Assembly (NCBI GenBank): GCA_016195815.1
Contig: JACPYX010000004.1
Coordinates: forward strand, 1 to 64,000
Length of the DNA: 64,000 nucleotides
DNA from: Chloroflexota bacterium
Lineage (GTDB): Bacteria; Chloroflexota; Anaerolineae; Anaerolineales; Villigracilaceae
Direction: 5' to 3'
The translations under genes and the position numbers were made by a program. The notes beneath the pieces were generated by a model. It did not search any database. It had not been told where the DNA came from and saw only the letters and a program-made list of their open reading frames with translations. Shown piece after piece: positions 1 to 64,000 of the stretch (position 1 is the stretch's first letter; the number at the start of each line of letters is the position of its first letter).

Positions 1-1
1 C

Positions 2-1234
2 ATAGCCGGGACAAAGGGCAAAGGTTCGGTCAGCGCCCTATGCGCCTCCGCTTTGAAGGTCGCAGGTTTAAAAGTTGGCCTGTACACTTCGCCGCATTTG
101 CTGGATTACACCGAGCGGATTCGTGTCAATGGCCAGCCGATCTCGCATGAGCAATTAATTGAACTGGTTGAGCAAATCAAGCCAGCGGTGGCGAAAATTC
201 CCAAGTTGACAACTTTCGAGATCACGACCGCGCTTGGCTTTTTGGCGTTTGCTCAACAAAAAGCGGACGCGGCGGTGATCGAAGTCGGCCTCGGCGGGCG
301 GCTCGACGCGACCAATGTGATCACGCCAAAAGTTTCGGTCATCACGTCATTATCTTATGATCACATGGCGGTGCTGGGAAATACGCTGGCGCTGATCGCC
401 GGCGAGAAAGCCGGCATCATCAAGCCGGGCGTGCCGGTTGTGTCCGCGCCGCAAAAGGAAGAAGCGCTTGAAGTTTTGGAGCGCGTTGCCAGAGAGAGAA
501 ATGCGCCCTTCACTTTGGTTGGAAAAGATATAACGTATAAGGCTTTGGATCATTCGCTGGATGGGCAAACTCTTCAGTTGGCAATCGGCAGTTGGCAGTT
601 GTCAACAGTCAGCGGTCAGCGGTCAGCGGTCAGCAATCAACTTTCGACCTTCCAACCTTCAACCTTGAACCTTCAACTTCCTTTGCTCGGTTTGCATCAA
701 GTTGAAAACGCGGCCATCGCCTATGTGGCTTTGAAGGCCAGAGGATTAAATATTTCGGACGCGGCCATTCAAAAAGGATTTGCTGAAGTAAAATGGCCGG
801 CCCGTTTTGAAGTTGCGCGGCGCGAGCCGCCGGTGATCTTTGACTCGGCGCATAATCAGGATTCGTTCGAGAAATTGACGCGTACGCTGGAAGATTATTT
901 TCCCGGTCGTCCCGTTTATCTCATCTTCGGCGCGTCGGAAGATAAAAACATCCCCGGCATGTTCGCCGAGATTGCGCCCAAACTTAAACTTTTGCTTGTG
1001 ACCAAAGCGAATCATCCGCGCGCGTTGGAGCCGGAAAAAATTCAGGAGTTGGCGCGGCAGGCCAAAGTCCCGAACGAAGCGGCGGTTCCCGTCGAAGCCG
1101 CGCTGGCGCGTGCGCTGGAAATGTCCGAAAAAGATGGTAGCATTGTTCTGTCTGCCGGAAGTATGTTTGTCACCGCAGAAGTGATGGCGGCCTGGAATAA
1201 ACGGGAATCGGAAATTGGGAATCGGGAATCGTAA
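2..1234 (+). CDS. folC: Folylpolyglutamate synthase/dihydrofolate synthase, 5' partial
   Basis: This Mur-ligase-family enzyme adds glutamate to folates, and usually also to dihydropteroate, using ATP in the cytoplasm. The reading frame is open from base 2 and already contains the ATP-binding loop AGTKGKGSV, so the true start lies upstream and the TTG at 53 is not the start. LYTSPHL, EVGLGGRLDATN and the C-terminal FDSAHNQDS motif fit FolC. 410 residues are in the window. At about bases 583-680 a low-complexity stretch (WQLSTVSGQRSAVSNQLS and following) interrupts the central domain in frame and looks like an inserted repeat. The last residues (RESEIGNRES) are also repeat-derived. The next gene, lon, starts 49 bases downstream. 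Confidence 0.93.
   Translation: MAGTKGKGSVSALCASALKVAGLKVGLYTSPHLLDYTERIRVNGQPISHEQLIELVEQIKPAVAKIPKLTTFEITTALGFLAFAQQKADAAVIEVGLGGRLDATNVITPKVSVITSLSYDHMAVLGNTLALIAGEKAGIIKPGVPVVSAPQKEEALEVLERVARERNAPFTLVGKDITYKALDHSLDGQTLQLAIGSWQLSTVSGQRSAVSNQLSTFQPSTLNLQLPLLGLHQVENAAIAYVALKARGLNISDAAIQKGFAEVKWPARFEVARREPPVIFDSAHNQDSFEKLTRTLEDYFPGRPVYLIFGASEDKNIPGMFAEIAPKLKLLLVTKANHPRALEPEKIQELARQAKVPNEAAVPVEAALARALEMSEKDGSIVLSAGSMFVTAEVMAAWNKRESEIGNRES
583..680 (+). repeat. Low-complexity repeat inside folC
   Basis: A run of cagttgg and ggtcagc units is followed by pyrimidine-rich ccttcaacc units. It keeps the folC frame open and adds about 30 residues rich in Ser, Gln, Thr and Leu. The composition differs sharply from the flanking codons. 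Confidence 0.6.
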
Positions 1235-1273
1235 ATGCCCGTCCCAAAATCCCGACTCTCGATTCTCGAATAA
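1200..1273. repeat. GGGAATCGG-type repeat at the folC 3' end
   Basis: Short ggaatcgg/gggaatcg units form the last codons of folC. They are followed by the inverted pyrimidine-rich form (ccgactctcgattctcg). The same repeat, translated to [11 protein letters not shown], occurs inside uvrA near 44945-45030. Confidence 0.55.
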
Positions 1274-1283
1274 CGAGTGATCA

Positions 1284-3761
1284 ATGAATCAAAACGACTG
1301 GAACGAAGAAGAAGATAATTTCAATTTGGCGCTTTCGCAGCGCACTGAAGAGTTATATCGCGTGCCGAATCATGAAGCCGGTGAAGATGGCATGATCGAA
1401 GCGGTGGTATTGCCGCTGCGCGATTTAGTGGTGTTCCCGCGCATGGTTTCGCCGATCTTTGTGGGGCGCGAGGCTTCGTTATTGGCCGCGCAGGACGCGC
1501 AGGCCAAAAATCAAACCGTGATCGGCCTCGTGCAAAAAGACCCGGAGATCGAAGACCCAAAGCCGGCGGACTTTTTGACGATTGGGATCGAGATGGCGGT
1601 CGGGCGTTTGCTTTCGATGCCGGACGGCGCTTCGTCCGCGCTCGTGCAGGGACGCCGCCGTGTTGAGATCGTGGAATTTATGCGCGTCAAACCGTTCATG
1701 AAAGTGCGCGCCCGCGTCATCTTCGAGCCGACAACGGCCGACCGCCAAACGCAGGCGCTCATGCGCTCGGTGCTTGACCTGTTCGACCGCTGCGTTCAGC
1801 TCGATCGCTCCATCCCGGAAGAGGCGCATCTCTTTGCCATGAACATCGCCGAACCCGGCTGGCTGGCGGATATGATCGCCACGTCACTTTCGCTGAATTA
1901 CGATGCCAGGCAAAGTTTGTTGACCCTGCTTGACCCGCGCGGACGTTTGCAGGCGGTCAATAAAATTCTGGCGCAGGAAGTGGACGTGCTCGAACTCGAA
2001 GACGAAATCCATTCGCGCGTGCAGAATGAAGTGGATAAATCTCAGCGCGAGTTTTATCTGCGCGAGCAGATGCGCCAGATCCAAAGCGAGTTGGGCGAAG
2101 GCGATATCTTCACGCGCGACGCTGCTGAGTTGAAGAAAAAGATCGAAGCCGCGAACTTGCCCGAGGAGGCAAAGTCTGTGGCCATGAAAGAACTGGAGCG
2201 GCTGAATCAAATGCCGCCCATGGCTCCCGAAGTCGGCATCATCCGCACTTATATTGACTGGATCGTTGACCTGCCATGGAACAAGTCTACGCCGGACAAC
2301 CTGGATGTCAAACACGCCTCAAAAATTTTGGAGCGCGATCATTATGGTTTGAAGAAAGCCAAGGAACGCATCCTCGAATATATCGCGGTGCGCTCGCTCA
2401 AACCGAAGAAGGAACGCCAGCCGATTCTATGTTTTGTCGGGCCGCCCGGAACGGGCAAGACTTCACTCGGACGTTCGATTGCCGACGCGTTGGGCCGCAA
2501 GTTCGTGCGCGTCTCGCTGGGCGGCATCCGCGATGAAGCTGAAATTCGCGGCCATCGCCGCACGTACATCGGCGCACTGCCCGGACGGATTATCCAAACC
2601 ATGAAGCGCGCCGGAACGTCCAATCCGCTTTTTATGCTCGATGAGATTGACAAGTTGTATTCCGATTTCCGCGGCGACCCGGCTTCGGCCATGCTCGAAG
2701 TGCTCGATCCCGAACAGAACAATGCCTTCAGCGATCATTATCTCGAACTGGACTTTGATCTTTCAAAGGTCATGTTCGTGACGACCGCCAATTATCTCGG
2801 CTCAATCCCGCCCGCGCTTCTCGACCGCATGGAAGTGATCGAGTTCCCGGGCTATATCGAAGAAGAAAAACTTGAGATTGCCAATCGTTATCTCATTCCG
2901 CGCCAGATCGAAGAGAACGGCATCACCGACATCGGTCTGACCTTCGAGCCTGGCGCGCTCCAGCGCGTTATCCGCGAATATACATTTGAAGCGGGTGTCC
3001 GCAATCTCGAACGCGAGATCGGGCGCATCGCGCGCAAAGTGGCGCGGCTCAAAGCCGAGGATAAAAAATATCCGACTGCCATCTCCGCTGACCTGATCGA
3101 AAAGTTCCTCGACCCGCCGCAATACATTCCGCCCGAAATGGAAAAAGCAGACGAGGTCGGCGTGGTGCAATCGCTGGCGTGGACGGAAAACGGCGGCGAG
3201 ATCATGGCCGTCGAAGTGGCGGTGCTGGAGGGCAAAGGCTCATTGCAAATGACCGGCCAGTTGGGCGAGGTGATGCAAGAGTCCGGGCAGGCCGCGCTGA
3301 CTTACATCAAATCACGCGCCGGCGCACTCGGCATCGAATTGGAAGTCTTCGAGCGCATGGACATCCACCTGCATATGCCCGAAGGCGCGATCCCAAAAGA
3401 TGGGCCATCCGCTGGAATCACCATTGCGACCGGCATGATCTCCGCGCTGACCGGGCGGCCCGTCTATCGTCACATTGGCATGACGGGCGAGATCACCCTG
3501 CGCGGACGCGTCCTGCCGATCGGCGGTGTGCGCGAAAAAGTTTTGGCGGCGCATCGCGCCGGACTGAAAGTGGTACTGCTCCCCGAAAAGAATCTCAAGG
3601 ATTTGCATGACGTGCCGAAGACAGTCAAAGCAGAATTGAAGATCGTTCCGGTTACACACATGGATCAGGTGATTGATGTTGCCATCGCACCCGATCCGGT
3701 CATCGAGCCGCCGCGTCCGCGCAAGCGAAATGAAGAACCGGCCGAGGAAGAACAAAATTAA
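1284..3761 (+). CDS. lon: ATP-dependent Lon protease
   Basis: Lon is a cytoplasmic AAA+ serine protease that degrades misfolded and regulatory proteins. The 825 residues show the N-terminal LON domain (about 40-235), a helical linker, the AAA+ module with Walker A GPPGTGKTS near residue 385 and Walker B FMLDEIDKL, and the C-terminal protease domain. The Ser-Lys dyad is visible: Ser709 in PKDGPSAGI and Lys752 in GGVREKVLAAH, 43 residues apart as in characterised Lon proteases. The start ATG follows a repeat-rich spacer with no clear ribosome binding site. A perfect inverted repeat follows the stop. Confidence 0.97.
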   Translation: MNQNDWNEEEDNFNLALSQRTEELYRVPNHEAGEDGMIEAVVLPLRDLVVFPRMVSPIFVGREASLLAAQDAQAKNQTVIGLVQKDPEIEDPKPADFLTIGIEMAVGRLLSMPDGASSALVQGRRRVEIVEFMRVKPFMKVRARVIFEPTTADRQTQALMRSVLDLFDRCVQLDRSIPEEAHLFAMNIAEPGWLADMIATSLSLNYDARQSLLTLLDPRGRLQAVNKILAQEVDVLELEDEIHSRVQNEVDKSQREFYLREQMRQIQSELGEGDIFTRDAAELKKKIEAANLPEEAKSVAMKELERLNQMPPMAPEVGIIRTYIDWIVDLPWNKSTPDNLDVKHASKILERDHYGLKKAKERILEYIAVRSLKPKKERQPILCFVGPPGTGKTSLGRSIADALGRKFVRVSLGGIRDEAEIRGHRRTYIGALPGRIIQTMKRAGTSNPLFMLDEIDKLYSDFRGDPASAMLEVLDPEQNNAFSDHYLELDFDLSKVMFVTTANYLGSIPPALLDRMEVIEFPGYIEEEKLEIANRYLIPRQIEENGITDIGLTFEPGALQRVIREYTFEAGVRNLEREIGRIARKVARLKAEDKKYPTAISADLIEKFLDPPQYIPPEMEKADEVGVVQSLAWTENGGEIMAVEVAVLEGKGSLQMTGQLGEVMQESGQAALTYIKSRAGALGIELEVFERMDIHLHMPEGAIPKDGPSAGITIATGMISALTGRPVYRHIGMTGEITLRGRVLPIGGVREKVLAAHRAGLKVVLLPEKNLKDLHDVPKTVKAELKIVPVTHMDQVIDVAIAPDPVIEPPRPRKRNEEPAEEEQN

Positions 3762-3771
3762 TCGAGGAGTC

Positions 3772-3801
3772 AAGGTCAAAGGTTGTACAACCTTTGACCT
3801 T
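3772..3801 (+). terminator. Inverted repeat after lon, possible terminator
   Basis: A 14-bp perfect stem (AAGGTCAAAGGTTG and its complement around TA) lies 10 bases after the lon stop. Only a broken T-rich tract (cgccttttgactttt) follows, so termination is plausible but not certain. Confidence 0.45.
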
Positions 3802-3829
3802 CGCCTTTTGACTTTTAGTATGAGGCTTT

Positions 3830-4651
3830 ATGGCAATTTCCTTGAAAGATAAAGTGGTGATCATCACCGGCGCATCGTCCGGCTTCGGCGAAGATGCGGC
3901 CATATTATTCGCGCGCCAAGGTTGTAAAGTGGTATTGGCCGCGCGCCGCATTGAACGTTTGCAGGTTTTGGCTGAGAAGATACAAAAAGAGGGCGGCGAA
4001 GCAGTCGCGATTCCGGTAGATGTTACCGACCGAAATGAAATTCAAGTGATGGTTGAATCTGCAATTGACCTTTACGGCCAGGTTGATATTCTCTTCAATA
4101 ACGCCGGCTTTGGCCGCCTCGACTGGCTCGAAAATCTCGACCCCGCGCGCGACATCGAAACGCAAATGGATGTCAACCTGTTGGGATTAGCGCAAGTCAC
4201 GCGCGCGGTGCTTCCGCACATGCTTGAAAGAAAATCCGGACACATCATTAATATGTCCTCTGTTGCGGGCTGGATCGCCGCGCCGCTTTACACGATTTAT
4301 TCCGCCACAAAATTCGGCGTGCGCGGCTTCACCGATTCTTTGCGCCGCGAAGTTGCGCCGTTTGGCATTCATGTCTCCGGCATTTATCCCGGCCCGGCCG
4401 CCACGGAGTTTGGCCGGCACATCGGGAAAAATCCTGCGCGGAAAAGTCTCAACCGATTTAAAGGCCTGGCAATGACCTCCGAATATGTCGCGCGCCGCGT
4501 CGTACAGCTTGCAAAGTCGCCGCGCCGCGTGGTCATCATTCCGTGGTGGTATAACGCCTTGATCGGGCTTGACATTTTTGCGCCCGCCCTCGTGGATTGG
4601 TTCTTGAAAGTTTCTTTCACCGCACAAAATCACAGATTGGATTCGAAATGA
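3830..4651 (+). CDS. Short-chain dehydrogenase/reductase
   Basis: A classical SDR oxidoreductase using NAD(P)(H); the substrate is not evident. The 273 residues form one Rossmann domain with the cofactor motif TGASSGFG (13-20), NNAG near residue 91, the catalytic Ser in NMSSVAGW and the YSATK (YxxxK) motif. AARR after strand beta2 suggests NADP(H) preference. The C-terminal 50 residues contain a hydrophobic, Trp-rich stretch (IIPWWYNALIGLDIF) that may associate with the membrane, as in DltE/YqjQ-like SDRs. The stop overlaps the next start as ATGA, so it is probably translationally coupled to the M24 peptidase. Confidence 0.9.
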   Translation: MAISLKDKVVIITGASSGFGEDAAILFARQGCKVVLAARRIERLQVLAEKIQKEGGEAVAIPVDVTDRNEIQVMVESAIDLYGQVDILFNNAGFGRLDWLENLDPARDIETQMDVNLLGLAQVTRAVLPHMLERKSGHIINMSSVAGWIAAPLYTIYSATKFGVRGFTDSLRREVAPFGIHVSGIYPGPAATEFGRHIGKNPARKSLNRFKGLAMTSEYVARRVVQLAKSPRRVVIIPWWYNALIGLDIFAPALVDWFLKVSFTAQNHRLDSK

Positions 4652-5754
4652 CATCATCCCGACTTGACCAACTCAACGCTTCCCTGCGGACCTTCAAGCT
4701 GGACGCCGTTGCTTTGAATCCCGGCCCCACATTGACCTACCTCACTGGCTTGCATTTCCATCTCATGGAGCGGCCGGTGGTCTTGCTTTACGCAGTCGGC
4801 AAAGACCCGGTCATTGTGCTGCCTGAACTTGAAATGCCAAAAGCGAATCTCTTTCCGTATAAAGTCAACGCGTTCGCGTACGGCGAGAATCCGGCGGAAT
4901 GGGATTCGGTTTTCCGTAAGGCAGTCCAATCGTTGAATCTCGATGGCAAAAAAATTGGCGTCGAGCCGCGCCAAATGCGCCTGCTGGAATTTCGCCATGT
5001 CAAAGCCGGCGCGCCCGAAGCGGATTTTCCGGACGCGTCCGGGGCGTTGTCCGCGCTGCGTTTGTGCAAAGACCCGGCTGAGGTCCAGAAAATGAAGCGG
5101 GCGGTCAAGGTCGCGCAGGATGCGCTCGAGGCCACTATCCCGTTCATCAAGATCGGGATGACCGAAAAAGAAATTGCCGCCGAATTAAATGTTCAATTGC
5201 TCAAACATGGCTCTGAATCTGAATTGCCATTCCCGCCGATCGTTTCGGCTGGCCCGAATTCTGCCAACCCGCACGCCTCGCCCTCCGATAGAAAACTTCA
5301 GCGCGGCGATTTGCTGGTGGTGGATTGGGGCGCGACGGTGGACGGTTATATTTCAGATCTGACGCGTACGTTTGCGGTGGGGGAGGCGGACGCGGAACTG
5401 AAGAAGATCACGCAGGTTGTGCTGAACGCGAATGAGGCTGGGCGCGCGGCGGGCAAACCTGGCATCCCATGCGCGGACGTGGATAAGGCCGCGCGCGCTG
5501 TGATCGAGAAGGCCGGTTACGGAAAATATTTTACGCATCGCACCGGTCACGGCATTGGCATGGAAGGGCACGAAGAACCTTATATGCGCGGCGATAATAT
5601 GCAATTGCTCGCACCCGGCATGGCCTACACTGTTGAACCCGGAATTTATCTCCCCGATCGCGGCGGCGCGCGCATTGAAGATAATGTGGTCGTCACGAAA
5701 GACGGCGTGGAGGTCTTGAGCGACATGCCGCGCGAATTGCGCGTGGTGGGATGA
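4648..5754 (+). CDS. M24 family aminopeptidase (Xaa-Pro type)
   Basis: A cytoplasmic metallopeptidase of the M24 pita-bread fold, probably removing N-terminal residues before proline. I chose the ATG at 4648, which overlaps the upstream stop as ATGA, rather than the in-frame GTG-like codon at 4597; this gives 368 residues. The N-terminal creatinase-like domain (1-130) is followed by the catalytic domain with metal ligands in VVDWGATVDGYISDLTRTF (two Asp), HRTGHGIGMEGHE (His), VEPGIYL (Glu) and ARIEDNVVVT (Glu). The next gene overlaps its stop as ATGA. Confidence 0.93.
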   Translation: MTSSRLDQLNASLRTFKLDAVALNPGPTLTYLTGLHFHLMERPVVLLYAVGKDPVIVLPELEMPKANLFPYKVNAFAYGENPAEWDSVFRKAVQSLNLDGKKIGVEPRQMRLLEFRHVKAGAPEADFPDASGALSALRLCKDPAEVQKMKRAVKVAQDALEATIPFIKIGMTEKEIAAELNVQLLKHGSESELPFPPIVSAGPNSANPHASPSDRKLQRGDLLVVDWGATVDGYISDLTRTFAVGEADAELKKITQVVLNANEAGRAAGKPGIPCADVDKAARAVIEKAGYGKYFTHRTGHGIGMEGHEEPYMRGDNMQLLAPGMAYTVEPGIYLPDRGGARIEDNVVVTKDGVEVLSDMPRELRVVG

Positions 5755-6929
5755 GCGGAAAAAAACTTTTGATCCTGCTTTTAGCGGGCCTGGCTGTTTT
5801 GACCGGCCTGCTTTTTCTTTTCAAGGGCGCAGACGCCTGGCAGTTTTGGAATATTCCCACGCTCGAGCCGCCCTTTGCAGATGCCAGAATCCTTACGGCT
5901 TCATCCGAGTCTTACGCGCTTGGTTACGATCCTGAGATCAACAACCCGCGCGATCCGCTTGACCGTCCCTTCAACCTGCCTTCGATTTGGAAGCTGATTT
6001 TTTTAACCGGGATCAATCAGAGTTTTACTGTCGCGCTGGCGGGATTTTTTATTGCCTGCTTTTTTCTAGCTCTGATTTTATTTCCTGCCCGCCTCTCTCT
6101 GCCCGCCGCCGTATTGTCTGCGTTGGCGGCCTTCTCTCCGCCGGTCATGCTTGCCATTGAACGCGGCAACGTGGACCTCTTCGTTTTTTTTATCTGCGCG
6201 CTCGCCCTGGCTACGATGGAGCGCAAATGGGTTCTTTCTTCCGCGCTTATGGGATTTGCTGTACTGCTAAAAATATATCCTCTCTTTGGTTTGAGTTCGT
6301 TCCTGGGCATGGAGAGAACCCGCTTCTACAAATTCGCCGCGGCAATGACAATAGCCTTCCTGATCTACGCGGCATTGACCTTCAATAATTTTCGCCACAT
6401 CTTTTCCAATACCGAAAAAGGCTTTACTGTCTCCTATGGCGCGGCGGTCCTGCCGCTTTTTATCGGCCAACTGACCCAATCCCGAACTCTTATGGCCGCG
6501 GCGGTTGTCGGCGCTTATTTGCTGGTCTTTCTGATTTTGGCCGCCTGCCTCTATTTCGTTGATCGCTGCAATGAGTTGTTGCCTGTTGAAGAGACCGCTT
6601 CGCTCGCGGCTTTCCGTCTCGGCGCCGGCATTTACCTCGGCACGTTTTTGCTCGGCAATAACTGGGACTACCGCCTGATCTTCCTGCTCTTCACCTTGCC
6701 TCAACTTGTCGAGTGGGCGCGGCACAGCCGCATGGCTGGATACACTTTATCAGCGGTTCTATTATCCTTTGCCTATTTTTGGTTTAGAAATATTTCGCCT
6801 GCTTATTTTCTTGATGAACTTGCCAATTGGTTTGTATTTACAGGCTTGATTTATCTTTTCCTCTCCTCCGCGCCCGATTGGATCAAAACGGAAATTCACG
6901 CTTTCTTTCGTAAGATGACTTTCAGATAA
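5751..6929 (+). CDS. GT87-like (DUF2029) integral membrane glycosyltransferase
   Basis: A 392-residue polytopic membrane protein with about ten hydrophobic segments. The sequence ERGNVDLFVFFICALAL followed by LKIYPL resembles the GT87/DUF2029 family, whose known members are polyprenyl-phosphate-dependent mannosyl- or arabinosyltransferases. The substrate here cannot be told. The start overlaps the M24 peptidase stop as ATGA, so it is the last gene of a three-gene run. The family call rests on these motifs only. Confidence 0.72.
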   Translation: MSGKKLLILLLAGLAVLTGLLFLFKGADAWQFWNIPTLEPPFADARILTASSESYALGYDPEINNPRDPLDRPFNLPSIWKLIFLTGINQSFTVALAGFFIACFFLALILFPARLSLPAAVLSALAAFSPPVMLAIERGNVDLFVFFICALALATMERKWVLSSALMGFAVLLKIYPLFGLSSFLGMERTRFYKFAAAMTIAFLIYAALTFNNFRHIFSNTEKGFTVSYGAAVLPLFIGQLTQSRTLMAAAVVGAYLLVFLILAACLYFVDRCNELLPVEETASLAAFRLGAGIYLGTFLLGNNWDYRLIFLLFTLPQLVEWARHSRMAGYTLSAVLLSFAYFWFRNISPAYFLDELANWFVFTGLIYLFLSSAPDWIKTEIHAFFRKMTFR

Positions 6930-7099
6930 AAATAGATATCCGAATCCGGCTTTCCAATCCATGCTGCCGATTTGCTGTTCGGGCATTTAATGCTGGAGGG
7001 CAAAGGCCGGGCTTTCATGGATTGCGATATTCGCAAGAGGTCCGGCGAAAAAATCGCTGGAAGAGTTTTTGAAAAGCAAAACGAGTTTTCGATTTACCA
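6930..7099. other. Intergenic region before the hcs leader
   Basis: No gene, recognisable repeat or strong hairpin is visible here. The region separates the GT87-like gene from the promoter at 7100. Confidence 0.5.
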
Positions 7100-7137
7100 T
7101 TGACACATTTTGCAACAGTAGTAAAATACCGCCCAAT
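7100..7137 (+). promoter_or_regulatory. Promoter of the hcs leader transcript
   Basis: TTGACA (7100-7105), a 16-bp spacer and TAAAAT (7122-7127) form a near-consensus sigma70-type promoter. The leader ATG is at 7138, 10 bases after the -10 box, so the predicted transcript starts at most a few bases before the ATG. The segment after the -10 (ACCGCCCAATATGTTTAG) is identical to the argG leader. Confidence 0.8.
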
Positions 7138-7245
7138 ATGTTTAGAGACCAAGCAAGTATCTTCATGAAGGCCAACGCCAAGCGCAAGCCCACTTCTGCA
7201 ACTTCGGTTGTCGGATTTGGGCATGTTCGGTTAAACAGGAAATAA
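7138..7245 (+). CDS. Putative Lys/Arg-rich leader peptide of the lysine operon
   Basis: A 35-codon ORF lies directly after the promoter, with no room for a ribosome binding site. It carries Lys at residues 11, 15, 17 and 35 and Arg at 3, 16, 31 and 34; residues 15-17 are K-R-K and the last codon before TAA is AAA (Lys). The argG leader has the same length and the same first two codons. A small hairpin (TAAGCAA, loop GGTA, TTGCTTTA) overlaps the stop codon. A role in attenuation is inferred from layout and composition; no translation evidence is available. Confidence 0.6.
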   Translation: MFRDQASIFMKANAKRKPTSATSVVGFGHVRLNRK

Positions 7246-7285
7246 GCAAGGTATTGCTTTAACTTTTTATATCTACCTGTCAACC

Positions 7286-7320
7286 AAACGCTCTCCGATA
7301 ACGGAGAGCGTTTTTTTATT
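7286..7320 (+). terminator. Intrinsic terminator/attenuator before hcs
   Basis: A perfect 12-bp stem (AAACGCTCTCCG, loop ATAA, complement) is followed by a T-run. It stands 40 bases after the leader stop and about 48 bases before hcs, so it would stop transcription before the operon unless prevented. A second nested hairpin (TTGGAG..GAAGC..GCTTC..CTCCAA, about 7320-7350) follows it. Confidence 0.85.
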
Positions 7321-7365
7321 TTGGAGTCCTGAAGCTCGCTTCTGCGCTCCAAAAAGGGAAAACCT

Positions 7366-8748
7366 ATGATCGAGATTCTGGATACAACTTTACGAGAAGG
7401 CGAGCAAACGCCATACGTCAATTTCACGATTGACGAGAAGCTTCACATCGCGCGCCTACTGGACCAGATCGGCGTGGACATGATCGAGGCTGGCGACCCC
7501 TCCGTTTCGCCGAATGTAGCGGCGGCCATCGAACGCATCGCTTCTCTCGGACTTCAAGCCGAGATCGTTGCCCATTCGATTGCTTCACGCCCGGGCATTG
7601 ACCGCGCCAAGGCCTGCGGTGCAAACCGCGTGGCGATCTTTTATGCCACCTCGAACATCCATTTGGACGCGAAATTGCATAAAACGCAGGAGCAGGCGAT
7701 TGACATTATCACCGGGCATGTCGCCTACGCGCGCGGACTGGGTTTGAAAGTCCGCTACACGCCCGAAGACGCGACGCGCACCGATTTTGAATTTCTCGTC
7801 CGCGTGTGCAACGCCGCGCTTGAGGCGGGCGCAGACCGCATCAGTTTTGCGGATACGCTGGGCATTATGCAGCCGCATATTTTTTATGAGCGCGTGTGCG
7901 CCCTGCGGGAGAGACTGCTTCCCTGCAAAATTGACCTGCATTGCCACGATGATTACGGTCTTGCGCTGGCAAATGCCATGGCGGGTATCCGCGCGGGCGC
8001 CGATTGCATCCACACTACGGTCAACGGGCTTGGCGAACGCACAGGCATCCCGGATTTGGCGGAGACAGTGGTCGCATTTCATAATCTTGAAGGAGTGAAG
8101 AAATACAACCTCGAACCTTTGATGTCCATCTCGAATTATCTCGAAAACGTATCGGGCTTTTTTATGGCTCCCAACAAACCCATCACGGGACAGAATGCCT
8201 TCACCCACAAAAGCGGAGTCCACACGAACGGCGTTCTTAAAGACCCGCGCACGTATGAACCGTTCGATCCGTCTATATTGGGGCGCGAGCGCAAGATTGT
8301 GATTGATAAATACACGGGCAAGAGCGCGGTGCAGTCCCGTTTGGATGAATACGGCATCGAGGTCAGCGCGGCGGAACTGGAAGTGATCGTTTCGCGCATC
8401 AAAAATATCGGCGACCAGCGCAAACAATTATTCGACACAGACATCATCGAGATCGCCGAGCATGTGACAGGACGCGAGATTGATGTCATTCCGCACGACA
8501 TCAGCGCGCTGGTGATGCTTGAAGTCGAATCGCATGTTTACACTTCTTCAGTGGTGCGCCGTTTGCGCGGCTTTGCGAACGTGAGCAATGTCTATGAGAT
8601 CACGGGTGATTACGACATCAGCGCCTTTGTCAACGTGGAGAATGTGATGGCATTGAATAACCTGATCGAGGAAGTCCGCACTGTGCAGGGGGTCAAACGC
8701 ACCGATACGCGCATGGTGTTGAAAAAATATAACGGCAACGGCAAGTAA
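7366..8748 (+). CDS. hcs: Homocitrate synthase with C-terminal RAM domain
   Basis: Condenses 2-oxoglutarate with acetyl-CoA to homocitrate, the first step of the alpha-aminoadipate lysine pathway. The TIM-barrel DRE-TIM domain shows DTTLREGEQTP at residues 6-16 and the metal-binding DLHCHDDYG, then NGLGERTGIPDLAE and HKSGVHTNG. The last 75 residues or so (ALVMLEVESH onward) resemble a RAM/Lrp-type ligand-binding domain, as described for Sulfolobus homocitrate synthase, and could mediate lysine feedback. 2-Isopropylmalate or citramalate synthase are alternatives by family, but the following homoaconitase, homoisocitrate dehydrogenase and lysX favour homocitrate. First gene after the leader/terminator; hacA follows after 16 bases. 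Confidence 0.9.
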   Translation: MIEILDTTLREGEQTPYVNFTIDEKLHIARLLDQIGVDMIEAGDPSVSPNVAAAIERIASLGLQAEIVAHSIASRPGIDRAKACGANRVAIFYATSNIHLDAKLHKTQEQAIDIITGHVAYARGLGLKVRYTPEDATRTDFEFLVRVCNAALEAGADRISFADTLGIMQPHIFYERVCALRERLLPCKIDLHCHDDYGLALANAMAGIRAGADCIHTTVNGLGERTGIPDLAETVVAFHNLEGVKKYNLEPLMSISNYLENVSGFFMAPNKPITGQNAFTHKSGVHTNGVLKDPRTYEPFDPSILGRERKIVIDKYTGKSAVQSRLDEYGIEVSAAELEVIVSRIKNIGDQRKQLFDTDIIEIAEHVTGREIDVIPHDISALVMLEVESHVYTSSVVRRLRGFANVSNVYEITGDYDISAFVNVENVMALNNLIEEVRTVQGVKRTDTRMVLKKYNGNGK

Positions 8749-8764
8749 AACCAAAGGAGAAGTG

Positions 8765-10015
8765 ATGGGCACATTGATCGAAGAAATTTTCTCACGCAAG
8801 GCAGGCAGGTCCGTTCGGGCAGGAGAGATTCTCCTGCTGGATGTGGATTACATCATGAGTCACGACAACACTACGCCGCTGGCGATCAAGGCCTTTCGCG
8901 AGATTGGCAAACCGATTCTGGACAAAAACCGAATCGTGTTACATCTCGATCATGCCTACCCCGCCCCGAATGTTTTGGCGGCGGAGAATCACAAGAAAAT
9001 TATTGAGTTTGTCAAAGAGCAGGAACTTCCGCATTTTTACAAACAGGGCGTCTGTCATCAAGTGATGATCGAAGAAGGATATATCATGCCCGGCGCAATC
9101 GTCATCGGCGCGGACTCGCATTCGAACACCTACGGCGCGCTGGGCGCATTCGGCGCGGGACTCGGTTCGACGGAAATCGGCGTGGCATGGGTAACGGGCA
9201 AATGCTGGTTCAAGGTCCCTGAGACGATTCGAATTGAACTAACGGGCAAATCCCAGCCTGGAGTCTACGCCAAGGATGTAATGATTTATATCGCGGGTCT
9301 GCTCGGCATGGACGGCGCGACCTATCGCTCGGTGGAGTTTGGCGGCGAATACATCGAAAACCTGCCAATGAATGAACGTATCGTCTTCCCGAATATGTCC
9401 ACGGAGATCGGTGCAAAGTGCGGACTGATCGAAGCGGATTCGGTGACGACCAGGTTTCTCGAAAGCGATACCCCCGCTCAAGGTCCGTTTGAAACGTTTG
9501 GGCCGGTGAATCCGCGTTATGAGCGCGTCGTCGAAATTGATGTGTCCGAGTTGCCACCGCAAGTCGCGTGTCATCCTGATGTCGATCATGTCAAACCGTT
9601 GGAAGAAGTTGCGGGCCTGGAAGTGAATGAGGTTTACATCGGCACGTGCACAAATGCGCGCTACGAAGATATTGAAATCGTGGCGAGGATGCTCAAAGGG
9701 AAAAAAGTGAATCCGTTGACGCGTGTGATTGTCACACCCGCCAGCGAGCGTATTTATAAAAAGGCGATGAAGAACGGCTTGATCGAAATTTTGATGGAGG
9801 CTGGTTGCACAGTCACTGGCACGGGCTGCGGCGCGTGCATCGGGCGTCACGGCGGAATCCTGGCGGCAGGCGAACGCGCTCTGACAACGATGAACCGCAA
9901 CTTTATCGGACGCATGGGCAGCCCGCAGGCCGAAATTTATCTTGCCAGTCCGGCCACTGCCGCGGCTACCGCGTTGACAGGCCGCATCACTGACCCGCGC
10001 GGATATTTGGCATAG
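8765..10015 (+). CDS. lysT: Homoaconitase large subunit
   Basis: With LysU it isomerises homocitrate to homoisocitrate. The 416-residue LeuC-like protein has the [4Fe-4S] cysteine motifs GTCTNARYED and GTGCGACIGRHGG, and GADSHSNTYGALGAFGAG near the active site. The ATG at 8765 is preferred over the adjacent GTG at 8762 because AAAGGAGA (8753-8760) is then well spaced. Sequence alone does not separate homoaconitase from isopropylmalate isomerase; the neighbourhood decides. A GTCATTGCGAG repeat separates it from its small-subunit gene. Confidence 0.88.
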   Translation: MGTLIEEIFSRKAGRSVRAGEILLLDVDYIMSHDNTTPLAIKAFREIGKPILDKNRIVLHLDHAYPAPNVLAAENHKKIIEFVKEQELPHFYKQGVCHQVMIEEGYIMPGAIVIGADSHSNTYGALGAFGAGLGSTEIGVAWVTGKCWFKVPETIRIELTGKSQPGVYAKDVMIYIAGLLGMDGATYRSVEFGGEYIENLPMNERIVFPNMSTEIGAKCGLIEADSVTTRFLESDTPAQGPFETFGPVNPRYERVVEIDVSELPPQVACHPDVDHVKPLEEVAGLEVNEVYIGTCTNARYEDIEIVARMLKGKKVNPLTRVIVTPASERIYKKAMKNGLIEILMEAGCTVTGTGCGACIGRHGGILAAGERALTTMNRNFIGRMGSPQAEIYLASPATAAATALTGRITDPRGYLA

Positions 10016-10016
10016 C

Positions 10017-10103
10017 ATGTCATTGCGAGCCGTTCTTTGGCGAAGCAATCCCCAAGTTGAGAGGAGATTGCTTCGGCGGAAGAACACCACCTCGTAATGA
10101 CAT
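10017..10103. repeat. GTCATTGCGAG palindromic repeat, copy A
   Basis: Terminal inverted repeats ATGTCATTGCGAG and CTCGTAATGACAT enclose a second inverted pair (GAAGCAATCCCC and GGAGATTGCTTC). About 87 bp, non-coding, between lysT and lysU. The reading frame of lysU is open through part of it, but the true lysU start lies after it. Confidence 0.85.
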
Positions 10104-10122
10104 AACAACAAAGGAGAACTTC

Positions 10123-10632
10123 ATGGGCAAAGCCTGGACGTTTGGAGAAAACCTGAACACGGACGAGATCATTCCCGGCCGTTTCAATATCACGATTGAT
10201 CCGCTTGAACTTGCGAAACATGTTTTTTGCGAGATCAAACCTGAGTATGCAAAAAATGTAAAGTCCGGCGATGTCATCGTCGGCGGGCAGAATTTTGGGT
10301 GCGGTTCTTCGCGCGAACACGCGCCGATTGCCATCAAAGGCTCGCAGGCCAGGTGCGTCATTGCACCGTCTTATGCGCGCATCTTTTTTCGCAACGCCAT
10401 CAACATCGGCCTGCCGATTTTGGAATGTCCAGAGGCAGTTGCGGATATTGACGAAGGCAATGAAGTGAATGTTGATCTCGCCAGCGGACAGATCACGAAC
10501 ATCACGAAGGGTCACACCTATAAAGCGCGCGCCCTGCCCGATTTTGTTTTGAAGATCGCGGAGGCAGGCGGCATCGTCAACTTTTTGAAAGAGCATGACA
10601 TTGAAGAACTAATGATGAATGCGGAAGGGTGA
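10123..10632 (+). CDS. lysU: Homoaconitase small subunit
   Basis: The 169-residue LeuD-like swivel-domain subunit of homoaconitase. It starts MGKAWTFGENLNTDEIIPGR, as expected for the family, and contains FGCGSSREHAP, the substrate-binding signature. The ATG at 10123 has AAAGGAGAACTTC in front of it. An in-frame ATG at 10057 is inside the palindromic repeat and is rejected. Only three bases separate its stop from the homoisocitrate dehydrogenase gene. Confidence 0.9.
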   Translation: MGKAWTFGENLNTDEIIPGRFNITIDPLELAKHVFCEIKPEYAKNVKSGDVIVGGQNFGCGSSREHAPIAIKGSQARCVIAPSYARIFFRNAINIGLPILECPEAVADIDEGNEVNVDLASGQITNITKGHTYKARALPDFVLKIAEAGGIVNFLKEHDIEELMMNAEG

Positions 10633-10635
10633 AGG

Positions 10636-11637
10636 ATGAATTATAAAATCTGTCTGCTTCCAGGCGACGGCATCGGCCCCGAAGTGATCGCCAGCGCGCG
10701 GGATGTGTTGACTGCGCTTCCGCTTCAATGGGATTTCATCGAATGTGGAATCGGCTACAGAGAATATCAACGCTCAGGCTCGCCTTTGCCTGATTCAACC
10801 ATCCGACAGATTCGCCGCGCTGACGCCGCTTTGTTCGGCGCAGTGACAACCCCGCCGAACATTCCGAATTATTTTTCGCCCGTCGTGCGGATGCGTCAAT
10901 CGTTGGATTTATACGCGAACTTGCGCCCAATCCGTTCCATTCCGCATCCTGCTTCGCGCGCAGGCATTGACCTGCTCATTGTCCGCGAAAACACCGAAGG
11001 CTTGTACGCTGGTATCGAACGCATGGAAGATGACGGTAATCGCGCCGTCACCGAACGAGTCATCACACGCAAAGGCTCGGAACGAATCGTCCGCAAAGCC
11101 CTTGACATGGCGCGGCAAACGGGACGCAAAACCGTTCACGTTGTTCATAAGGCCAACGTGCTGCGCCAAACCTGCGGACTGTTCCGCGCCGTTGCGCTTG
11201 AAATCGCAAAGGATTATCCCGATATTACAATGAACGAAATGCTGGTGGATACCTGCGCGATGGAACTCGTGCGCGCGCCCGAGCAGTTTGAAGTCATCGT
11301 CACTACCAATTTATTCGGCGACATTCTCAGCGACGAAGCCTGCATGTTCGTCGGCGGATTGGGGGTCGCGGCCTCTGGCAACTTCGGCGCGGACGCGGCG
11401 GTTTTCGAGCCGGTGCACGGCAGCGCACCGGCTTTGGCCGGCACGGGCAAAGCGAATCCCACCGCCGCGATTCTTGCATCAGCCATGCTGTTGGATCATC
11501 TCGGTGAAAAAGGGCAGGCTATTCGCTTGAGAAACGCCGTTGAAAGTTGCATTGCCGACGGACAAGCCACGCCTGATCTGGGCGGCGTGTTGACTACAAG
11601 TCAAATGACCCAACAAGTTATCCAAAGATTGATCTAA
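10636..11637 (+). CDS. hicd: Homoisocitrate dehydrogenase
   Basis: A beta-decarboxylating dehydrogenase converting homoisocitrate to 2-oxoadipate with NAD+. The 333 residues begin with KICLLPGDGIGPEV and contain SPVVRMRQSLDLYANLRP, RENTEGLYAG, DILSDEACMFVGGLG and EPVHGSAP, the isocitrate/isopropylmalate dehydrogenase family hallmarks. The Arg-rich loop without the LeuB-type Leu pattern and the position between lysU and lysX favour homoisocitrate, possibly with side activity on isocitrate. lysX follows after 12 bases behind AAAGGAGAAATCTT. Confidence 0.87.
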   Translation: MNYKICLLPGDGIGPEVIASARDVLTALPLQWDFIECGIGYREYQRSGSPLPDSTIRQIRRADAALFGAVTTPPNIPNYFSPVVRMRQSLDLYANLRPIRSIPHPASRAGIDLLIVRENTEGLYAGIERMEDDGNRAVTERVITRKGSERIVRKALDMARQTGRKTVHVVHKANVLRQTCGLFRAVALEIAKDYPDITMNEMLVDTCAMELVRAPEQFEVIVTTNLFGDILSDEACMFVGGLGVAASGNFGADAAVFEPVHGSAPALAGTGKANPTAAILASAMLLDHLGEKGQAIRLRNAVESCIADGQATPDLGGVLTTSQMTQQVIQRLI

Positions 11638-11649
11638 AGGAGAAATCTT

Positions 11650-12498
11650 ATGTTGCGGATTGGATTTTTATACACCCGCCTGCGCGTGGAAGAAAAATAT
11701 CTGCTTGACGAATTGGAAAAATATTCGGACGTGGAAGTTGTCCGCATTAACGATGGCGAACGATACTTTGATATTTCCAAAATCTCTGAACCGATAGATG
11801 TGCTCTTCGAGCGTTCGATTTCTTATTCACGCGGAATCTATATCTCAAAGATTTATGAAGCCAACGGTGTACGCGTGGTCAACTCGCCAATGGTGGCCGA
11901 ACGCTGCGGCGACAAATATGTCACCAGCCAGATTCTTGTGCGGAACGGAATCCCAACCCCCAGAGTGCTGATGGCCTTCGACGAGGAGTCCGCTTTGGGG
12001 GCGATTGAAGCGTTCGGTTATCCGTGCGTGTTGAAACCCGTCATCGGTTCGTGGGGACGCCTGCTTGCAAAAGTGGATAACCGTCACGCGGCCGAATCTT
12101 TCATCGAGCACAAAGCCACGCTGGGAGTCAATCATCAGGTTTTTTATATTCAGGAATATATCAACAAGCCTGGGCGCGACATCCGCGCTTTTGTGATTGG
12201 CGACGAACTTATTTGCGCCATCTATCGCTCATCCGAAAACTGGATCACCAACACGGCGCGCGGCGGTGTGGCGACGAATTGTCCCGTCACCGATGAGATG
12301 GCGGATTTGTGCAAGCGCGCCGCGCGCGCTGTCGGCGGGGGATTGCTGGCGCTCGATCTATTTGAAACTGAAAACGGATTCGCCGTCAACGAGATCAATC
12401 ACACGATGGAGTTTCGCAACAGCATCGCGACCACAGGCGTGAACATCCCACAAAAAATGGTGGATTATGTTTTGGAGCAGGCGATGACAAAACCTTGA
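11650..12498 (+). CDS. lysX: LysW-alpha-aminoadipate ligase LysX (ATP-grasp)
   Basis: An ATP-grasp ligase that joins the amino group of alpha-aminoadipate to the C-terminal glutamate of the carrier LysW. The 282 residues share a common plan with the paralogue at 16021: N-terminal [16 protein letters not shown], central [40 protein letters not shown] and the metal-binding NEINHTMEF. Its place at the end of the homocitrate operon suggests aminoadipate as substrate. Assignment of this copy to lysine and the other to arginine is by context only. Confidence 0.87.
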
Positions 12499-12531
12499 TT
12501 CACGCGGACGACGAAATATTCGGTTTGATAT

Positions 12532-12613
12532 ATGTCGTTGCGAGGAGGGCAGCAGCCCGACAAAGCAATCCTCACGTAACTGGAGACTGCTTCGCCAAAG
12601 GTCGCAGTGACAT
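12532..12613. repeat. GTCATTGCGAG palindromic repeat, copy B
   Basis: Ends ATGTCGTTGCGAG and GTCGCAGTGACAT, with internal AAAGCAATCC and GACTGCTTCG. It is the most diverged of the five copies and lies between lysX and the argG promoter. Confidence 0.8.
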
Positions 12614-12643
12614 ATTAATTACAAAACTGGCACGGCAAAATCA

Positions 12644-12681
12644 TTGACATATTTCGTGCGGATGGTAGAATACCGCCCAAT
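12644..12681 (+). promoter_or_regulatory. Promoter of the argG leader transcript
   Basis: TTGACA (12644-12649), a 16-bp spacer and TAGAAT (12666-12671). The leader ATG (12682) is exactly 10 bases after the -10 box, as at the hcs leader, and ATACCGCCCAATATGTTTAG is common to both. This points to a duplicated control unit. Confidence 0.8.
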
Positions 12682-12789
12682 ATGTTTAGCCCGTTTGCAC
12701 TGCCGCGTACACGTCGTCCGAAGCCCGCTTCCCTGAGAAGGTTGGGAGTTTTTCGTTTGGATGACGCAACACATGCAACGGTGCGCTGA
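12682..12789 (+). CDS. Putative arginine-rich leader peptide of argG
   Basis: A 35-codon ORF with seven Arg residues (9, 11, 12, 19, 20, 25 and 35) and Lys14. The codon before the TGA stop is CGC (Arg). A short GTGC..GCAC hairpin overlaps the stop, and a strong terminator begins 20 bases later. The argG product makes argininosuccinate, so an arginine-rich leader before an attenuator fits ribosome-sensed arginine supply. No ribosome binding site is possible if transcription starts where the promoter predicts. Confidence 0.65.
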   Translation: MFSPFALPRTRRPKPASLRRLGVFRLDDATHATVR

Positions 12790-12809
12790 AGCACACGCAT
12801 AAGTCAACC

Positions 12810-12846
12810 AAAACAGCCCTCCTTCTCGGAGGGCTGTTTTTATTTT
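12810..12846 (+). terminator. Intrinsic terminator/attenuator before argG
   Basis: A perfect 13-bp stem (AAAACAGCCCTCC, loop TTCTC, complement) ending in TTTTATTTT. It lies between the leader stop (12789) and argG (12925). A GGAGTCCCGAA element just after it matches GGAGTCCTGAA at the same relative place before hcs. Confidence 0.87.
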
Positions 12847-12924
12847 CCAACCTGGAGTCCCGAACTTGTTTCGGCAAACGCTGGAGCAAGCTCTCGCACC
12901 CCAAGAATTAAAAGGAGTAAGACA

Positions 12925-14196
12925 ATGAATCCAAAACCAAAACCGCAAATCAAGAAAGTTGTGCTCGCCTATTCAGGCGGACTCGACACATCGGTGATCG
13001 TGCCATGGCTGAAAGAAAATTACGGCTGTGAAGTGGTCTGCTTTTGCGCCGACGTGGGGCAGGGCGACGAAGATATGCGCGGACTCGAACAAAAAGCGAT
13101 TAACAGCGGCGCGAGTCAGTGCATCATCCATGACATGAAAGAAGAATTCGCTTCTGATTATCTTTTCCCAATGCTCAAGGCAGGGGCGGTGTATGAACAC
13201 AAGTATTTATTAGGCACGTCTGTGGCGCGCCCGTTGATTGCAAAACATCTCGTGGACGTGGCTCACCAAGTCGGTGCGGACGCAATTGCTCACGGCGCGA
13301 CAGGCAAGGGAAATGATCAGGTTCGTTTTGAATTAACCGTCATGGCGCTCGACCCGCGACTCAAGATCATCGCTCCGTGGCGCGAGTGGGATATCCGTTC
13401 TCGTGAAGACGCGATTGCATATGCCGCGAAACATAATGTGCCAGTCACCGCCACGATCAAATCCATTTACAGCCGCGATTCAAATCTCTGGCATCTTTCA
13501 CACGAAGGCGGCCTGCTCGAAGACCCGTGGAACGAACCTGAAGAAGCGATGTATCAACTTTCCACTTCACCAGAGAACGCGCCTGAGCAGGGTGAGTATA
13601 TTGAGATCGAATTTGAAAGCGGCAATCCGATTGCAGTCAACGGCGAAAAACTTTCACCTGCAAAAATTATCGAAACGCTCAATGCCATCGGCGGCGCGTA
13701 TGCCATCGGGCGCGTTGACCTGGTTGAGAATCGCCTCGTGGGCATGAAGTCACATGGCGTGTATGAAACTCCGGGCGGCACAATTCTTCTTTACGCCCAT
13801 CGCGAGCTTGAGTCGCTTGTGCTTGACCGCGAGACCATGCACTTCAAGGAAATGGTCGCGGTCAAATATGCCGAAGTAACTTACAACGGCTTATGGTTCA
13901 CGCCTTTGCGCGAAGCGATTGACGCCTTCGTCAATTCTACGCAAGGTCCTGTCACGGGTTTCGTGCGCCTCAAACTTTACAAAGGCAACATCATCACTGC
14001 GGGCCGCAAGTCGTCGTTCAGTTTGTATCGCGAAGATTTCGCCACCTTTGGCGAAGAGAATGTTTACGATCAGAGTCACGCCGAGGGTTTCATTCGTCTC
14101 TTTGGCTTGAGCATGAAAGTCCGCGCGATGAATGGTCTGCCTGTTTCTGGCCTCGATATGCCCAAGCCGGATTACTCAAAATTCAAAAGAGATTGA
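12925..14196 (+). CDS. argG: Argininosuccinate synthase
   Basis: Joins citrulline and aspartate with ATP hydrolysis to AMP, the penultimate step of arginine synthesis. The 423-residue protein has the PP-loop [13 protein letters not shown] near residues 13-25, [13 protein letters not shown] and [13 protein letters not shown], all typical of ArgG. The ATG is preceded by AAAAGGAGTAAGACA. The C-terminal [19 protein letters not shown] extension is slightly long. Its TGA stop forms the first bases of the next palindromic repeat (TGATGTCATTGCGAG). Confidence 0.97.
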
Positions 14197-14329
14197 TGTC
14201 ATTGCGAGCCGCCGCTCTTGTACTTTGGCGGCGAAGCAATCCCCAACATTGTGGCGGAGATTGCTCACCTGCACTGCACCGTACGCAGTGCGGTACAAGT
14301 GTCGGGCAAAGAACGCCCTCGCAATGACG
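14196..14329. repeat. GTCATTGCGAG palindromic repeat, copy C, with nested palindrome
   Basis: The left end overlaps the argG stop codon and the right end is CTCGCAATGACG. Inside, in addition to the GAAGCAATCC/GGAGATTGCT pair, is a nested palindrome (GCACTGCACCGTACGCAGTGC region) found in opposite orientation in copy E. Confidence 0.85.
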
Positions 14330-14344
14330 AAAAAAGGAGAACCT

Positions 14345-15715
14345 ATGACCCTCTGGGGCGGACGCTTTTCAACAAAACTAAACAAACAAGCCTGGGAATT
14401 AAATTCATCCCTGTTTGTAGATCAACGCATGGCGATTCAAGATGTGGATGGAAGTCTCGCGTGGGCAGATGCGCTTCACAAAGCAAACATTCTTTCGGAT
14501 GAAGAACACGCTTCGATCTCGCTTGGGCTTGATACTGTCAAACGAGAATTCGCTTCGGGCGAGTTTCACTTCGTCCCCTCCGACGAAGATATTCACACCG
14601 CCGTCGAGCGCCGCCTGACCGAATTGATCGGCGCGACCGCAGGCAAACTCCACACGGGACGCAGCCGCAACGATCAAGTTGCCACAGACTTTCGTTTATG
14701 GATGCTGCAAGCAATTCCCGAATTAAATTCTGCACTCCGCATTCTGCAATCATCATTGATCGAGCAGGCTGAACTCGCAGGTGAGACTCTCATGCCTGGC
14801 TACACACACCTGCAGCGCGCCCAGCCGATTTTGTTATCTCATTGGTGGCTGAGTCATTACTGGCCGCTTCAACGTGACCGCGAACGCCTCACTGATTTAA
14901 CTTCGCGTGTTTCTGTTTTACCTCTTGGCTCTGGCGCATTATCAGGCATACCCGTCCCCGTTGACCGCTCCGCGCTGGCAGAGTCGCTTGGCTTTGCAGT
15001 CGCTTCGCCCAATAGTTTGGATGCCGTATCCGATAGAGACTTCGCCGCCGAGTTTTTATTCTGCGCCGCGATGATTGGTGTTCACCTGAGCAAACTCTCG
15101 GAGCAAATTGTTATTTACACCAGCGCCGAGTTTGGGTTCTTTGAACTCTCTGATTCTTTTTCGACAGGTTCGAGTTTGATGCCGCAGAAAAAGAATCCCG
15201 ATGTCTTCGAGTTGACGCGCGGCAAGGCTGGCGCATTAATTGGAATGCTCACAGGTTTGCTCGCAACGCTCAAGGGACTGCCCTCCACGTATGACAAGGA
15301 TTTGCAGGAAGATAAAGCGCCTGTCTTTCAAGCGACTGATACTTTGCTTGCCATTTTGCCTGTCATCGCTGGCGCGTTGCGGACCATTACTGCGAAGCCT
15401 GAACGAATGCGCGCCGCGATTGACTCGACGATGATGGCGACTGACCTGGCGGATTATCTCGTCGGGAAGGGAATCCCATTTCGGGAGACTCACGCGATAG
15501 CGGGAAAAGCCGTCCGCGCGGCTGGGGAGAAGAATATTGGGTTGGAGGAAATGCCGCTCGAAGCGTATCAGGCGCTCAGTCCCGCGTTTGAAGCGGATGT
15601 GTATCAAGTTTTCGACCCTCTGAAGTCCATTGTCAAAAGAAATGCGATTGGCGGCACGAGTCTCCAATCTGTAAAAAATCAAATTACGAAGTGCCGCGAA
15701 AATATCCAGGCTTGA
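14345..15715 (+). CDS. argH: Argininosuccinate lyase
   Basis: Splits argininosuccinate into arginine and fumarate. The 456 residues begin MTLWGGRFSTKLNKQAWELN, the usual ArgH start, and carry HTGRSRNDQVATD, the MPGYTHLQRAQP loop and the fumarase-superfamily signature GSSLMPQKKNPD with the catalytic serine. The ATG at 14345 follows AAAAAAGGAGAACCT. The frame is open for 71 codons upstream, but only because the palindromic repeat happens to be open there. lysW follows after 80 bases. Confidence 0.96.
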   Translation: MTLWGGRFSTKLNKQAWELNSSLFVDQRMAIQDVDGSLAWADALHKANILSDEEHASISLGLDTVKREFASGEFHFVPSDEDIHTAVERRLTELIGATAGKLHTGRSRNDQVATDFRLWMLQAIPELNSALRILQSSLIEQAELAGETLMPGYTHLQRAQPILLSHWWLSHYWPLQRDRERLTDLTSRVSVLPLGSGALSGIPVPVDRSALAESLGFAVASPNSLDAVSDRDFAAEFLFCAAMIGVHLSKLSEQIVIYTSAEFGFFELSDSFSTGSSLMPQKKNPDVFELTRGKAGALIGMLTGLLATLKGLPSTYDKDLQEDKAPVFQATDTLLAILPVIAGALRTITAKPERMRAAIDSTMMATDLADYLVGKGIPFRETHAIAGKAVRAAGEKNIGLEEMPLEAYQALSPAFEADVYQVFDPLKSIVKRNAIGGTSLQSVKNQITKCRENIQA

Positions 15716-15795
15716 AATAGAAATCCAAATCACAATCTATTCAAAAGTTTAGAGAATAATGGAATAAGCGGTAAACAAATCAAAGGAGATTGAAA

Positions 15796-15966
15796 ATGAA
15801 TGCTGTATCTTGTCCCGAATGTGAAGCTCAAATTGAGTTGGATGCTGGAACCGATGCCGGTGAGATTATTGTGTGCCCTGATTGCGGGGTTGATCTCGAA
15901 GTGACATCCATTGACCCCGCTGCTGTTCAACTCGCGCCGATGGAACAGGAAGATTGGGGAGAATAA
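15796..15966 (+). CDS. lysW: Amino-group carrier protein LysW
   Basis: A 56-residue acidic zinc-ribbon protein that carries the growing amino acid on its C-terminal glutamate and protects its amino group. CPEC and CPDC at residues 6-9 and 29-32 are the zinc ligands, and the C-terminus is EDWGE, the hallmark of LysW. AAAGGAG lies 7 bases before the ATG. It is the only lysW copy in the window and stands directly before an ArgX-like ligase, so it is the likely shared carrier for lysine and arginine. Too short for many gene finders. Confidence 0.95.
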   Translation: MNAVSCPECEAQIELDAGTDAGEIIVCPDCGVDLEVTSIDPAAVQLAPMEQEDWGE

Positions 15967-15970
15967 TACT

Positions 15971-16011
15971 CCCTCACCCCTAGCCCCTCTCCCAGAGGGA
16001 GAGGGGAACAA
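15971..16011. repeat. CCCCTCTCCC palindrome between lysW and argX
   Basis: A 10-bp perfect stem (CCCCTCTCCC, loop AGA, GGGAGAGGGG at 15984-16006) with flanking CCTCACCCCTAG. The same element sits in frame inside lysK (20711-20733) and, shortened, in the 8-oxoguanine deaminase gene (62839-62859). Confidence 0.75.
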
Positions 16012-16020
16012 TGAGGCATT

Positions 16021-16887
16021 ATGCAAAGACGATTGAAGCTTGGCGTTTTATTTTCACGCGTGCGCGTGGAAGAAAAATGGATTTTCGCGGCGATGGAAAA
16101 ACGCGGCATTGATTACGAACGACTCGACGACCGAGTGATTTCATTTGACCTGGAAAATCCTGAACCGTGGCTTGCGTTTGACGCGGTGCTGGAACGCAGT
16201 ATCAGTTACACCAGCGGATTGTATGCGCTGCGATTGTTGAACGCGTTCGGCGTGCCTACTGTCAACACAGCAGCAGTAGCGGAAGTGTGTGGTGATAAGT
16301 TAACCACGTCCGCCATGCTGGCGAAGGCGGGCGTGCCGCAGCCGCGCAACATGCTGGCGTTCACGCCCGAAGCCGCATTGGAGGCGATTGAAGCGTTTGG
16401 CTATCCTGTGGTGTTGAAACCTGTCGTCGGTTCGTGGGGACGGCTGCTGGCGAAGATCAATGACCGCGATGCGGCGGAGGCGGTGCTTGAACACAAAGCC
16501 ACACTGGGTTCGGTGCAACATTCTGTTTTTTACATTCAGGAGTTTATCGAGAAACCAGGCCGCGACATCCGTGTGATTGTGATCGGTGGACGCGTGTTGA
16601 CGGCGATGTATCGCAAGTCCGAACATTGGATCACGAACACGGCGCGCGGCGGCGAAGGGGAGTTGTGCCCCATCACACCTGATATCGAAGAGTTGTGCTT
16701 GAAAGCAACGGCGGCTGTTGGCGGCGGTGTGCTGGCAGTTGACCTGGTGGAACATCCTGAAAAGGGGTTGATCGTCAATGAGATCAATCACACGATGGAA
16801 TTTCATACGATGCAGCCGTTGAGCGGAATTGATATCGCGGGAGAGATTGTGGAGTATGTGGTGAGCGTGGCGAAAGAAAAAGTTTGA
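16021..16887 (+). CDS. argX: LysX-family ligase, probable LysW-glutamate ligase ArgX
   Basis: A second ATP-grasp ligase, 288 residues, close relative of the LysX at 11650 ([62 protein letters not shown]). It lies between lysW and lysY behind argG and argH. I infer that it attaches glutamate to LysW for arginine synthesis, as ArgX does in Sulfolobus. After NEINHTMEF the two paralogues diverge ([14 protein letters not shown] here, [14 protein letters not shown] in LysX), which may reflect substrate choice. Its TGA stop merges with the next repeat. Confidence 0.83.
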
Positions 16888-17009
16888 TGTCATTGCGAGG
16901 GCGACAGCCCGAAGCAATCTCTCGTTAAACGGGAAACTCTTGTCGAAAAATATTCACCGCTTACGAGGCGATTGCTTTGTCGGGAAGAGCAACCTCCCCG
17001 CAATGACAT
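16887..17009. repeat. GTCATTGCGAG palindromic repeat, copy D
   Basis: Starts in the argX stop codon (TGATGTCATTGCGAG) and ends CGCAATGACAT. The inner pair is CCCGAAGCAATCTC and GCGATTGCTTTGTCGGG. Confidence 0.85.
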
Positions 17010-17032
17010 AAAAAAATAAGGAGCAATTATTG

Positions 17033-18067
17033 ATGACTACAATTTCTATCATCGGCGGTTCGGGTTATGGCGGCGGGGAGTTGCTGCGTTTGCTGCTGGC
17101 CCATCCGCATGTGGAAGTGAAGCAGGTGACGTCGCGTTCGCGTATGAGTGAGTATGCGTATCAGACGCATCCAAATTTACGAAAGCGCACACAGTTGAAA
17201 TTTAGCGATCCTGCCGCGCTGGAGCCAGTTGATATATTGTTTCTTGCCCAGCCGCATGGACAGGCGCAGCATCACATTGATGAATATGCAAAACTTGCGC
17301 CGAAGATCATTGATCTGGCGGCGGACTTCCGTTTGCGGGACGCGGAGATGTATGAAAAATGGTACGGCGAGAAACATGCCGCGCCAGAGTGGCTGAGTAA
17401 ATTTGTGTATGGCTTGCCTGAACTGCATCGCGCGGAGATCGCGGCGGCGAATTACGTCAGCGGCGTGGGATGCAATGCCACGGCGAGTAATCTTGCGCTT
17501 CTGCCATTGGTCAAAGCGGATTTGATTGATCTGTCCGCGCCTGTGATTATTGAAATTAAAGTCGGTTCATCGGAAGGCGGCGCGGAAGGGAATTCTGGTT
17601 CGCTTCACGCAGAACGCGCGAATGTGATTCGGACATTCTCCGCGTTTGGACATCGTCATACGGCGGAAGTGATTCAAGAGATGGGCGTGAAAGATATCTC
17701 GTTGACAATGACCGCAGTGGATTTGGTGCGCGGCGTGCTGGCGACCGCTCATGCAAAAGTGAAACAAGGTGTTGTCATAAAGGATTTGTGGAAAGCCTAT
17801 CGTGCGGCTGCAAATGAAAATCCGTTCGTGCGCGTGGTGAAGGAACAACGCGGCATTTATCGCGTGCCAGAGCCGAAAATTCTGGCTGGCTCGAATTATG
17901 CCGATCTCGGCTTTGAGTTAGACGAAAGCAGCGGTCATATTGTGTCCATGTGCGCGATTGACAATCTAATGAAGGGCGCATCAGGTTCCGCGGTGCAGTG
18001 CATGAATCTGATGATGGGCTGGGAGGAGACGGTGGGGCTGGAGTTCGCGGGGTTGCACCCGATTTAG
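17033..18067 (+). CDS. lysY: LysW-aminoadipate/glutamate semialdehyde dehydrogenase LysY
   Basis: Reduces the LysW-bound acyl phosphate to the semialdehyde with NADPH; an ArgC homologue of 344 residues. It has the Rossmann motif IIGGSGYGGGELLRLL, the catalytic cysteine in VSGVGCNATASNLALLPL and SSEGGAEGNSGS, where the LysY branch differs from classical ArgC. AAGGAG is 9 bases before the ATG at 17033, which is preferred to the adjacent TTG. Single copy here, so it probably serves both amino acids. Confidence 0.9.
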   Translation: MTTISIIGGSGYGGGELLRLLLAHPHVEVKQVTSRSRMSEYAYQTHPNLRKRTQLKFSDPAALEPVDILFLAQPHGQAQHHIDEYAKLAPKIIDLAADFRLRDAEMYEKWYGEKHAAPEWLSKFVYGLPELHRAEIAAANYVSGVGCNATASNLALLPLVKADLIDLSAPVIIEIKVGSSEGGAEGNSGSLHAERANVIRTFSAFGHRHTAEVIQEMGVKDISLTMTAVDLVRGVLATAHAKVKQGVVIKDLWKAYRAAANENPFVRVVKEQRGIYRVPEPKILAGSNYADLGFELDESSGHIVSMCAIDNLMKGASGSAVQCMNLMMGWEETVGLEFAGLHPI

Positions 18068-18068
18068 C

Positions 18069-18200
18069 GTGTCATTGCGAGGCGCTCTTGCTCTTTGCCC
18101 GACACTTGCACCGCACTGCGTACGGTGCAGTGCAGGTGAGCAATCCCCATGCAACAGGAGATTGCTTCGTCGGGAAGAGCGCCCTCATAGCAATGACATA
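18069..18200. repeat. GTCATTGCGAG palindromic repeat, copy E, with nested palindrome
   Basis: Ends GTGTCATTGCGAG and GCAATGACATA. The nested CCGCACTGCGTACGGTGCAGTGC block matches copy C in inverted orientation. Between lysY and lysZ. Confidence 0.85.
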
Positions 18201-18214
18201 TTACTGGAGAACTT

Positions 18215-19024
18215 ATGGAAATCACAGTTGTAAAACTCGGCGGCACCGAAGGCGTGGACTTTTCTGCAATCTGTAATGATGCTGCTGAATTGTTGAAACA
18301 AGGAAAGCAACTTGTCTTTGCGCATGGCGGTTCTGCGGAAGCCAATTCGCTGGGTGAAGCGTTGGGCTTGCCGCCAAAGATGATCACCTCGCCTTCGGGA
18401 TACACGTCACGCTACACAGACCGTAAAACGCTAGAGATTTTTTTGATGGCGGTGAATGGCAAGGTCAATTCGCTGCTGACGGAGCAGTTGCAAATGCTGG
18501 GAGTCAATGCGTTTGGGTTATGCGGTCTCGATGGAAAACTCATGCAAGCCGCGCGCAAGGATTCCGTTCAAAGCGTTGAAAATGGCAAGCGCAAAATCAT
18601 CCGCGATGATTACACGGGCAAGATCGAAACCGTCAACAGCGACTTGCTTCATTTGTTGTTGGATGCGGGTTATTTGCCTGTGATCGCGCCTGTGGCTGTC
18701 AGCGAAAAAGGCGAGGCGCTGAATGTGGACGCAGACCGCGCGGCGGCGATGGTGGCGTCCGCGCTCAAGGCGGAGACGCTGATCCTGCTCACGGCGGTGC
18801 CTGGGCTGATGAAGAATTTCCCGGACGAATCAACGCTCATTCGGCAGCTGCCGCAGAGTCAGCTATCGGCGGCGGGTGAAGCGGCGCAGGGCCGCATGAA
18901 AAAGAAAGTGTTGGGCGCGGAAGAAGCGTTGAAGGGCGGCGTAAGTCGAGTCGTCATTGCTGATGGAAGAATTCAAAATCCAATTTTAAATGCTTTGGCA
19001 GGAAACGGAACGGTGATCGAATGA
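18215..19024 (+). CDS. lysZ: LysW-aminoadipate/glutamate kinase LysZ
   Basis: Phosphorylates the side-chain carboxylate of LysW-bound aminoadipate or glutamate; an ArgB-family amino-acid kinase of 269 residues. Visible are VVKLGGTEGVD at the N-terminus, FAHGGSAEAN, the basic stretch GKRKIIRDDYTGKIE, VNVDADRAAAMVASAL-type nucleotide motif and GRMKKKVLGAEEAL. The arginine-sensing N-terminal helix of some ArgB proteins is absent. The stop overlaps lysJ as ATGA. Confidence 0.9.
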   Translation: MEITVVKLGGTEGVDFSAICNDAAELLKQGKQLVFAHGGSAEANSLGEALGLPPKMITSPSGYTSRYTDRKTLEIFLMAVNGKVNSLLTEQLQMLGVNAFGLCGLDGKLMQAARKDSVQSVENGKRKIIRDDYTGKIETVNSDLLHLLLDAGYLPVIAPVAVSEKGEALNVDADRAAAMVASALKAETLILLTAVPGLMKNFPDESTLIRQLPQSQLSAAGEAAQGRMKKKVLGAEEALKGGVSRVVIADGRIQNPILNALAGNGTVIE

Positions 19025-20199
19025 ATGCAAACGAAATAATCGAAATCGAAAATAAACACAATTCAGGGACTTATGCCAAACAGCCGCTGGTCATCGTGCG
19101 CGGACAAGGCGCATTGTTATTCGATATTGACGGCGTGGAATATTTGGATTGCTCATCGGGACATGGCGTTGCCAATCTCGGTCATGCCCACCCGAAAATT
19201 GCTGAGGCGATCTATAAGCAGGCATCCACGTTGATAACGCTTTTTGAAACCTTCCCAAACGATAAACGTGCAGAATTGATGGAAAAGATCACATCGCTTG
19301 TGGATGGATTGGATAAAGTTTTTCTTTGCAACTCTGGGACAGAATCTGTGGAGGCTGCCTTTAAGTTTGCGCGCATTTCAACGGGACGAAAAAATATCGT
19401 CGCGGCGATGAGAGCTTTTCATGGAAGAACTTATGGTTCGCTCTCCGCGACGTTCAATAAAAAATATCGCGAAGGCTTCGAGCCGCTTGTGCCTGGATTC
19501 AGTCACGCTGCTTACAACAATATCGAGGCATTGGATAAAGCAGTAAATGAAGAAACTGCCACAGTGATTTTGGAAGTGGTGCAAGGTGAAGGCGGCGTGT
19601 ATCCTGCGAGTGCGGAATATATCCAAGCCGCGCGGCGGATTTGCGATGAGCGCGGCGCGCTGCTCATTGTGGATGAAATCCAGACAGGCTTTGGCCGCAC
19701 GGGGAAGATGTTCGCGATTCAACATTTTGGAGTCATGCCTGATCTGCTGACCTGTGCAAAATCACTGGCTGGCGGTGTGCCGATGGGCGCGGTGCTGATT
19801 GGACATAATGTGAAGAATCTGACTCCAGGCGCGCATGGCTCGACGTTTGGCGGGAATCCGCTTTCGTGCGCGGCGGCAGTCGCGGCGTTGACTGTGATGG
19901 AAGAGGAAGACCTGCCAGGTCAGTCCGCGGCGAAGGGAAAGTATTTGATGGAGAAGCTGAAGAAAATCGAATCGCCCAATATCCGCGAGGTGCGCGGAAT
20001 GGGCTTGATGGTCGGCATCGAAATGAAGCAAAAGGTCGCGCCGTATATCAAGATGTTCCAGGAGAAGAAGATCATCGCGTTGAATGCGGGCATGACGGTG
20101 ATTCGCTTGCTGCCGCCGCTGGTGATTACATATCAGCAGATTGACCATTTGGCGGATGTGCTGGGGGAAGTGTTGGCAACGGACTTTGTAACGGAATAA
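19021..20199 (+). CDS. lysJ: LysW-aminoadipate semialdehyde/glutamate semialdehyde transaminase LysJ
   Basis: A PLP-dependent class-III aminotransferase (ArgD homologue, 392 residues) that converts the LysW-bound semialdehyde to LysW-lysine or LysW-ornithine. Motifs are [22 protein letters not shown] (first part), [45 protein letters not shown] and the Schiff-base lysine in [13 protein letters not shown]. The C-terminus LATDFVTE is encoded by bases that recur in the tandem repeat just downstream. Overlaps lysZ. Confidence 0.92.
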
Positions 20200-20477
20200 C
20201 GGATGTTGGTAACGGATTATGGAACGGATTCACGGATGTGGTAAGCGGACTCTGTCACGGATTCACGGATGGAAACGGATTATGGAACGGATAAACGGAT
20301 GTTGGCAACGGACTTTGTAACGGATTCACGGATGGAAACGGATTCTGACGGATGTTGGCAACGAACTTTGTAACGGATTCGCGGATGGGAACGGATTATG
20401 GAACGGATAAACGGATGTTGGCAACGGACTCTGTAACGGATTCGCGGATGGGAACGGATTATGGAACGGATAAACGG
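20165..20477. repeat. Tandem ACGGATT repeat between lysJ and lysK
   Basis: About 300 bp built from aacggatt/cacggatg units, with a longer 63-bp period near 20352-20477 (two nearly perfect copies). The first unit overlaps the lysJ 3' end: gttggcaacggactttgtaa encodes LysJ's last residues and returns in each repeat. The lysK frame stays open through the last two units. No inverted repeats or spacers of CRISPR type are present. Confidence 0.85.
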
Positions 20478-21545
20478 ATGAATGATTTTGATACACTGAT
20501 TGGTTTGGTTTCGCAACACAGCCCGTCGGGACAAGAACGCGGGGCGGTGGAGTGGCTGGTTAAGAGAATGAAGTCGCTGGGTTATGACGAATCATTCATT
20601 GACGCGGCGGGTAACGCGGTCGGCGTGATGGGGAAGGGGGCGAAGCAGGTTGTTTTGCTTGGTCACATTGATACAGTGCCTGGGGAAATTCCCGTTGTCC
20701 TCACCCCTAACCCCTCTCCCCACGGGAGAGGGGAACTCCTGTATGGTCGCGGCTCGGTGGACGCGAAAGGTCCGCTGGCGTGTTTTGTGGATGCGGTGGC
20801 GCGGGTGGGCGTTGTTGAAGGCTGGCAATTTGTGGTGATCGGCGCTGTGGAAGAAGAACGCGATTCGGAAGGCGCGCGTTTTGTGGCAACTCAATACAAG
20901 CCAGATTTTGCAATCATCGGCGAACCCAATCACTGGGATCGGATCGCACTTGGATACAAAGGCAGCGCGCCGGCGAATGTGGCGGTCAAGCGCGGGCAGG
21001 CGCATTCGGCAAGCGGCGAACAAACTGCAGCCGAGGCGGCAGTGGAAGTTTGGTTGAAGGTAAAAGCTTACGCGGATTCGTTCAACGCGGACAAGCAAAA
21101 AGTTTTTGATAAACTATTGCTCACGTTACGCGGCATGGATTCGGACTCAAGCGATTTCGAGCAATGGGCGCGTTTGAAAGTTGGAGTGCGTTTGCCTGTG
21201 GATGTTTCGCCAAGCGATTGGTATCTAAAGTTAAATGAAATTGTCGGGGATGCAAAAGTTGAACCAATAGGATTCGCCGTCCCTGCGTGGGGATGTGAGA
21301 AAAATACTCCGCTGGTACGCGCTTTCTTAAGCGGAATCAGGTCACAGGGCGGGCAGCCGCGTTTTGTCTATAAAACGGGAACGGCTGATTTGAACATTGT
21401 CGCGCCTGTGTGGAAGTGTCCGGCTGTGGTGTATGGTCCCGGAGATTCTGCTTTGGATCATACGCCGAATGAACACATCTTGCTTGAAGATTATGAAAAG
21501 TCAGTTCAGGCGGCGCAGGATGCACTGACGAGGTTGGTGAAATAA
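20478..21545 (+). CDS. lysK: LysW-lysine/LysW-ornithine hydrolase LysK
   Basis: Releases lysine or ornithine from the LysW carrier; an M20-family zinc peptidase related to ArgE. From the ATG at 20478 it has 355 residues: LLGHIDTVPGEI with the first metal His, YGRGSVDAKGPLACFV, the catalytic GAVEEERDSEGA, IGEPNHWDRI and a C-terminal His in DHTPNEHI. Upstream in-frame ATGs lie in the tandem repeat and would give repeat-coded 21-residue blocks, so they are rejected. Residues LTPNPSPHGRGEL (about 76-88) between strand and active-site loop come from the inserted CCCCTCTCCC palindrome. Confidence 0.9.
   Translation: MNDFDTLIGLVSQHSPSGQERGAVEWLVKRMKSLGYDESFIDAAGNAVGVMGKGAKQVVLLGHIDTVPGEIPVVLTPNPSPHGRGELLYGRGSVDAKGPLACFVDAVARVGVVEGWQFVVIGAVEEERDSEGARFVATQYKPDFAIIGEPNHWDRIALGYKGSAPANVAVKRGQAHSASGEQTAAEAAVEVWLKVKAYADSFNADKQKVFDKLLLTLRGMDSDSSDFEQWARLKVGVRLPVDVSPSDWYLKLNEIVGDAKVEPIGFAVPAWGCEKNTPLVRAFLSGIRSQGGQPRFVYKTGTADLNIVAPVWKCPAVVYGPGDSALDHTPNEHILLEDYEKSVQAAQDALTRLVK
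20699..20740. repeat. In-frame CCCCTCTCCC palindrome inside lysK
   Basis: The 10-bp stem CCCCTCTCCC, loop CAC, GGGAGAGGGG (20711-20733) sits inside the catalytic domain and is translated LTPNPSPHGRGEL. Related M20 proteins go directly from the HIDTVP strand to the GRG metal motif. Confidence 0.75.
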
Positions 21546-21599
21546 AGCCTGCAGGTCTGTCAACTTTTTTATTTTATATGGAATATTGCTTTGTGATAG

Positions 21600-21611
21600 T
21601 AAAATTGCTAT
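21600..21611 (+). promoter_or_regulatory. -10 box for leaderless tag mRNA
   Basis: TAAAAT (21600-21605) is followed by six bases and then the tag ATG. No ribosome binding site is present, so the mRNA probably begins at the start codon. Confidence 0.55.
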
Positions 21612-22175
21612 ATGCCCTCTTACTGCGACTACTGCAATTCTCATCCGGAAGATACTCATAATCGCGTCTATCACGATACGCAATATGGTTTTCCTCTCCA
21701 GGAAGATCACTCGCTCTTTGAACGTTTCATCTTGGAGGTTAACCAGGCTGGGCTTTCCTGGATTACGATTCTGAAGAAGGCCGACAATTTCCGGTCAGCG
21801 TATAGTCGCTTTGATGTTGACAAGATCGCATCATATGGTGAAGCGGATCGAGTCCGATTGTTAAGCGATTCCGGCATAATTCGGAATCGACTAAAGGTGA
21901 ACGCAGCAATTGAGAATGCGCGCCGCATTCAGAACTTGCGTAGCGAGTATGGATCCTTCAAGGGTTGGTTAGATCATTATCACCCGCAGACTTTGGAGAA
22001 GTGGACTGCGCTATTCAAAAAGACTTTTATCTTCACGGGCGGAGAGATTGTGCGCGAGTTCCTTGTCAGCACGGGATATGTGGCGGGAGCGCATGATGAA
22101 GATTGCCCGATCTATAAAAAAGTTGCGCGCCTTCACCCGGCGTGGATGCGGGAACAAGAAGGGATTTTTATATGA
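21612..22175 (+). CDS. tag: DNA-3-methyladenine glycosylase I
   Basis: Excises 3-methyladenine from alkylated DNA in base-excision repair. The 187 residues show the Tag zinc-site pattern (N-terminal YCDYC, YHDTQYGFP, and C-terminal His/Cys in HDEDCPIY) and FERFILEVNQAGLSWITILKK with the hydrophobic pocket. The start is taken at the ATG six bases after a -10 box. The stop overlaps the next gene as ATGA. Confidence 0.92.
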   Translation: MPSYCDYCNSHPEDTHNRVYHDTQYGFPLQEDHSLFERFILEVNQAGLSWITILKKADNFRSAYSRFDVDKIASYGEADRVRLLSDSGIIRNRLKVNAAIENARRIQNLRSEYGSFKGWLDHYHPQTLEKWTALFKKTFIFTGGEIVREFLVSTGYVAGAHDEDCPIYKKVARLHPAWMREQEGIFI

Positions 22176-22942
22176 CCCAAATCATCCCAACTGCCGAACC
22201 TTTTTTCCTCCCCGGTTCAAAGACAGGATGTCTCCTCATTCACGGATTCACCGGCGCGCCCAAAGAGATGCGCTGGATGGGTGAATATTTAGCGGATAAA
22301 GGTTACAGTGTGCTCGGCGTCCGCCTGGCGGGACACGCCACGCGCCCCGAAGATATGATCCGGTCAAACTGGAGCGATTGGACGGCCTCCGTTGAAGATG
22401 GCTTTCATTTGCTCCGAGGCTGCACCGAACGCGTTTATCTTGTTGGTCTTTCAATGGGCGGCGTATTATCGCTTCTCATGTCCACGCGGCTGGATGTGCA
22501 AGGCGTCGTGGCAATGTCCACGCCGTACCAACTGGCTGATGACTGGCGGTTGAATTACACGGAATGGCTGTATAAGCTTCAGCCTTATTTGCCGAAAGGC
22601 AAAGAGCTGCCAGGGTCTGGCTGGTTTGATCAAGAGTCATGGAAGGATCATGTCTCGTATCCGCAAAACCCGGTGCGTTCGCTGGGACAGTTAAATCAAC
22701 TGCTGGCTGAAATGCGCGCGGCCTTGCCGAAGGTCAATGTGCCGGCGCTGTTGATCCATTCAAAAGATGATGGTTATGTTTTGCCTGAGAATTTAGAAAA
22801 TATCTATGCCAGCCTCGGCACGTCGGACAAGACGAAAATCTATATAACGGGATCCGGCCACGTTGTCACGCGCGACGCGGCACGGAATCAGGTGTTCGAA
22901 GCCGCGTATCAATTTATTCATCGCATCGAGGAATCTAAATGA
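22172..22942 (+). CDS. Alpha/beta hydrolase, carboxylesterase (Est30-like)
   Basis: A 256-residue monoacylglycerol lipase or carboxylesterase-like serine hydrolase. LLIHGFTGAPKEMRWMGEYL provides the oxyanion region, GLSMGGVLSLL the nucleophile Ser, KDDGYVLPEN the Asp and GSGHVVTRDAARNQV the His. The ATG at 22172 overlaps the tag stop and is preferred to the in-frame ATG at 22142. The physiological ester is unknown. It overlaps the next gene as ATGA. Confidence 0.88.
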   Translation: MTQIIPTAEPFFLPGSKTGCLLIHGFTGAPKEMRWMGEYLADKGYSVLGVRLAGHATRPEDMIRSNWSDWTASVEDGFHLLRGCTERVYLVGLSMGGVLSLLMSTRLDVQGVVAMSTPYQLADDWRLNYTEWLYKLQPYLPKGKELPGSGWFDQESWKDHVSYPQNPVRSLGQLNQLLAEMRAALPKVNVPALLIHSKDDGYVLPENLENIYASLGTSDKTKIYITGSGHVVTRDAARNQVFEAAYQFIHRIEESK

Positions 22943-24102
22943 CGCCTGATTTGCTTCTGGTCGGTTTTTCCCTGCTCACCTGGGGATTGGGTGAGGGGAT
23001 GTTCCTTTTTTTTAATCCGCTGTATCTTCAACAATTGGGCGCAAACCCGCTGATGATCGGCGGTATTTTTGGCGCGGTTGGGCTGGCAATGACCGTGGCC
23101 CACATCCCGGCGGGCTATCTGGCAGACCGTTTTGGCCGTCGTCCGCTTTTGTTGTTTGCATGGGGATGTGGTGTGGTCTCGGGTTGGCTGATGGCAGTGG
23201 CGCCCAACCTGACTGTGTTTGTGATCGGTTTGATCGCTTACGGCCTGACGGCCTTTGTGATTTCGCCGTTGAACAGTTATATAACCGGCGCGCGCGGCAA
23301 ATTTACTCCGGGCCGCGCCATGACGCTTACCTCTGCCATGTACAATGTTGGCGCGATAGCCGGGCCGCTGATAGGCGGTTACATCGGCAACACTTATGGG
23401 TTGAAAACTACTTACATGGTCGCGGCCTGGGCCTTCGTGGCTTCATTTGCGATCATGGCCTTCATCCATTCCCAGCCGCGCGAACAGCACGACCCTTCTG
23501 ATCCGCCCATCAAATTGCTTGCCAACCGCCGCTATATTGGGTTTATGTCTTTAGTGCTTGTGGTGATATTGGCAGGCTACCTGCCTCAACCGTTGACTCC
23601 CAATTTCCTGCAAAACGTACGCGGCGTAACACTTGAACAGATCGGCCAGCTTGGTTCCATTAATAGCCTTGCGCTGGTCATCCTCCTTTTATTTCTCGGC
23701 CAATTTGATCCGCGTATTGGATTTTTCTTTGGGCAGATCGCGATGGCTGGGTTTACACTTTTGCTCTGGCAGGGTACGGGAATGGGCGCGTTTTTTGCCG
23801 CGTATTTCCTGATGAGCGGACTGCGCGTTGTCCGCCCATTGATTTCGGCGCAGGTGCGTGAACTGATCCACGGCTCGCAAATGGGACTGGCTTTTGGTAT
23901 CACCGAAACCATCGGCGCGCTGCCCAACGTCATTGCACCTCCCATTGCCGGATTGTTATATGCAAGCGGGCCGATTCTGGTATATCCCGTCAGCCTGGTT
24001 TTGATTCTGGTCGGACTGGCGCTTTCGGTTTTCTTTGCGCCTCGTTTGCTCACCCCACAACCGGCCTCCATTATCTCGGCCAGCCCACGGCTGGAGGAGT
24101 GA
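22939..24102 (+). CDS. MFS transporter
   Basis: A 387-residue major facilitator with twelve likely membrane segments. The loop 2-3 motif GYLADRFGRRPLLLF is the MFS signature A. The gene overlaps the esterase upstream and lies six bases before the metallo-beta-lactamase gene. A drug or metabolite exporter is likely by fold, but the substrate is not recognisable. Confidence 0.87.
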   Translation: MTPDLLLVGFSLLTWGLGEGMFLFFNPLYLQQLGANPLMIGGIFGAVGLAMTVAHIPAGYLADRFGRRPLLLFAWGCGVVSGWLMAVAPNLTVFVIGLIAYGLTAFVISPLNSYITGARGKFTPGRAMTLTSAMYNVGAIAGPLIGGYIGNTYGLKTTYMVAAWAFVASFAIMAFIHSQPREQHDPSDPPIKLLANRRYIGFMSLVLVVILAGYLPQPLTPNFLQNVRGVTLEQIGQLGSINSLALVILLLFLGQFDPRIGFFFGQIAMAGFTLLLWQGTGMGAFFAAYFLMSGLRVVRPLISAQVRELIHGSQMGLAFGITETIGALPNVIAPPIAGLLYASGPILVYPVSLVLILVGLALSVFFAPRLLTPQPASIISASPRLEE

Positions 24103-24108
24103 CCCGTT

Positions 24109-24750
24109 ATGCCGCTCGAAATTGTTACTTTCACTCTCGGCCCTGTTCAAACAAACGCCTATCTCGTCGCCGATTCCGAAACCGGAGTCGCGGCTGTAAT
24201 TGACCCGTCCTGGGACGGTCACATCATTCTCGCTGAAGCGCAAAAGCGCAATTGGCGCATCGCGCATCTGTGGTATACGCACGCGCATTTCGATCACATC
24301 GGCGGCGCGGGCGCAATCGCCGACGCGCTCAATCCGCTTCCGCTGGTGGCCTTGCATCCCAACGATCATGTCTTGTGGCGCGCGGCGGGCGGCGGCCCGG
24401 CTTTTGGATTCAACATTGATCCCGGCCCGGAACCGACCATTGATTTTTACCAGGGACAAATTATGCGGCTTGGCAATATTGAATTTGAAGTCCGCTTCAC
24501 ACCCGGACATACGGCCGGCCACTGCATCTTTTATGTTCCCTCGTCTGATGTCTGTTTCTGCGGCGACCTCATCTTTGCCGGTTCCGTCGGTCGGACAGAT
24601 TTGACCGGCGGCGATTGGTCCGCATTGGAAAATAGCATCCGCACCCAGGTCTTCACTTTGCCCGATCAAACTCGCCTGCTTTCCGGTCATGGCCCTGAGA
24701 CGACAGTGGGGCAGGAGAAGAAATCCAATCCGTTCGTGAATCAAACGTAA
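24109..24750 (+). CDS. Metallo-beta-lactamase fold hydrolase (glyoxalase II-like)
   Basis: A 213-residue dinuclear metal hydrolase of the glyoxalase II/YcbL type. THAHFDHIGG is the HxHxDH metal motif, TPGHTAGH and CGDLIFAGSVGRTDL give the further His and bridging Asp, and LLSGHGPET the last His. YcbL-like proteins hydrolyse lactoylglutathione-type thioesters; without the long C-terminal glutathione domain the substrate remains open. A bidirectional terminator follows. Confidence 0.87.
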   Translation: MPLEIVTFTLGPVQTNAYLVADSETGVAAVIDPSWDGHIILAEAQKRNWRIAHLWYTHAHFDHIGGAGAIADALNPLPLVALHPNDHVLWRAAGGGPAFGFNIDPGPEPTIDFYQGQIMRLGNIEFEVRFTPGHTAGHCIFYVPSSDVCFCGDLIFAGSVGRTDLTGGDWSALENSIRTQVFTLPDQTRLLSGHGPETTVGQEKKSNPFVNQT

Positions 24751-24815
24751 CCGAGCAGAGTTTCCAAATTAAATGTTGTGTGAAGAAAAGGTCAAGGATT
24801 AAGACCCATACCCAT

Positions 24816-24853
24816 AAAAAATCTGGGCGGCATTTGCCGCCCAGATTTTTTTC
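24816..24853. terminator. Bidirectional terminator between MBL gene and rny
   Basis: A 14-15-bp stem (AAAAATCTGGGCGG, loop CATTTG, complement) flanked by A-run and T-run serves the converging genes on both strands. Confidence 0.9.
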
Positions 24854-24869
24854 CAATTACCTGATTACC

Positions 24870-26396
24870 CTACTTCGCGAACTCCGTCGCGCGCGTCTCG
24901 CGGATCACGGTGACTTTGATCTGCCCCGGATATTGCATCGTCTCTTCGATCTTCTTTGCAATGTCGCGCGCCAGCCGGGCAGAGGCCAGGTCGTCAATGT
25001 TGTCCGGCTTGACGATGACGCGCACTTCGCGTCCAGCCTGGATGGCGAAGGCCTGAGAAACGCCCTCGAACGACAAAGAAAGTTCCTCCAGCGTGCGGAT
25101 GCGTTTGATGTACGCTTCCAAATCCTCGCGGCGTGCGCCCGGTCGTGCGCCTGAGATGGCGTCTGCGGCTTCGGCAATCACAGCCTCGATGGTCAATTGA
25201 TCCACTTCGTGGTGATGAGATTCGATCGCGTTAATCACGATTGAATTCACGCCATAACGGCGGCAGAATTCTGCGCCCAGCGAAGCGTGTGTGCCTTCCT
25301 GGTTGTGGTCCATTGCCTTGCCGATATCATGCAGAAAACCGCCAACTTTGGAGAGTTCCACGTTTGCGCCGATCTCGGCAGCCAGGATGCCTGCAAGTTT
25401 CGAGACTTCAACCGCATGTGCCAGTTGGTTCTGTCCATACGATGTGCGGAATTTCAAGCGCCCCATCATGCGCAGGACTTCAGGATGCAAACCGGCGATG
25501 CCCGCGTCGAAGGCGGCTTGTTCGCCCGCTTCGTTGATGACCTTGTCAACGCCCTTTGTTTCTTCCTCGATGATCTTCTCGATGTGCGCGGGATGAATGC
25601 GACCGTCCACCGTGAGGCGCGTAAGGGCGCGGCGGGCGATTTCGCGCCGCACCGAGTCGAAGCAGGAGATAGTCACGGCTTCGGGAGTATCATCCACGAT
25701 CACGTCCACGCCCGCGGCCTGCTCGAAGGCCTTGATGTTGCGTCCGTTGCGTCCAACGATGCGGCCTTTCATCTCTTCACTGGGAATTGGCACGACCGAA
25801 GATGTCACCTCGGCCACATGCTCGGATGCCACGCGCTGGATCGCATCCGCGATCAATTTGCGGGCGCGCTTTTCGCCTTCTTCACGCGCTTCGGCTTCGA
25901 TCTGGCGATAGATGCGCGCCATATCTGCGCGCGCTTCTTTTTCCACCGCCGCGAATAATTCTTTTCTTGCTTCTTCCTGCGTCAGTTGGGCAATCTGTTC
26001 GAGCTTTACCATTTCCTGATCGTACAAAGTATCAATTTCATTGGCGCGCTTGTCCACCACACTTTGACGCTTGTTCAGGTTTTGCTCGCGCTGTTCCAGT
26101 TTATCGGCGCGCGCTTCGATCTCGGTACGGCGTTTGTCAATTCGTTCCGCATCGCGGTTCAATTCGATGCGACGCTCTTTGATCTCGCCTTCGGCAGATT
26201 GTACGATTTTGGTCGCGCTCTCGCGTGCCTGGCTTTCGATCAATCGCGCCTGCTCGCTGGCGATCTTTAAAATATTTTCGGCTTTATCCTGCTGATTTTT
26301 AAGAGCGCGGTCTTGTTGATAGCGATGATAGAAATAACCGGCGGCCACGCCCACGACCAGCACCAGGATTTCTACAATGATATTAATTACGTTCAT
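24870..26396 (-). CDS. rny: Ribonuclease Y
   Basis: A membrane-anchored endoribonuclease that starts mRNA decay. The 508 residues have an N-terminal transmembrane helix (IIVEILVLVVGVAAGYFYH), a long charged coiled coil (about 30-190), a KH domain (GRIVGRNGRNIKAFEQAAGVDV) and an HD domain with the catalytic pair in LHDIGKAMDHNQEGTHASLG. The length matches the family. The start codon overlaps the recX stop as ATGA, suggesting translational coupling. Confidence 0.97.
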   Translation of the reverse strand: MNVINIIVEILVLVVGVAAGYFYHRYQQDRALKNQQDKAENILKIASEQARLIESQARESATKIVQSAEGEIKERRIELNRDAERIDKRRTEIEARADKLEQREQNLNKRQSVVDKRANEIDTLYDQEMVKLEQIAQLTQEEARKELFAAVEKEARADMARIYRQIEAEAREEGEKRARKLIADAIQRVASEHVAEVTSSVVPIPSEEMKGRIVGRNGRNIKAFEQAAGVDVIVDDTPEAVTISCFDSVRREIARRALTRLTVDGRIHPAHIEKIIEEETKGVDKVINEAGEQAAFDAGIAGLHPEVLRMMGRLKFRTSYGQNQLAHAVEVSKLAGILAAEIGANVELSKVGGFLHDIGKAMDHNQEGTHASLGAEFCRRYGVNSIVINAIESHHHEVDQLTIEAVIAEAADAISGARPGARREDLEAYIKRIRTLEELSLSFEGVSQAFAIQAGREVRVIVKPDNIDDLASARLARDIAKKIEETMQYPGQIKVTVIRETRATEFAK

Positions 26397-27046
26397 GAGA
26401 TTTCCTCGTTGTCAATTGTATGTTGCTCCGTGCGCGTCTCGTTCCAAATACGCGATACAACGGGCGCGATGACGGAGTATGGGAATCCGCGGCGGGCCAG
26501 GAATTCGGATAGTTTCCTGCGAAACTCGTTCCATTCCAACGACTCGAGGCGGCGTGCCCTTTTCAAGCCTGCTTCGTAAGCCAGGGTTTCTTCGTCCAAA
26601 CCTGCCAGCGCGGATTGAGCGTCCTCGTCGGAGAGGCCCTTTTGCCGAAGTTCCACTGAAAGCGCGCGCCGGCTGCGCGGGCGGAACGCGCTGCGGTTCT
26701 CGACCCAGGCGCGGGCAAACTGGTTGTCATCAGCAAGCCGGTTCTCTCGAAGACGTTCAAGCGTTTGCTCGATCACATCTTCGGGTATCTCATGCTTGCG
26801 CAAGTTTTGCCTGATTTCGGTTTCGGAGCGGGCGCGGTAGCTCAGGAAGAGCAGGGCCTGCTGATATGCGCGCTCACGCGTGTCCTCGCTGCGGAGCGAG
26901 GCAATTTTTTCCTCGCCCAACTCCTGCCCGATTTTTAACCAGGCGGCCACGATACGAGCCAGTCCGAAGGCATATTCACCGTCGAGGTGAACGTTCACCC
27001 GCTGGGGGTTGCGCTTCTGGGGTTGAAGAGCAGTAATCTTAGGCAT
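26393..27046 (-). CDS. recX: Regulatory protein RecX
   Basis: RecX modulates RecA filaments. The 217 residues show three-helix RecX repeats: RAYQQALLFLSYRARSETEI, LRENRLADDNQFARAWVENR and a third unit near the C-terminus. The ATG at 27046 is chosen; an upstream in-frame start at 27112 would lie inside the structured leader. No ribosome binding site is visible before ATG. Overlaps rny. RecX is often near recA, which is not in this window. Confidence 0.85.
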   Translation of the reverse strand: MPKITALQPQKRNPQRVNVHLDGEYAFGLARIVAAWLKIGQELGEEKIASLRSEDTRERAYQQALLFLSYRARSETEIRQNLRKHEIPEDVIEQTLERLRENRLADDNQFARAWVENRSAFRPRSRRALSVELRQKGLSDEDAQSALAGLDEETLAYEAGLKRARRLESLEWNEFRRKLSEFLARRGFPYSVIAPVVSRIWNETRTEQHTIDNEEIS

Positions 27047-27047
27047 T

Positions 27048-27387
27048 AAAACAAAAGCAACTGAGAACCTGCCGATGCTTGCGCCGCACTGCGTTTGATG
27101 CACTGCGGGCAAACGGCCTCAGTTGCGAAAAGAATCTGGGTTGGATAAACAGGCCCCAGGTCCCGCGGGAAGCGGGAAGGGAGGTAGATTAGTTGCGTGA
27201 GGAAGTTAAGTCACGCCAGTCGAAATTACAATCCGAGAAGTCATGCTCTCAAATTTATCCGTCGAGAAGACGGCGACTTTATAAAAATCTCCTGAAGCCA
27301 GGATGTCGTGCGGGTTCCAGAGTTCCGTTAGCAAACCAGGCCGCCGGGGCGGCAGAAGTTCCAAATAATCCTTGCGGATTTGCGCGT
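27048..27387 (-). ncRNA. Structured leader or small RNA upstream of recX
   Basis: This gap of about 335 bases on the minus strand begins just after a TATAAT box and ends in a terminator-like structure before recX (GCAACTGAG pairing with CTCAGTTGC, then TTTTGTTTT). Between them are several stable hairpins: CAAATCC/GGATTATTTG, GCCGCC/GGCGGC, CCGTC/GACGG, GCGTGA/TCACGC and TCCCGC/GCGGGA. I do not recognise tmRNA, 6S RNA, RNase P RNA, SRP RNA, T-box or any riboswitch. It may be an independent RNA or a long attenuating leader of recX-rny. Confidence 0.4.
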
Positions 27388-27393
27388 ATTATA
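27388..27393 (-). promoter_or_regulatory. -10 box upstream of the recX leader
   Basis: TATAAT on the minus strand, with TTAACC 18 bases upstream as a weak -35. It directs transcription toward recX and lies just downstream of the sulP stop. Confidence 0.5.
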
Positions 27394-27402
27394 CATGATT
27401 TT

Positions 27403-29079
27403 TTAACATTTGGTTAATGTGGGTTGTTCGCAGAATTTGCAGCCACGCTTCTCGGCCTCGACGATGGCCTGGTCACTGCTCCAAAAGAAATTTTCCTGCC
27501 CGAATTCTTCGACCAGCCCGCCGCGCTCCATCATGACGCGCGCGTTGTCGTGGACGCCAGCAAACATGAGTGTGCCGCCCTGTTTGCGGATGCGCTCGTA
27601 CAGGCGGCGAATGACTTCCAGCCCGGATGTATCAATGAGCGGAACACCGCGCATGGATAGAATAACCGCATGCATGTTTCCGAGGCTTGTAAATGCTTCG
27701 TTGAAGGAGCCGGTGGCCGCAAAAAATAATGGCCCGGTGACAAAGGCCACGCGTACGTGCTGGCATTTGCCCTCGGTCTGGATGCCTTTGGCTTTGAGTT
27801 TTTCGGGGTCTATTTCTTGAATATCCACGTCGAGCGTGGCGATCTTATTGAGGAAAACCGCTCCCGCCAACACCGAGCCGATCAAGATGGCTTTTGTCAG
27901 GTCGAGTGTGATGGTGGCAAGCATGGTAATGCCGAAGGCGATGATGTCTGTTTTGAAGCGTTTGTCAAAGATGAAGCGGATGGCCTGCCATTCGTTCATG
28001 CGGATGGCGGTGACCATCAGTACGCCTGCCAGCGCGGTGAGCGGAATGCGCGCCATGACCGGTGCCAGCAGGAACATGGAGAGCAAAAGCCCGATGGCAT
28101 GGACGATGCTGACGAGGCGCGTTTGCCCGCCCGATTTGATGCCTACGCTGACGCGCGCGATAGCGGCTGTGGCAGGAACTCCACCAAAGAATGGGATGAG
28201 CATATTCCCTGCGCCCTGCGCGATCAATTCCTGGTTGGCTTGCAGGCGGATGCCGGTCATGTTGGAGCCGACTGCGCCGCACAGAAGAGATTCGATTGCA
28301 CCGAGCGCGGTAATGGTCAGGGCGGGGGCGAGGAATTCGCCGAGGTTGGCCCAGGGAATGTTGGTCAGATTCAAGCGCTCGGCGAGGAGCAGTGTTCGGG
28401 GAATCTCGCCGATCGTCTGGGTGGGCCAGTTCAAAGTCCAGTTGAGAGCCGTGGCGAGGAGGATGCCGAGCAAAGAGGCGGGGAAGCGCGCATTCCATTT
28501 TTGCGGCCACAGGAACATGGTCAAAATAACGATGAGGCCGATGGCGGCTGTGCGCCAGTCCGGGATAAATCCGCCTTTGAAGTATCCGACGAATTTGAAG
28601 AGGGACGAATCGGCGGCGGCGGTTTTGACGCCGAGAAAGTTGTCAATTTGTCCGATGAAAATAATGAGGGCGATGCCGGACGTGAATCCGGTAATAACCG
28701 AGCCAGGGATGAAGGCGATGAAGCGTCCGAGACGAAGCAGGCCAATGATGAGCAGAAAAATACCAGACATGAGTCCGGCGATCCAAATGCCTTGCAATCC
28801 ATATTTTTGAACGAGTACGATCAGCACCGCGCTCATGGCGCCGGTCGGCCCGGCGATTTGATACGGCGCGCCGGACAGCGCGCCGATAGCGAAGCCGGCA
28901 AGGATGGCGGTCACTAAACCGGCCGCGGCCGACGCGCCGGATGCGACGCCGAAAGCCAAAGCCAAAGGCAGGGCGACTGCGGCGACCGTCAGGCCGGCCA
29001 GCAGGTCTTGCTGGAATTTGTTAAAGTTATAACCAGAGAACTCGTCTCGATAAAGACGAGCGAGGCTTCTGCGCGGCAT
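27403..29079 (-). CDS. SulP family anion transporter with STAS domain
   Basis: An inner-membrane SLC26/SulP permease for sulfate, bicarbonate or another anion. The 558 residues contain the N-terminal LLAGLTVAAVALPLALAFG, the QIAGPTGAMSAV segment, twelve or so hydrophobic helices and the SulP motif near GSNMTGIRLQANQELIAQG. The C-terminal STAS domain (about 430-545) includes VILSMRGVPLIDTSGLEVI with the Asp-Thr-Ser phosphorylation-type loop. The ATG at 29079 is used; a GTG at 29139 behind a GGGGGAG sequence is an alternative start. Confidence 0.88.
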   Translation of the reverse strand: MPRRSLARLYRDEFSGYNFNKFQQDLLAGLTVAAVALPLALAFGVASGASAAAGLVTAILAGFAIGALSGAPYQIAGPTGAMSAVLIVLVQKYGLQGIWIAGLMSGIFLLIIGLLRLGRFIAFIPGSVITGFTSGIALIIFIGQIDNFLGVKTAAADSSLFKFVGYFKGGFIPDWRTAAIGLIVILTMFLWPQKWNARFPASLLGILLATALNWTLNWPTQTIGEIPRTLLLAERLNLTNIPWANLGEFLAPALTITALGAIESLLCGAVGSNMTGIRLQANQELIAQGAGNMLIPFFGGVPATAAIARVSVGIKSGGQTRLVSIVHAIGLLLSMFLLAPVMARIPLTALAGVLMVTAIRMNEWQAIRFIFDKRFKTDIIAFGITMLATITLDLTKAILIGSVLAGAVFLNKIATLDVDIQEIDPEKLKAKGIQTEGKCQHVRVAFVTGPLFFAATGSFNEAFTSLGNMHAVILSMRGVPLIDTSGLEVIRRLYERIRKQGGTLMFAGVHDNARVMMERGGLVEEFGQENFFWSSDQAIVEAEKRGCKFCEQPTLTKC

Positions 29080-29420
29080 ATTCTTTTTTCTCCATGCAAA
29101 TAAGTTTACAAAGGCTCGCGCCGGAAAAGCTCCCGGCACACATGCTCCCCCAGACGTCCCTTGTTTTTAAACGCGGCTATTTTATCATAAACAATTCGTA
29201 GTATATGGGTTTGAACGAAGAATAATTGGATATGAAAGAGCCGGATTGAATTTGCGTCTCCTCATTCATAGTCCGTCATCAACTGTGTTGAAACTCACAT
29301 CTTTTCCGGCCTGGCGGGGTAACATAATCAGACCGGCAGTCTTAAAAGTGACAAATGCTACTGGTTGAAACACTCATGTAGTGCCATAATTTACAATGAC
29401 GAAATATCACAGGAGGCTCT

Positions 29421-31715
<2,295 letters not shown>

Positions 31716-31731
31716 GCTGAAAATCAAGTAC

Positions 31732-31770
31732 GAGACCCTGATGGTTGATAGACCTTCAGGGTCTTTTAAT
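31732..31770 (+). terminator. Terminator after maeB
   Basis: GAGACCCTGATGG pairs with CCTTCAGGGTCT (one mismatch) and TTTTAATTT follows, 17 bases after the stop. Confidence 0.75.
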
Positions 31771-31838
31771 TTACGAGAGTCTTTGCAAGCGATTGACGGA
31801 TGCGTTCGTTTATATTGTTTGCCAAAGGAGAATAAATC

Positions 31839-32402
31839 ATGAAAATCAAAAATATTTTAAGAACATGGCTTCCCTTGGCGGTTGTTATAACGGCATTCTC
31901 CGTCCTGGTTTATGCAGCGGTCCAACAAGCCTTGCGGCAGGGACTGAACGACCCGCAGGTTCAAATGGCCGAAGACGCTGCGTACACCTTGAACAATGGC
32001 GCAACTGTTGATTCAATTGCATTTGGAAATAAAGTGGAGATGTCGCGCAGTCTCGCGCCGTTCCTTGTTGTTTATGATTCCTCAGGCAAACCAGTTGCTT
32101 CTTCGGGCGTGCTGAAGGGACAGTTGCCGACAGTTCCCGACGGCGTTCTGGATAACGCCAAACAAAATGGCGAGAACCGCGTCACCTGGCAGCCGGATGG
32201 GGACGTGCGGATTGCAACAGTGATCGTCCCATATCAAGACGGATATGTGCTGGCTGGACGCAACATGCGCGAGGTCGAGAAGCGTGAACTTCAAACCGAA
32301 GTTTTCGCTGGCGCAACCTGGGGCTTGACTCTGCTGGCCTCACTGGTCGTGATTGCTTTCGGTGAAATCGTGTTGGCGGACAAGAAAAAACAGCAATATT
32401 GA
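31839..32402 (+). CDS. Membrane protein with extracytoplasmic sensor-like domain
   Basis: 187 residues with a transmembrane helix at 12-30, an outside domain (30-155) and a second helix near 158-178, ending in KKKQQY. The outer part (FLVVYDSSGKPVASSGVLKG onward and VIVPYQDGYVLAGRNMREVEKRE) resembles the periplasmic dCache/CHASE-like sensor region of histidine kinases, but no kinase or GGDEF domain follows. AAAGGAG precedes the ATG. Function not recognised. Confidence 0.75.
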   Translation: MKIKNILRTWLPLAVVITAFSVLVYAAVQQALRQGLNDPQVQMAEDAAYTLNNGATVDSIAFGNKVEMSRSLAPFLVVYDSSGKPVASSGVLKGQLPTVPDGVLDNAKQNGENRVTWQPDGDVRIATVIVPYQDGYVLAGRNMREVEKRELQTEVFAGATWGLTLLASLVVIAFGEIVLADKKKQQY

Positions 32403-32415
32403 TTTGCTTGAAATG

Positions 32416-32454
32416 AAGAGGCGGTCGCTTTTGATCAAAAGCGACCGCCTCTTT
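32416..32454. terminator. Bidirectional terminator between membrane protein gene and pit
   Basis: A perfect 17-bp stem (AAGAGGCGGTCGCTTTT, loop GATC, complement) between converging genes. Confidence 0.9.
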
Positions 32455-32480
32455 GTGTAGCCTGATTTCATCTTCTATTT

Positions 32481-33467
32481 TCAGATTTGGATGTTTGTTA
32501 TCAACCAATAGATGCCCGCTGAGAGTAACGCGCTGGCGGGAATCGTCAAAATCCATGTGATCAATATTTCTCCCGCCACACTCCAGCGGACTTTGCCGAA
32601 TCGTTCCGACGAACCAACGCCGATAATGGCCGAGCTGATTACTTGCGTCGCGCTGACAGGCCAGCCGACCAGCGATGAACCCAGCAAAACCAAAGTTGAT
32701 GTCAGTTGTGCTGAAAAACTGTGTATCGGCCGGATCTTGTAAAATTTACCGCCCACCGTGCGGATCAACCGCCAGCCAGCCAGCAAAGTTCCCAACGCCA
32801 TGCCCGCCGCGCTTATGAATGTCACCCAGAAGGGCATGTTGAAGCCCGGCAGGAATCCCCCAATTACCAGCGCCAAAACGATCACGCCCATGGCCTTCTG
32901 CGCGTCGTTGGCGCCATGGCTGATTGCCAGTGCAACTGCGGTTGCAAATTGACCGCGCTTAAAGAATTCATTGACGCGCGGGGAAGCGCCTGCCGCCAGA
33001 AAATATACCAGCCGGGTTAGCACGAAGCCGATCCCGAATCCGATCAAAGGTGCAACGAAGAGTGCCGTCACTGCCTTGAGCACTCCATTGATATGCAACG
33101 AAGCTGGTCCAACTGCGATGAGCGCAGTTCCGATCAAGCCGCCCACCAATGCGTGTGATGGACTGCTCGGAATACCGAGGAACCAGGTCAGCAGACTCCA
33201 TACGATGGTTCCTATCAAACCTGCCAGCAGCATCGGTAAGGTGATCACATTGGTTTGAACGATCTCCGACCCGATTGTGCGCGCCACAGCCACACCGAAT
33301 AGAAATGGGCCGATAAATTCAGCCACTGCCGTGATCCAGAGAGCAGTCCACGGACGGAAAGCCCGTGAGGAGATCATGGTTGCGACGATGTTGCTGGAAC
33401 CATGTACCGCATTCAGAAAGTCAAAGACCAATGCCAGCAGGATCGTAAAAATAAATGCGGGCGGCAT
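32481..33467 (-). CDS. pit: Inorganic phosphate transporter, Pit family
   Basis: A low-affinity phosphate permease (metal-phosphate/H+ symport) of 328 residues and about ten membrane segments. The two inverted family signatures are visible: FLNAVHGSSNIVATMISSRA near the N-terminus and ISHGANDAQKAMGVIVLAL in the middle. It directly follows the PhoU-like gene on the minus strand (spacing 3 bases), the common arrangement of Pit with its accessory protein. Confidence 0.93.
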   Translation of the reverse strand: MPPAFIFTILLALVFDFLNAVHGSSNIVATMISSRAFRPWTALWITAVAEFIGPFLFGVAVARTIGSEIVQTNVITLPMLLAGLIGTIVWSLLTWFLGIPSSPSHALVGGLIGTALIAVGPASLHINGVLKAVTALFVAPLIGFGIGFVLTRLVYFLAAGASPRVNEFFKRGQFATAVALAISHGANDAQKAMGVIVLALVIGGFLPGFNMPFWVTFISAAGMALGTLLAGWRLIRTVGGKFYKIRPIHSFSAQLTSTLVLLGSSLVGWPVSATQVISSAIIGVGSSERFGKVRWSVAGEILITWILTIPASALLSAGIYWLITNIQI

Positions 33468-33470
33468 CTA

Positions 33471-34091
33471 CTACGTCCGCTTGACGACGATGTCGGCGAT
33501 TACATTTGCGGCTTCATCGCCGCGGTCGGCGGCATTGCTCAAATGGCGATAGACCTCGCGCATCTTCAACATCTCTACGACGTGTTGGATATTCTCCGGC
33601 CCGCTGAACAGGTCTGCGATGGCTTCGCGGTACACGGCTTCGACCCGGTTCTCAAGCGCCTTGGCGCGCTGGGCATGGTCAATCGCCACACTCGGATTTT
33701 TCTCCAGCCGCAGGACTGCCTGGTGAATTTCATATGCCGCATCCTTGAGCAGGGAGGCGATCCGGTGCAGGTAGGGTGTCGGCTTGACGTTCAGGATCTG
33801 CATTTCGCTGACAGTGCTGTCGGCATAGTCGAGGACATCATCAATCGAACGCGATAAAGTGAAGATGTCTTCACGGTCATAAGGTGTGACGAAGGTGCGG
33901 TTCAATTCGTCAATCAGGATGCGGCGGACTTCGTCCGCCTCCTTCTCTTTGATTGACAACTGGTCGGCCACATCTGGGTCGCGCATCTCGACGTATTTGC
34001 ACAACAATTTCAATCCGTCCAGCGTGACGGATGCCTGCTGTGCGATCAGTTTGTGAAAAACTTCCTCACGGCGTTTAAAAAGCTTGAACAT
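33471..34091 (-). CDS. PhoU-like Pit accessory protein (DUF47)
   Basis: A 206-residue all-helical protein of the DUF47/TIGR00153 family, which accompanies Pit transporters and probably tunes them. It begins MFKLFKRREEVFHKLIAQQA and contains the repeated acidic metal-binding type motif KEKEADEVRR and LSRSIDDVLDYAD. The ATG at 34091 has AAGAGGTCCCT before it; the frame is open further upstream toward obgE but without family sequence. Confidence 0.88.
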   Translation of the reverse strand: MFKLFKRREEVFHKLIAQQASVTLDGLKLLCKYVEMRDPDVADQLSIKEKEADEVRRILIDELNRTFVTPYDREDIFTLSRSIDDVLDYADSTVSEMQILNVKPTPYLHRIASLLKDAAYEIHQAVLRLEKNPSVAIDHAQRAKALENRVEAVYREAIADLFSGPENIQHVVEMLKMREVYRHLSNAADRGDEAANVIADIVVKRT

Positions 34092-34188
34092 AGGGACCTC
34101 TTGGGGCTGAATATGGTTGGCAATCATAACATAAGCAAACAAAAACGCCTCCTGTTTTAGAGATGTATTTTGCGAAGTATTCGAGCAA

Positions 34189-35454
34189 TTATTCCTGCCA
34201 ATCCAATTCGAAATCGGCGATGGCGACTGTATCGCCGTCTTTGACGCCAGCTTTGCGAAGTGCATCATCCACGCCGAGAGTTTCCATGATCTTTTGAAAG
34301 CGGCGGACAGAACCAGAGTGTTCCCAATATGTCATGGCCGCGGCGCGTTCGATGGCCGCGCCCGAAAGTCTCCATTTGTTTTCGCCTTCCGGTTTGATGG
34401 TGAACTCACCCATATCTTCTTTTGGACGATAAACGGGCATCGGTGCTGGAATATCTTCCAAGGCTGGCAGGCCGGATAGTTTCTCTACGGCCTTGAGCAA
34501 CAACTCGCGCGTGTTTGTGCGCGCCAGTGCGGAGACGGTCATGAACTCCACTTTTTGTTTTTTGAATTTTTTCTTGATATCTGCCAGCCGCTCCTGCACT
34601 TCGGGCTGGTCTATTTTATTCAGCACAACAACCTGCGGCTTGCCGGCAAGGTTTGGATCGAAAAGCGCCAGCTCGGAGTTGATCTGGCTGAAGTCCGCGA
34701 CGGGATCGTCGGACAGGCCGTCGAGCAGATGCACCAGCACGCGCGTGCGCTGGATATGCCGCAAAAAATCGTGGCCGAGTCCGGCTCCGTGTGAAGCGCC
34801 TTCGATCAATCCCGGAATATCGGCCAGCACGACGGAATGCTCATCGTCAATTTCGGCCACGCCGAGATTCGGTTCGAGCGTGGTGAATGGATAGGGCGCG
34901 ATCTTCGGCTTGGCATTCGTCAATACCGAGAGCAGCGTGGATTTGCCCGCGTTCGGGACGCCGATCATCCCGATATCGGCGATCAGTTTCAATTCCAGTT
35001 TGATGCGTTTCTCTTCGCTGGGTTCGCCTTTTTCGGCGGTGCGCGGCGCCTGATTGCGCGAAGTCGCGAAGTGCTGGTTGCCGCGTCCGCCGCGCCCGCC
35101 TTTGCAGAGAGTCAGCCGCTCGCCCGCCTTGGTCAAATCGCCGATCAACTCGCCTGTGATTGCATCGTAGACCACTGTGCCGGGCGGGACGGGGATGATC
35201 AGATTTTCGGCAGACTTGCCGGACATGTTATTCGGCCCGCCGTTCCTGCCGTTGTCGCCAAGATAGCGCGTGACGTGGCGGAAGGCTTGCAAGGTATTGA
35301 GTCCCTGCCTCACTTCGAGAATGACATCCGCGCCTCTGCCGCCGTCGCCGCCATCGGGGCCGCCGCGCGGCACGAATTTCTCGCGATGGAAGTGCATCAT
35401 GCCATCGCCGCCTTTGCCAGATCGAACTAAAATTTCTGCGTGATCTATGAACAT
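34189..35454 (-). CDS. obgE: GTPase Obg/CgtA
   Basis: An essential GTPase that helps 50S ribosome assembly and stress responses. From ATG 35454 it has 421 residues: glycine-rich Obg fold (1-158, FHREKFVPRGGPDGGDGG), G domain with GVPNAGKSTLLSVLTNAKP, DIPGLIEGASHGAGLG and NKIDQPE, then a C-terminal OCT domain (about 350-421). A TATAAT box ends six bases before the ATG and there is no ribosome binding site, so it is probably leaderless. Longer in-frame starts upstream are rejected. Confidence 0.95.
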   Translation of the reverse strand: MFIDHAEILVRSGKGGDGMMHFHREKFVPRGGPDGGDGGRGADVILEVRQGLNTLQAFRHVTRYLGDNGRNGGPNNMSGKSAENLIIPVPPGTVVYDAITGELIGDLTKAGERLTLCKGGRGGRGNQHFATSRNQAPRTAEKGEPSEEKRIKLELKLIADIGMIGVPNAGKSTLLSVLTNAKPKIAPYPFTTLEPNLGVAEIDDEHSVVLADIPGLIEGASHGAGLGHDFLRHIQRTRVLVHLLDGLSDDPVADFSQINSELALFDPNLAGKPQVVVLNKIDQPEVQERLADIKKKFKKQKVEFMTVSALARTNTRELLLKAVEKLSGLPALEDIPAPMPVYRPKEDMGEFTIKPEGENKWRLSGAAIERAAAMTYWEHSGSVRRFQKIMETLGVDDALRKAGVKDGDTVAIADFELDWQE

Positions 35455-35466
35455 GCTTACATTATA
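35455..35466 (-). promoter_or_regulatory. -10 box for leaderless obgE mRNA
   Basis: TATAAT at 35461-35466 (minus strand), six bases GTAAGC, then ATG. Confidence 0.6.
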
Positions 35467-35467
35467 A

Positions 35468-35557
35468 ACGACCCCCTCCGCCTTTCCGCAAAGAACGGCG
35501 GATCTTCGGCGGACACCTCCCCCAAATTCCAAAGGGATTTGGGGGAGACCGGGTGAG
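35468..35557. repeat. CCCCCTCCG/GGGGGAG palindromic repeat
   Basis: Inverted blocks CCCCCTCCGCC, ACCTCCCCCAAATTCC and GGATTTGGGGGAG form a compound hairpin between obgE and bioY. A related element is at 39504-39568. Resembles short MITE-like repeats. Confidence 0.6.
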
Positions 35558-35559
35558 GA

Positions 35560-36132
35560 CTATTTGGCTATCTTCCATGTAGCAGGCAAGACCGCCGCGG
35601 CCAGAATTAGTTTGATGAAATCGCCAATCAGAAATGGCAATAAGCCTGCAGCGATCGCTTTGCTGAGACTGCCCAACACAATTGCCAGCCATGTAACGCC
35701 GAATAGATAGATAATCAGCGTGCCGACAACAAATGGGACGAACGATGTGCGGACGCTTCTTTCCAGGCCGCGTTCGGCCAGCACGCCGATGACATACGCG
35801 GCAACGATAAAGCCGATCAAGTAACCCGCCGTCGCGCCGACGATGACATGCCAGCCACTTGCGCCGCCGGCGAAGAACGGCAGCCCCAGCGCGCCTTCAA
35901 GCAGATACAAAATCATGGAGGCCGCGCCGCGCTTCGACCCAAATGCCGCGCCGGTCAGCAATACGCCAAAGGTCTGACCCGTGATTGGCACAGGCGTGAA
36001 TGGCAGTGGAATGCTAACCTGCGCTAGCGCGGCCATCAGCAAACTGCCCGTGATGATCAGGCCGATGTCTCTCAGCCAGTCAGCCGCGCGCGGAAAGTAA
36101 CGAGTGGAGAGGGTAGGTGCAAGAGTGGTCAT
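35560..36132 (-). CDS. bioY: Biotin transporter BioY (ECF substrate-binding protein)
   Basis: The S component of an energy-coupling-factor biotin importer, 190 residues and about six membrane helices. Typical are ALAQVSIPLPFTPVPITGQT, the LLEGALGLPFFAGGASG segment and GYLIGFIVAAYVIG. The ECF ATPase and T genes are not nearby, so it may use a shared energising module. AAAGGAC lies before the ATG. Confidence 0.92.
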   Translation of the reverse strand: MTTLAPTLSTRYFPRAADWLRDIGLIITGSLLMAALAQVSIPLPFTPVPITGQTFGVLLTGAAFGSKRGAASMILYLLEGALGLPFFAGGASGWHVIVGATAGYLIGFIVAAYVIGVLAERGLERSVRTSFVPFVVGTLIIYLFGVTWLAIVLGSLSKAIAAGLLPFLIGDFIKLILAAAVLPATWKIAK

Positions 36133-36212
36133 TTAATTAAAGTCCTTTTCGTGAGATATTTTTTCCATTCATAACACATGATTGGTTAACTGGTTCTTCC
36201 ACCCAAACCAAG

Positions 36213-36245
36213 CAAAAGAGTCGGGCAGCTTATCACCCGACTCTC
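36213..36245 (-). terminator. Terminator downstream of the cDPG synthetase homologue
   Basis: On the minus strand AGAGTCGGG pairs with CCCGACTCT across a 10-base loop and a CTTTTGC tract follows, 30 bases after the stop. Confidence 0.75.
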
Positions 36246-36273
36246 TACTGACTACTTCCTACTCACTATTCTC

Positions 36274-37596
36274 TTATTTCTTCTTCCCAAACTTCTTCAT
36301 CAGCAAATCCTGCAAAGTTGGCTGGCCGATCTCCTGCAATTCATAGCGCACGCGCTGATACGGCTTCTTGAGTTTGATGACGCGCGTCAGGTCAATCGGC
36401 GTGCCGATGATGACCAGGTCCACATCGGAGGCGTTGATGGTGGCTTCGAGGTCGCGCATCTGCGCTTCGCCGTAGCCCATGGCGGGCAGGATCGGTCCGG
36501 TCTTTGGATATTTTTGATATGTGGCCGCGATGGACTTGACCGCGAACGGCCGCGGGTCAACGATCTCTGCCGCGCCGAAGCGCCGCGCTGCCACAAAGCC
36601 CGCGCCATACGCCATCTCGCCGTGAGTCAAAGTCGGGCCATCTTCGATCACCAGCACGCGCTTGCCGCGGATCGCTTCGGGATTATCCACAAATAAAGGC
36701 GAAGCGCCTTCGATCACAATTGCGTTCGGATTGAGACGGTGCAGATTCTCGCGCACCGCGATCACATTGTCCGGGTTGGCGGTGTCCACTTTGTTTATAA
36801 CAAAAACATCGGCCATGCGCGCGTTGGTCTCGCCGGGATAATATTTCGACTCATGTCCGGGGCGGTGTGGGTCGGCCACCACGATCTGAAAATCTGAAAC
36901 ATAGAATGGGAAGTCGTTGTTGCCGCCGTCCCATAAAACAATGTCAACTTCTTTTTCAGCCGCGCGCAAAATCTTTTCGTAATCCACGCCGGCATACACG
37001 ATCACGCCGTTGTCAATGTGCGGCTCGTATTCCTCGCGCTCTTCGATGGTGGTCTCATGTTCATCGAGATCATCGTAATTCGCGAAGCGCTGCACTTCCT
37101 GACGGACCAAATTTCCATACGGCATCGGATGACGAATGGCCGCGACTTTGTAGCCCATCTCGCGCAAGATGAGAGATACCCGCCGCGTGGTCTGACTTTT
37201 GCCGGATCCCGTCCGAACCGCGCAGACCGACACAACCGGCTTGGTGGACTTAACCTGCGTGTACTTCGTGCCCATCAAGCGGAAGTCCGCGCCGAGCGAA
37301 TTGACCAGCGCGGCCTTGTGCATCACGTATTCGTGCGGCACATCCGAGTAGGCGAAGATGACTTGTTCCACGCCATGCTTCCTGATCAGCTCAGGTAGTT
37401 CCTCCTCGGCCCGGATCTGGATTCCCTTCGGGTAAAGGTCGCCCGCCAGTTCGCGGGGATAGAGGCGGCCTTCGATGTCTGGGATTTGGGTGGCGGTGAA
37501 AGCCACAACTTCATAGTCCTTGTTGCCGCGGAAGAACGTGTTGAAGTTGTGAAAGTCGCGTCCCGCCGCACCCATGATGATGGTTTTGATTGACAT
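36274..37596 (-). CDS. cpgS: Cyclic 2,3-diphosphoglycerate synthetase homologue (P-loop NTPase)
   Basis: The 440 residues match the family of archaeal cyclic 2,3-diphosphoglycerate synthetase, which closes 2,3-diphosphoglycerate to its cyclic anhydride with ATP. An N-terminal Rossmann-like part (IIMGAAGRDFHNFNTFFRGN) is followed by a P-loop CAVRTGSGKSQTTRR (about 125-139), VLWDGGNNDFPFY, VVADPHRPGHE and FVINKVDTANPDN (an NKxD-like motif). cDPG is an osmolyte and phosphate store in some methanogens; bacterial members have no proven role. ACAGGAGTGAAAC precedes the ATG. It could act as a different NTPase. Confidence 0.8.
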   Translation of the reverse strand: MSIKTIIMGAAGRDFHNFNTFFRGNKDYEVVAFTATQIPDIEGRLYPRELAGDLYPKGIQIRAEEELPELIRKHGVEQVIFAYSDVPHEYVMHKAALVNSLGADFRLMGTKYTQVKSTKPVVSVCAVRTGSGKSQTTRRVSLILREMGYKVAAIRHPMPYGNLVRQEVQRFANYDDLDEHETTIEEREEYEPHIDNGVIVYAGVDYEKILRAAEKEVDIVLWDGGNNDFPFYVSDFQIVVADPHRPGHESKYYPGETNARMADVFVINKVDTANPDNVIAVRENLHRLNPNAIVIEGASPLFVDNPEAIRGKRVLVIEDGPTLTHGEMAYGAGFVAARRFGAAEIVDPRPFAVKSIAATYQKYPKTGPILPAMGYGEAQMRDLEATINASDVDLVIIGTPIDLTRVIKLKKPYQRVRYELQEIGQPTLQDLLMKKFGKKK

Positions 37597-37673
37597 GTTT
37601 CACTCCTGTTGAAAGATGTATAAGGTTGGGGTCGCAATTCAACGTTGCGATCTTCCAACCTTCGAACCTGTAA

Positions 37674-39482
37674 CTACATGACTTCCGGTGCTTGAATGTC
37701 CAGCAGTCTCAACGCGTTGGCGATGGTCTGTTTAGCTACCGCCACCAAACGCAGGCGCGCGGCGCGCACATTTTCGTTGTCCGTTTGAAGCACCGGCACC
37801 GCGTGATAGAAAGAGTGAAATGCGTTTGCCAGATCATACGCGTAGGAAGCCATCACCAGCGGACGATATTCGTTCGCCGCTTGTTGCACCGTATCTGGAA
37901 AGCGCGAGATCAACTCGATCAACTGCACTTCGTGGCTGTCCAATTCATAGTCAAAGGTTGCAGGCGGCATGTTGGCAGGTGGGGCGCTGGCTTTCTTTAA
38001 AATACTATTGGCTCTCACATACGCATTCTGAATATACGGCCCCGTTCTGCCGTCGAACGACAAGGCTTCGTTGATATCAAAAACAATGTCACGACTGTTA
38101 TCCACAGCCAGCATCGAATAGACCAATGCGCCCAGGCCAATTTGTTCGGCGATCTTCTTCCGGTCTTCTTCGGGGACATCCGGCCCTTTTTCCGATTCGA
38201 CGGCCAACACGCGGCGGATGGCTTCGTCCAGCACATCCTTGAACAGCACCACGCGTCCGCGCCGCGCCGACATGGCGCCTTCGGGCAGACTCACAAAGCC
38301 ATAGCCCAAATGGTAGCACTTGTCCGCTTGCGGGAAGCCCCACAACTTCAGAATGGCGAACGCCTGTTGCAAGTGCATGGACTGGCGCACATCCACCACA
38401 TAGATCGAACGATCCACGTGATACTGCTCGAATTTTTGTTTTGCCAGCGCCAGGTCTTTTGTAAGATATAACGTCGTGCCGTCCGAGCGCAGAAGAATGT
38501 TGGTGCGATACTTCTCTTTTGTCAGGCCGAGTTTCTCGTCAATCTTCACGATGACCGCGCCGCCTTGCGGGCGTTCGTCGTCGGCGATGCCGCGCGCAAT
38601 CAACTCGTCAACGATTTCTTTGGCGGGTTCATCCGCGTCTGATTCAAAAAACCACACGTCCATCTTCACATTCAGTATGCGAAGAATGTCGCGCAATTCT
38701 TCGAGACTCCATTCACGCGTCTTGAGCCATAAATCGCGCACATATTTATCGCCCGCGTCCCACTTTCGATACATCTCGCGGCGTTCGGCATCGTAGGCCT
38801 CGCGCCTGGATTTTTCAGCAGGCGTCTCGTTCTCTTTTGGCTCGAGCAACGCGGTCGCTTCGACATAAATCTTCAACAGCCATTGTCCGCGCTCGTGAAT
38901 ACCCTGCGGTTCCTGCCCCTTGTAAAATTTATCGTAGGCCCACAAGATTGTAATGACGCCCAGTCCAATATCGCCGGGATAGGATGCGCGGATCGTGTCG
39001 AAGCCGGCGAACTGAACAAGCCTCGCCAGCGCTTCGCCCAAAATCGTGTTGCGCGCATGGCCGATATGAAACGAATGATGCGTGTTCGGCTGGGCGTATT
39101 CGACCATGACGCGTTCATTTTTGGACGCGCCCCGTCCAAAGTCCGCGCCCGAGGCGAGCACTTCATCCACCACGCGACGCGCGTATTCAGACGTCTCAAA
39201 ATATAGATTGAGATATCCTTTGACAGCTTCCACGCGGCTGATGCCGTCCACGCTTCCAATTTGGACTTTGATCTGTTCTGCGATCTCCTGGGCGCGTTGC
39301 GGCACCTGAATCTTTTTCCCGGCGCGCGCTTCGAGCGCGGCGGCCGCGAAGAATGACGTTGAGATGCCCCACTCGCCCGAGAAGGGGATGGGCGACCATT
39401 TGAGTTCGGCGAGCGGAATTTCGTTTTGCGCGCAGAACCCGCGTATTTTTGCTTCGATGATTTGCTGTTCCTGATCAAACAT
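37674..39482 (-). CDS. argS: Arginyl-tRNA synthetase
   Basis: Charges tRNA-Arg. The 602-residue class I enzyme has the N-terminal Arg-tRNA synthetase domain (VEAVKGYLNLYF), the HIGH motif in HHSFHIGHARNTILGEALARL, a KMSKS-equivalent weakly kept as MSARRG, and a C-terminal DALR anticodon-binding domain ending IANALRLLDIQAPEVM. No leader peptide or T-box is visible upstream. Its start is followed upstream by a palindromic repeat. Confidence 0.95.
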   Translation of the reverse strand: MFDQEQQIIEAKIRGFCAQNEIPLAELKWSPIPFSGEWGISTSFFAAAALEARAGKKIQVPQRAQEIAEQIKVQIGSVDGISRVEAVKGYLNLYFETSEYARRVVDEVLASGADFGRGASKNERVMVEYAQPNTHHSFHIGHARNTILGEALARLVQFAGFDTIRASYPGDIGLGVITILWAYDKFYKGQEPQGIHERGQWLLKIYVEATALLEPKENETPAEKSRREAYDAERREMYRKWDAGDKYVRDLWLKTREWSLEELRDILRILNVKMDVWFFESDADEPAKEIVDELIARGIADDERPQGGAVIVKIDEKLGLTKEKYRTNILLRSDGTTLYLTKDLALAKQKFEQYHVDRSIYVVDVRQSMHLQQAFAILKLWGFPQADKCYHLGYGFVSLPEGAMSARRGRVVLFKDVLDEAIRRVLAVESEKGPDVPEEDRKKIAEQIGLGALVYSMLAVDNSRDIVFDINEALSFDGRTGPYIQNAYVRANSILKKASAPPANMPPATFDYELDSHEVQLIELISRFPDTVQQAANEYRPLVMASYAYDLANAFHSFYHAVPVLQTDNENVRAARLRLVAVAKQTIANALRLLDIQAPEVM

Positions 39483-39503
39483 GGTGATGAGATTATATCA
39501 AAG

Positions 39504-39568
39504 CCCTACCCCCTCCGGCCTTCGGTCACCTCCCGTCTTCGCAGAAAATGGGGAGGCGGGTGGGGGCT
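39504..39568. repeat. CCCCCTCCG/GGGGAGGCGGG palindromic repeat
   Basis: CCTACCCCCTCCGG and ACCTCCCGTC pair with GGGGAGGCGGGTGGGGG. Related to the repeat at 35468. Between argS and rpsT. Confidence 0.6.
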
Positions 39569-39571
39569 AAC

Positions 39572-39600
39572 AAAAGCGGGAGCTAACGCTCCCGCTTAAA
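39572..39600 (-). terminator. Terminator after rpsT
   Basis: AAGCGGGAGC, loop TAAC, GCTCCCGCTT followed on the minus strand by TTTGTT. Confidence 0.85.
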
Positions 39601-39603
39601 GTA

Positions 39604-40029
39604 CTACTTCGCTGCTGTCTTTTTTGCCGCAGGTTTCTTTGCTGCTGTTTTTTTCTCGGTTGGTTTCTTTTCGGCCTTTTCTTTTGCAGGCTTTGTTTCG
39701 GAGGCAACTTTGGGCGCAACCTTTGGCTTTGCTGCTTCCTTCTTTTCAACCACTGGGGCAGATTCGGGCACATTGCCAGGCAGGATGAGTTGTTTCATCA
39801 GCCGGCCCTTGCGGCGGGCGGCGTTGCGGGGATGGATGGCGCCTCTTTGGGCGGCCTTATCGAGCGCGCTAATGGCGGCGTAGACGGATGCTGGGGTTTC
39901 CTGTCCGCTTTTGAGCGATGTGCGGGCCTCTTTTACAGCAGTACGCGCGTTACCGCGGAAGATGCGGTTTCGCAAACGACGCTTCTCGTTTTGACGATTT
40001 CGTTTGATCTGAGACTTGATGTTAGCCAA
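39604..40029 (-). CDS. rpsT: 30S ribosomal protein S20 with Lys/Ala-rich C-terminal tail
   Basis: S20 binds 16S rRNA early in 30S assembly. Translation is assigned to a TTG at 40029 because it gives the standard start ANIKSQIKRNRQNEKRR and because GGAGGAAAGACC lies just before it. The S20 core ends near residue 88 (RKGRLMKQL). The remaining 50 residues or so are a low-complexity tail of Lys, Ala, Pro and Glu (KKPAAKKTAAK at the end), absent from ordinary S20 of about 88 residues. The tail may be disordered and bind RNA. Confidence 0.93.
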   Translation of the reverse strand: MANIKSQIKRNRQNEKRRLRNRIFRGNARTAVKEARTSLKSGQETPASVYAAISALDKAAQRGAIHPRNAARRKGRLMKQLILPGNVPESAPVVEKKEAAKPKVAPKVASETKPAKEKAEKKPTEKKTAAKKPAAKKTAAK

Positions 40030-40165
40030 GGTCTTTCCTCCAAAAATTCTTTCCAATGTACAATGCGGCTTCTACGCGCCGCGAAGCGATATTCTACATG
40101 AGGGCATTGATTTTGTCTAGCAAAAATGGGAAAAGTTTCCGGGCTGCAAACCTGCTTTACTGTGG

Positions 40166-40178
40166 TTTAATAGGTTTG
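40166..40178 (+). promoter_or_regulatory. Possible -10 box for leaderless tilS mRNA
   Basis: TTTAAT at 40166-40171 is followed by seven bases and the chosen tilS ATG. Weaker than the other examples. Confidence 0.35.
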
Positions 40179-41612
40179 ATGTTGGAAAATATCGAAACCA
40201 TTCTTCGCGCTCAGTGCAGGCTTGATCCAAAACGCCCGATTATCGTCGGTGTGTCGGGCGGGCCGGACAGCCTGTGCTTGATGGAAGCGCTCCGTCGGGC
40301 GGGCTACCACATTATTATTGCTCACTTCAATCACCAGCTTCGCGCTGAGGCGGATTTTGACGCCCAGGCTGTTGAAAATACTGCTTCGCGTTTGATGCTC
40401 TCTTCTGTCATCGAACGCGCAGATGTGCGCGCCCATGCCGAGGCAGAAGGCTTGTCCATTGAAGAGGCGGCTCGCAACCTGCGTTATCGCTTTTTCTTCG
40501 CGCAGGCGCATCGCCTCAAGGCCCAGGCTGTGGCTGTTGGACACACGGCCGATGATCAGGTCGAGACCGTCTTGATGCACTTCATCCGCGGGGCCGGTTT
40601 GAATGGGTTGAAAGGCATGGCGTATCGCACACTCCTGCCTGTATTTGATGCAGATATCCCTGTGGTGCGCCCCTTGCTGGATGTCTGGCGCGAAGAGACC
40701 GAAGTGTATTGCGCCTCACATGGCCTTCGCCCGCATTATGATCTCAGCAACGAATCTTTTAACTTCTTTCGCAATCGCCTGCGTCATGCTTTGATTCCCA
40801 CCCTGGAATCTTATAATCCACGCTTCAAAGAAGCCGTCTGGCGTTCCGTCCAGTCGCTATCGTCCGACCATACATTGTTGACTGAAACCCTGGAAGCATG
40901 GTGGAAGAAATGTGTGATTCAGGAAACGGATGATTTTGTAATGCTGGATTTGTCTTTCCTTGCGACGCGCTCTATCGGACTTCAACGCAACTTAATTCGA
41001 CATGCCGTTGAGCGCCTCCTTCCCGGACAGGAAACGGTCTTTGCGGTCCTGGAGCGGGCCGCGGTCTTTATAGCGGATTCCGCACGCGTGCGCATGGACT
41101 TAACCGGCGGCCTCGTCCTCATCCGCGAAGGCGATGCACTCTATATTGCCAAGCCGGATGCCTATCTTCCGTTTGATCGTTGGCCGCAACTGCCTGCTCA
41201 AACCAATTCGTTGCCGGTTGCTTTGCCCGGCCATTTGGATATTGCCGGTGGCTGGCGCTTCTCGGCAGAGCGTTGGCGGCTTCCGGCTTTAGCGTGGGAA
41301 CAATCTTCTCGAAACAGTGACCGTTTCCAGGTCTGGTTGGATGCGGACGGTTTGCCGGCCAATCTGGAGCTGCGCGTCCGCCATGATGGTGATGTCTTCG
41401 AGCCGCTGGGCATGGAAGGCCATTCGCAGAAGTTATCCGATTTCTTCACCAATGCCAAAACGCCGCAGCGTGCGCGTGATCGCTGGCCGTTGTTATGTTC
41501 GGGAGATACGGTAATATGGGTGCCGGGTTATCGTCCGGCAGAGTCTTTCAAGCTTAAACAAGAATCGCGCAGGATCGTTTATTTTTCGTTGGTGCGGCCA
41601 TCGGATAAATAA
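40179..41612 (+). CDS. tilS: tRNA(Ile)-lysidine synthetase
   Basis: Attaches lysine to C34 of the AUA-reading tRNA-Ile with ATP. From ATG 40179 the protein has 477 residues: PP-loop VGVSGGPDSLCLMEAL near residue 22, IAHFNHQLRAEAD, GHTADDQVETVLMHFIRGAGLNG (split here at 20 residues) and a C-terminal TilS domain with PQRARDRWPLLCSGD near 440. In-frame starts back to 40056 would run over the rpsT promoter region and lack family sequence. Confidence 0.93.
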   Translation: MLENIETILRAQCRLDPKRPIIVGVSGGPDSLCLMEALRRAGYHIIIAHFNHQLRAEADFDAQAVENTASRLMLSSVIERADVRAHAEAEGLSIEEAARNLRYRFFFAQAHRLKAQAVAVGHTADDQVETVLMHFIRGAGLNGLKGMAYRTLLPVFDADIPVVRPLLDVWREETEVYCASHGLRPHYDLSNESFNFFRNRLRHALIPTLESYNPRFKEAVWRSVQSLSSDHTLLTETLEAWWKKCVIQETDDFVMLDLSFLATRSIGLQRNLIRHAVERLLPGQETVFAVLERAAVFIADSARVRMDLTGGLVLIREGDALYIAKPDAYLPFDRWPQLPAQTNSLPVALPGHLDIAGGWRFSAERWRLPALAWEQSSRNSDRFQVWLDADGLPANLELRVRHDGDVFEPLGMEGHSQKLSDFFTNAKTPQRARDRWPLLCSGDTVIWVPGYRPAESFKLKQESRRIVYFSLVRPSDK

Positions 41613-41644
41613 TCAAAAGTCCAGCGAATGAGCCGGGCTATTTG

Positions 41645-42538
41645 CTAAGTGGCTTTGCTCAATTGTTCCAGTTTGAAGTGGATTTCACGCCACTGTATCT
41701 TTGAAATTCCCATGCGTTGACGAATTTTATCCGGCTCCATGCCCGATTGAAAATCGCGCAGGAAGCAAGTCCAGCGGCACATGTCGAAAGACAGGTGTTT
41801 ACTGAGGCCTGCTTCTTCGCCGATATCTTCGAGCAGATATTCCAGCCGGCGCGGCGACCACGGAAAGAGTTGGTCCACCGGCTGATATTGCGCCAGATAT
41901 TCGTTGTAGGCGGGAAGCCAATCTTCTGAGAGTTCAAGTTTGCGTTCCTTGTAGCGGTTGGCCGGGCTGGCATAGCGGATGAAAACCTGCGAGCCGTCTT
42001 TGGATTCGAGGTCAATGTGGTTGATGTGAATGCCGAGACATTCGCTTTTCTTGATTCCGGTGATAAGCAATAAGTGCAGGAGCGTGAACGGACGCGCATC
42101 CGGCTTTTTGTCGCGGCGATGACGGTCGGCGGCAGTGAGCGCCAGGTTGACTTCATCTTCTGTCAGCACTTGGGGCAGGGGACTGATGGCCGAACGCTGC
42201 AAGACTTTTTCAGCCGGGTCGCCGACGATGGCTCCGTGCTGGCTCAACCAGCGGAAGAAGGATTTGGTCGAGGTGATGCGGCGCGCCAATGTCTTTGGGC
42301 TGCATGGAATGCCGCGTTCTTTTTCCATCCACGCGAAGAAGCGGTTGAGGTCGTTTGTGGTGATCGCGCCGATGGTTTTATCGGGCGCGAGAAATTGATT
42401 CAATAAACGGACATCCGATAAAAAAGCTTTGACGGTGTTGGGCGAGCGTCCCTGATCGTAAAGGAACATTTCCCAGGCTTTGAAGGCCGGGATGAGGGCT
42501 GTATTTGAATTGATATGCGCGGACTCTTTAGAAGGCAT
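41645..42538 (-). CDS. Tyrosine-recombinase-fold protein lacking catalytic residues
   Basis: 297 residues with the core-binding SAM-like domain (about 14-105, YDQGRSPNTVKAFLSDVRLL) and a catalytic-type domain (120-295). The usual active-site residues are not kept: the first Arg of TGLRxSE is Lys163 (TGIKKSE), the HxxR His is Asp252, the Gly-His is Gly-Ile (277-278) and the tyrosine position is His287. Arg255 is retained. It probably binds DNA without recombining it, or is a decayed integrase. GGGAAGGAGGCAGT precedes the ATG at 42538. No att-like repeats are seen beside it. Confidence 0.75.
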   Translation of the reverse strand: MPSKESAHINSNTALIPAFKAWEMFLYDQGRSPNTVKAFLSDVRLLNQFLAPDKTIGAITTNDLNRFFAWMEKERGIPCSPKTLARRITSTKSFFRWLSQHGAIVGDPAEKVLQRSAISPLPQVLTEDEVNLALTAADRHRRDKKPDARPFTLLHLLLITGIKKSECLGIHINHIDLESKDGSQVFIRYASPANRYKERKLELSEDWLPAYNEYLAQYQPVDQLFPWSPRRLEYLLEDIGEEAGLSKHLSFDMCRWTCFLRDFQSGMEPDKIRQRMGISKIQWREIHFKLEQLSKAT

Positions 42539-42773
42539 ACTGCCTCCTTCCCTGAAAGGCTGTTTGTAGCGTGTAGCCTTTGCGTATAGAATAGCCAATA
42601 ATCGAGGGAATGTCAACCATGGATTTCCTGACCTGCCGACATTACATGAACTTGAATCTTTTAGCCGCGGATCTTACTGATGAACGCGGATTTTTCCTTC
42701 CGAAACAGTGAAAAATCCGTGCAATCTGTGGCAAAGAATTTTGTTGTCCGAACTCATGCTTGAACTCCAGTGG

Positions 42774-42816
42774 ATTTAGGCTCCGGGTTTTTCAAAAAAA
42801 AAACCGGAGCCTAAAT
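42774..42816 (-). terminator. Terminator after uvrA
   Basis: ATTTAGGCTCCGG and its complement enclose T-rich and A-rich arms; the minus-strand transcript of uvrA ends here. The gap 42539-42773 upstream holds only degenerate CGCGGAT-type repeats and no gene. Confidence 0.8.
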
Positions 42817-45761
42817 TACTTCTTCTCAAAATGCTTTAGATGATCTTTCAAGAACTGGCCCGTGTAAGATGTTTTGACTTTCATGACATCTTCCGGCGTG
42901 CCTTCCGCCACCAACTCTCCACCGCGCTCGCCGCCTTCAGGACCGAGATCAATCAGCCAGTCGGCCACTTTGATGATGTCGAGATTATGTTCGATGATCA
43001 GCACCGAGTTGCCTGCGTTCACCAATCTCTGCAAGACTTCGATCAACTTGTGAACGTCCGCGGCGTGAAGTCCGACCGAGGGTTCGTCGAGCACGTACAA
43101 GGTCCGGCCGGTGGCGCGGCGCGAAAGTTCTTTTGCCAGTTTGACGCGCTGGGCTTCGCCTCCGCTCAACGTTGTAGCGGGCTGTCCGATCCGAACGTAG
43201 CCCAACCCAACTTCCTGCAATAATTTAAGTCTGCTCATCATGGCCGGGAAGGCCGAGAACGCGCCAAGCGCGTGATCCACCGTCATGTCCAAAACATCGG
43301 CGATGCTTGATTCTTTGAACTGCACTTGCAGAGTTTCGCGATTGAAGCGTTTGCCGTGACACACATCGCACGGCACATAAACATCGGGCATGAACTGCAT
43401 TTCGATTCGCAGTTCGCCCTGTCCCTGGCAGGCCTCGCATCGTCCGCCGTGCACGTTGAAAGAGAAACGCCCCGGTTTGTAGCCGCGCACTTTGCTTTCG
43501 GGAAGTTCCGCGAATAATTTTCGGATCTCGTCGAACATGCCGGTGTAGGTGCCCGGGTTCGAGCGCGGCGTGCGGCCGATCGGCGATTGGTCAATGTTGA
43601 TGATCTTATCGAGATGTTCGATGCCCTCGATCTTTTTGTGTTCGCCGGCCTGCGTGCGCGCAAACATCAACTTTGAAGCCAGCGCGTTGTACAAGATATC
43701 CGTCATCAACGTGGACTTGCCGCTGCCGGATACGCCCGTGATGCAGACCATTTTTCCAAGCGGGATTTTGACGTCAATGTTCTTTAAATTATTTTCGTGT
43801 GCGCCGATGATTTTCAGCGCCTTACCGTTTCCGGTCCGCCTCTTCTTCGGGACTTCGATCTGTTTGCGCCCCGAAAGATATTGTCCCGTCAATGAGTGTT
43901 TGTCTGCCAGGATGTCCGCGGGCGTTCCCTCGGCGATGACGCGGCCTCCGTGCTCGCCTGCGGCCGGGCCGAGATCAATGATCCAGTCTGCTACGCGGAT
44001 GGTTTCATCATCGTGTTCGACGACCAGCACGCTGTTGCCGAGATCGCGCAGTCCTTTGAGTGTGTTCAACAAGCGCGTATTGTCGCGCGGATGCAGCCCG
44101 ATGGATGGCTCATCCAACACATACAACACGCCGACCAGCCGCGAGCCCACCTGCGTCGCGAGTCTAATTCGCTGCGCTTCGCCGCCGGAGAGCGAACCGG
44201 CGGAACGGTTGAGAGTCAAATAATCGAGGCCGACATCAACGAGAAAACCAAGCCGCGATTTAATTTCCTTGATGACGCGTTCGGCGATGGCCTTCTGGCG
44301 ATTCGTGAGGGCAGATTTTTTGCCGCTTAATTCACCGACCCAATCCAGCGTTTTTAAAATCGGCCAGGAGGTGACTTCAATAATATTTGCACCATTGACC
44401 GTGACGGCAATAGCTTCGGGGCGCAGACGTTTGCCTTTACAGGTCGGGCAGGGCTTATCGGACATGTATTCCGTAATTTTCTCGCGGATATATTCCGAGT
44501 TGGTTTCTCGGTAGCGGCGTTCCAGATTTCCGACCACGCCTTCGAAGTCGCGCGCGAAAGTGAATTCATGTCCCTTGGCGCTTTTATATTTGATCGGAAT
44601 TTCTCTGCCCTTCGTTCCATATAAAATAATGTCGAGCTTGTCCTTCGGGATTTCCTGAACCGGGATATCGAGATCAATGTCAAAAGCTTTTGCCGCGCCG
44701 ACGAGGGACTGCCAGTAATAGCCGCCTTCTTCTTTTGGCCCGCTCCATTCCATTGCAACGATTGCGCCTTCGTTGAATGAAATTTCTTTATCAGGAATTA
44801 AAAGGTCGGGATCAATTTCAAGTTTGTTGCCAAGCCCCTGACATTCGGGGCAGGCGCCGTGCGGTGTGTTGAAGGAAAATGTGCGCGGCTCGATCTCAGG
44901 CAGGCTGATGCCATGTTCGGGGCAGGAAAGGTTTTCGGAGAAGTGGAGATCGGAACTCGATATTCGGAAATCGGGATTCGTTTCCGATTTCCGATTTCCG
45001 ATTTTCGATTCTCGAGCATCGAGTATCGAAACAGTAACATAGCCTTCACCGAATTTGAGCGCGGTTTCAACTGAGTCAGTGAGGCGCGTGCGCGCGGCTT
45101 TTTTCTCTTCTTCACTTTCAGGATGAGAAATCACGAGGCGGTCAACAACCGAGTCAATGTTATGTTGTTTGTAGCGGTCAAGGTTGATCTCATCGTCGAG
45201 CGAATAGACTGTCCCGTCCACACGGGCGCGCACAAAACCGGCCTTGCGGATTTCCTCGAAGACGGCCTGGTATGTGCCTTTCCGTCCGCGTATGACTGGC
45301 GCGAGAACCAGGATTCGGCTTCCGTCCGGGAGCGATTCGATGGCGTCCACAATTTCCTGCGCCGATTGCCGGACGACTTCGCGCCCGCAGATCGGGCAAT
45401 GTGGAATTCCGGCGCGCGCGAAAAGCAAACGGAGGTAGTCGTAGATTTCGGTAACGGTGCCTACCGTTGAGCGCGGATTGTGAGATGTGCCTTTCTGGTC
45501 AATGGAAACGGCGGGGGAGAGGCCGTCAATGTAATCCACATCCGGCTTGTCCATCTGGCCGAGGAACTGGCGCGCATACGCCGAAAGCGATTCAACATAA
45601 CGGCGCTGGCCTTCGGCGAAAATGGTATCGAAAGCCAGCGAGGACTTGCCCGAACCGGACAGACCCGTGATGACCACGAACTTGTCACGCGGGATTTCAA
45701 CGGTGATGTTCTTTAGATTGTGGACGCGTGCGCCCACGACGCGAATAACGTTTGCTGGCAT
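42816..45761 (-). CDS. uvrA: UvrABC excinuclease subunit A
   Basis: The damage-sensing ATPase of nucleotide excision repair. The 981 residues carry two ABC ATPase modules with Walker [15 protein letters not shown] (about 32) and [14 protein letters not shown] (about 650), signature LSGGEAQR twice, and a zinc module [17 protein letters not shown]. The first zinc-module pattern is CPEH..CPEC rather than four cysteines. A stretch near bases 44945-45030 ([19 protein letters not shown]) interrupts the sequence between [10 protein letters not shown] and FSENLSCPE and looks like the GGAATCGG repeat read in frame. TATAAT is upstream, with AAAGGTTG before ATG. Confidence 0.96.
44945..45030. repeat. 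GGAATCGG/CCGATTTCC repeat inserted in uvrA
   Basis: Runs of ttccgatttccgattttcgattctcg and the inverted cggaaatcgggattcg are present. In frame they add about 27 residues to UvrA. The same unit forms the folC 3' end (1200-1273). Confidence 0.65.
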
Positions 45762-45854
45762 ATCAACCTTTGGGAGTAACGCAATTATAGCACATCTGTT
45801 TCATTTATAGAATTGGCGGATGAGCAATCTTGAATTATACCAATGCGCTTTTTT

Positions 45855-45897
45855 TAAATAAAAACGAAGCCGATTTTCGACTCCGTTTTATTTTTCC
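45855..45897 (-). terminator. Terminator after the NBR1-like gene
   Basis: AAAACGGAGTCG and CGGCTTCGTTTT on the minus strand, two mismatches, then TTTATTT. Confidence 0.6.
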
Positions 45898-45922
45898 CAG
45901 TCGGGTGTGGGTGATGAAGTAA

Positions 45923-46627
45923 TTACGGGCCGGGAGTAGTTGGAGTGTCCGTTGGCGTGGGCGGGGCTGAAGTATTCGTTGGTGTTGCTTCTGCCACCTT
46001 GATCACGACAGTCAGGTTGGTGCCAAAGAATGCGCCTTGTTTGTTCATCATTCTCCAGGTGCCTGTTAGATCGCCGGATTTCGCGGGTGTGGTGAGATTC
46101 ACCGAAACCTCAACCTGCTCGCCCGGCGCGACAGTTTTTGTCAGCGCGGTGGCTGCGCCGCTCATGGCCTCGCCAAACCCAAACCCAATTTTGTAGCTCG
46201 TATCCCATGTGCATGTGCCGCTATTTTGCACCAGCCAGGTTTTGACGAAGGTCTGTCCGGGCGTCATGACGGTTCCATCAGGAATGGTAACATCACTGAC
46301 GAACGTGGAACTGTCACAACTCTGCACGGTCGCGACCGGGGAGGAATTGACGGAAGTCGGGAATGGAACTTGAGTCGCGGCGGTGGGTGATGCAAGCGGG
46401 AAAGTTGGAAATGGCGAAGTCGTGGGTGGGTTCAATGCTCGTTGTGTGGCCTGCTGGGCGGTAAACGTCTGTGCGGCTGCGGTGTAAATGTCATTAACGC
46501 TAAATGTAGCAGTTGGGGCGGCTTTGTTTGACGTTCCCCAGGCAAATATCGCGGCCATACCGAGGATAACAAGAATCGCTGCGACAGCCAAAAGAATATA
46601 TCTGTTTTTTGTATTTTGCATTTGCAT
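45923..46627 (-). CDS. Membrane-anchored protein with NBR1-type Ig-like domain
   Basis: 234 residues: an N-terminal signal-anchor (YILLAVAAILVILGMAAIFAW, helix of 19-21 residues), a Thr/Pro/Ser-rich linker (45-95), an Ig-like domain of the NBR1/four-Trp type (about 100-210, with WLVQNSGTCTWDTSY and GTWRMMN) and a Pro/Thr tail. Such domains are frequent in secreted Chloroflexota proteins and probably mediate protein contacts at the surface. AAGGAGGTTGTTTT precedes the ATG and TATAAT lies further upstream. Function unknown. Confidence 0.75.
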   Translation of the reverse strand: MQMQNTKNRYILLAVAAILVILGMAAIFAWGTSNKAAPTATFSVNDIYTAAAQTFTAQQATQRALNPPTTSPFPTFPLASPTAATQVPFPTSVNSSPVATVQSCDSSTFVSDVTIPDGTVMTPGQTFVKTWLVQNSGTCTWDTSYKIGFGFGEAMSGAATALTKTVAPGEQVEVSVNLTTPAKSGDLTGTWRMMNKQGAFFGTNLTVVIKVAEATPTNTSAPPTPTDTPTTPGP

Positions 46628-46813
46628 AAAACAACCTCCTTATTTGAGTTTGTTATTATAGACGAAAGGGCATCTCGAGTGTTCTGCGTTTTTTCGGGCT
46701 TTTTGCCATGATATACTTTGTACTAAAGACCACCCTGGTCTAAAAATTATTCTGTGCAACTTCTCAAATCCGGCGGGGTTATTTGTAGCAGACCTCGCCG
46801 GTAAGGTTTATCT

Positions 46814-47386
46814 GTGCCGGAACTTGAGTTCAACGAAGAAGAAGTTTTGTCACGCGCTTCACAGGGCGACCGCGAAGCATTTGGCCTGCTCTACGAACGT
46901 TATATTGACCGTATCTTCAACTATGTCTACTACCGGACCGGGAACCTGCATGATGCGGAGGATCTAACCGCCCGCGTTTTCCAGCGGGCGATGAATCACA
47001 TTCACAACTATACAGACCGCGGCGTCCCGTTCTCGGCATGGTTGTATCGCATCGCCCACAATCTGGTTGCGAACTGGCACAGGGACCGCAGCCGGCGGCA
47101 GGAAATTCCGCTTAACGATCTGCCGGTGATACAGTCAAAGGAAGACCATCCCGAAACAACGCTGGTGCATACCCAGGAACAGGAATCGCTTCTCAAGTTG
47201 ATCCGCCAGCTTCCGCCTGAAAGACAGACCCTGCTCATTCTCAAGTTTGTCGAGGACATGTCAAACGCAGAGATCGGTCAGATCATGGGGCGCAGTGAAG
47301 GGGCCGTCAAAAGTCTTTATCATCGAACGCTTTTGGCTTTGCGCGACGAAATTGGCGATCGGAATATTAACTTAGAAGGAGAATGA
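46814..47386 (+). CDS. ECF-type RNA polymerase sigma factor
   Basis: 190 residues with sigma-70 region 2 (FGLLYERYIDRIFNYVYYRT, DAEDLTARVFQRAM, FSAWLYRIAHNLVANWHRD) and region 4 (LPPERQTLLILKFVEDMSNAEIGQIMGRSEGAVKSL). It starts with GTG at 46814; no strong ribosome binding site is visible. degV follows after three bases and a small transmembrane protein comes third, which may be its anti-sigma factor. Target promoters are not evident. Confidence 0.93.
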   Translation: MPELEFNEEEVLSRASQGDREAFGLLYERYIDRIFNYVYYRTGNLHDAEDLTARVFQRAMNHIHNYTDRGVPFSAWLYRIAHNLVANWHRDRSRRQEIPLNDLPVIQSKEDHPETTLVHTQEQESLLKLIRQLPPERQTLLILKFVEDMSNAEIGQIMGRSEGAVKSLYHRTLLALRDEIGDRNINLEGE

Positions 47387-47389
47387 ACT

Positions 47390-48235
47390 ATGTTGAGAAT
47401 TGTGACCGACGGCGCCGCAGACATGCCCTCCGCGTGGGAAAAACAATTCGACATCCAGGTCATCCCCGTCAACATTCAGTTTGGCGATAAATCTTATCTT
47501 CAAAATGTAGACCTCGATAATGCAGGTTTCTATAAAATGGTGGACGAAACCAGGAAAATCCCCAAGACATCTCAACCATCTCCGCACCAGTTCGCCGAAT
47601 TTTATAAGAAAATTGCAGCGAAAGGGGATACGATCATTTCGATTCATGTAACCAGCAAACTCTCCGGCACTTATGCTTCCGCAGTTCAGGCTGCGGAGGA
47701 AGTGAAGGATATGTTCAAAGTTCTTCCGGTCGACTCGACGGTTGGTTCGATAGGCATCGGCTTTATGTGCCGCGAAGCCCGCAAGATGGGCCGCGCCGGT
47801 AAGAGCCCCGAAGAAATTGTGCAAGCATTGGAAGCAGTCCGTGCGCGCGTGCGCGCCATCTTTACGCTCAATACACTCGAATATGCCAAGATGAGCGGAC
47901 GGGTAGGCACATTGCAGGCGGCACTTGCCTCAGCCATGAATGTCAAGCCGATCGCAGTCCTGAAAGATGGCGTGCTTAACATGGCGGAAAGAGTCCGCAC
48001 ACGCAAAGCCTCGATTGCCCGCGTGATCGAAATAGCGGAAGAAGAGTTTGGAACCCAGCCTGTTTATCTGGGTGTGCTGCAGGCCAACGATACGCCTTCG
48101 GGCGAAGCATTGCTGGCTGAGGCAAAAAAACATTTCAATTGCCGGGGCGAAACCCCGTTGACCGATCTTTCGATTTCAGTAGCCGCCAATCTCGGGCCCG
48201 GAACAGTGGGCCTGGTGTTATACCCCGCAGAGTAA
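47390..48235 (+). CDS. DegV family fatty-acid-binding protein
   Basis: A 281-residue DegV/EDD-fold protein. In Gram-positive bacteria the family (FakB) presents fatty acids to the FakA kinase. IVTDGAADMP at the N-terminus, TSQPSPHQFAEFYKK and HVTSKLSGTY are the family ligand motifs. FakA is not in the window. AGAAGGAGAATGAACT precedes the ATG. Being between the sigma factor and the small membrane protein, it is in one operon and may serve as a regulator of membrane stress. Confidence 0.9.
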   Translation: MLRIVTDGAADMPSAWEKQFDIQVIPVNIQFGDKSYLQNVDLDNAGFYKMVDETRKIPKTSQPSPHQFAEFYKKIAAKGDTIISIHVTSKLSGTYASAVQAAEEVKDMFKVLPVDSTVGSIGIGFMCREARKMGRAGKSPEEIVQALEAVRARVRAIFTLNTLEYAKMSGRVGTLQAALASAMNVKPIAVLKDGVLNMAERVRTRKASIARVIEIAEEEFGTQPVYLGVLQANDTPSGEALLAEAKKHFNCRGETPLTDLSISVAANLGPGTVGLVLYPAE

Positions 48236-48258
48236 CTGACAAGAAATCACGAGGAAAA

Positions 48259-48534
48259 ATGAGCAAGCGCAAGATGACAATATCTCCCGAAACACCGTTG
48301 GATGAGATCGAATCGCATCTGGCCGGGACCCTCAAACCGGTCGCGCCTCCGAAGGGCTTTGTCCAACACCTGCGCGCACGAATCCATCTGCCGCACCGCG
48401 CAGAAATTGCCATACGCCTGCGCGATTGGCAAACGCTGGCGCTGGTCTTCGGCGGGGTCATCTCCGGCGGTTTGGTCATCCTGACTTTGGCGCGGGCCAT
48501 GTTCCATTTGTTTGGAAGAAGGAATGTAGGGTAA
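48259..48534 (+). CDS. Small single-helix membrane protein, putative anti-sigma partner
   Basis: 91 residues with a charged N-terminal part (PLDEIESHLAGTLKPVAPPK, then FVQHLRARIHLP) and one transmembrane helix near 60-80 (LALVFGGVISGGLVILTLA). The LxxxLxPVxPxxxFxxxLRxRL pattern recurs in small proteins encoded beside ECF sigma factors, so a sigma-binding role is inferred. There is no zinc-finger His-Cys motif. GAGGAAAA precedes the ATG at 48259; in-frame codons before it overlap degV. Confidence 0.65.
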   Translation: MSKRKMTISPETPLDEIESHLAGTLKPVAPPKGFVQHLRARIHLPHRAEIAIRLRDWQTLALVFGGVISGGLVILTLARAMFHLFGRRNVG

Positions 48535-48551
48535 GTTCGAGAAAGTTTTTG

Positions 48552-48590
48552 TAATAGGGACACGGCGAGGCCGTGTCCCTATTTTTTTTC
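48552..48590 (+). terminator. Strong terminator of the sigma factor operon
   Basis: A 14-bp perfect stem (AATAGGGACACGGC, loop GAG, complement) and eight T residues. On the minus strand the same hairpin follows the 110-residue gene. Confidence 0.92.
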
Positions 48591-48911
48591 CTTCGATAAT
48601 CTTTCGCACAACTTTCTCGCTTCTGAGATCAAATCCACATTCGCGGGCAGTTTGAATCCCTCGTCCACGCGCAGCGTCAAATAAACTGCGGACTGCTTGA
48701 TGTCCGCGCGAAGATGCGGATCTTCAGCGAGCAGATTTAGCAAATCGTACGCGCTTTGTGTCCGGATGATCTGTGCCTGCCGCGTAAAATATTCGCGTAT
48801 TGCAATGCCTGCCGCGCGCCGCGCGCAGACGCGCGCTTGTCCTTCGTTGCCGCGGGCGCGGGCTTGTTCGGCCCGCTCGAGTTCGTTTTGAATTTGCGTT
48901 TGCCAATCCAT
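48579..48911 (-). CDS. Small helical protein, HEPN-like
   Basis: 110 residues, predicted almost fully helical, rich in Ala, Arg and Glu. ARVCARRAAGIAIREYF resembles the ARxxARRAAxLAI helix of HEPN-like proteins, but the RNase RxxxxH motif is absent. The ATG at 48911 follows a TATAAT box by seven bases and lacks a ribosome binding site; its 3' end overlaps the terminator of the converging operon. Function unknown. Confidence 0.6.
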   Translation of the reverse strand: MDWQTQIQNELERAEQARARGNEGQARVCARRAAGIAIREYFTRQAQIIRTQSAYDLLNLLAEDPHLRADIKQSAVYLTLRVDEGFKLPANVDLISEARKLCERLSKEKK

Positions 48912-48924
48912 GAAACTGATTATA
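48912..48924 (-). promoter_or_regulatory. -10 box for leaderless small helical protein gene
   Basis: TATAAT at 48919-48924 on the minus strand, seven bases before the ATG. A divergent TATAAT on the plus strand (about 48935-48940) serves the S41 protease gene. Confidence 0.55.
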
Positions 48925-48967
48925 CCTTCGGCGTTATAATAAGCGAAATTTTTCAAAGGAGCAGATG

Positions 48968-51454
48968 ATGAAATTGCGTTTGTTTCAAGTAATTGCAATC
49001 TTGGTTGCGCTCAGCCTGGCGCTTGCGGCGTGCGCTCCCAAGAGTCGAACTGCCACGCCCGCGGCGACGGAAGTTCCGACTCAAGGCAGCGGGCCGAAGA
49101 TCATCACAGGAAACGTAACTTATACCAACACCTTCTTTACCGAAGGAGTGGCCGAGCCGGAGGTCATCCTTGAAGATCAGGGCGGCTTTGTGACCCGCAA
49201 CCGCAAGTTCGTGATCCCCGTGCAGTCGCAGGTGATTGGCGAGATTACATCTGACTTTTATAAATCACCTTTCACATACAGCCTTTCTTTGCCCGCCGAG
49301 CCGAATGGCACGTTGAATGATGTTAACCATGATGGCAAGAAAGATACGGGCGTCATGATTTTTGCCATCGCTTACTGGACCAATACCTGGGGCGACCCAT
49401 ATCTTGAACGCCGCGATCAGGGCGGCGGCGGATGGTCGTCGGCCTATGCCTCGACCAAGGTCAGCGATAACCGTGACTCTTATTTGGAAGTATACGGCGG
49501 CAAATATCTGGTCTACGCGCCGGACGACAAACAGCAATTTCCATCCGGCTTTGGGGCCGATAAAAAACTATTCACAGAAGACGACCCGATCATGGGCATC
49601 CCGGCGGGTTGGTCGGTGGTGGATTTGGATCAGACTCCCTTTGCCATTAACCGCTCGGAAAAACCGGCTATTGATCTCTATGAGCCGGAAAGCGCCGCGC
49701 TGGATGACTTTTCCAAATTATCTTACACTGACGCTTTCGACAAAATGGTCGAGAAGTTCAAAAAGGAATATGCCTGGACGGAATTGAAGAAGATTGATTG
49801 GGACGCCAAGGCCAAAGAGTTTCGTCCGCGTTTTGAAGAGGCCCTCAAGAACAACGATAAACACGCTTACGCGCTCGCATTGCGCGATTTTCTCTGGTCA
49901 ATCCCAGACACGCATGTTGGGTTCGACCAGTCACTGCTCAGAGACGACTTTACTACGGACACGGCAGGCGGCCTGGGCTTTGCCATGCGCGAGACGGATG
50001 ACGGCAAGATCATCGCCAACTTCGTTTTGAGCGGCGGCTCTGCCGATCAGGCCGGGATGAAGTGGGGCGCTGAGATACTTTCCTTGGATGGAAAGCCCAT
50101 CTCGGATGTTATTGATGCCACTGTCCCATGGTCGTCACCGTTCAGCAATCCGATCAATAAGCGCTTGCAGCAATTACGCTATGCGACCCGCTTCAAAATG
50201 GACAAAGGTCAGGTCGAGGTCAAGTTCAAGAATCCGGGCGGCGGCGAGCAGACGGCAAAATTGGCTGTCACCAATGAGCGCGATAGTTTTAACTTTTCCT
50301 CGTTTTATGCCGGCCAGCCGCCAACGTCATTGCCGGTTGAGTTCAACGTTTTGCCCAATGGCTTTGGCTATATCAAGGTCAATAGCTTTTTGGATAACGA
50401 CGTCCTTTCGATCCAGGTCTGGGAACGCGCCATTAAATATTTCAATGACAACCAGGTTCCGGGGGTGATCCTCGACATGCGCAACAACGGCGGCGGCAGC
50501 GGCTGGCTTGCAGATCAAATGGCCGCCTACTTCTTTGACAAAGAGATTGTCGTTGGTAATACGGCCTATTACAACAAGGGCAGCGGAGAGTTTTATATGG
50601 ACCCCGGCGATCAGGCCAGCATGATTCCGCCGCCGGCTAATCTTCAATATAGCGGACCGGTGGCGGTCATTGTCGGGCCGGCCTGCGCCAGCGCCTGTGA
50701 ATTTTTCTCATACGATATGACGATCAATGGCCGGGCCACTATCGTCGGCCAGTATCCGACCGAAGGCGCGGGCGGCAGTGTCGAAGATTTCATGATGCCT
50801 GAAAACATCCAGGTGCAGTTAACGATTGGGCGCGCGGTAGACGCGCAAGGCAATGTCCACCTAGAAGGCAAAGGCGTTGTGCCGACCATTAAAGTTCCGG
50901 TCACTGCCGAGACGCTCTTGAAGCAGGCTAACGGCGAAGATGTGGTGCTGGAAGCCGCCGAAAAAGTTGTCAGCCAGCCTCTTGGCGCGGGACTCACGCC
51001 CAGCGGCCCGCCCAAGATCGCCGACGCGGCGGCCGCGAAATCTGCGCTTTCGTCCGCGCCTTATCTCGAAGACAAAGCGCGCGAGAAATATAACGCCGCC
51101 GATTTTTCGAAACCCGGCACGCTGGCTTATACCGTTTCACTGGCCCAATCCGATCAGGTCATTTGGACTTCAGGCTGGTGTGCCACCACCAAAGATATCC
51201 TCGAAAGCAACTTCAAGGCTTTCAAATTTAAATTTGTCCTGGATGGACAGGATGTCTCCAGCCAGGCGCAGACCGTTGACGGTAAATCTGGCAGCCAGGA
51301 ATGCCGAAGCCTCTACTATGTTCTGACTGATTGGCCTGCGGGCGAACATCGTCTTACGACCACCGTTACATACACCAGCAAGATCAACGACGGCACAGCC
51401 GATTATGCTCCCGGCGATTACTCGCTTGATTACTCGGTTTACGTCAAGCCGTAA
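48968..51454 (+). CDS. S41 (C-terminal processing) peptidase lipoprotein
   Basis: 828 residues with a lipoprotein signal (LVALSLALAAC, Cys near residue 19) and a Thr/Pro-rich linker. A long N-terminal domain is followed by a PDZ-like part (GGLGFAMRETDDGKIIANFV, GGSADQAGMKWG) and the tail-specific protease core: VILDMRNNGGGSGWLADQM and the nucleophile Ser in GPACASACEFFSYD. The C-terminal 150 residues form another beta-rich domain. ATG 48968 is better spaced from AAAGGAG than 48965. The enzyme acts outside the membrane; its substrate is unknown. Confidence 0.87.
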   Translation: MKLRLFQVIAILVALSLALAACAPKSRTATPAATEVPTQGSGPKIITGNVTYTNTFFTEGVAEPEVILEDQGGFVTRNRKFVIPVQSQVIGEITSDFYKSPFTYSLSLPAEPNGTLNDVNHDGKKDTGVMIFAIAYWTNTWGDPYLERRDQGGGGWSSAYASTKVSDNRDSYLEVYGGKYLVYAPDDKQQFPSGFGADKKLFTEDDPIMGIPAGWSVVDLDQTPFAINRSEKPAIDLYEPESAALDDFSKLSYTDAFDKMVEKFKKEYAWTELKKIDWDAKAKEFRPRFEEALKNNDKHAYALALRDFLWSIPDTHVGFDQSLLRDDFTTDTAGGLGFAMRETDDGKIIANFVLSGGSADQAGMKWGAEILSLDGKPISDVIDATVPWSSPFSNPINKRLQQLRYATRFKMDKGQVEVKFKNPGGGEQTAKLAVTNERDSFNFSSFYAGQPPTSLPVEFNVLPNGFGYIKVNSFLDNDVLSIQVWERAIKYFNDNQVPGVILDMRNNGGGSGWLADQMAAYFFDKEIVVGNTAYYNKGSGEFYMDPGDQASMIPPPANLQYSGPVAVIVGPACASACEFFSYDMTINGRATIVGQYPTEGAGGSVEDFMMPENIQVQLTIGRAVDAQGNVHLEGKGVVPTIKVPVTAETLLKQANGEDVVLEAAEKVVSQPLGAGLTPSGPPKIADAAAAKSALSSAPYLEDKAREKYNAADFSKPGTLAYTVSLAQSDQVIWTSGWCATTKDILESNFKAFKFKFVLDGQDVSSQAQTVDGKSGSQECRSLYYVLTDWPAGEHRLTTTVTYTSKINDGTADYAPGDYSLDYSVYVKP

Positions 51455-51486
51455 GGCGTTCCATCGTTCATAACTTCAACTTGCAA

Positions 51487-51521
51487 AAATGGCCGAAGAC
51501 CTAAAAAGTCTTTGGCCATTT
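51487..51521 (+). terminator. Hairpin after the S41 peptidase gene
   Basis: AAATGGCCGAAGAC pairs with GTCTTTGGCCATTT (one G-U). The T-tract is weak and the -10 of the next gene follows at once. Confidence 0.55.
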
Positions 51522-51526
51522 GCTTA

Positions 51527-51538
51527 TATAATTGACTT
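51527..51538 (+). promoter_or_regulatory. -10 box for leaderless TPR gene mRNA
   Basis: TATAAT at 51527-51532, six bases, then the GTG start. Confidence 0.6.
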
Positions 51539-52945
51539 GTGTCCAAGCAAAACAGCGCCAGCTTTTTCGTTATTCTTTCAGTTATCTTCATCGCCGTATT
51601 TGCGCCCATTGTTTATAGCGGCTATACAGATTTTCGTTCTGCTCAGGATGCGGCCGCGCGATTCAGCTTCAGCGGTGCCGCGCAAAAATATGAATCAGCC
51701 GCGCGCAAACTTTTCTGGCGAAATGATCTATGGGAACAAGCCGGGCTTTCGGCCTATCGCGCACAATCCATGCGCGAGGCCATTCGCCTGCTGGAGATCG
51801 CCCGCCGAAAAAAATCTCTCTCTGCCAATGGCTGGTATGCGCTTGGCCTCGCCTACTGGACGAACGGCGATCACAAGGCGGCTTTATCTGTCTGGCAGTC
51901 TGGAATACAAGTTAATCCGATTTATGCGCCATTGTATGACCGCCTTGCCAGCGCGTATCACGAACAAGGCAATTATATTTCCGAGCAGGATGCGCTGACG
52001 AAACGTCTTGCGCTGGCAGATGACGCCTCGGCGCGTTATCGTCTTGGACTGCTTTTGACTCTATCCGATCCAAATCAATCCATCAAAGAATTGCTGGCCG
52101 CCTCTTCCCTGGACCCTCAATTTGATCCCGCTGTTCAGACTTTGCGCGCGGCTTTGAGCATCGCCGCCCTGGACAGCATCCCGTCTTCGCGGCTGATCAC
52201 CATTGGCCGCGGCCTCGGACTGGTCGAAGAGTGGGCGCTGGCTTCCAAGGCCTTCGAGTCAGCCGTCAGCGCAGACGGGAAAAACGCCGAGGCGTGGGCC
52301 TGGCTCGGCGAGGCGCGCCAGCAAACAGGTCAGGAGGGAAGCGAAGAGTTGAACAAGGCGCTGTCACTTGATCCGCGTGATTCGGTCGTGCGCGGGTTGC
52401 GCGGCCTATATTGGAAGCGTCAGGGAAATTATGCCGAGGCCTTGAACGAATATTTGTATGCCGCGCAGATCGAACCGGCTAATCCGGCCTGGCAGGTTTC
52501 GATTGGGGAGGCGTACACTCAGAATGGCGACCTTGTCTTGGCGCTGGCGGCTTATCAAAAAGCGACTGAACTCGCACCGTCTGATGCGGCCTATTGGCGA
52601 TTGCTGGCGATGTTTTCTGCGGACAATGGCGTGCAGATCATCGAACTTGGCCTGCCTGCCGCCAAGAAAGCTGTTGCGCTCGCGCCGAAAGATCCACTGA
52701 TGTTGGACGCGCTGGGATGGTCGTATCTCAATGCGGGCTATCTTTACAACGCGGAACAGACTTTGCTCAAAGCAGTTCAAACCGCGCCGGATTCTGCGCT
52801 CATTCACATTCATCTTGCCGAAACATATTTGCGAAAAGGCGATAATACGTCTGCGTTCAAGGAACTCAATCTCGCGCGTCAACTCGATGAGAATGGCCCG
52901 GTTGGCAAACTGGCGAGTCGAATACTGAAACAATATTTTCCGTAA
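51539..52945 (+). CDS. TPR-repeat protein, membrane anchored
   Basis: 468 residues with an N-terminal hydrophobic anchor (FVILSVIFIAVFAPIVY) and about ten tetratricopeptide-like helical pairs, for example AWAWLGEARQQTGQEGSEEL and LNEYLYAAQIEPANPAWQ. The start is GTG behind TATAAT with no ribosome binding site. TPR scaffolds bind proteins; the partner is unknown. The next gene is a small lipoprotein. Confidence 0.8.
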   Translation: MSKQNSASFFVILSVIFIAVFAPIVYSGYTDFRSAQDAAARFSFSGAAQKYESAARKLFWRNDLWEQAGLSAYRAQSMREAIRLLEIARRKKSLSANGWYALGLAYWTNGDHKAALSVWQSGIQVNPIYAPLYDRLASAYHEQGNYISEQDALTKRLALADDASARYRLGLLLTLSDPNQSIKELLAASSLDPQFDPAVQTLRAALSIAALDSIPSSRLITIGRGLGLVEEWALASKAFESAVSADGKNAEAWAWLGEARQQTGQEGSEELNKALSLDPRDSVVRGLRGLYWKRQGNYAEALNEYLYAAQIEPANPAWQVSIGEAYTQNGDLVLALAAYQKATELAPSDAAYWRLLAMFSADNGVQIIELGLPAAKKAVALAPKDPLMLDALGWSYLNAGYLYNAEQTLLKAVQTAPDSALIHIHLAETYLRKGDNTSAFKELNLARQLDENGPVGKLASRILKQYFP

Positions 52946-52979
52946 AGCAAGATGCCATCTTGTTCTGCGGGCAATCTGA

Positions 52980-52992
52980 TAAAATCGCTGTC
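52980..52992 (+). promoter_or_regulatory. -10 box for leaderless lipoprotein gene mRNA
   Basis: TAAAAT at 52980-52985 and seven bases to the ATG at 52993. Confidence 0.5.
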
Positions 52993-53637
52993 ATGCGTTC
53001 ACTTCATTCGCATCACGCTTTGTTCTTGATCCTGGCAATGTCCGTCTTTGCATGTGCCGCGCCTTTCTTTAGCGCGCCGGTCTCTTCCGGCGCGGCCCTT
53101 TTTAAAGATGATTTCTCTTCGCCAACTTCCGGCTGGGACCGCACCAGGTTTGCCGAAGGCATCATGGATTACGATAGCGGCGGATATCGGATTCTGGTCA
53201 ATGTGCCGCAGGTGAATTTTGTATCCACGCCGCGCAGGGACTTTGCCGATGTTCAAATCGAAGCGGACGCAGGCAGGCTGGCCGGGCCGGACGAGAATCG
53301 CATCGGCCTGATTTGCCGTTATCTTGCCAGCGATTATTATTTCTTTATCATCAGCAGTGACGGTTATTACGGTCTCGGAATATTTACCAAAGGCCGGGCC
53401 GTTTTGCTCGGTCAAAGCGAAATGCAATTCAGCGACAAGATCAATCAGGGCATGGCCGTCAATCGCCTGCGCGCGGATTGTAACGGCGACACGCTGACGT
53501 TTTATGCGAATGGAGCGCAATTAGCGCAAGTCCACGACCCAACATTGACGCACGGCGACTTCGGCCTGCTGGCAGGCACGTTCTCCCAACCCGGCGCGGA
53601 TATTGTGTTCGATAATTTTTCGGTGATAAAGCCATAG
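52993..53637 (+). CDS. Lipoprotein with LamG/DUF1080-like domain
   Basis: 214 residues. The signal peptide ends in SVFAC, so Cys19 or so is the lipidation site. DDFSSPTSGWDRTRFAEG and GLICRYLASDYYFFIIS with a final IVFDNFSVIKP are typical of beta-sandwich (concanavalin/3-keto-disaccharide hydrolase-like) domains of Chloroflexota lipoproteins. No catalytic residues can be named. An in-frame start at 52960 precedes the signal peptide and is rejected. Confidence 0.75.
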   Translation: MRSLHSHHALFLILAMSVFACAAPFFSAPVSSGAALFKDDFSSPTSGWDRTRFAEGIMDYDSGGYRILVNVPQVNFVSTPRRDFADVQIEADAGRLAGPDENRIGLICRYLASDYYFFIISSDGYYGLGIFTKGRAVLLGQSEMQFSDKINQGMAVNRLRADCNGDTLTFYANGAQLAQVHDPTLTHGDFGLLAGTFSQPGADIVFDNFSVIKP

Positions 53638-53638
53638 G

Positions 53639-53699
53639 AAACAGAGTAGAGATCAGAGAACAGTCGTTGATCTCCATTCTCTGTTCTCTCTTCTAATAA
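53639..53699. repeat. Inverted repeat before mtaB
   Basis: AGAGAACAG pairs with CTGTTCTCT, with GAGATCA/TGATCTC around. It may terminate the lipoprotein transcript but lacks a T-run. Confidence 0.45.
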
Positions 53700-53701
53700 C
53701 C

Positions 53702-54994
53702 ATGAAAGTCTACCTCGATACTCTCGGTTGCAGACTCAACCAATCTGAAATCGAATCCATGGCCCGCCAGTTTCGCGCCGCCGGACACGAGATCGTCGCG
53801 TCTGCCGCGGCGGCTGAGTTGGCTGTGGTCAACACCTGCGCCGTGACCAATGATGCCGCGTCCGATTCGCGCCGCAAGATTCGTCAGCTGTCGCAGGCGG
53901 GCGTCCATGAAATTATCGCCACCGGCTGCTGGTCAACGCTCAAGCCCAAAGAAGCATCTGCCCTTCCGAACGTTTTAAAAATTGTCCCTAATGACCGCAA
54001 AGATAGCCTCGTTACTGAAATTTTCAACGATCATCCTTCATCCTTCATCCCTCACCCTTCGACATTCGACCTCGAACCTTTGGCTCGTTCGCCTCTGCCC
54101 GGCCTGCACCGTCGCACGCGTGCCTTCATCAAGGCGCAGGACGGCTGCGATAATCACTGCACTTTTTGCATCACCACCGTGGCGCGCGGCGCAAGCCGTT
54201 CGCGCTCGCTGGCCGATGTGATCAATGATATTCAATTTGCACTCGCTGGCGGTGCAAAAGAAATCGTGCTGACCGGTGTGCATCTCGGTTCGTGGGGATA
54301 CGACTTTGGGAGTCACCTGCGCGACCTGGTCAAAACGATTTTGCGCGAAACAGATACACCGCGCCTGCGGCTCTCTTCGCTCGAACCGTGGGATTTGGAT
54401 GCCGGCTTTTTTTCGCTCTGGCAAGACAAACGTCTCTGCCCGCATTTTCACCTGCCGCTTCAAAGCGGATGTAAAGCGACACTCAAACGCATGGCGCGAA
54501 AAACGACGCCCGCTTCTTTCCGCGGCCTGGCAGCGGCCGCGCGTCAAGTCGTGCCGGACGCGGCCATCACAACCGACCTCATCGCAGGCTTTCCCGGTGA
54601 AACCGAATCTGAGTTCGCCGAGTCGCTGGACTTTGTGCGCGAGATGAACTTCGCGGGCGGGCATGCCTTCACCTATTCGCCGCGCCCTGGGACGGCGGCA
54701 ACGCGCCTCGCAGGCCAAATCCGGCCTGAGGTCCGCAAAGAACGGAACGCCGCGCTGCGCGAAGTTCTCGAAGAGTCCGCAAAATCCTATCGTCAAAAAT
54801 TCATCGGGCAGACTTTGTCCGTGCTGTGGGAATCGTCCACACAATTGACCGATCAAGGCTGGCAAATGGAAGGCTGGTCGGAAAATTATTTGCGCGTCGA
54901 AACCACCGCGCCGCACCCATTGTGGAACGAGATTTCAACTGTGCGATTGATTGCGATGGATCGCGATGTGATTTCAGGCGTGCTAACTTTCTAA
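53702..54994 (+). CDS. mtaB: tRNA t6A37 methylthiotransferase MtaB
   Basis: A radical-SAM enzyme adding a methylthio group to N6-threonylcarbamoyladenosine 37 of tRNA. The 430 residues have the UPF0004 domain with cysteines in LGCRLNQSE, NTCAVTND and ATGCWSTL, the radical-SAM motif CDNHCTFCI with its [4Fe-4S] cysteines and a C-terminal TRAM-like part. DTLGCRLNQSE and TTVARGASRSR favour MtaB over MiaB. Residues about 111-124 (HPSSFIPHPSTFDLEP) look like an inserted repeat. No ribosome binding site is visible before ATG. Confidence 0.9.
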   Translation: MKVYLDTLGCRLNQSEIESMARQFRAAGHEIVASAAAAELAVVNTCAVTNDAASDSRRKIRQLSQAGVHEIIATGCWSTLKPKEASALPNVLKIVPNDRKDSLVTEIFNDHPSSFIPHPSTFDLEPLARSPLPGLHRRTRAFIKAQDGCDNHCTFCITTVARGASRSRSLADVINDIQFALAGGAKEIVLTGVHLGSWGYDFGSHLRDLVKTILRETDTPRLRLSSLEPWDLDAGFFSLWQDKRLCPHFHLPLQSGCKATLKRMARKTTPASFRGLAAAARQVVPDAAITTDLIAGFPGETESEFAESLDFVREMNFAGGHAFTYSPRPGTAATRLAGQIRPEVRKERNAALREVLEESAKSYRQKFIGQTLSVLWESSTQLTDQGWQMEGWSENYLRVETTAPHPLWNEISTVRLIAMDRDVISGVLTF

Positions 54995-55082
54995 TGCCGA
55001 ACGGGGGATTTTCGTCACTTATAGCGGATGAACGGGGCTTGTATAATTCTCTTGTAATTCTTCGTTTGAACAAGGAGCAAAC

Positions 55083-55961
55083 ATGACAGCACAACTGATT
55101 GATGGAAAATTGATCGCGCAACAAGTGCGCGATGAAGTAGCGGCCATTGTTGCAAAACGCACGGCGGCTGGAAAAATGAAACCGACTCTGGCAACGGTGT
55201 TGGTCGGTGACCGGCCCGACTCGGCCGCGTATGTAGCGTCGAAGGGCAAGGCCTGCCAGGAATTGGGCATGGGTTCGATCAGCGAGCATTTGCCTGCCGA
55301 TGCCGCGCAGGAACAAGTTGAATCTTTGGTCAGGCGTTTGAACGCCGACCCAACTGTCAGTGGAATTTTGGTGCAATTGCCGATGCCATCTCATATTGAT
55401 GAAGAGCGCGTTCTGTCTCTGATCAATATCGAAAAAGATGTGGACGGATTTTCCCCGCTCAATATTGGCCGCCTGGCTCAAAAAGGACGCGAGCCTTTGT
55501 TTGTGCCATGCACGCCGTACGGATGTATTTATCTGCTCGAAAAATCGGGGGTGAAAATAGAAGGCGCGAACGCGGTTGTGTTGGGACGCTCAAACATTGT
55601 CGGTATGCCTGCGGCATTGTTATTGATCGGCAAAAATGCCACCGTGACGGTTTGCCACTCGCGCACAAAAGACATTGCGGGCGTTGTGCGCCAGGCGGAT
55701 ATTTTGATCGCGGCCATCGGCAAGACTGAAATGGTGCGCGGCGATTGGATCAAGCCCGGCGCGGCGGTCATTGACGTGGGCATTAACTCTGTCCCTGATG
55801 TAACCAAGAAAAGTGGACATCGCCTGGTGGGTGATGTCAATTTCAATGAAGCGAAGGAAGTAGCCGGTTTCATCACGCCTGTCCCGGGCGGCGTCGGCCC
55901 GATGACGATTGCGATGCTGATGAAGAATACGTTACACGCGGCGGAGATTCAAGATCGGTAG
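55083..55961 (+). CDS. folD: Methylene-THF dehydrogenase/cyclohydrolase FolD
   Basis: The bifunctional enzyme converts 5,10-methylene-THF to 10-formyl-THF via methenyl-THF. 292 residues with PTLATVLVGDRPDSAAYVASK (first part), the catalytic Lys in YVASKGKAC, GILVQLPMPSHID and the NADP-binding VVLGRSNIVGMPAALLL. Ends PVPGGVGPMTIAML. TATAAT at about 55043 and CAAGGAG before ATG. Confidence 0.97.
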   Translation: MTAQLIDGKLIAQQVRDEVAAIVAKRTAAGKMKPTLATVLVGDRPDSAAYVASKGKACQELGMGSISEHLPADAAQEQVESLVRRLNADPTVSGILVQLPMPSHIDEERVLSLINIEKDVDGFSPLNIGRLAQKGREPLFVPCTPYGCIYLLEKSGVKIEGANAVVLGRSNIVGMPAALLLIGKNATVTVCHSRTKDIAGVVRQADILIAAIGKTEMVRGDWIKPGAAVIDVGINSVPDVTKKSGHRLVGDVNFNEAKEVAGFITPVPGGVGPMTIAMLMKNTLHAAEIQDR

Positions 55962-56008
55962 ACAGTGGTCAGAAAGCAGTAGGCAGGATGCAGTAAAGCA
56001 GAAGGCTG

Positions 56009-56215
56009 TTAAATGTCTTCTGCTTTTTTGTTGTACGGCAGAAATTTCTCAGGATGAACCAGCATAGCGCCCAGCATTTTGCCAACTTCTTCGCAGGCTT
56101 GAAGAAGTTCATGATGACGCGCCTTTGAGAGATAACCACAATCGCGAGAAAAATCGAGCCAAACTTGTGTCTCAGCGGTTTCGCCATCTGCATCCGCAAC
56201 CTTACTTGCAAACAT
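56009..56215 (-). pseudogene. Fragment of a four-helix-bundle protein (S23-type)
   Basis: 68 residues matching only the C-terminal half of the bacterial four-helix-bundle/23S intervening-sequence protein family (GETAETQVWLDFSRDCGYLS and LLQACEEVGKMLGAMLVHPE), whose members have about 120 residues. The N-terminal helices with the conserved Glu-Val-Trp pattern are missing upstream. A TATAAT box eight bases before its ATG may still drive expression, so a short real protein cannot be excluded. Confidence 0.55.
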
Positions 56216-56248
56216 CTTTGGATATTATATTGATGCTTGCGATACCAC

Positions 56249-57142
56249 CTACTGCTTTTTGATTATCGTCAATTCCACCAGCTTATTCGCAATTTGCTTC
56301 ATCACGCCATCCGGCACGCCGTCTACGGCTTTGGATTGGATACGCGTGTCTATGCCGTCGTTGACATAATCCACGACGACAAATTTATTTTCGTTGGTCA
56401 ACGCGATCTCGGTCGAGAACCAATCCAATTTGCAGACTTGGGCGATTCGTTCTGTGACCTGTCGAACGGGCGCCAGTTCGAATTGCCTTTCCTCGTCTGA
56501 CGTCAATTCTGCGTAAACGTGCGTGGAGGGATTCCACCAACAGGGCCAGCAGTCGCCTCCCACGTAAAAGACGCGGAACCAGGCTTCCCGTCTGGCAAGG
56601 AGGCGTGCATCAATGTGCGCCTGTGCCAGATATTTCTGGTCGGGGAATTCGATGCGCGCACGTTGGATATCATCCCGCGTCGAAGCGTTCATCGTTACGC
56701 CTTCGCCGCCTCCGCCGATGGCGGGTTTGATGACGAATTTTTCTCCAAGCGGGTTCAGATCGAACTCAGGCAAAACAGGTTGTTCAATAAACGGCGCGAT
56801 CAAAATAGTGTGCGGGGTTTGCAATCCGGCTTCGATTAATTCAAGGTGCATGGTGGCTTTGTCTTCAGACCAATGTGATAAATTGGGCGGATTGATATAG
56901 CGCAGGTTATTCTCTCTTGCATAGCGGCGGATCGGCTCATAAAGAATTTCGTCGTTGGCGCGGTCGAGCAATGTGTGAAATGTCGTATTGCCTGAATATA
57001 AACTTGTGATCGCATCCAGCACATTTAAAGGCGTGACCTGCCACAGCCTTAGCCCGCGTGCTGAACAGGCTTCTTGAATGAAGCGCGCAAAGTCGTCATC
57101 GTATTCCCAATACCAGGTGAGGCAGAGATCGCAGGTTTCCAT
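56249..57142 (-). CDS. ATP-grasp family protein, unknown substrate
   Basis: 297 residues. A C-terminal ATP-grasp fold is suggested by FVIKPAIGGGGEGVTMN (lysine and Gly-rich loop), the ATP-binding KYLAQAHID and acidic metal-binding WFSTEIALTNENKFVVVDYVN (given in two parts). The N-terminal 100 residues begin METCDLCLTWYWEYDDDFAR. The ATG at 57142 is seven bases from a TATAAT box. It could be a ligase making a peptide or a modified amino acid; it has no neighbouring partner genes. Not recognised further. Confidence 0.72.
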   Translation of the reverse strand: METCDLCLTWYWEYDDDFARFIQEACSARGLRLWQVTPLNVLDAITSLYSGNTTFHTLLDRANDEILYEPIRRYARENNLRYINPPNLSHWSEDKATMHLELIEAGLQTPHTILIAPFIEQPVLPEFDLNPLGEKFVIKPAIGGGGEGVTMNASTRDDIQRARIEFPDQKYLAQAHIDARLLARREAWFRVFYVGGDCWPCWWNPSTHVYAELTSDEERQFELAPVRQVTERIAQVCKLDWFSTEIALTNENKFVVVDYVNDGIDTRIQSKAVDGVPDGVMKQIANKLVELTIIKKQ

Positions 57143-57155
57143 TGAGTGAATTATA
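57143..57155 (-). promoter_or_regulatory. -10 box for leaderless ATP-grasp gene
   Basis: TATAAT at 57150-57155 on the minus strand, seven bases before the ATG. Confidence 0.6.
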
Positions 57156-57277
57156 GGAGCAGGATGCAAGTGAGTCAAATTTTAATGCCGGTCAAAGCCC
57201 ATAAAGTGTATGGGTAGTAAAATATGCCCCATATATAATAGAGTCTGTTCAGTTTTCGAGCAAACGAACCGAGGATT

Positions 57278-58537
57278 ATGGAAGAGCCGATTTCTCAAGA
57301 GCCGCCTGTGGAACCAGTGATCGAGGAGCGCAGCAATCCTTTCGCCGCGCTTCGCCACCGCAACTTTCAGCTTTACTTCGGCGGGCAGCTCATCTCGAAC
57401 GCCGGGACATGGATGCAGATCATTGCCCAGGGCTGGCTGGTATACCAGATCAGCCGTTCCGACCTGACATTGGGTATTGTCGGCTTCGCGTCGGCTATTC
57501 CAACCTTGATCATCTCCCCGTGGGGCGGGGTAATCGTGGATCGCGTTCCCAAGCGGAGTCTGCTGATCTTAACCCAGGCATCTGCCATGCTGCTTGCGTT
57601 TATCCTTGCTGCGCTGGCTTTTACAAACACAGTGCGGGAATGGCACATTATCTTGCTGGCCGCCGGGCTGGGAGTTGTCAATGCCTTCGATGCTCCGGCG
57701 CGTCAGGCTTTTGTGATCGAGATGGTCGGCAAGGAAGATCTGCCCAACGCCATCGCGCTGAATTCGATGATGTTCAATAGCGCGCGCGTCATCGGGCCGG
57801 CAATTGCCGGAATCCTGCTGGTGATCTTGGGCGCGGCCTGGGGCTTCATGATCAATGGCTTTTCTTATCTGGCGGTTATCATTGGCTTGTGGGCCATGCA
57901 GCTCAAGCCCCATGTTCCGGTCCGCCACGTGGAATCTCCGTGGAAACAATTGAACGGGGGGCTTTATTATGTATCCAAACATTCTGATCTCTCAGGTTTG
58001 TTGTTACTGGCTTTGATCTTCAGCGTTTTTGGGATTTCTTATTCCACCATTCTCCCGGCTTTTGTAGAGCAGGTGTTGAAGCAGGGAGCCATAGCTTATG
58101 GTTGGATCAATACCGCCACTGGCGTCGGGGCAGTGACGGGCGCGTTCCTGATCGCCAATCATCATGGTTCAAGCTGGCGCGGTTCATGGCTGAGGTTATC
58201 CAGCCTGGCTTTCCCGGTGATCCTGGCAGTCTTTGCCTTTACATCATTTTTCCCGGCAAGCCTGATGCTTGCATTTGGATTGGGTGTTGGCTTCATGCTG
58301 GAGTTTACATTGATCAATACATTGTTGCAGACTCGCGTGGACGATGCCTTACGCGGCCGTGTGATGGGCCTCTATACGTTGACATTCTTTGGCTTTGCCC
58401 CATTTGGCAACCTGGCGGTCGGTGCATTGGCTGAACGCATCGGTTTGAGTTATGCCATGATGCTGTTTGCCATGATCGGACTGGTTCTGTCGTTGATTGC
58501 CCTGCGGAAATTTCCGCAGATCAGAAAGCTGCCGTGA
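57278..58537 (+). CDS. MFS exporter (ENTS/MFS_3-type)
   Basis: 419 residues, twelve hydrophobic segments. FAALRHRNFQLYFGGQLISNAG at the N-terminus (first 20 residues) and GGVIVDRVPKRSLLILTQ are typical of the EntS/MFS_3 exporters, which release siderophores or drugs. Cytoplasmic C-terminus ends in basic residues. TATAAT is at about 57233 and GAGG before the ATG. Substrate unknown. Confidence 0.85.
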   Translation: MEEPISQEPPVEPVIEERSNPFAALRHRNFQLYFGGQLISNAGTWMQIIAQGWLVYQISRSDLTLGIVGFASAIPTLIISPWGGVIVDRVPKRSLLILTQASAMLLAFILAALAFTNTVREWHIILLAAGLGVVNAFDAPARQAFVIEMVGKEDLPNAIALNSMMFNSARVIGPAIAGILLVILGAAWGFMINGFSYLAVIIGLWAMQLKPHVPVRHVESPWKQLNGGLYYVSKHSDLSGLLLLALIFSVFGISYSTILPAFVEQVLKQGAIAYGWINTATGVGAVTGAFLIANHHGSSWRGSWLRLSSLAFPVILAVFAFTSFFPASLMLAFGLGVGFMLEFTLINTLLQTRVDDALRGRVMGLYTLTFFGFAPFGNLAVGALAERIGLSYAMMLFAMIGLVLSLIALRKFPQIRKLP

Positions 58538-58588
58538 TTTTGCTGATAGCGTCCCCGATATTTACCGGGGCGTTGCTGTGCAAATTGA

Positions 58589-59365
58589 TTATTTAAACGC
58601 AGGCCAGGGAATTTCTGTGGGCCCGGCGAAACCGTGCTTCTCCTGCACGAAGACGCGGCCATGCGAAGGCTGACTGCATCCGGGTTCGTCCACAAACGTG
58701 ACAGATAAATCATTCGTAGCAAGCGGATCGAAGATCGTTTGTCCGCCTTCGCAGCGCCAGACTTCGACGATGTAATGCAACATGCTGGCGTCTTCTTCAT
58801 CGCCGGCGCGTAAGGGGATATCGAGCCATTCGATGGTTACTTGATTCCCGCTGCGCGTTGCGCTTGAAATAGTGGTCGGCGGATAGTATGGTGAGACGGG
58901 AAGTTTTGCAATGCCTGGATAAACGACAGGCAGACTCAACTGATTGCCGTCCATCTCGATGAATTTCGCATTGACCCAGCATTTGTTCCTGCCGTCCACC
59001 CAGACCCAATTGTTTCCGTCTGTGCGGCCAATCAATTTGATGTTTGCGCCTTTGCGGAGTCCGTACAAAAAGAGATATTCGGCGCCCGGCCCATAACGAC
59101 AACTGAGCAAGTCGGCAGTGACCGTTGCCTTCAGACTCTCCACAGTTGGAACGGGCGTGACTGTCTCTGTCGGCGTGGGGGAGGCCGTTTGTGCAGGAGT
59201 CAAAGTTTCGGTTGGAGGAAGAGGCGTAAATGAAGGTGGGATAAAGGTCGCTGTTGGTGCGCTCGTCGTTGTCGCCGCGGGGATGGATGTCGCGGTTGGC
59301 GCGCAGGCGGCAATCGTCAGGGAAAATATGATGCAAATCGAGAGCCGCGTCCATCTGGACTTCAT
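58589..59365 (-). CDS. SH3b-domain lipoprotein with Thr/Pro-rich linker
   Basis: 258 residues from ATG 59365 (an upstream in-frame ATG at 59407 is possible). The lipobox is in SLTIAAC. A TPT/PT-rich stretch (about 20-70) leads to a bacterial SH3 domain (LLSCRYGPGAEYLFLYGLRK and NWVWVDGRNKCWVNAKFIE) and then a fibronectin-like domain with IVEVWRCEGGQTIFD. Four cysteines may form disulfides. Surface protein, function unknown; converging MFS gene. Confidence 0.75.
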   Translation of the reverse strand: MKSRWTRLSICIIFSLTIAACAPTATSIPAATTTSAPTATFIPPSFTPLPPTETLTPAQTASPTPTETVTPVPTVESLKATVTADLLSCRYGPGAEYLFLYGLRKGANIKLIGRTDGNNWVWVDGRNKCWVNAKFIEMDGNQLSLPVVYPGIAKLPVSPYYPPTTISSATRSGNQVTIEWLDIPLRAGDEEDASMLHYIVEVWRCEGGQTIFDPLATNDLSVTFVDEPGCSQPSHGRVFVQEKHGFAGPTEIPWPAFK

Positions 59366-59465
59366 GCCGGCCGCCGCTAAATAAAATTCATCCATGTTCG
59401 TCTTCATTGAATATCAGGAATTGTAGATGGAATCTCGTTTTGGCACAAGCGTTTTCCTGTATTAA

Positions 59466-59502
59466 TAAAAATCCCCGCCTCTTGAGCAAGGAGGCGGGGA
59501 TT
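59466..59502 (-). terminator. Terminator after yggT
   Basis: A 12-bp stem (AATCCCCGCCTC and its complement) followed on the minus strand by TTTTTATT. Confidence 0.85.
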
Positions 59503-59516
59503 CGAACTCTTCGACT

Positions 59517-59912
59517 TTATCTCACATGAGCGAACAACAGCCAGATCACGCGGATGATGACCCATCCGAGCATGGCATATACGCCGATGGCGATCAGGTC
59601 GTGGAATTCGATGACAATGCCCTCGAACGAGGGGTTCCTCGTCAGGCCGCTGAATATCCACAGGAAGGGCGCGGTGATAATGTAGATGAAACTGGCAAAG
59701 GGATTATCCGGATTGGCCGCCATCAGCTTGAGCAGGAAGCGCAGGGCGATGACGCCGTTCAGAATCCCAAAGCTCAGTTGGATCAGGCCAGTGATGCGGC
59801 GCAATGTCTCCTGATTGAACGTGAAGAGTTCCGCCAGGGATGTTTGAGCCGCAGGCGGCGGGCGATTATCTATCGCGGTTCGAGAGCGGTCTGTGGTACC
59901 GAGTTGACTCAT
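59517..59912 (-). CDS. yggT: YggT family membrane protein
   Basis: 131 residues. The C-terminal 90 residues have the YggT pattern of two or more hydrophobic hairpins with ITAPFLWIFSGLTRNP between them, and VIEFHDLIAIGVYAMLGWVI following. The family is linked to osmotic tolerance and cell-division neighbourhoods, but no function is established. N-terminal 35 residues are polar. GAAAGGAGTACGAG precedes the ATG. Confidence 0.8.
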   Translation of the reverse strand: MSQLGTTDRSRTAIDNRPPPAAQTSLAELFTFNQETLRRITGLIQLSFGILNGVIALRFLLKLMAANPDNPFASFIYIITAPFLWIFSGLTRNPSFEGIVIEFHDLIAIGVYAMLGWVIIRVIWLLFAHVR

Positions 59913-60046
59913 CTCGTACTCCTTTCTTTAACCGGAGAACAGGTATAGCTCGTAATGGTTACGAGTCTATTAATTAAAACGATGTCAACTCGGGTGTGTT
60001 ATACGTCACAGTTATCATCAAAGAGCAAAGCGGCTGATGTCCTGGA

Positions 60047-60832
60047 TCAATTAACTTTATTGGGGTCCACTGCAGATGGAAACCAGGCGGGCTTTAACGC
60101 CGTGACCCAGACGATCTCATCCTGTCCATAATCTGCGCCGCCGGGTTTGCGATGGACAGTTCCATTGGTCAGCAGGAATTGTTCATAATCGTTCTTCGGC
60201 GCGGACAAGGCCGCCGCGGCCGGCGTTTGTGGAGAATAAAGTTGCTGCAGGAAAGAGGCCGAGCCGAATTGTTTGGCGAGAATGCTCTCGGCGCGGTGAC
60301 CGAAATCGTGCACCATTTCTTTTACTTCGCGCTGATAGTTGAAGCCCATCATCACGAAGCGCCGCGAGTTCTGTTCGATGCCGGGCGCATTGCACCAGAA
60401 CGCGCCCTTGCCGACCATGCGGCTTTCGTAAAAACCGAAGTAAGGCCCGCCGAACATCCAGACTTCGTCAATTTGTTTACTCTGAATTTGCGCGAGAATG
60501 TTGAAGTCCTGCAGGATGCGCATGTAATCGGCGAACACATAGTTTCCATTTGAATCGCGGAAGGCGGTCTTGTCATCCCGTAAGGCCTGCGTCCAGGTTG
60601 CGTCGTCGTAACGGCGGCCATCCAACAACACAGGATGGTCCGACACTGTCACTTTGTTTTTCAACTGATAGATTAATTTGTCGCCGCTGACCTGCCGCAT
60701 GGTCGCGATGTATTTCTGGATCAGGTCGTCGGTCTTATTCCAATCTTTCGGGACGGCCGCTGGTCGAAAATCAATCGCCAATACTTTTGGCGCCATCAAG
60801 GACGATGGTTTGCGTAAGAAATTAAATGGCAT
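60047..60832 (-). CDS. Conserved protein of unknown function
   Basis: 261 residues, soluble-looking after an N-terminal basic start. I do not recognise the family. Noticeable are KVLAIDFRPAAVPKDWNKTDD, WMFGGPYFGFYESRMVGKG and VHDFGHRAESIL, where HDxxH-like spacing might bind a metal, and the end WVTALKPAWFPSAVDPNKV. Many aromatic residues suggest a carbohydrate-binding or enzyme core. CCAGGAGGAACAA precedes the ATG. The neighbours (yggT, a small membrane protein) give no clue. Confidence 0.65.
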   Translation of the reverse strand: MPFNFLRKPSSLMAPKVLAIDFRPAAVPKDWNKTDDLIQKYIATMRQVSGDKLIYQLKNKVTVSDHPVLLDGRRYDDATWTQALRDDKTAFRDSNGNYVFADYMRILQDFNILAQIQSKQIDEVWMFGGPYFGFYESRMVGKGAFWCNAPGIEQNSRRFVMMGFNYQREVKEMVHDFGHRAESILAKQFGSASFLQQLYSPQTPAAAALSAPKNDYEQFLLTNGTVHRKPGGADYGQDEIVWVTALKPAWFPSAVDPNKVN

Positions 60833-60906
60833 TTGTTCCTCCTGGTTTTCTTGTGCGTTTCAGAAGAAAGGATAATTAAAGTTACGAACGTTTTTTTTCT
60901 TGATTT

Positions 60907-61386
60907 CTAGAATGGTTTGAATCTCATCAGCCACAGGATGACCGCAAGGCCGGCAATGCCGACAATGGAAACGATGATCGGGTGTGGAGCATTGCGCGCT
61001 TTATCGAATTCTTTGAGCGCAGCCTCCAGATCCGTGCCGGTCTTCCTGGCTTTGATCAATCGCAGGGCCGCGCTCTCGATCACGCTGTAGTAACCTGCCC
61101 CATATTTAAACATTACATAGGAGATGACCAGGAAAACTGCTACAGAAACCCATACCCATCCTTTCTGCCACCAACCTGCCAGGAAAGCGGCAACGAAAGC
61201 CGGGATGCCCAATAATATGGTCAATACTCTGATTAGGTTTGGTTGCGGCACAATGTTGAAAAAGGTGAGACTTCGTTCCGGGTCCGGTTCGGTGCGGAAT
61301 TTGAGCATGGCCGCCGCGTGGACGCCGTGTGCCAGCATAAAGAGAAAGGCGAAAAGTATATGCAGGAATACCAGCCAGTTATACAT
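60907..61386 (-). CDS. Small integral membrane protein (CopD/DUF2269-like)
   Basis: 159 residues from ATG 61386, which has GGAAGGAGCTTAT before it. Four hydrophobic helices: the first (WLVFLHILFAFLFMLAHGV) carries His residues as in CopD/DUF2269-type membrane proteins that may hold haem or copper. A cytoplasmic segment EAALKEFDKARNAPHP precedes the last helix. Function unproven. An in-frame ATG at 61518 is too far upstream. Confidence 0.7.
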   Translation of the reverse strand: MYNWLVFLHILFAFLFMLAHGVHAAAMLKFRTEPDPERSLTFFNIVPQPNLIRVLTILLGIPAFVAAFLAGWWQKGWVWVSVAVFLVISYVMFKYGAGYYSVIESAALRLIKARKTGTDLEAALKEFDKARNAPHPIIVSIVGIAGLAVILWLMRFKPF

Positions 61387-61389
61387 ATA

Positions 61390-61724
61390 AGCTCCTTCCA
61401 TTAAAGTTAATCTGGTATTAGCTGATTCATTATAGCGTGACTGCAGACTGGAAACAATATGCGCTGCGCGTGACAGCATGGCTTTCTCAGAACTCTGGTG
61501 AACTCCAGCTTTTCTCATTTTTTTACCGCGAAGTACACCAGGAAAAAAAGAAATCTTTGCGGGCTTCGCGGTTTGTTTTCATACTTTGAAAAAGCCGATA
61601 ATTCCCGCCAGGGATTCATCCTACAGGCGCGCTTGGTTGTTTTCGTGGAATAAAAAAACCACGGCCAGACGGGAAGGGGAAAACACCTGTTGAAAGCAAC
61701 TGATAAAAGGTGACAAAACTCCAT
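61390..61724. other. Intergenic region without genes
   Basis: Between the membrane protein and the deaminase operon. Contains no convincing ORF or RNA; only a CCGCGAAG-type degenerate repeat near 61520-61580. Confidence 0.5.
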
Positions 61725-61753
61725 TTGACATCCTCTTTTTCTTCTGCTAAACT
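61725..61753 (+). promoter_or_regulatory. Promoter of the purine deaminase genes
   Basis: TTGACA (61725-61730), 17-bp spacer and TAAACT (61748-61753) give a good sigma70-type promoter. The expected start, near 61760, falls inside the operator below. Confidence 0.75.
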
Positions 61754-61756
61754 ATA

Positions 61757-61771
61757 AGTTGTCAGACAACT
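61757..61771 (+). promoter_or_regulatory. GntR/FadR-type operator
   Basis: The perfect palindrome AGTTGTC-A-GACAACT covers the start of transcription. TTGTNNNACAA is the common target of the FadR/FCD branch of GntR repressors. No such regulator gene is in the window, so the repressor is unknown. Confidence 0.6.
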
Positions 61772-61782
61772 AGGCAAATCAG

Positions 61783-63189
61783 ATGACCACCCTCCTAATC
61801 AGAAACGCCTACATCGTCACCATGGACGACCATCAGCGGGAGATTCCCGAGGGTGGTCTTTTCATTCGCGGCGGCTTTATCGAACAGGTTGGCGCGATGA
61901 ACGAGCTTCCATTGTCCGCCGATGAAGTGCTTGATCTCAAAGGCCACATCGTTCTGCCCGGCCTGGTTAACACGCACCATCACTTTTATCAAACCCTCAC
62001 ACGCGCCGTGCCGGCCGCGCAGGATGCCAATCTCTTCAACTGGCTCAAAACTTTATATCCCATCTGGGCGCGCATGAACGCCGAAGACATTTTTATTTCG
62101 ACTCAGGCTGCGCTGGCGGAACTGGCTTTATCGGGATGCACAACAGCTTCCGATCACCTTTATCTTTTCCCCAACGGCTCAAAACTCGACGATGAAATTG
62201 CCGCGGCCTCCGAGACCGGACTTCGCCTCCAGGCTTCGCGCGGCTCGATGAGCCTCGGCGAATCGCAAGGCGGACTCCCGCCCGATAGTGTGGTGGATAC
62301 CGAAGAGAACATTCTCAAAGACTCGCAGCGCCTCATCGAAAAATATCACGACTCCAAACTTGGCGCGTTCGTGCAAATTGTTTTAGCGCCCTGTTCACCA
62401 TTCAGCGTCACCACTGACTTGATGAAACAATCTGCCAAACTTGCGCGCGAATACGGCGTGCATCTTCACACCCATCTCGCCGAAACCGAAGATGAAGAAC
62501 AATTCTGTCTTCAAAAATTCGGTCACCGTCCAGTTGGGTATATGCAGGAAGTAGATTGGGTGGGGGATGACGTTTGGTTCGCGCACGCGGTGTGGGTCAA
62601 TGCCAAAGAGATTCAAGTCTTTGCCAAACACAAATGCGGTGTGGCGCATTGTCCGACATCGAATATGCGACTGGCCTCCGGCATCGCACCGATCAGGGAA
62701 TATCGCGCTGCGGGAGTAAATGTTGGCTTAGGTGTTGATGGCTCCGCCTCAAATGATGGCTCGCATTTGCTGGCTGAAATCAGGCAGGCCATGTTGCTCT
62801 CGCGCGTCAAAGAGGGAATTACAGGGTTCTCCGCAACACCCTCTCCCGCCGGGAGAGGGCAGGGTGAGGGCGAACGCAAGCTCATGTCCGCTCGCGAAGC
62901 CCTCTACCTCGGCACGCGCGGCGGTGCGGCAGTCCTCGGACGCAAAGACATTGGCTCGCTAGAGCCCGGCAAATGCGCGGATTTCTTCGCGATTAATTTA
63001 AACCGATTAGATTACGCTGGCGCGCAACACGATCCCGTTTCGGCAATCGTCTTCTGCCAGCCGCGTAAAGTGGATTACACCGTTGTCGGCGGAAAGTTCA
63101 TTGTCAAGGAAGGTCAGTTGGTGACGGTAGATGAACGCAAGTTGATCGAGAAACACAATCGAGCGTCTAAAAAGCTGTTGGAAGGTTAG
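61783..63189 (+). CDS. 8-Oxoguanine deaminase-like amidohydrolase
   Basis: A zinc-dependent aminohydrolase (AtzB/TrzN branch), likely deaminating 8-oxoguanine to urate. 468 residues: PGLVNTHHHFYQTLTRAVPA holds the HxH metal pair and the arginine typical of 8-oxoguanine deaminases; LHTHLAETEDEEQF and VWFAHAVWVNAKEI give further ligands and GLGVDGSASNDGSH the Asp. Residues around SATPSPAGRGQGEGE (near 351-362) are an inserted CCCTCTCCC palindrome. Cytosine or hydroxyatrazine deaminase are less likely. An adenine deaminase gene follows after 54 bases. Confidence 0.85.
   Translation: MTTLLIRNAYIVTMDDHQREIPEGGLFIRGGFIEQVGAMNELPLSADEVLDLKGHIVLPGLVNTHHHFYQTLTRAVPAAQDANLFNWLKTLYPIWARMNAEDIFISTQAALAELALSGCTTASDHLYLFPNGSKLDDEIAAASETGLRLQASRGSMSLGESQGGLPPDSVVDTEENILKDSQRLIEKYHDSKLGAFVQIVLAPCSPFSVTTDLMKQSAKLAREYGVHLHTHLAETEDEEQFCLQKFGHRPVGYMQEVDWVGDDVWFAHAVWVNAKEIQVFAKHKCGVAHCPTSNMRLASGIAPIREYRAAGVNVGLGVDGSASNDGSHLLAEIRQAMLLSRVKEGITGFSATPSPAGRGQGEGERKLMSAREALYLGTRGGAAVLGRKDIGSLEPGKCADFFAINLNRLDYAGAQHDPVSAIVFCQPRKVDYTVVGGKFIVKEGQLVTVDERKLIEKHNRASKKLLEG
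62830..62870. repeat. In-frame CCCTCTCCC palindrome in the deaminase gene
   Basis: CCCTCTCCC, loop GCC, GGGAGAGGG at 62839-62859 with the flanking AGGGTGAGGG. Third member of the family seen at 15971 and 20699. Confidence 0.7.
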
Positions 63190-63243
63190 CAGGTTTGAAC
63201 GTTCCAGCTTTCTAACTTTTCAACTTTTGAACCGGAGATACTC

Positions 63244-64000
63244 ATGCCTAATTCCGCAAAACTAACCCGCAGCCTTGTAGACGTTGCCATGGGACGCAAA
63301 CCCGCCGACCTTGTGATTCGCAAAGGCAAATGGGTCTCGGTGCAATCCGGCGAGATCATCTCCGACACCGACATTGCCATCGTGGACGGCCACTTCGCCT
63401 TCGTCGGCGCGGACGCGAAACACACCGTCGGGCCAAACACAAAAGTCATCGAAGCCGGTGGCCGCTTTCTCGTCCCGGGCCTGCTCGACGCGCACATGCA
63501 CGTTGAGTCCGGCATGATCACAGTCACGGAATTTGTGCGTGCCGTTGCGCCGCATGGCACGACCGGCATGTTCGTTGACCCGCACGAAATGGCGAACATC
63601 TTCGGACTCAAAGGTGTGCGCCTGATGGTGGACGAAGCCGCCAAACAGCCGATTCACGTTTGGGTGCAGATGCCGTCCTGCGTCCCGTCTGCGCCGGGGA
63701 TGGAAACGCCGGGTTCTTCAATTGGTCCAAACGAAGTCGCGGAGGCCATGACCTGGCCGGGCATCATCGGCCTGGGCGAGATGATGAACTTCCCCGGCGT
63801 GTTCAACAGCGACGAAAAAATGCACGCAGAAATGGCCGCCACCCACGCTTCAAACAAGACTGTTGGCGGGCACTACGCTTCGCCGGACCTTGGCCTGCCC
63901 TTTCACGGATACGTGGCGGGCGGCGCCGAAGATGACCACGAAGGCACGCGCATTGACGACGCAATTGCGCGCGTGCGTCAGGGCATGAAGCCGATGTTGA
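63244..64000 (+). CDS. ade: Adenine deaminase, 3' partial
   Basis: Deaminates adenine to hypoxanthine. The gene starts at ATG 63244 behind CCGGAGATACTC and is open to the window end (252 codons). Its family marks are GLLDAHMHVESGMITVTEF (HxH metal site and AdeC-specific Glu-Ser), APHGTTGMFVDPHEMANIFG (first 20 residues), PSCVPSAPGMETPG and LGEMMNFPGV. It is probably transcribed with the upstream deaminase. C-terminal half not in the window. Confidence 0.95.
   Translation, partial: MPNSAKLTRSLVDVAMGRKPADLVIRKGKWVSVQSGEIISDTDIAIVDGHFAFVGADAKHTVGPNTKVIEAGGRFLVPGLLDAHMHVESGMITVTEFVRAVAPHGTTGMFVDPHEMANIFGLKGVRLMVDEAAKQPIHVWVQMPSCVPSAPGMETPGSSIGPNEVAEAMTWPGIIGLGEMMNFPGVFNSDEKMHAEMAATHASNKTVGGHYASPDLGLPFHGYVAGGAEDDHEGTRIDDAIARVRQGMKPML

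Follow-up and report, generated by a model that had tools for sequence, protein, structure and literature searches.

A predicted leaderless or nearly leaderless attenuator with arginine control codons precedes argG in a LysW-type gene cluster of a Chloroflexota bacterium

The window analysed here, that is, the whole stretch of DNA under study, is the first 64 kb of contig 4 of an Anaerolineae-like (Chloroflexota) genome of 3.16 Mb in 23 contigs. It contains a LysW-type cluster in which lys genes lie upstream, and arg/lys genes downstream, of a short leader region (the Arg leader). The order is a homocitrate synthase-like gene, two homoaconitase-type subunits, a homoisocitrate-dehydrogenase-type gene, lysX, the Arg leader, argG and argH; beyond argH come a lysW-like ORF, a second lysX-like gene and ORFs resembling argC/lysY, argB/lysZ, argD/lysJ and argE/lysK. 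NCBIfam supplied the names of argG, the homocitrate synthase-like gene and the two lysX genes, while the other cluster names represent our reading of the ORFs. The genes needed below are:

7366-8748, + strand: homocitrate synthase-like gene, the first behind the Lys leader (NCBIfam)
11650-12498: lysX (NCBIfam)
12925-14196, + strand: argG, argininosuccinate synthase, the first gene under the proposed control (TIGR00032, 488 bits against a cut-off of 268)
16021-16887: second lysX-like gene (NCBIfam)

The gene at 7366-8748 scored 411.9 bits with the homocitrate synthase model TIGR02146, just below its cut-off of 413.55, and 517.4 bits with the 2-isopropylmalate synthase subfamily NF002085, just above its cut-off of 517; we take it to be a homocitrate synthase of the lysine pathway because of its neighbours, lysX among them. 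In some organisms LysW-type enzymes are able to serve both the lysine and the arginine pathways, and for that reason a pair of Lys and Arg leaders in one cluster is of special interest. Two intergenic stretches, 12533-12600 and 14197-14335, resemble by eye a short dispersed repeat of the ATTGCGAG ... AAGCAATC type.

The following features lie between lysX and argG:

12644-12649, + strand: -35 hexamer TTGACA (promoter pattern; similar promoters in relatives)
12666-12671, + strand: -10 hexamer TAGAAT, with the shared start motif ACCGCCCAATATG after it
12682-12789, + strand: leader ORF of 35 codons, predicted to be leaderless, its ATG 10 nt past the -10
12706-12717, + strand: control codons CGT-ACA-CGT-CGT (Arg9-Thr10-Arg11-Arg12), from conservation across 43 leaders
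12810-12840, + strand: intrinsic terminator of 13 bp with a U-rich tail after it (pattern scan and covariation)

A preliminary description of this DNA had proposed a sigma70-type promoter, a 35-codon ORF with seven Arg codons beginning about 10 nt after the -10, and a perfect 13-bp terminator before argG, and each of these was recovered. The two hexamers are separated by a 16-nt spacer and a TG precedes the -10; Arg is encoded at exactly the positions given, codons 9, 11, 12, 19, 20, 25 and 35; and the terminator, with all 13 pairs, is followed by TATTTT. The same description had placed a hairpin over the stop codon of the ORF: a small stem is indeed present there in the fold, but the main hairpin lies elsewhere, at 12712-12766. 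The leader RNA (247 nt) folded better than 200 of 200 shuffled sequences (z -4.0). Terminator-like sites were not clearly above chance (2 found against a shuffle mean of 0.7) and neither, by itself, was the promoter pattern (1 found against a shuffle mean of 0.6). Since the promoter match alone does not exceed chance, the case rests on comparison.

We therefore turn to 80 argG loci, which were fetched and, together with the argG of the window, scanned over up to 600 nt of upstream sequence for a sigma70-type promoter with, no more than 22 nt past its -10, an ATG and then a stop in the same frame. These relatives are mostly contigs labelled Chloroflexi, Anaerolineales or Anaerolineae, with identities of at most 96%; one locus that carries the leader is from Longilinea arvoryzae, a member of the Anaerolineae (L029). 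A promoter with a leader ORF precedes argG in 59 of the 80 other loci as well as in the window, and a terminator was found by scan in 52 of the 58 leaders submitted, window included. It is this conservation that lifts the observation above chance. The 21 loci in which the scan detected no leader all have argG genes 64-78% identical, and two of them have less than 300 nt of upstream sequence. When several candidates were present the script favoured ORFs with at least three Arg; picking by promoter score alone changed one of the 60 leaders (L062) and none of the 43 aligned ones, and 58 of the 60 picks made in this way had at least two Arg.

The alignment comprises 43 of the 60 leaders, the other 17 having been judged by eye to be more divergent and omitted (at least two Arg occur in 16 of these, and none in L080). 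An Arg-x-Arg-Arg core shares the reading frame of the ATG in all 43 aligned leaders: the two are always separated by a multiple of three nucleotides, the true lengths being 27, 30, 33 and 36 nt, and no stop codon intervenes. From the core to the downstream pairing segment that we call region 2 (see below) the frame is not kept, the 43 leaders being distributed 16/15/12 over the three phases, and the leader RNA 3' of the control codons is well conserved in nucleotides regardless of frame. Selection thus appears to hold the frame as far as the Arg codons and, after them, only the RNA. Arg is encoded at codon 9 in 43/43 leaders, at codon 11 in 43/43 and at codon 12 in 41/43; codon 10 is free, with many meanings (Arg in 2/43). 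Conservation in relatives accordingly vindicates three of the Arg codons to which the preliminary description had drawn attention, but not Arg 19, 20, 25 and 35, which fall in the frame-drifting part of the ORF and are not conserved.

The peptide LPRTRRPKPTS is kept among close relatives, as would be expected if the nascent peptide itself stalled the ribosome on abundant free arginine, like the fungal arginine attenuator peptide. Distant leaders, however, retain the Arg codons and not the peptide (for example MKTLSNINRRLRRRTRK and MYLNLVRRPRRKTLIPP), and a stall in excess arginine would be predicted to free the antiterminator described below and to raise argG expression, which is the wrong sense for a gene of biosynthesis. 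We consider a stalling peptide extremely unlikely.

The preliminary description had reported no convincing antiterminator pairing. Such a pairing was found between 12735-12746 and 12817-12827, as part of a set of segments with mutually exclusive partners:

12712-12731, + strand: region 1, the 5' side of an anti-antiterminator hairpin, overlapping Arg codons 11 and 12 (fold, pair counts)
12735-12746, + strand: region 2, GAGAAGGTTGGG, whose partner is either region 1 or the 5' arm of the terminator (pair counts, covariation, folding)
12756-12766, + strand: outer 3' arm of hairpin 1:2, TTTGGATGACG with CGTCGTCCGAA (fold, pair counts)
12817-12827, + strand: region 3, CCCTCCTTCTC, 5' arm and loop of the terminator, antiterminator partner of region 2 (covariation, folding)

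Across the 43-leader alignment, 85.2% of the cells of the 2:3 antiterminator pair, compared with at most 64.8% for slid versions, which are also lower in double-changed cells. In shuffle controls, which ignore the relatedness of the leaders, the 11 cells changed on both sides compare with a mean of 3.8; none of 500 shuffles matched the antiterminator in cells paired, in double-changed cells or in covariation score, and 6 of 500 matched its number of double-changed pairs. The terminator gives a still stronger signal, with 91.9% of cells paired and 31 double-changed cells against 4.4 in shuffles. Hairpin 1:2, which is predicted to span 12712-12766, contains Arg codons 11 and 12 and competes with the antiterminator; 82.5% of its cells pair, a value reached by 2 of 500 shuffles. 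Its covariation is weak (the score was matched by 36 of 500 shuffles and the double-changed pairs by 153 of 500), which is understandable, if not proof of anything, because the 5' side of this hairpin consists of codons.

Folding with competing structures was a check that the preliminary description had proposed. In these tests the RNA ended at the terminator loop and the antiterminator was counted when at least 6 of its pairs formed. With the whole leader free, 2:3 formed in 7 of the 43 leaders; when region 1, the codon region, was masked in silico, the fold flipped to the antiterminator in 43 of 43. Median duplex energies were -15.3 kcal/mol for 2:3 and -9.4 kcal/mol when region 2 was shuffled; in 5 of the 43 leaders (L020, L032, L037, L038 and L040) the pairing of the natural region 2 was equalled by 10 or more of its 100 shuffles.

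We conclude that the element is very probably a ribosome-mediated attenuator of the trp type that controls argG together with the genes following it and whose leader ORF starts at a leaderless or nearly leaderless AUG. Within the present analysis this conclusion is based on the anatomy of the leader, the conserved frame of the Arg codons, the covariation of the antiterminator and terminator, the in silico switch, and sister leaders whose codons match their pathways. From the same material we infer that the leader is translated, that initiation is leaderless, that ribosomes stall and that the switch responds to arginine. When charged tRNA-Arg is ample, the ribosome would clear codons 9-12; hairpin 1:2 (12712-12766) would reform after its passage and sequester region 2, and the terminator at 12810-12840 would stop RNA polymerase. 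Under a shortage of charged tRNA-Arg, the ribosome would wait on Arg9, Arg11 or Arg12 and cover region 1; region 2, thereby freed, would pair with the terminator's 5' arm (12735-12746 with 12817-12827) while the 3' arm is yet to be transcribed, and transcription would reach argG. The stop codon lies past region 2 in 40 of the 43 leaders and before the end of region 2 in 3, and a ribosome finishing past region 2 would therefore let hairpin 1:2 reform. The central proposal of the preliminary description, a leader peptide with Arg codons controlling a terminator before argG, is thus supported by a covarying antiterminator, by codons kept in frame and by the masking test. A second possible role of the element is to shield argG from the lysine promoter: a transcript reading through from the lysine operon would carry the Arg leader without a 5'-terminal AUG, would be poorly translated and would terminate.

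An attenuator can also release products with functions of their own, as is the case for rnTrpL and peTrpL of Sinorhizobium, for which trans roles are described in the available part of PMC7298713. By analogy, the terminated Arg leader could be a constitutive short transcript acting in trans as a small RNA or small protein, with the control of argG secondary. The cis switch, with its covarying antiterminator, nevertheless accounts for the conservation; the frame is lost after the control codons; and Arg codons occur in each of the 19 argG and carA leaders that share the start motif (see below). As the main function of the element we find a trans product barely credible; a trans role in addition to the cis switch is possible.

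As to how the attenuator is translated, leaderless or nearly leaderless initiation is probably the simplest reading of the spacing between -10 and ATG. The other reading is the same attenuator with Shine-Dalgarno-led translation of a transcript that starts farther upstream, its leaderless look being an accident of promoter prediction. The 5' end of the leader is indeed predicted, from a promoter match at chance level, and the first scan covered only ATGs close behind a -10: those more than about 20 nt away go unseen, so the scan is blind to Shine-Dalgarno-led leaders. Within that scan, however, the distance clusters at 10 nt (39 of 60 leaders; 17 lie at 6-9 nt and 4 at 11-15 nt); the exact -10-to-ATG motif occurs 63 times in 120 genomes and its reversed form once; and by eye no Shine-Dalgarno-like sequence is visible in the 10 nt before the leader ATG (ACCGCCCAAT). 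We therefore regard translation from a Shine-Dalgarno sequence as unlikely. The preliminary description had called a leaderless start unlike the classical cases, which was an overstatement: as far as the available portions of these papers go, leaderless attenuator peptides are described for trpL of Sinorhizobium meliloti (PMC7298713), for several leaders of Streptomyces lividans (PMC8079986) and for ilvB of C. diphtheriae (PMC5784534). Like the Arg leader, these leaders have a transcript beginning at the AUG, amino-acid codons and, in some, a terminator; they differ in serving Trp, Leu, Ile/Val, Met and Thr and in belonging to other phyla, and their 5' ends come from the papers whereas that of the Arg leader is predicted. 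In a survey of leaderless genes the relevant row reads 'Chloroflexi 4 (/12) 4.7 (4.0, 5.7)' (PMC3160421), and from the part of the survey available we understand this to mean 4 genomes out of 12, averaging 4.7%.

When the leader DNA was used as a query against the genome, the promoter and start turned up a second time, 5.5 kb upstream and ahead of the homocitrate synthase-like gene:

7100-7127, + strand: Lys leader promoter (TTGACA ... TAAAAT)
7138-7245, + strand: Lys leader ORF, MFRDQASIFMKANAKRKPTSATSVVGFGHVRLNRK, with Lys control codons
7207-7215, + strand: Lys leader region 2, GTTGTCGGA, antiterminator partner of 7294-7302 (covariation, folding)
7286-7313, + strand: Lys leader terminator

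Thirteen Lys leaders were compared, namely that of the window, 11 from the argG loci and L198, which came from the search with covariance model R1 (see below); L032 (150 nt of upstream sequence) and L008 (contig end) were excluded despite a homocitrate synthase match above 60% identity. Lys codons are kept in 13/13, the script having demanded a simple Lys/Arg motif and all 13 leaders given to it having passed. One Arg codon beside a Lys codon (AAG CGC/CGA) is likewise kept in 13/13. The Lys antiterminator (7207-7215 with 7294-7302) has 88.3% of its cells paired and a covariation score reached by none of 500 shuffles; its 3 double-changed pairs were matched by 126 of 500. Counted at 5 or more pairs, it formed in 11 of 13 leaders when masked (the failures being L041 and L058) and in 0 of 13 when unmasked. 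The Arg and Lys leaders share a AAGCCCACTTC stretch adjoining the control codons. In Thermus thermophilus a Lys-codon leader peptide reportedly precedes the lysine (homocitrate synthase) cluster; it and the leader at 7138 would control the same aminoadipate-pathway genes in different phyla. We know of no Thermus-like leader peptide for arginine.

Four exact copies of the motif TAnnnTnnCGCCCAATATG are present in the genome of the window, before the Lys (homocitrate synthase-like), Arg, aspartokinase and chorismate mutase genes. Allowing up to 2 mismatches gave 34 sites against 19 for the reversed pattern, and the looser matches are therefore mostly due to chance. In 120 genomes of the family the exact motif was found at 63 sites in 36 genomes, with 1 site for the reversed control. 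These sites precede argG (15), carA (4), homocitrate synthase-like genes (7), lysX (1), chorismate mutase (15), aspartokinase (12), hisG (3), uracil-permease-like genes (4) and a PLP aminotransferase-like gene (1), the last site being at a contig end. The genes were identified by tblastn to reference proteins named by NCBIfam (the aminotransferase only weakly); lysX and two of the three hisG pass NCBIfam cut-offs, two permeases match the uracil permease and NCS2 models below their cut-offs, and the remaining genes of these two kinds, one hisG (L248) and two permeases, were named by reading their translations. Because carA and hisG were not found in the genome of the window, their leaders were seen only in relatives.

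Arg codons are present in 19 of the 19 motif leaders before argG or carA. Cognate residues make up 17.0% (R) of leaders before argG/carA, 10.5% (K) before lysine genes, 29.6% (F+Y) before chorismate mutase, 27.2% (T+M) before aspartokinase and 20.7% (H) before hisG. When gene labels were permuted, the observed cognate content was reached in 0 of 20000 trials, and the cognate set was the most enriched in 51 of 57 leaders; the F+Y and T+M sets were chosen after the leaders had been seen, and the 57 leaders are related rather than independent trials. On balance we favour the reading that these leaders form a family-wide regulon of candidate leaderless attenuators, in which one promoter-start module (TAnnnTnnCGCCCAATATG) is combined with interchangeable control codons: Arg for argG and carA, Lys for homocitrate synthase and lysX, Thr/Met for aspartokinase, Phe/Tyr for chorismate mutase, His for hisG and a U-tract for the uracil-permease-like genes. 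On this reading the Arg and Lys leaders would be duplicates with recoded specificity. The analysis of antiterminators covered the Arg and Lys leaders.

Several individual leaders may be described. A leader MSASVRFTFAYYFYGLRSVAVGCA with Phe/Tyr codons and a terminator precedes chorismate mutase (aroH; L099, G000 contig 6, 208985-209225), and an MTLTATTL leader with a terminator precedes aspartokinase (L098, G000 contig 6, 14205, minus strand); aspartokinase leaders of relatives contain runs such as MTMTTTT, that is, Thr and Met codons. A branched-chain leader, MNTIFTLSLIVVILAVLIIKDLF, lies with a terminator before ilvD (L208, G000 contig 22, approximately 159470-159640), its ATG 19 nt past the -10 and with no obvious ribosome binding site. 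No leader was found upstream of the ilvB of the same genome, because ilvD precedes ilvB there and the leader sits before ilvD. Elsewhere, branched-chain leaders precede ilvD in L195 and ilvB in 8 loci of one other family of the class (f7); the latter (L183, L184, L185, L187, L190, L200, L201 and L206) were found by the Arg covariance model. A similar GTCGTC-type stretch encodes Val in the ilvB leaders; in the Arg leaders it is read as CGT CGT.

That covariance model, R1, matched 81 of 396 genomes at E <= 0.001, many of the listed matches being to the terminator only. Among 32 of the listed places that were read, we found 5 argG with the ORF visible, 3 carA, 1 homocitrate synthase-like gene, 8 ilvB and 1 ilvD; 4 others were Arg-leader-like without a confirmed argG, and 10, including L203, had no placeable leader. 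A promoter-plus-ATG pattern gave 45 places in the genome of the window against 10 for the reversed control; all 45 were read, and most were rejected, having ordinary genes or nothing recognisable downstream.

Searches against Rfam bear on a further alternative, namely that the leader RNA is a riboswitch or T-box that senses arginine or uncharged tRNA-Arg directly and that the ORF is incidental. Good conservation of the nucleotides past the codons, whatever the frame, would suit such an RNA, and the same genome does contain a T-box (RF00230) upstream of trpE (L209, 961-1317; E 2.4e-12, 59 bits, below the gathering score of 93), from which it follows that Trp is probably handled by another RNA device. 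At gathering thresholds, however, no Rfam family was found anywhere in the window, and loose thresholds over the Arg leader gave sub-threshold matches only, with no T-box among them (Phe_leader RF01859 at 26.1 bits and Thr_leader RF00506 at 24.8 bits, where the thresholds are 55). The frame from ATG to core is kept in 43/43, and the sister leaders swap codons to suit their pathways, which a ligand-binding RNA would have no need to do. We judge direct sensing by the RNA to be very unlikely. Eight other leader loci likewise gave no Rfam family at gathering thresholds. Overall, a T-box or riboswitch, a fungal-type stalling peptide and a stand-alone small RNA or protein were considered and rejected.

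In E. coli the trp, his, leu, thr, ilv and phe attenuators follow one plan: a leader ORF with control codons, mutually exclusive 1:2, 2:3 and 3:4 pairings, and a terminator before the first structural gene. The Arg leader has the same plan of ORF, predicted exclusive pairings and terminator; it is unlike them in its Arg codons, in its target argG, in a 5' UTR predicted to be very short or absent, and in scoring below Rfam thresholds. A survey of Rfam cis-regulatory RNAs includes, in the part available, attenuators for His, Leu, Thr, Trp, Ile/Val and Phe, with Arg and Lys not among them, and suggests a gamma-proteobacterial origin for amino-acid attenuators (PMC3766115). Consecutive Arg codons in a leader ORF are described as sensing arginine through ribosome pausing in the Salmonella orf34-speF system; this system differs in controlling a polyamine gene and in involving Rho-dependent termination, RNase G and translation, and the available text does not describe an intrinsic terminator/antiterminator pair (PMC6386406). 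The main text of a survey of premature terminators contains no arginine, argG, lysine or Chloroflex- (PMC2965389). Among the open-access papers listed by literature searches we saw no terminator attenuator for arginine biosynthesis, no Chloroflexota attenuators and no such regulon. If our reading is correct, arginine biosynthesis joins the pathways under ribosome-mediated terminator attenuation, as does lysine biosynthesis outside the case reported for Thermus; classical attenuation would here be coupled to leaderless initiation as a rule across the regulon; and a natural set of leaders with a common start module and differing control codons would be available for the study of how attenuator specificity is recoded.

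Finally, some leaders point to other kinds of target. A promoter, a short ORF and a terminator, with the exact start motif, lie before the uracil-permease-like genes of L225, L228, L231 and L256, and the same arrangement with an inexact motif lies before what we read as a pyrC-like gene in the genome of the window (L129, contig 17, 39805, minus strand). A U-rich tract is present in the leaders of L225, L231, L256 and L129. In three of these (L225, L231 and L256) there is no gap between the stop codon and the terminator, an arrangement that recalls pyrBI attenuation in E. coli. Leaders with Asn/Thr codons (NGNNNT and TNNTRT, in L217 and L125) precede a PLP-dependent aminotransferase-like gene and may hint at its product. 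In L203 (approximately 130-300), the motif GCGCCCAATATG and an ORF with K/R codons precede an apparent substrate-binding lipoprotein gene; this is possibly the leader of an amino-acid transporter.
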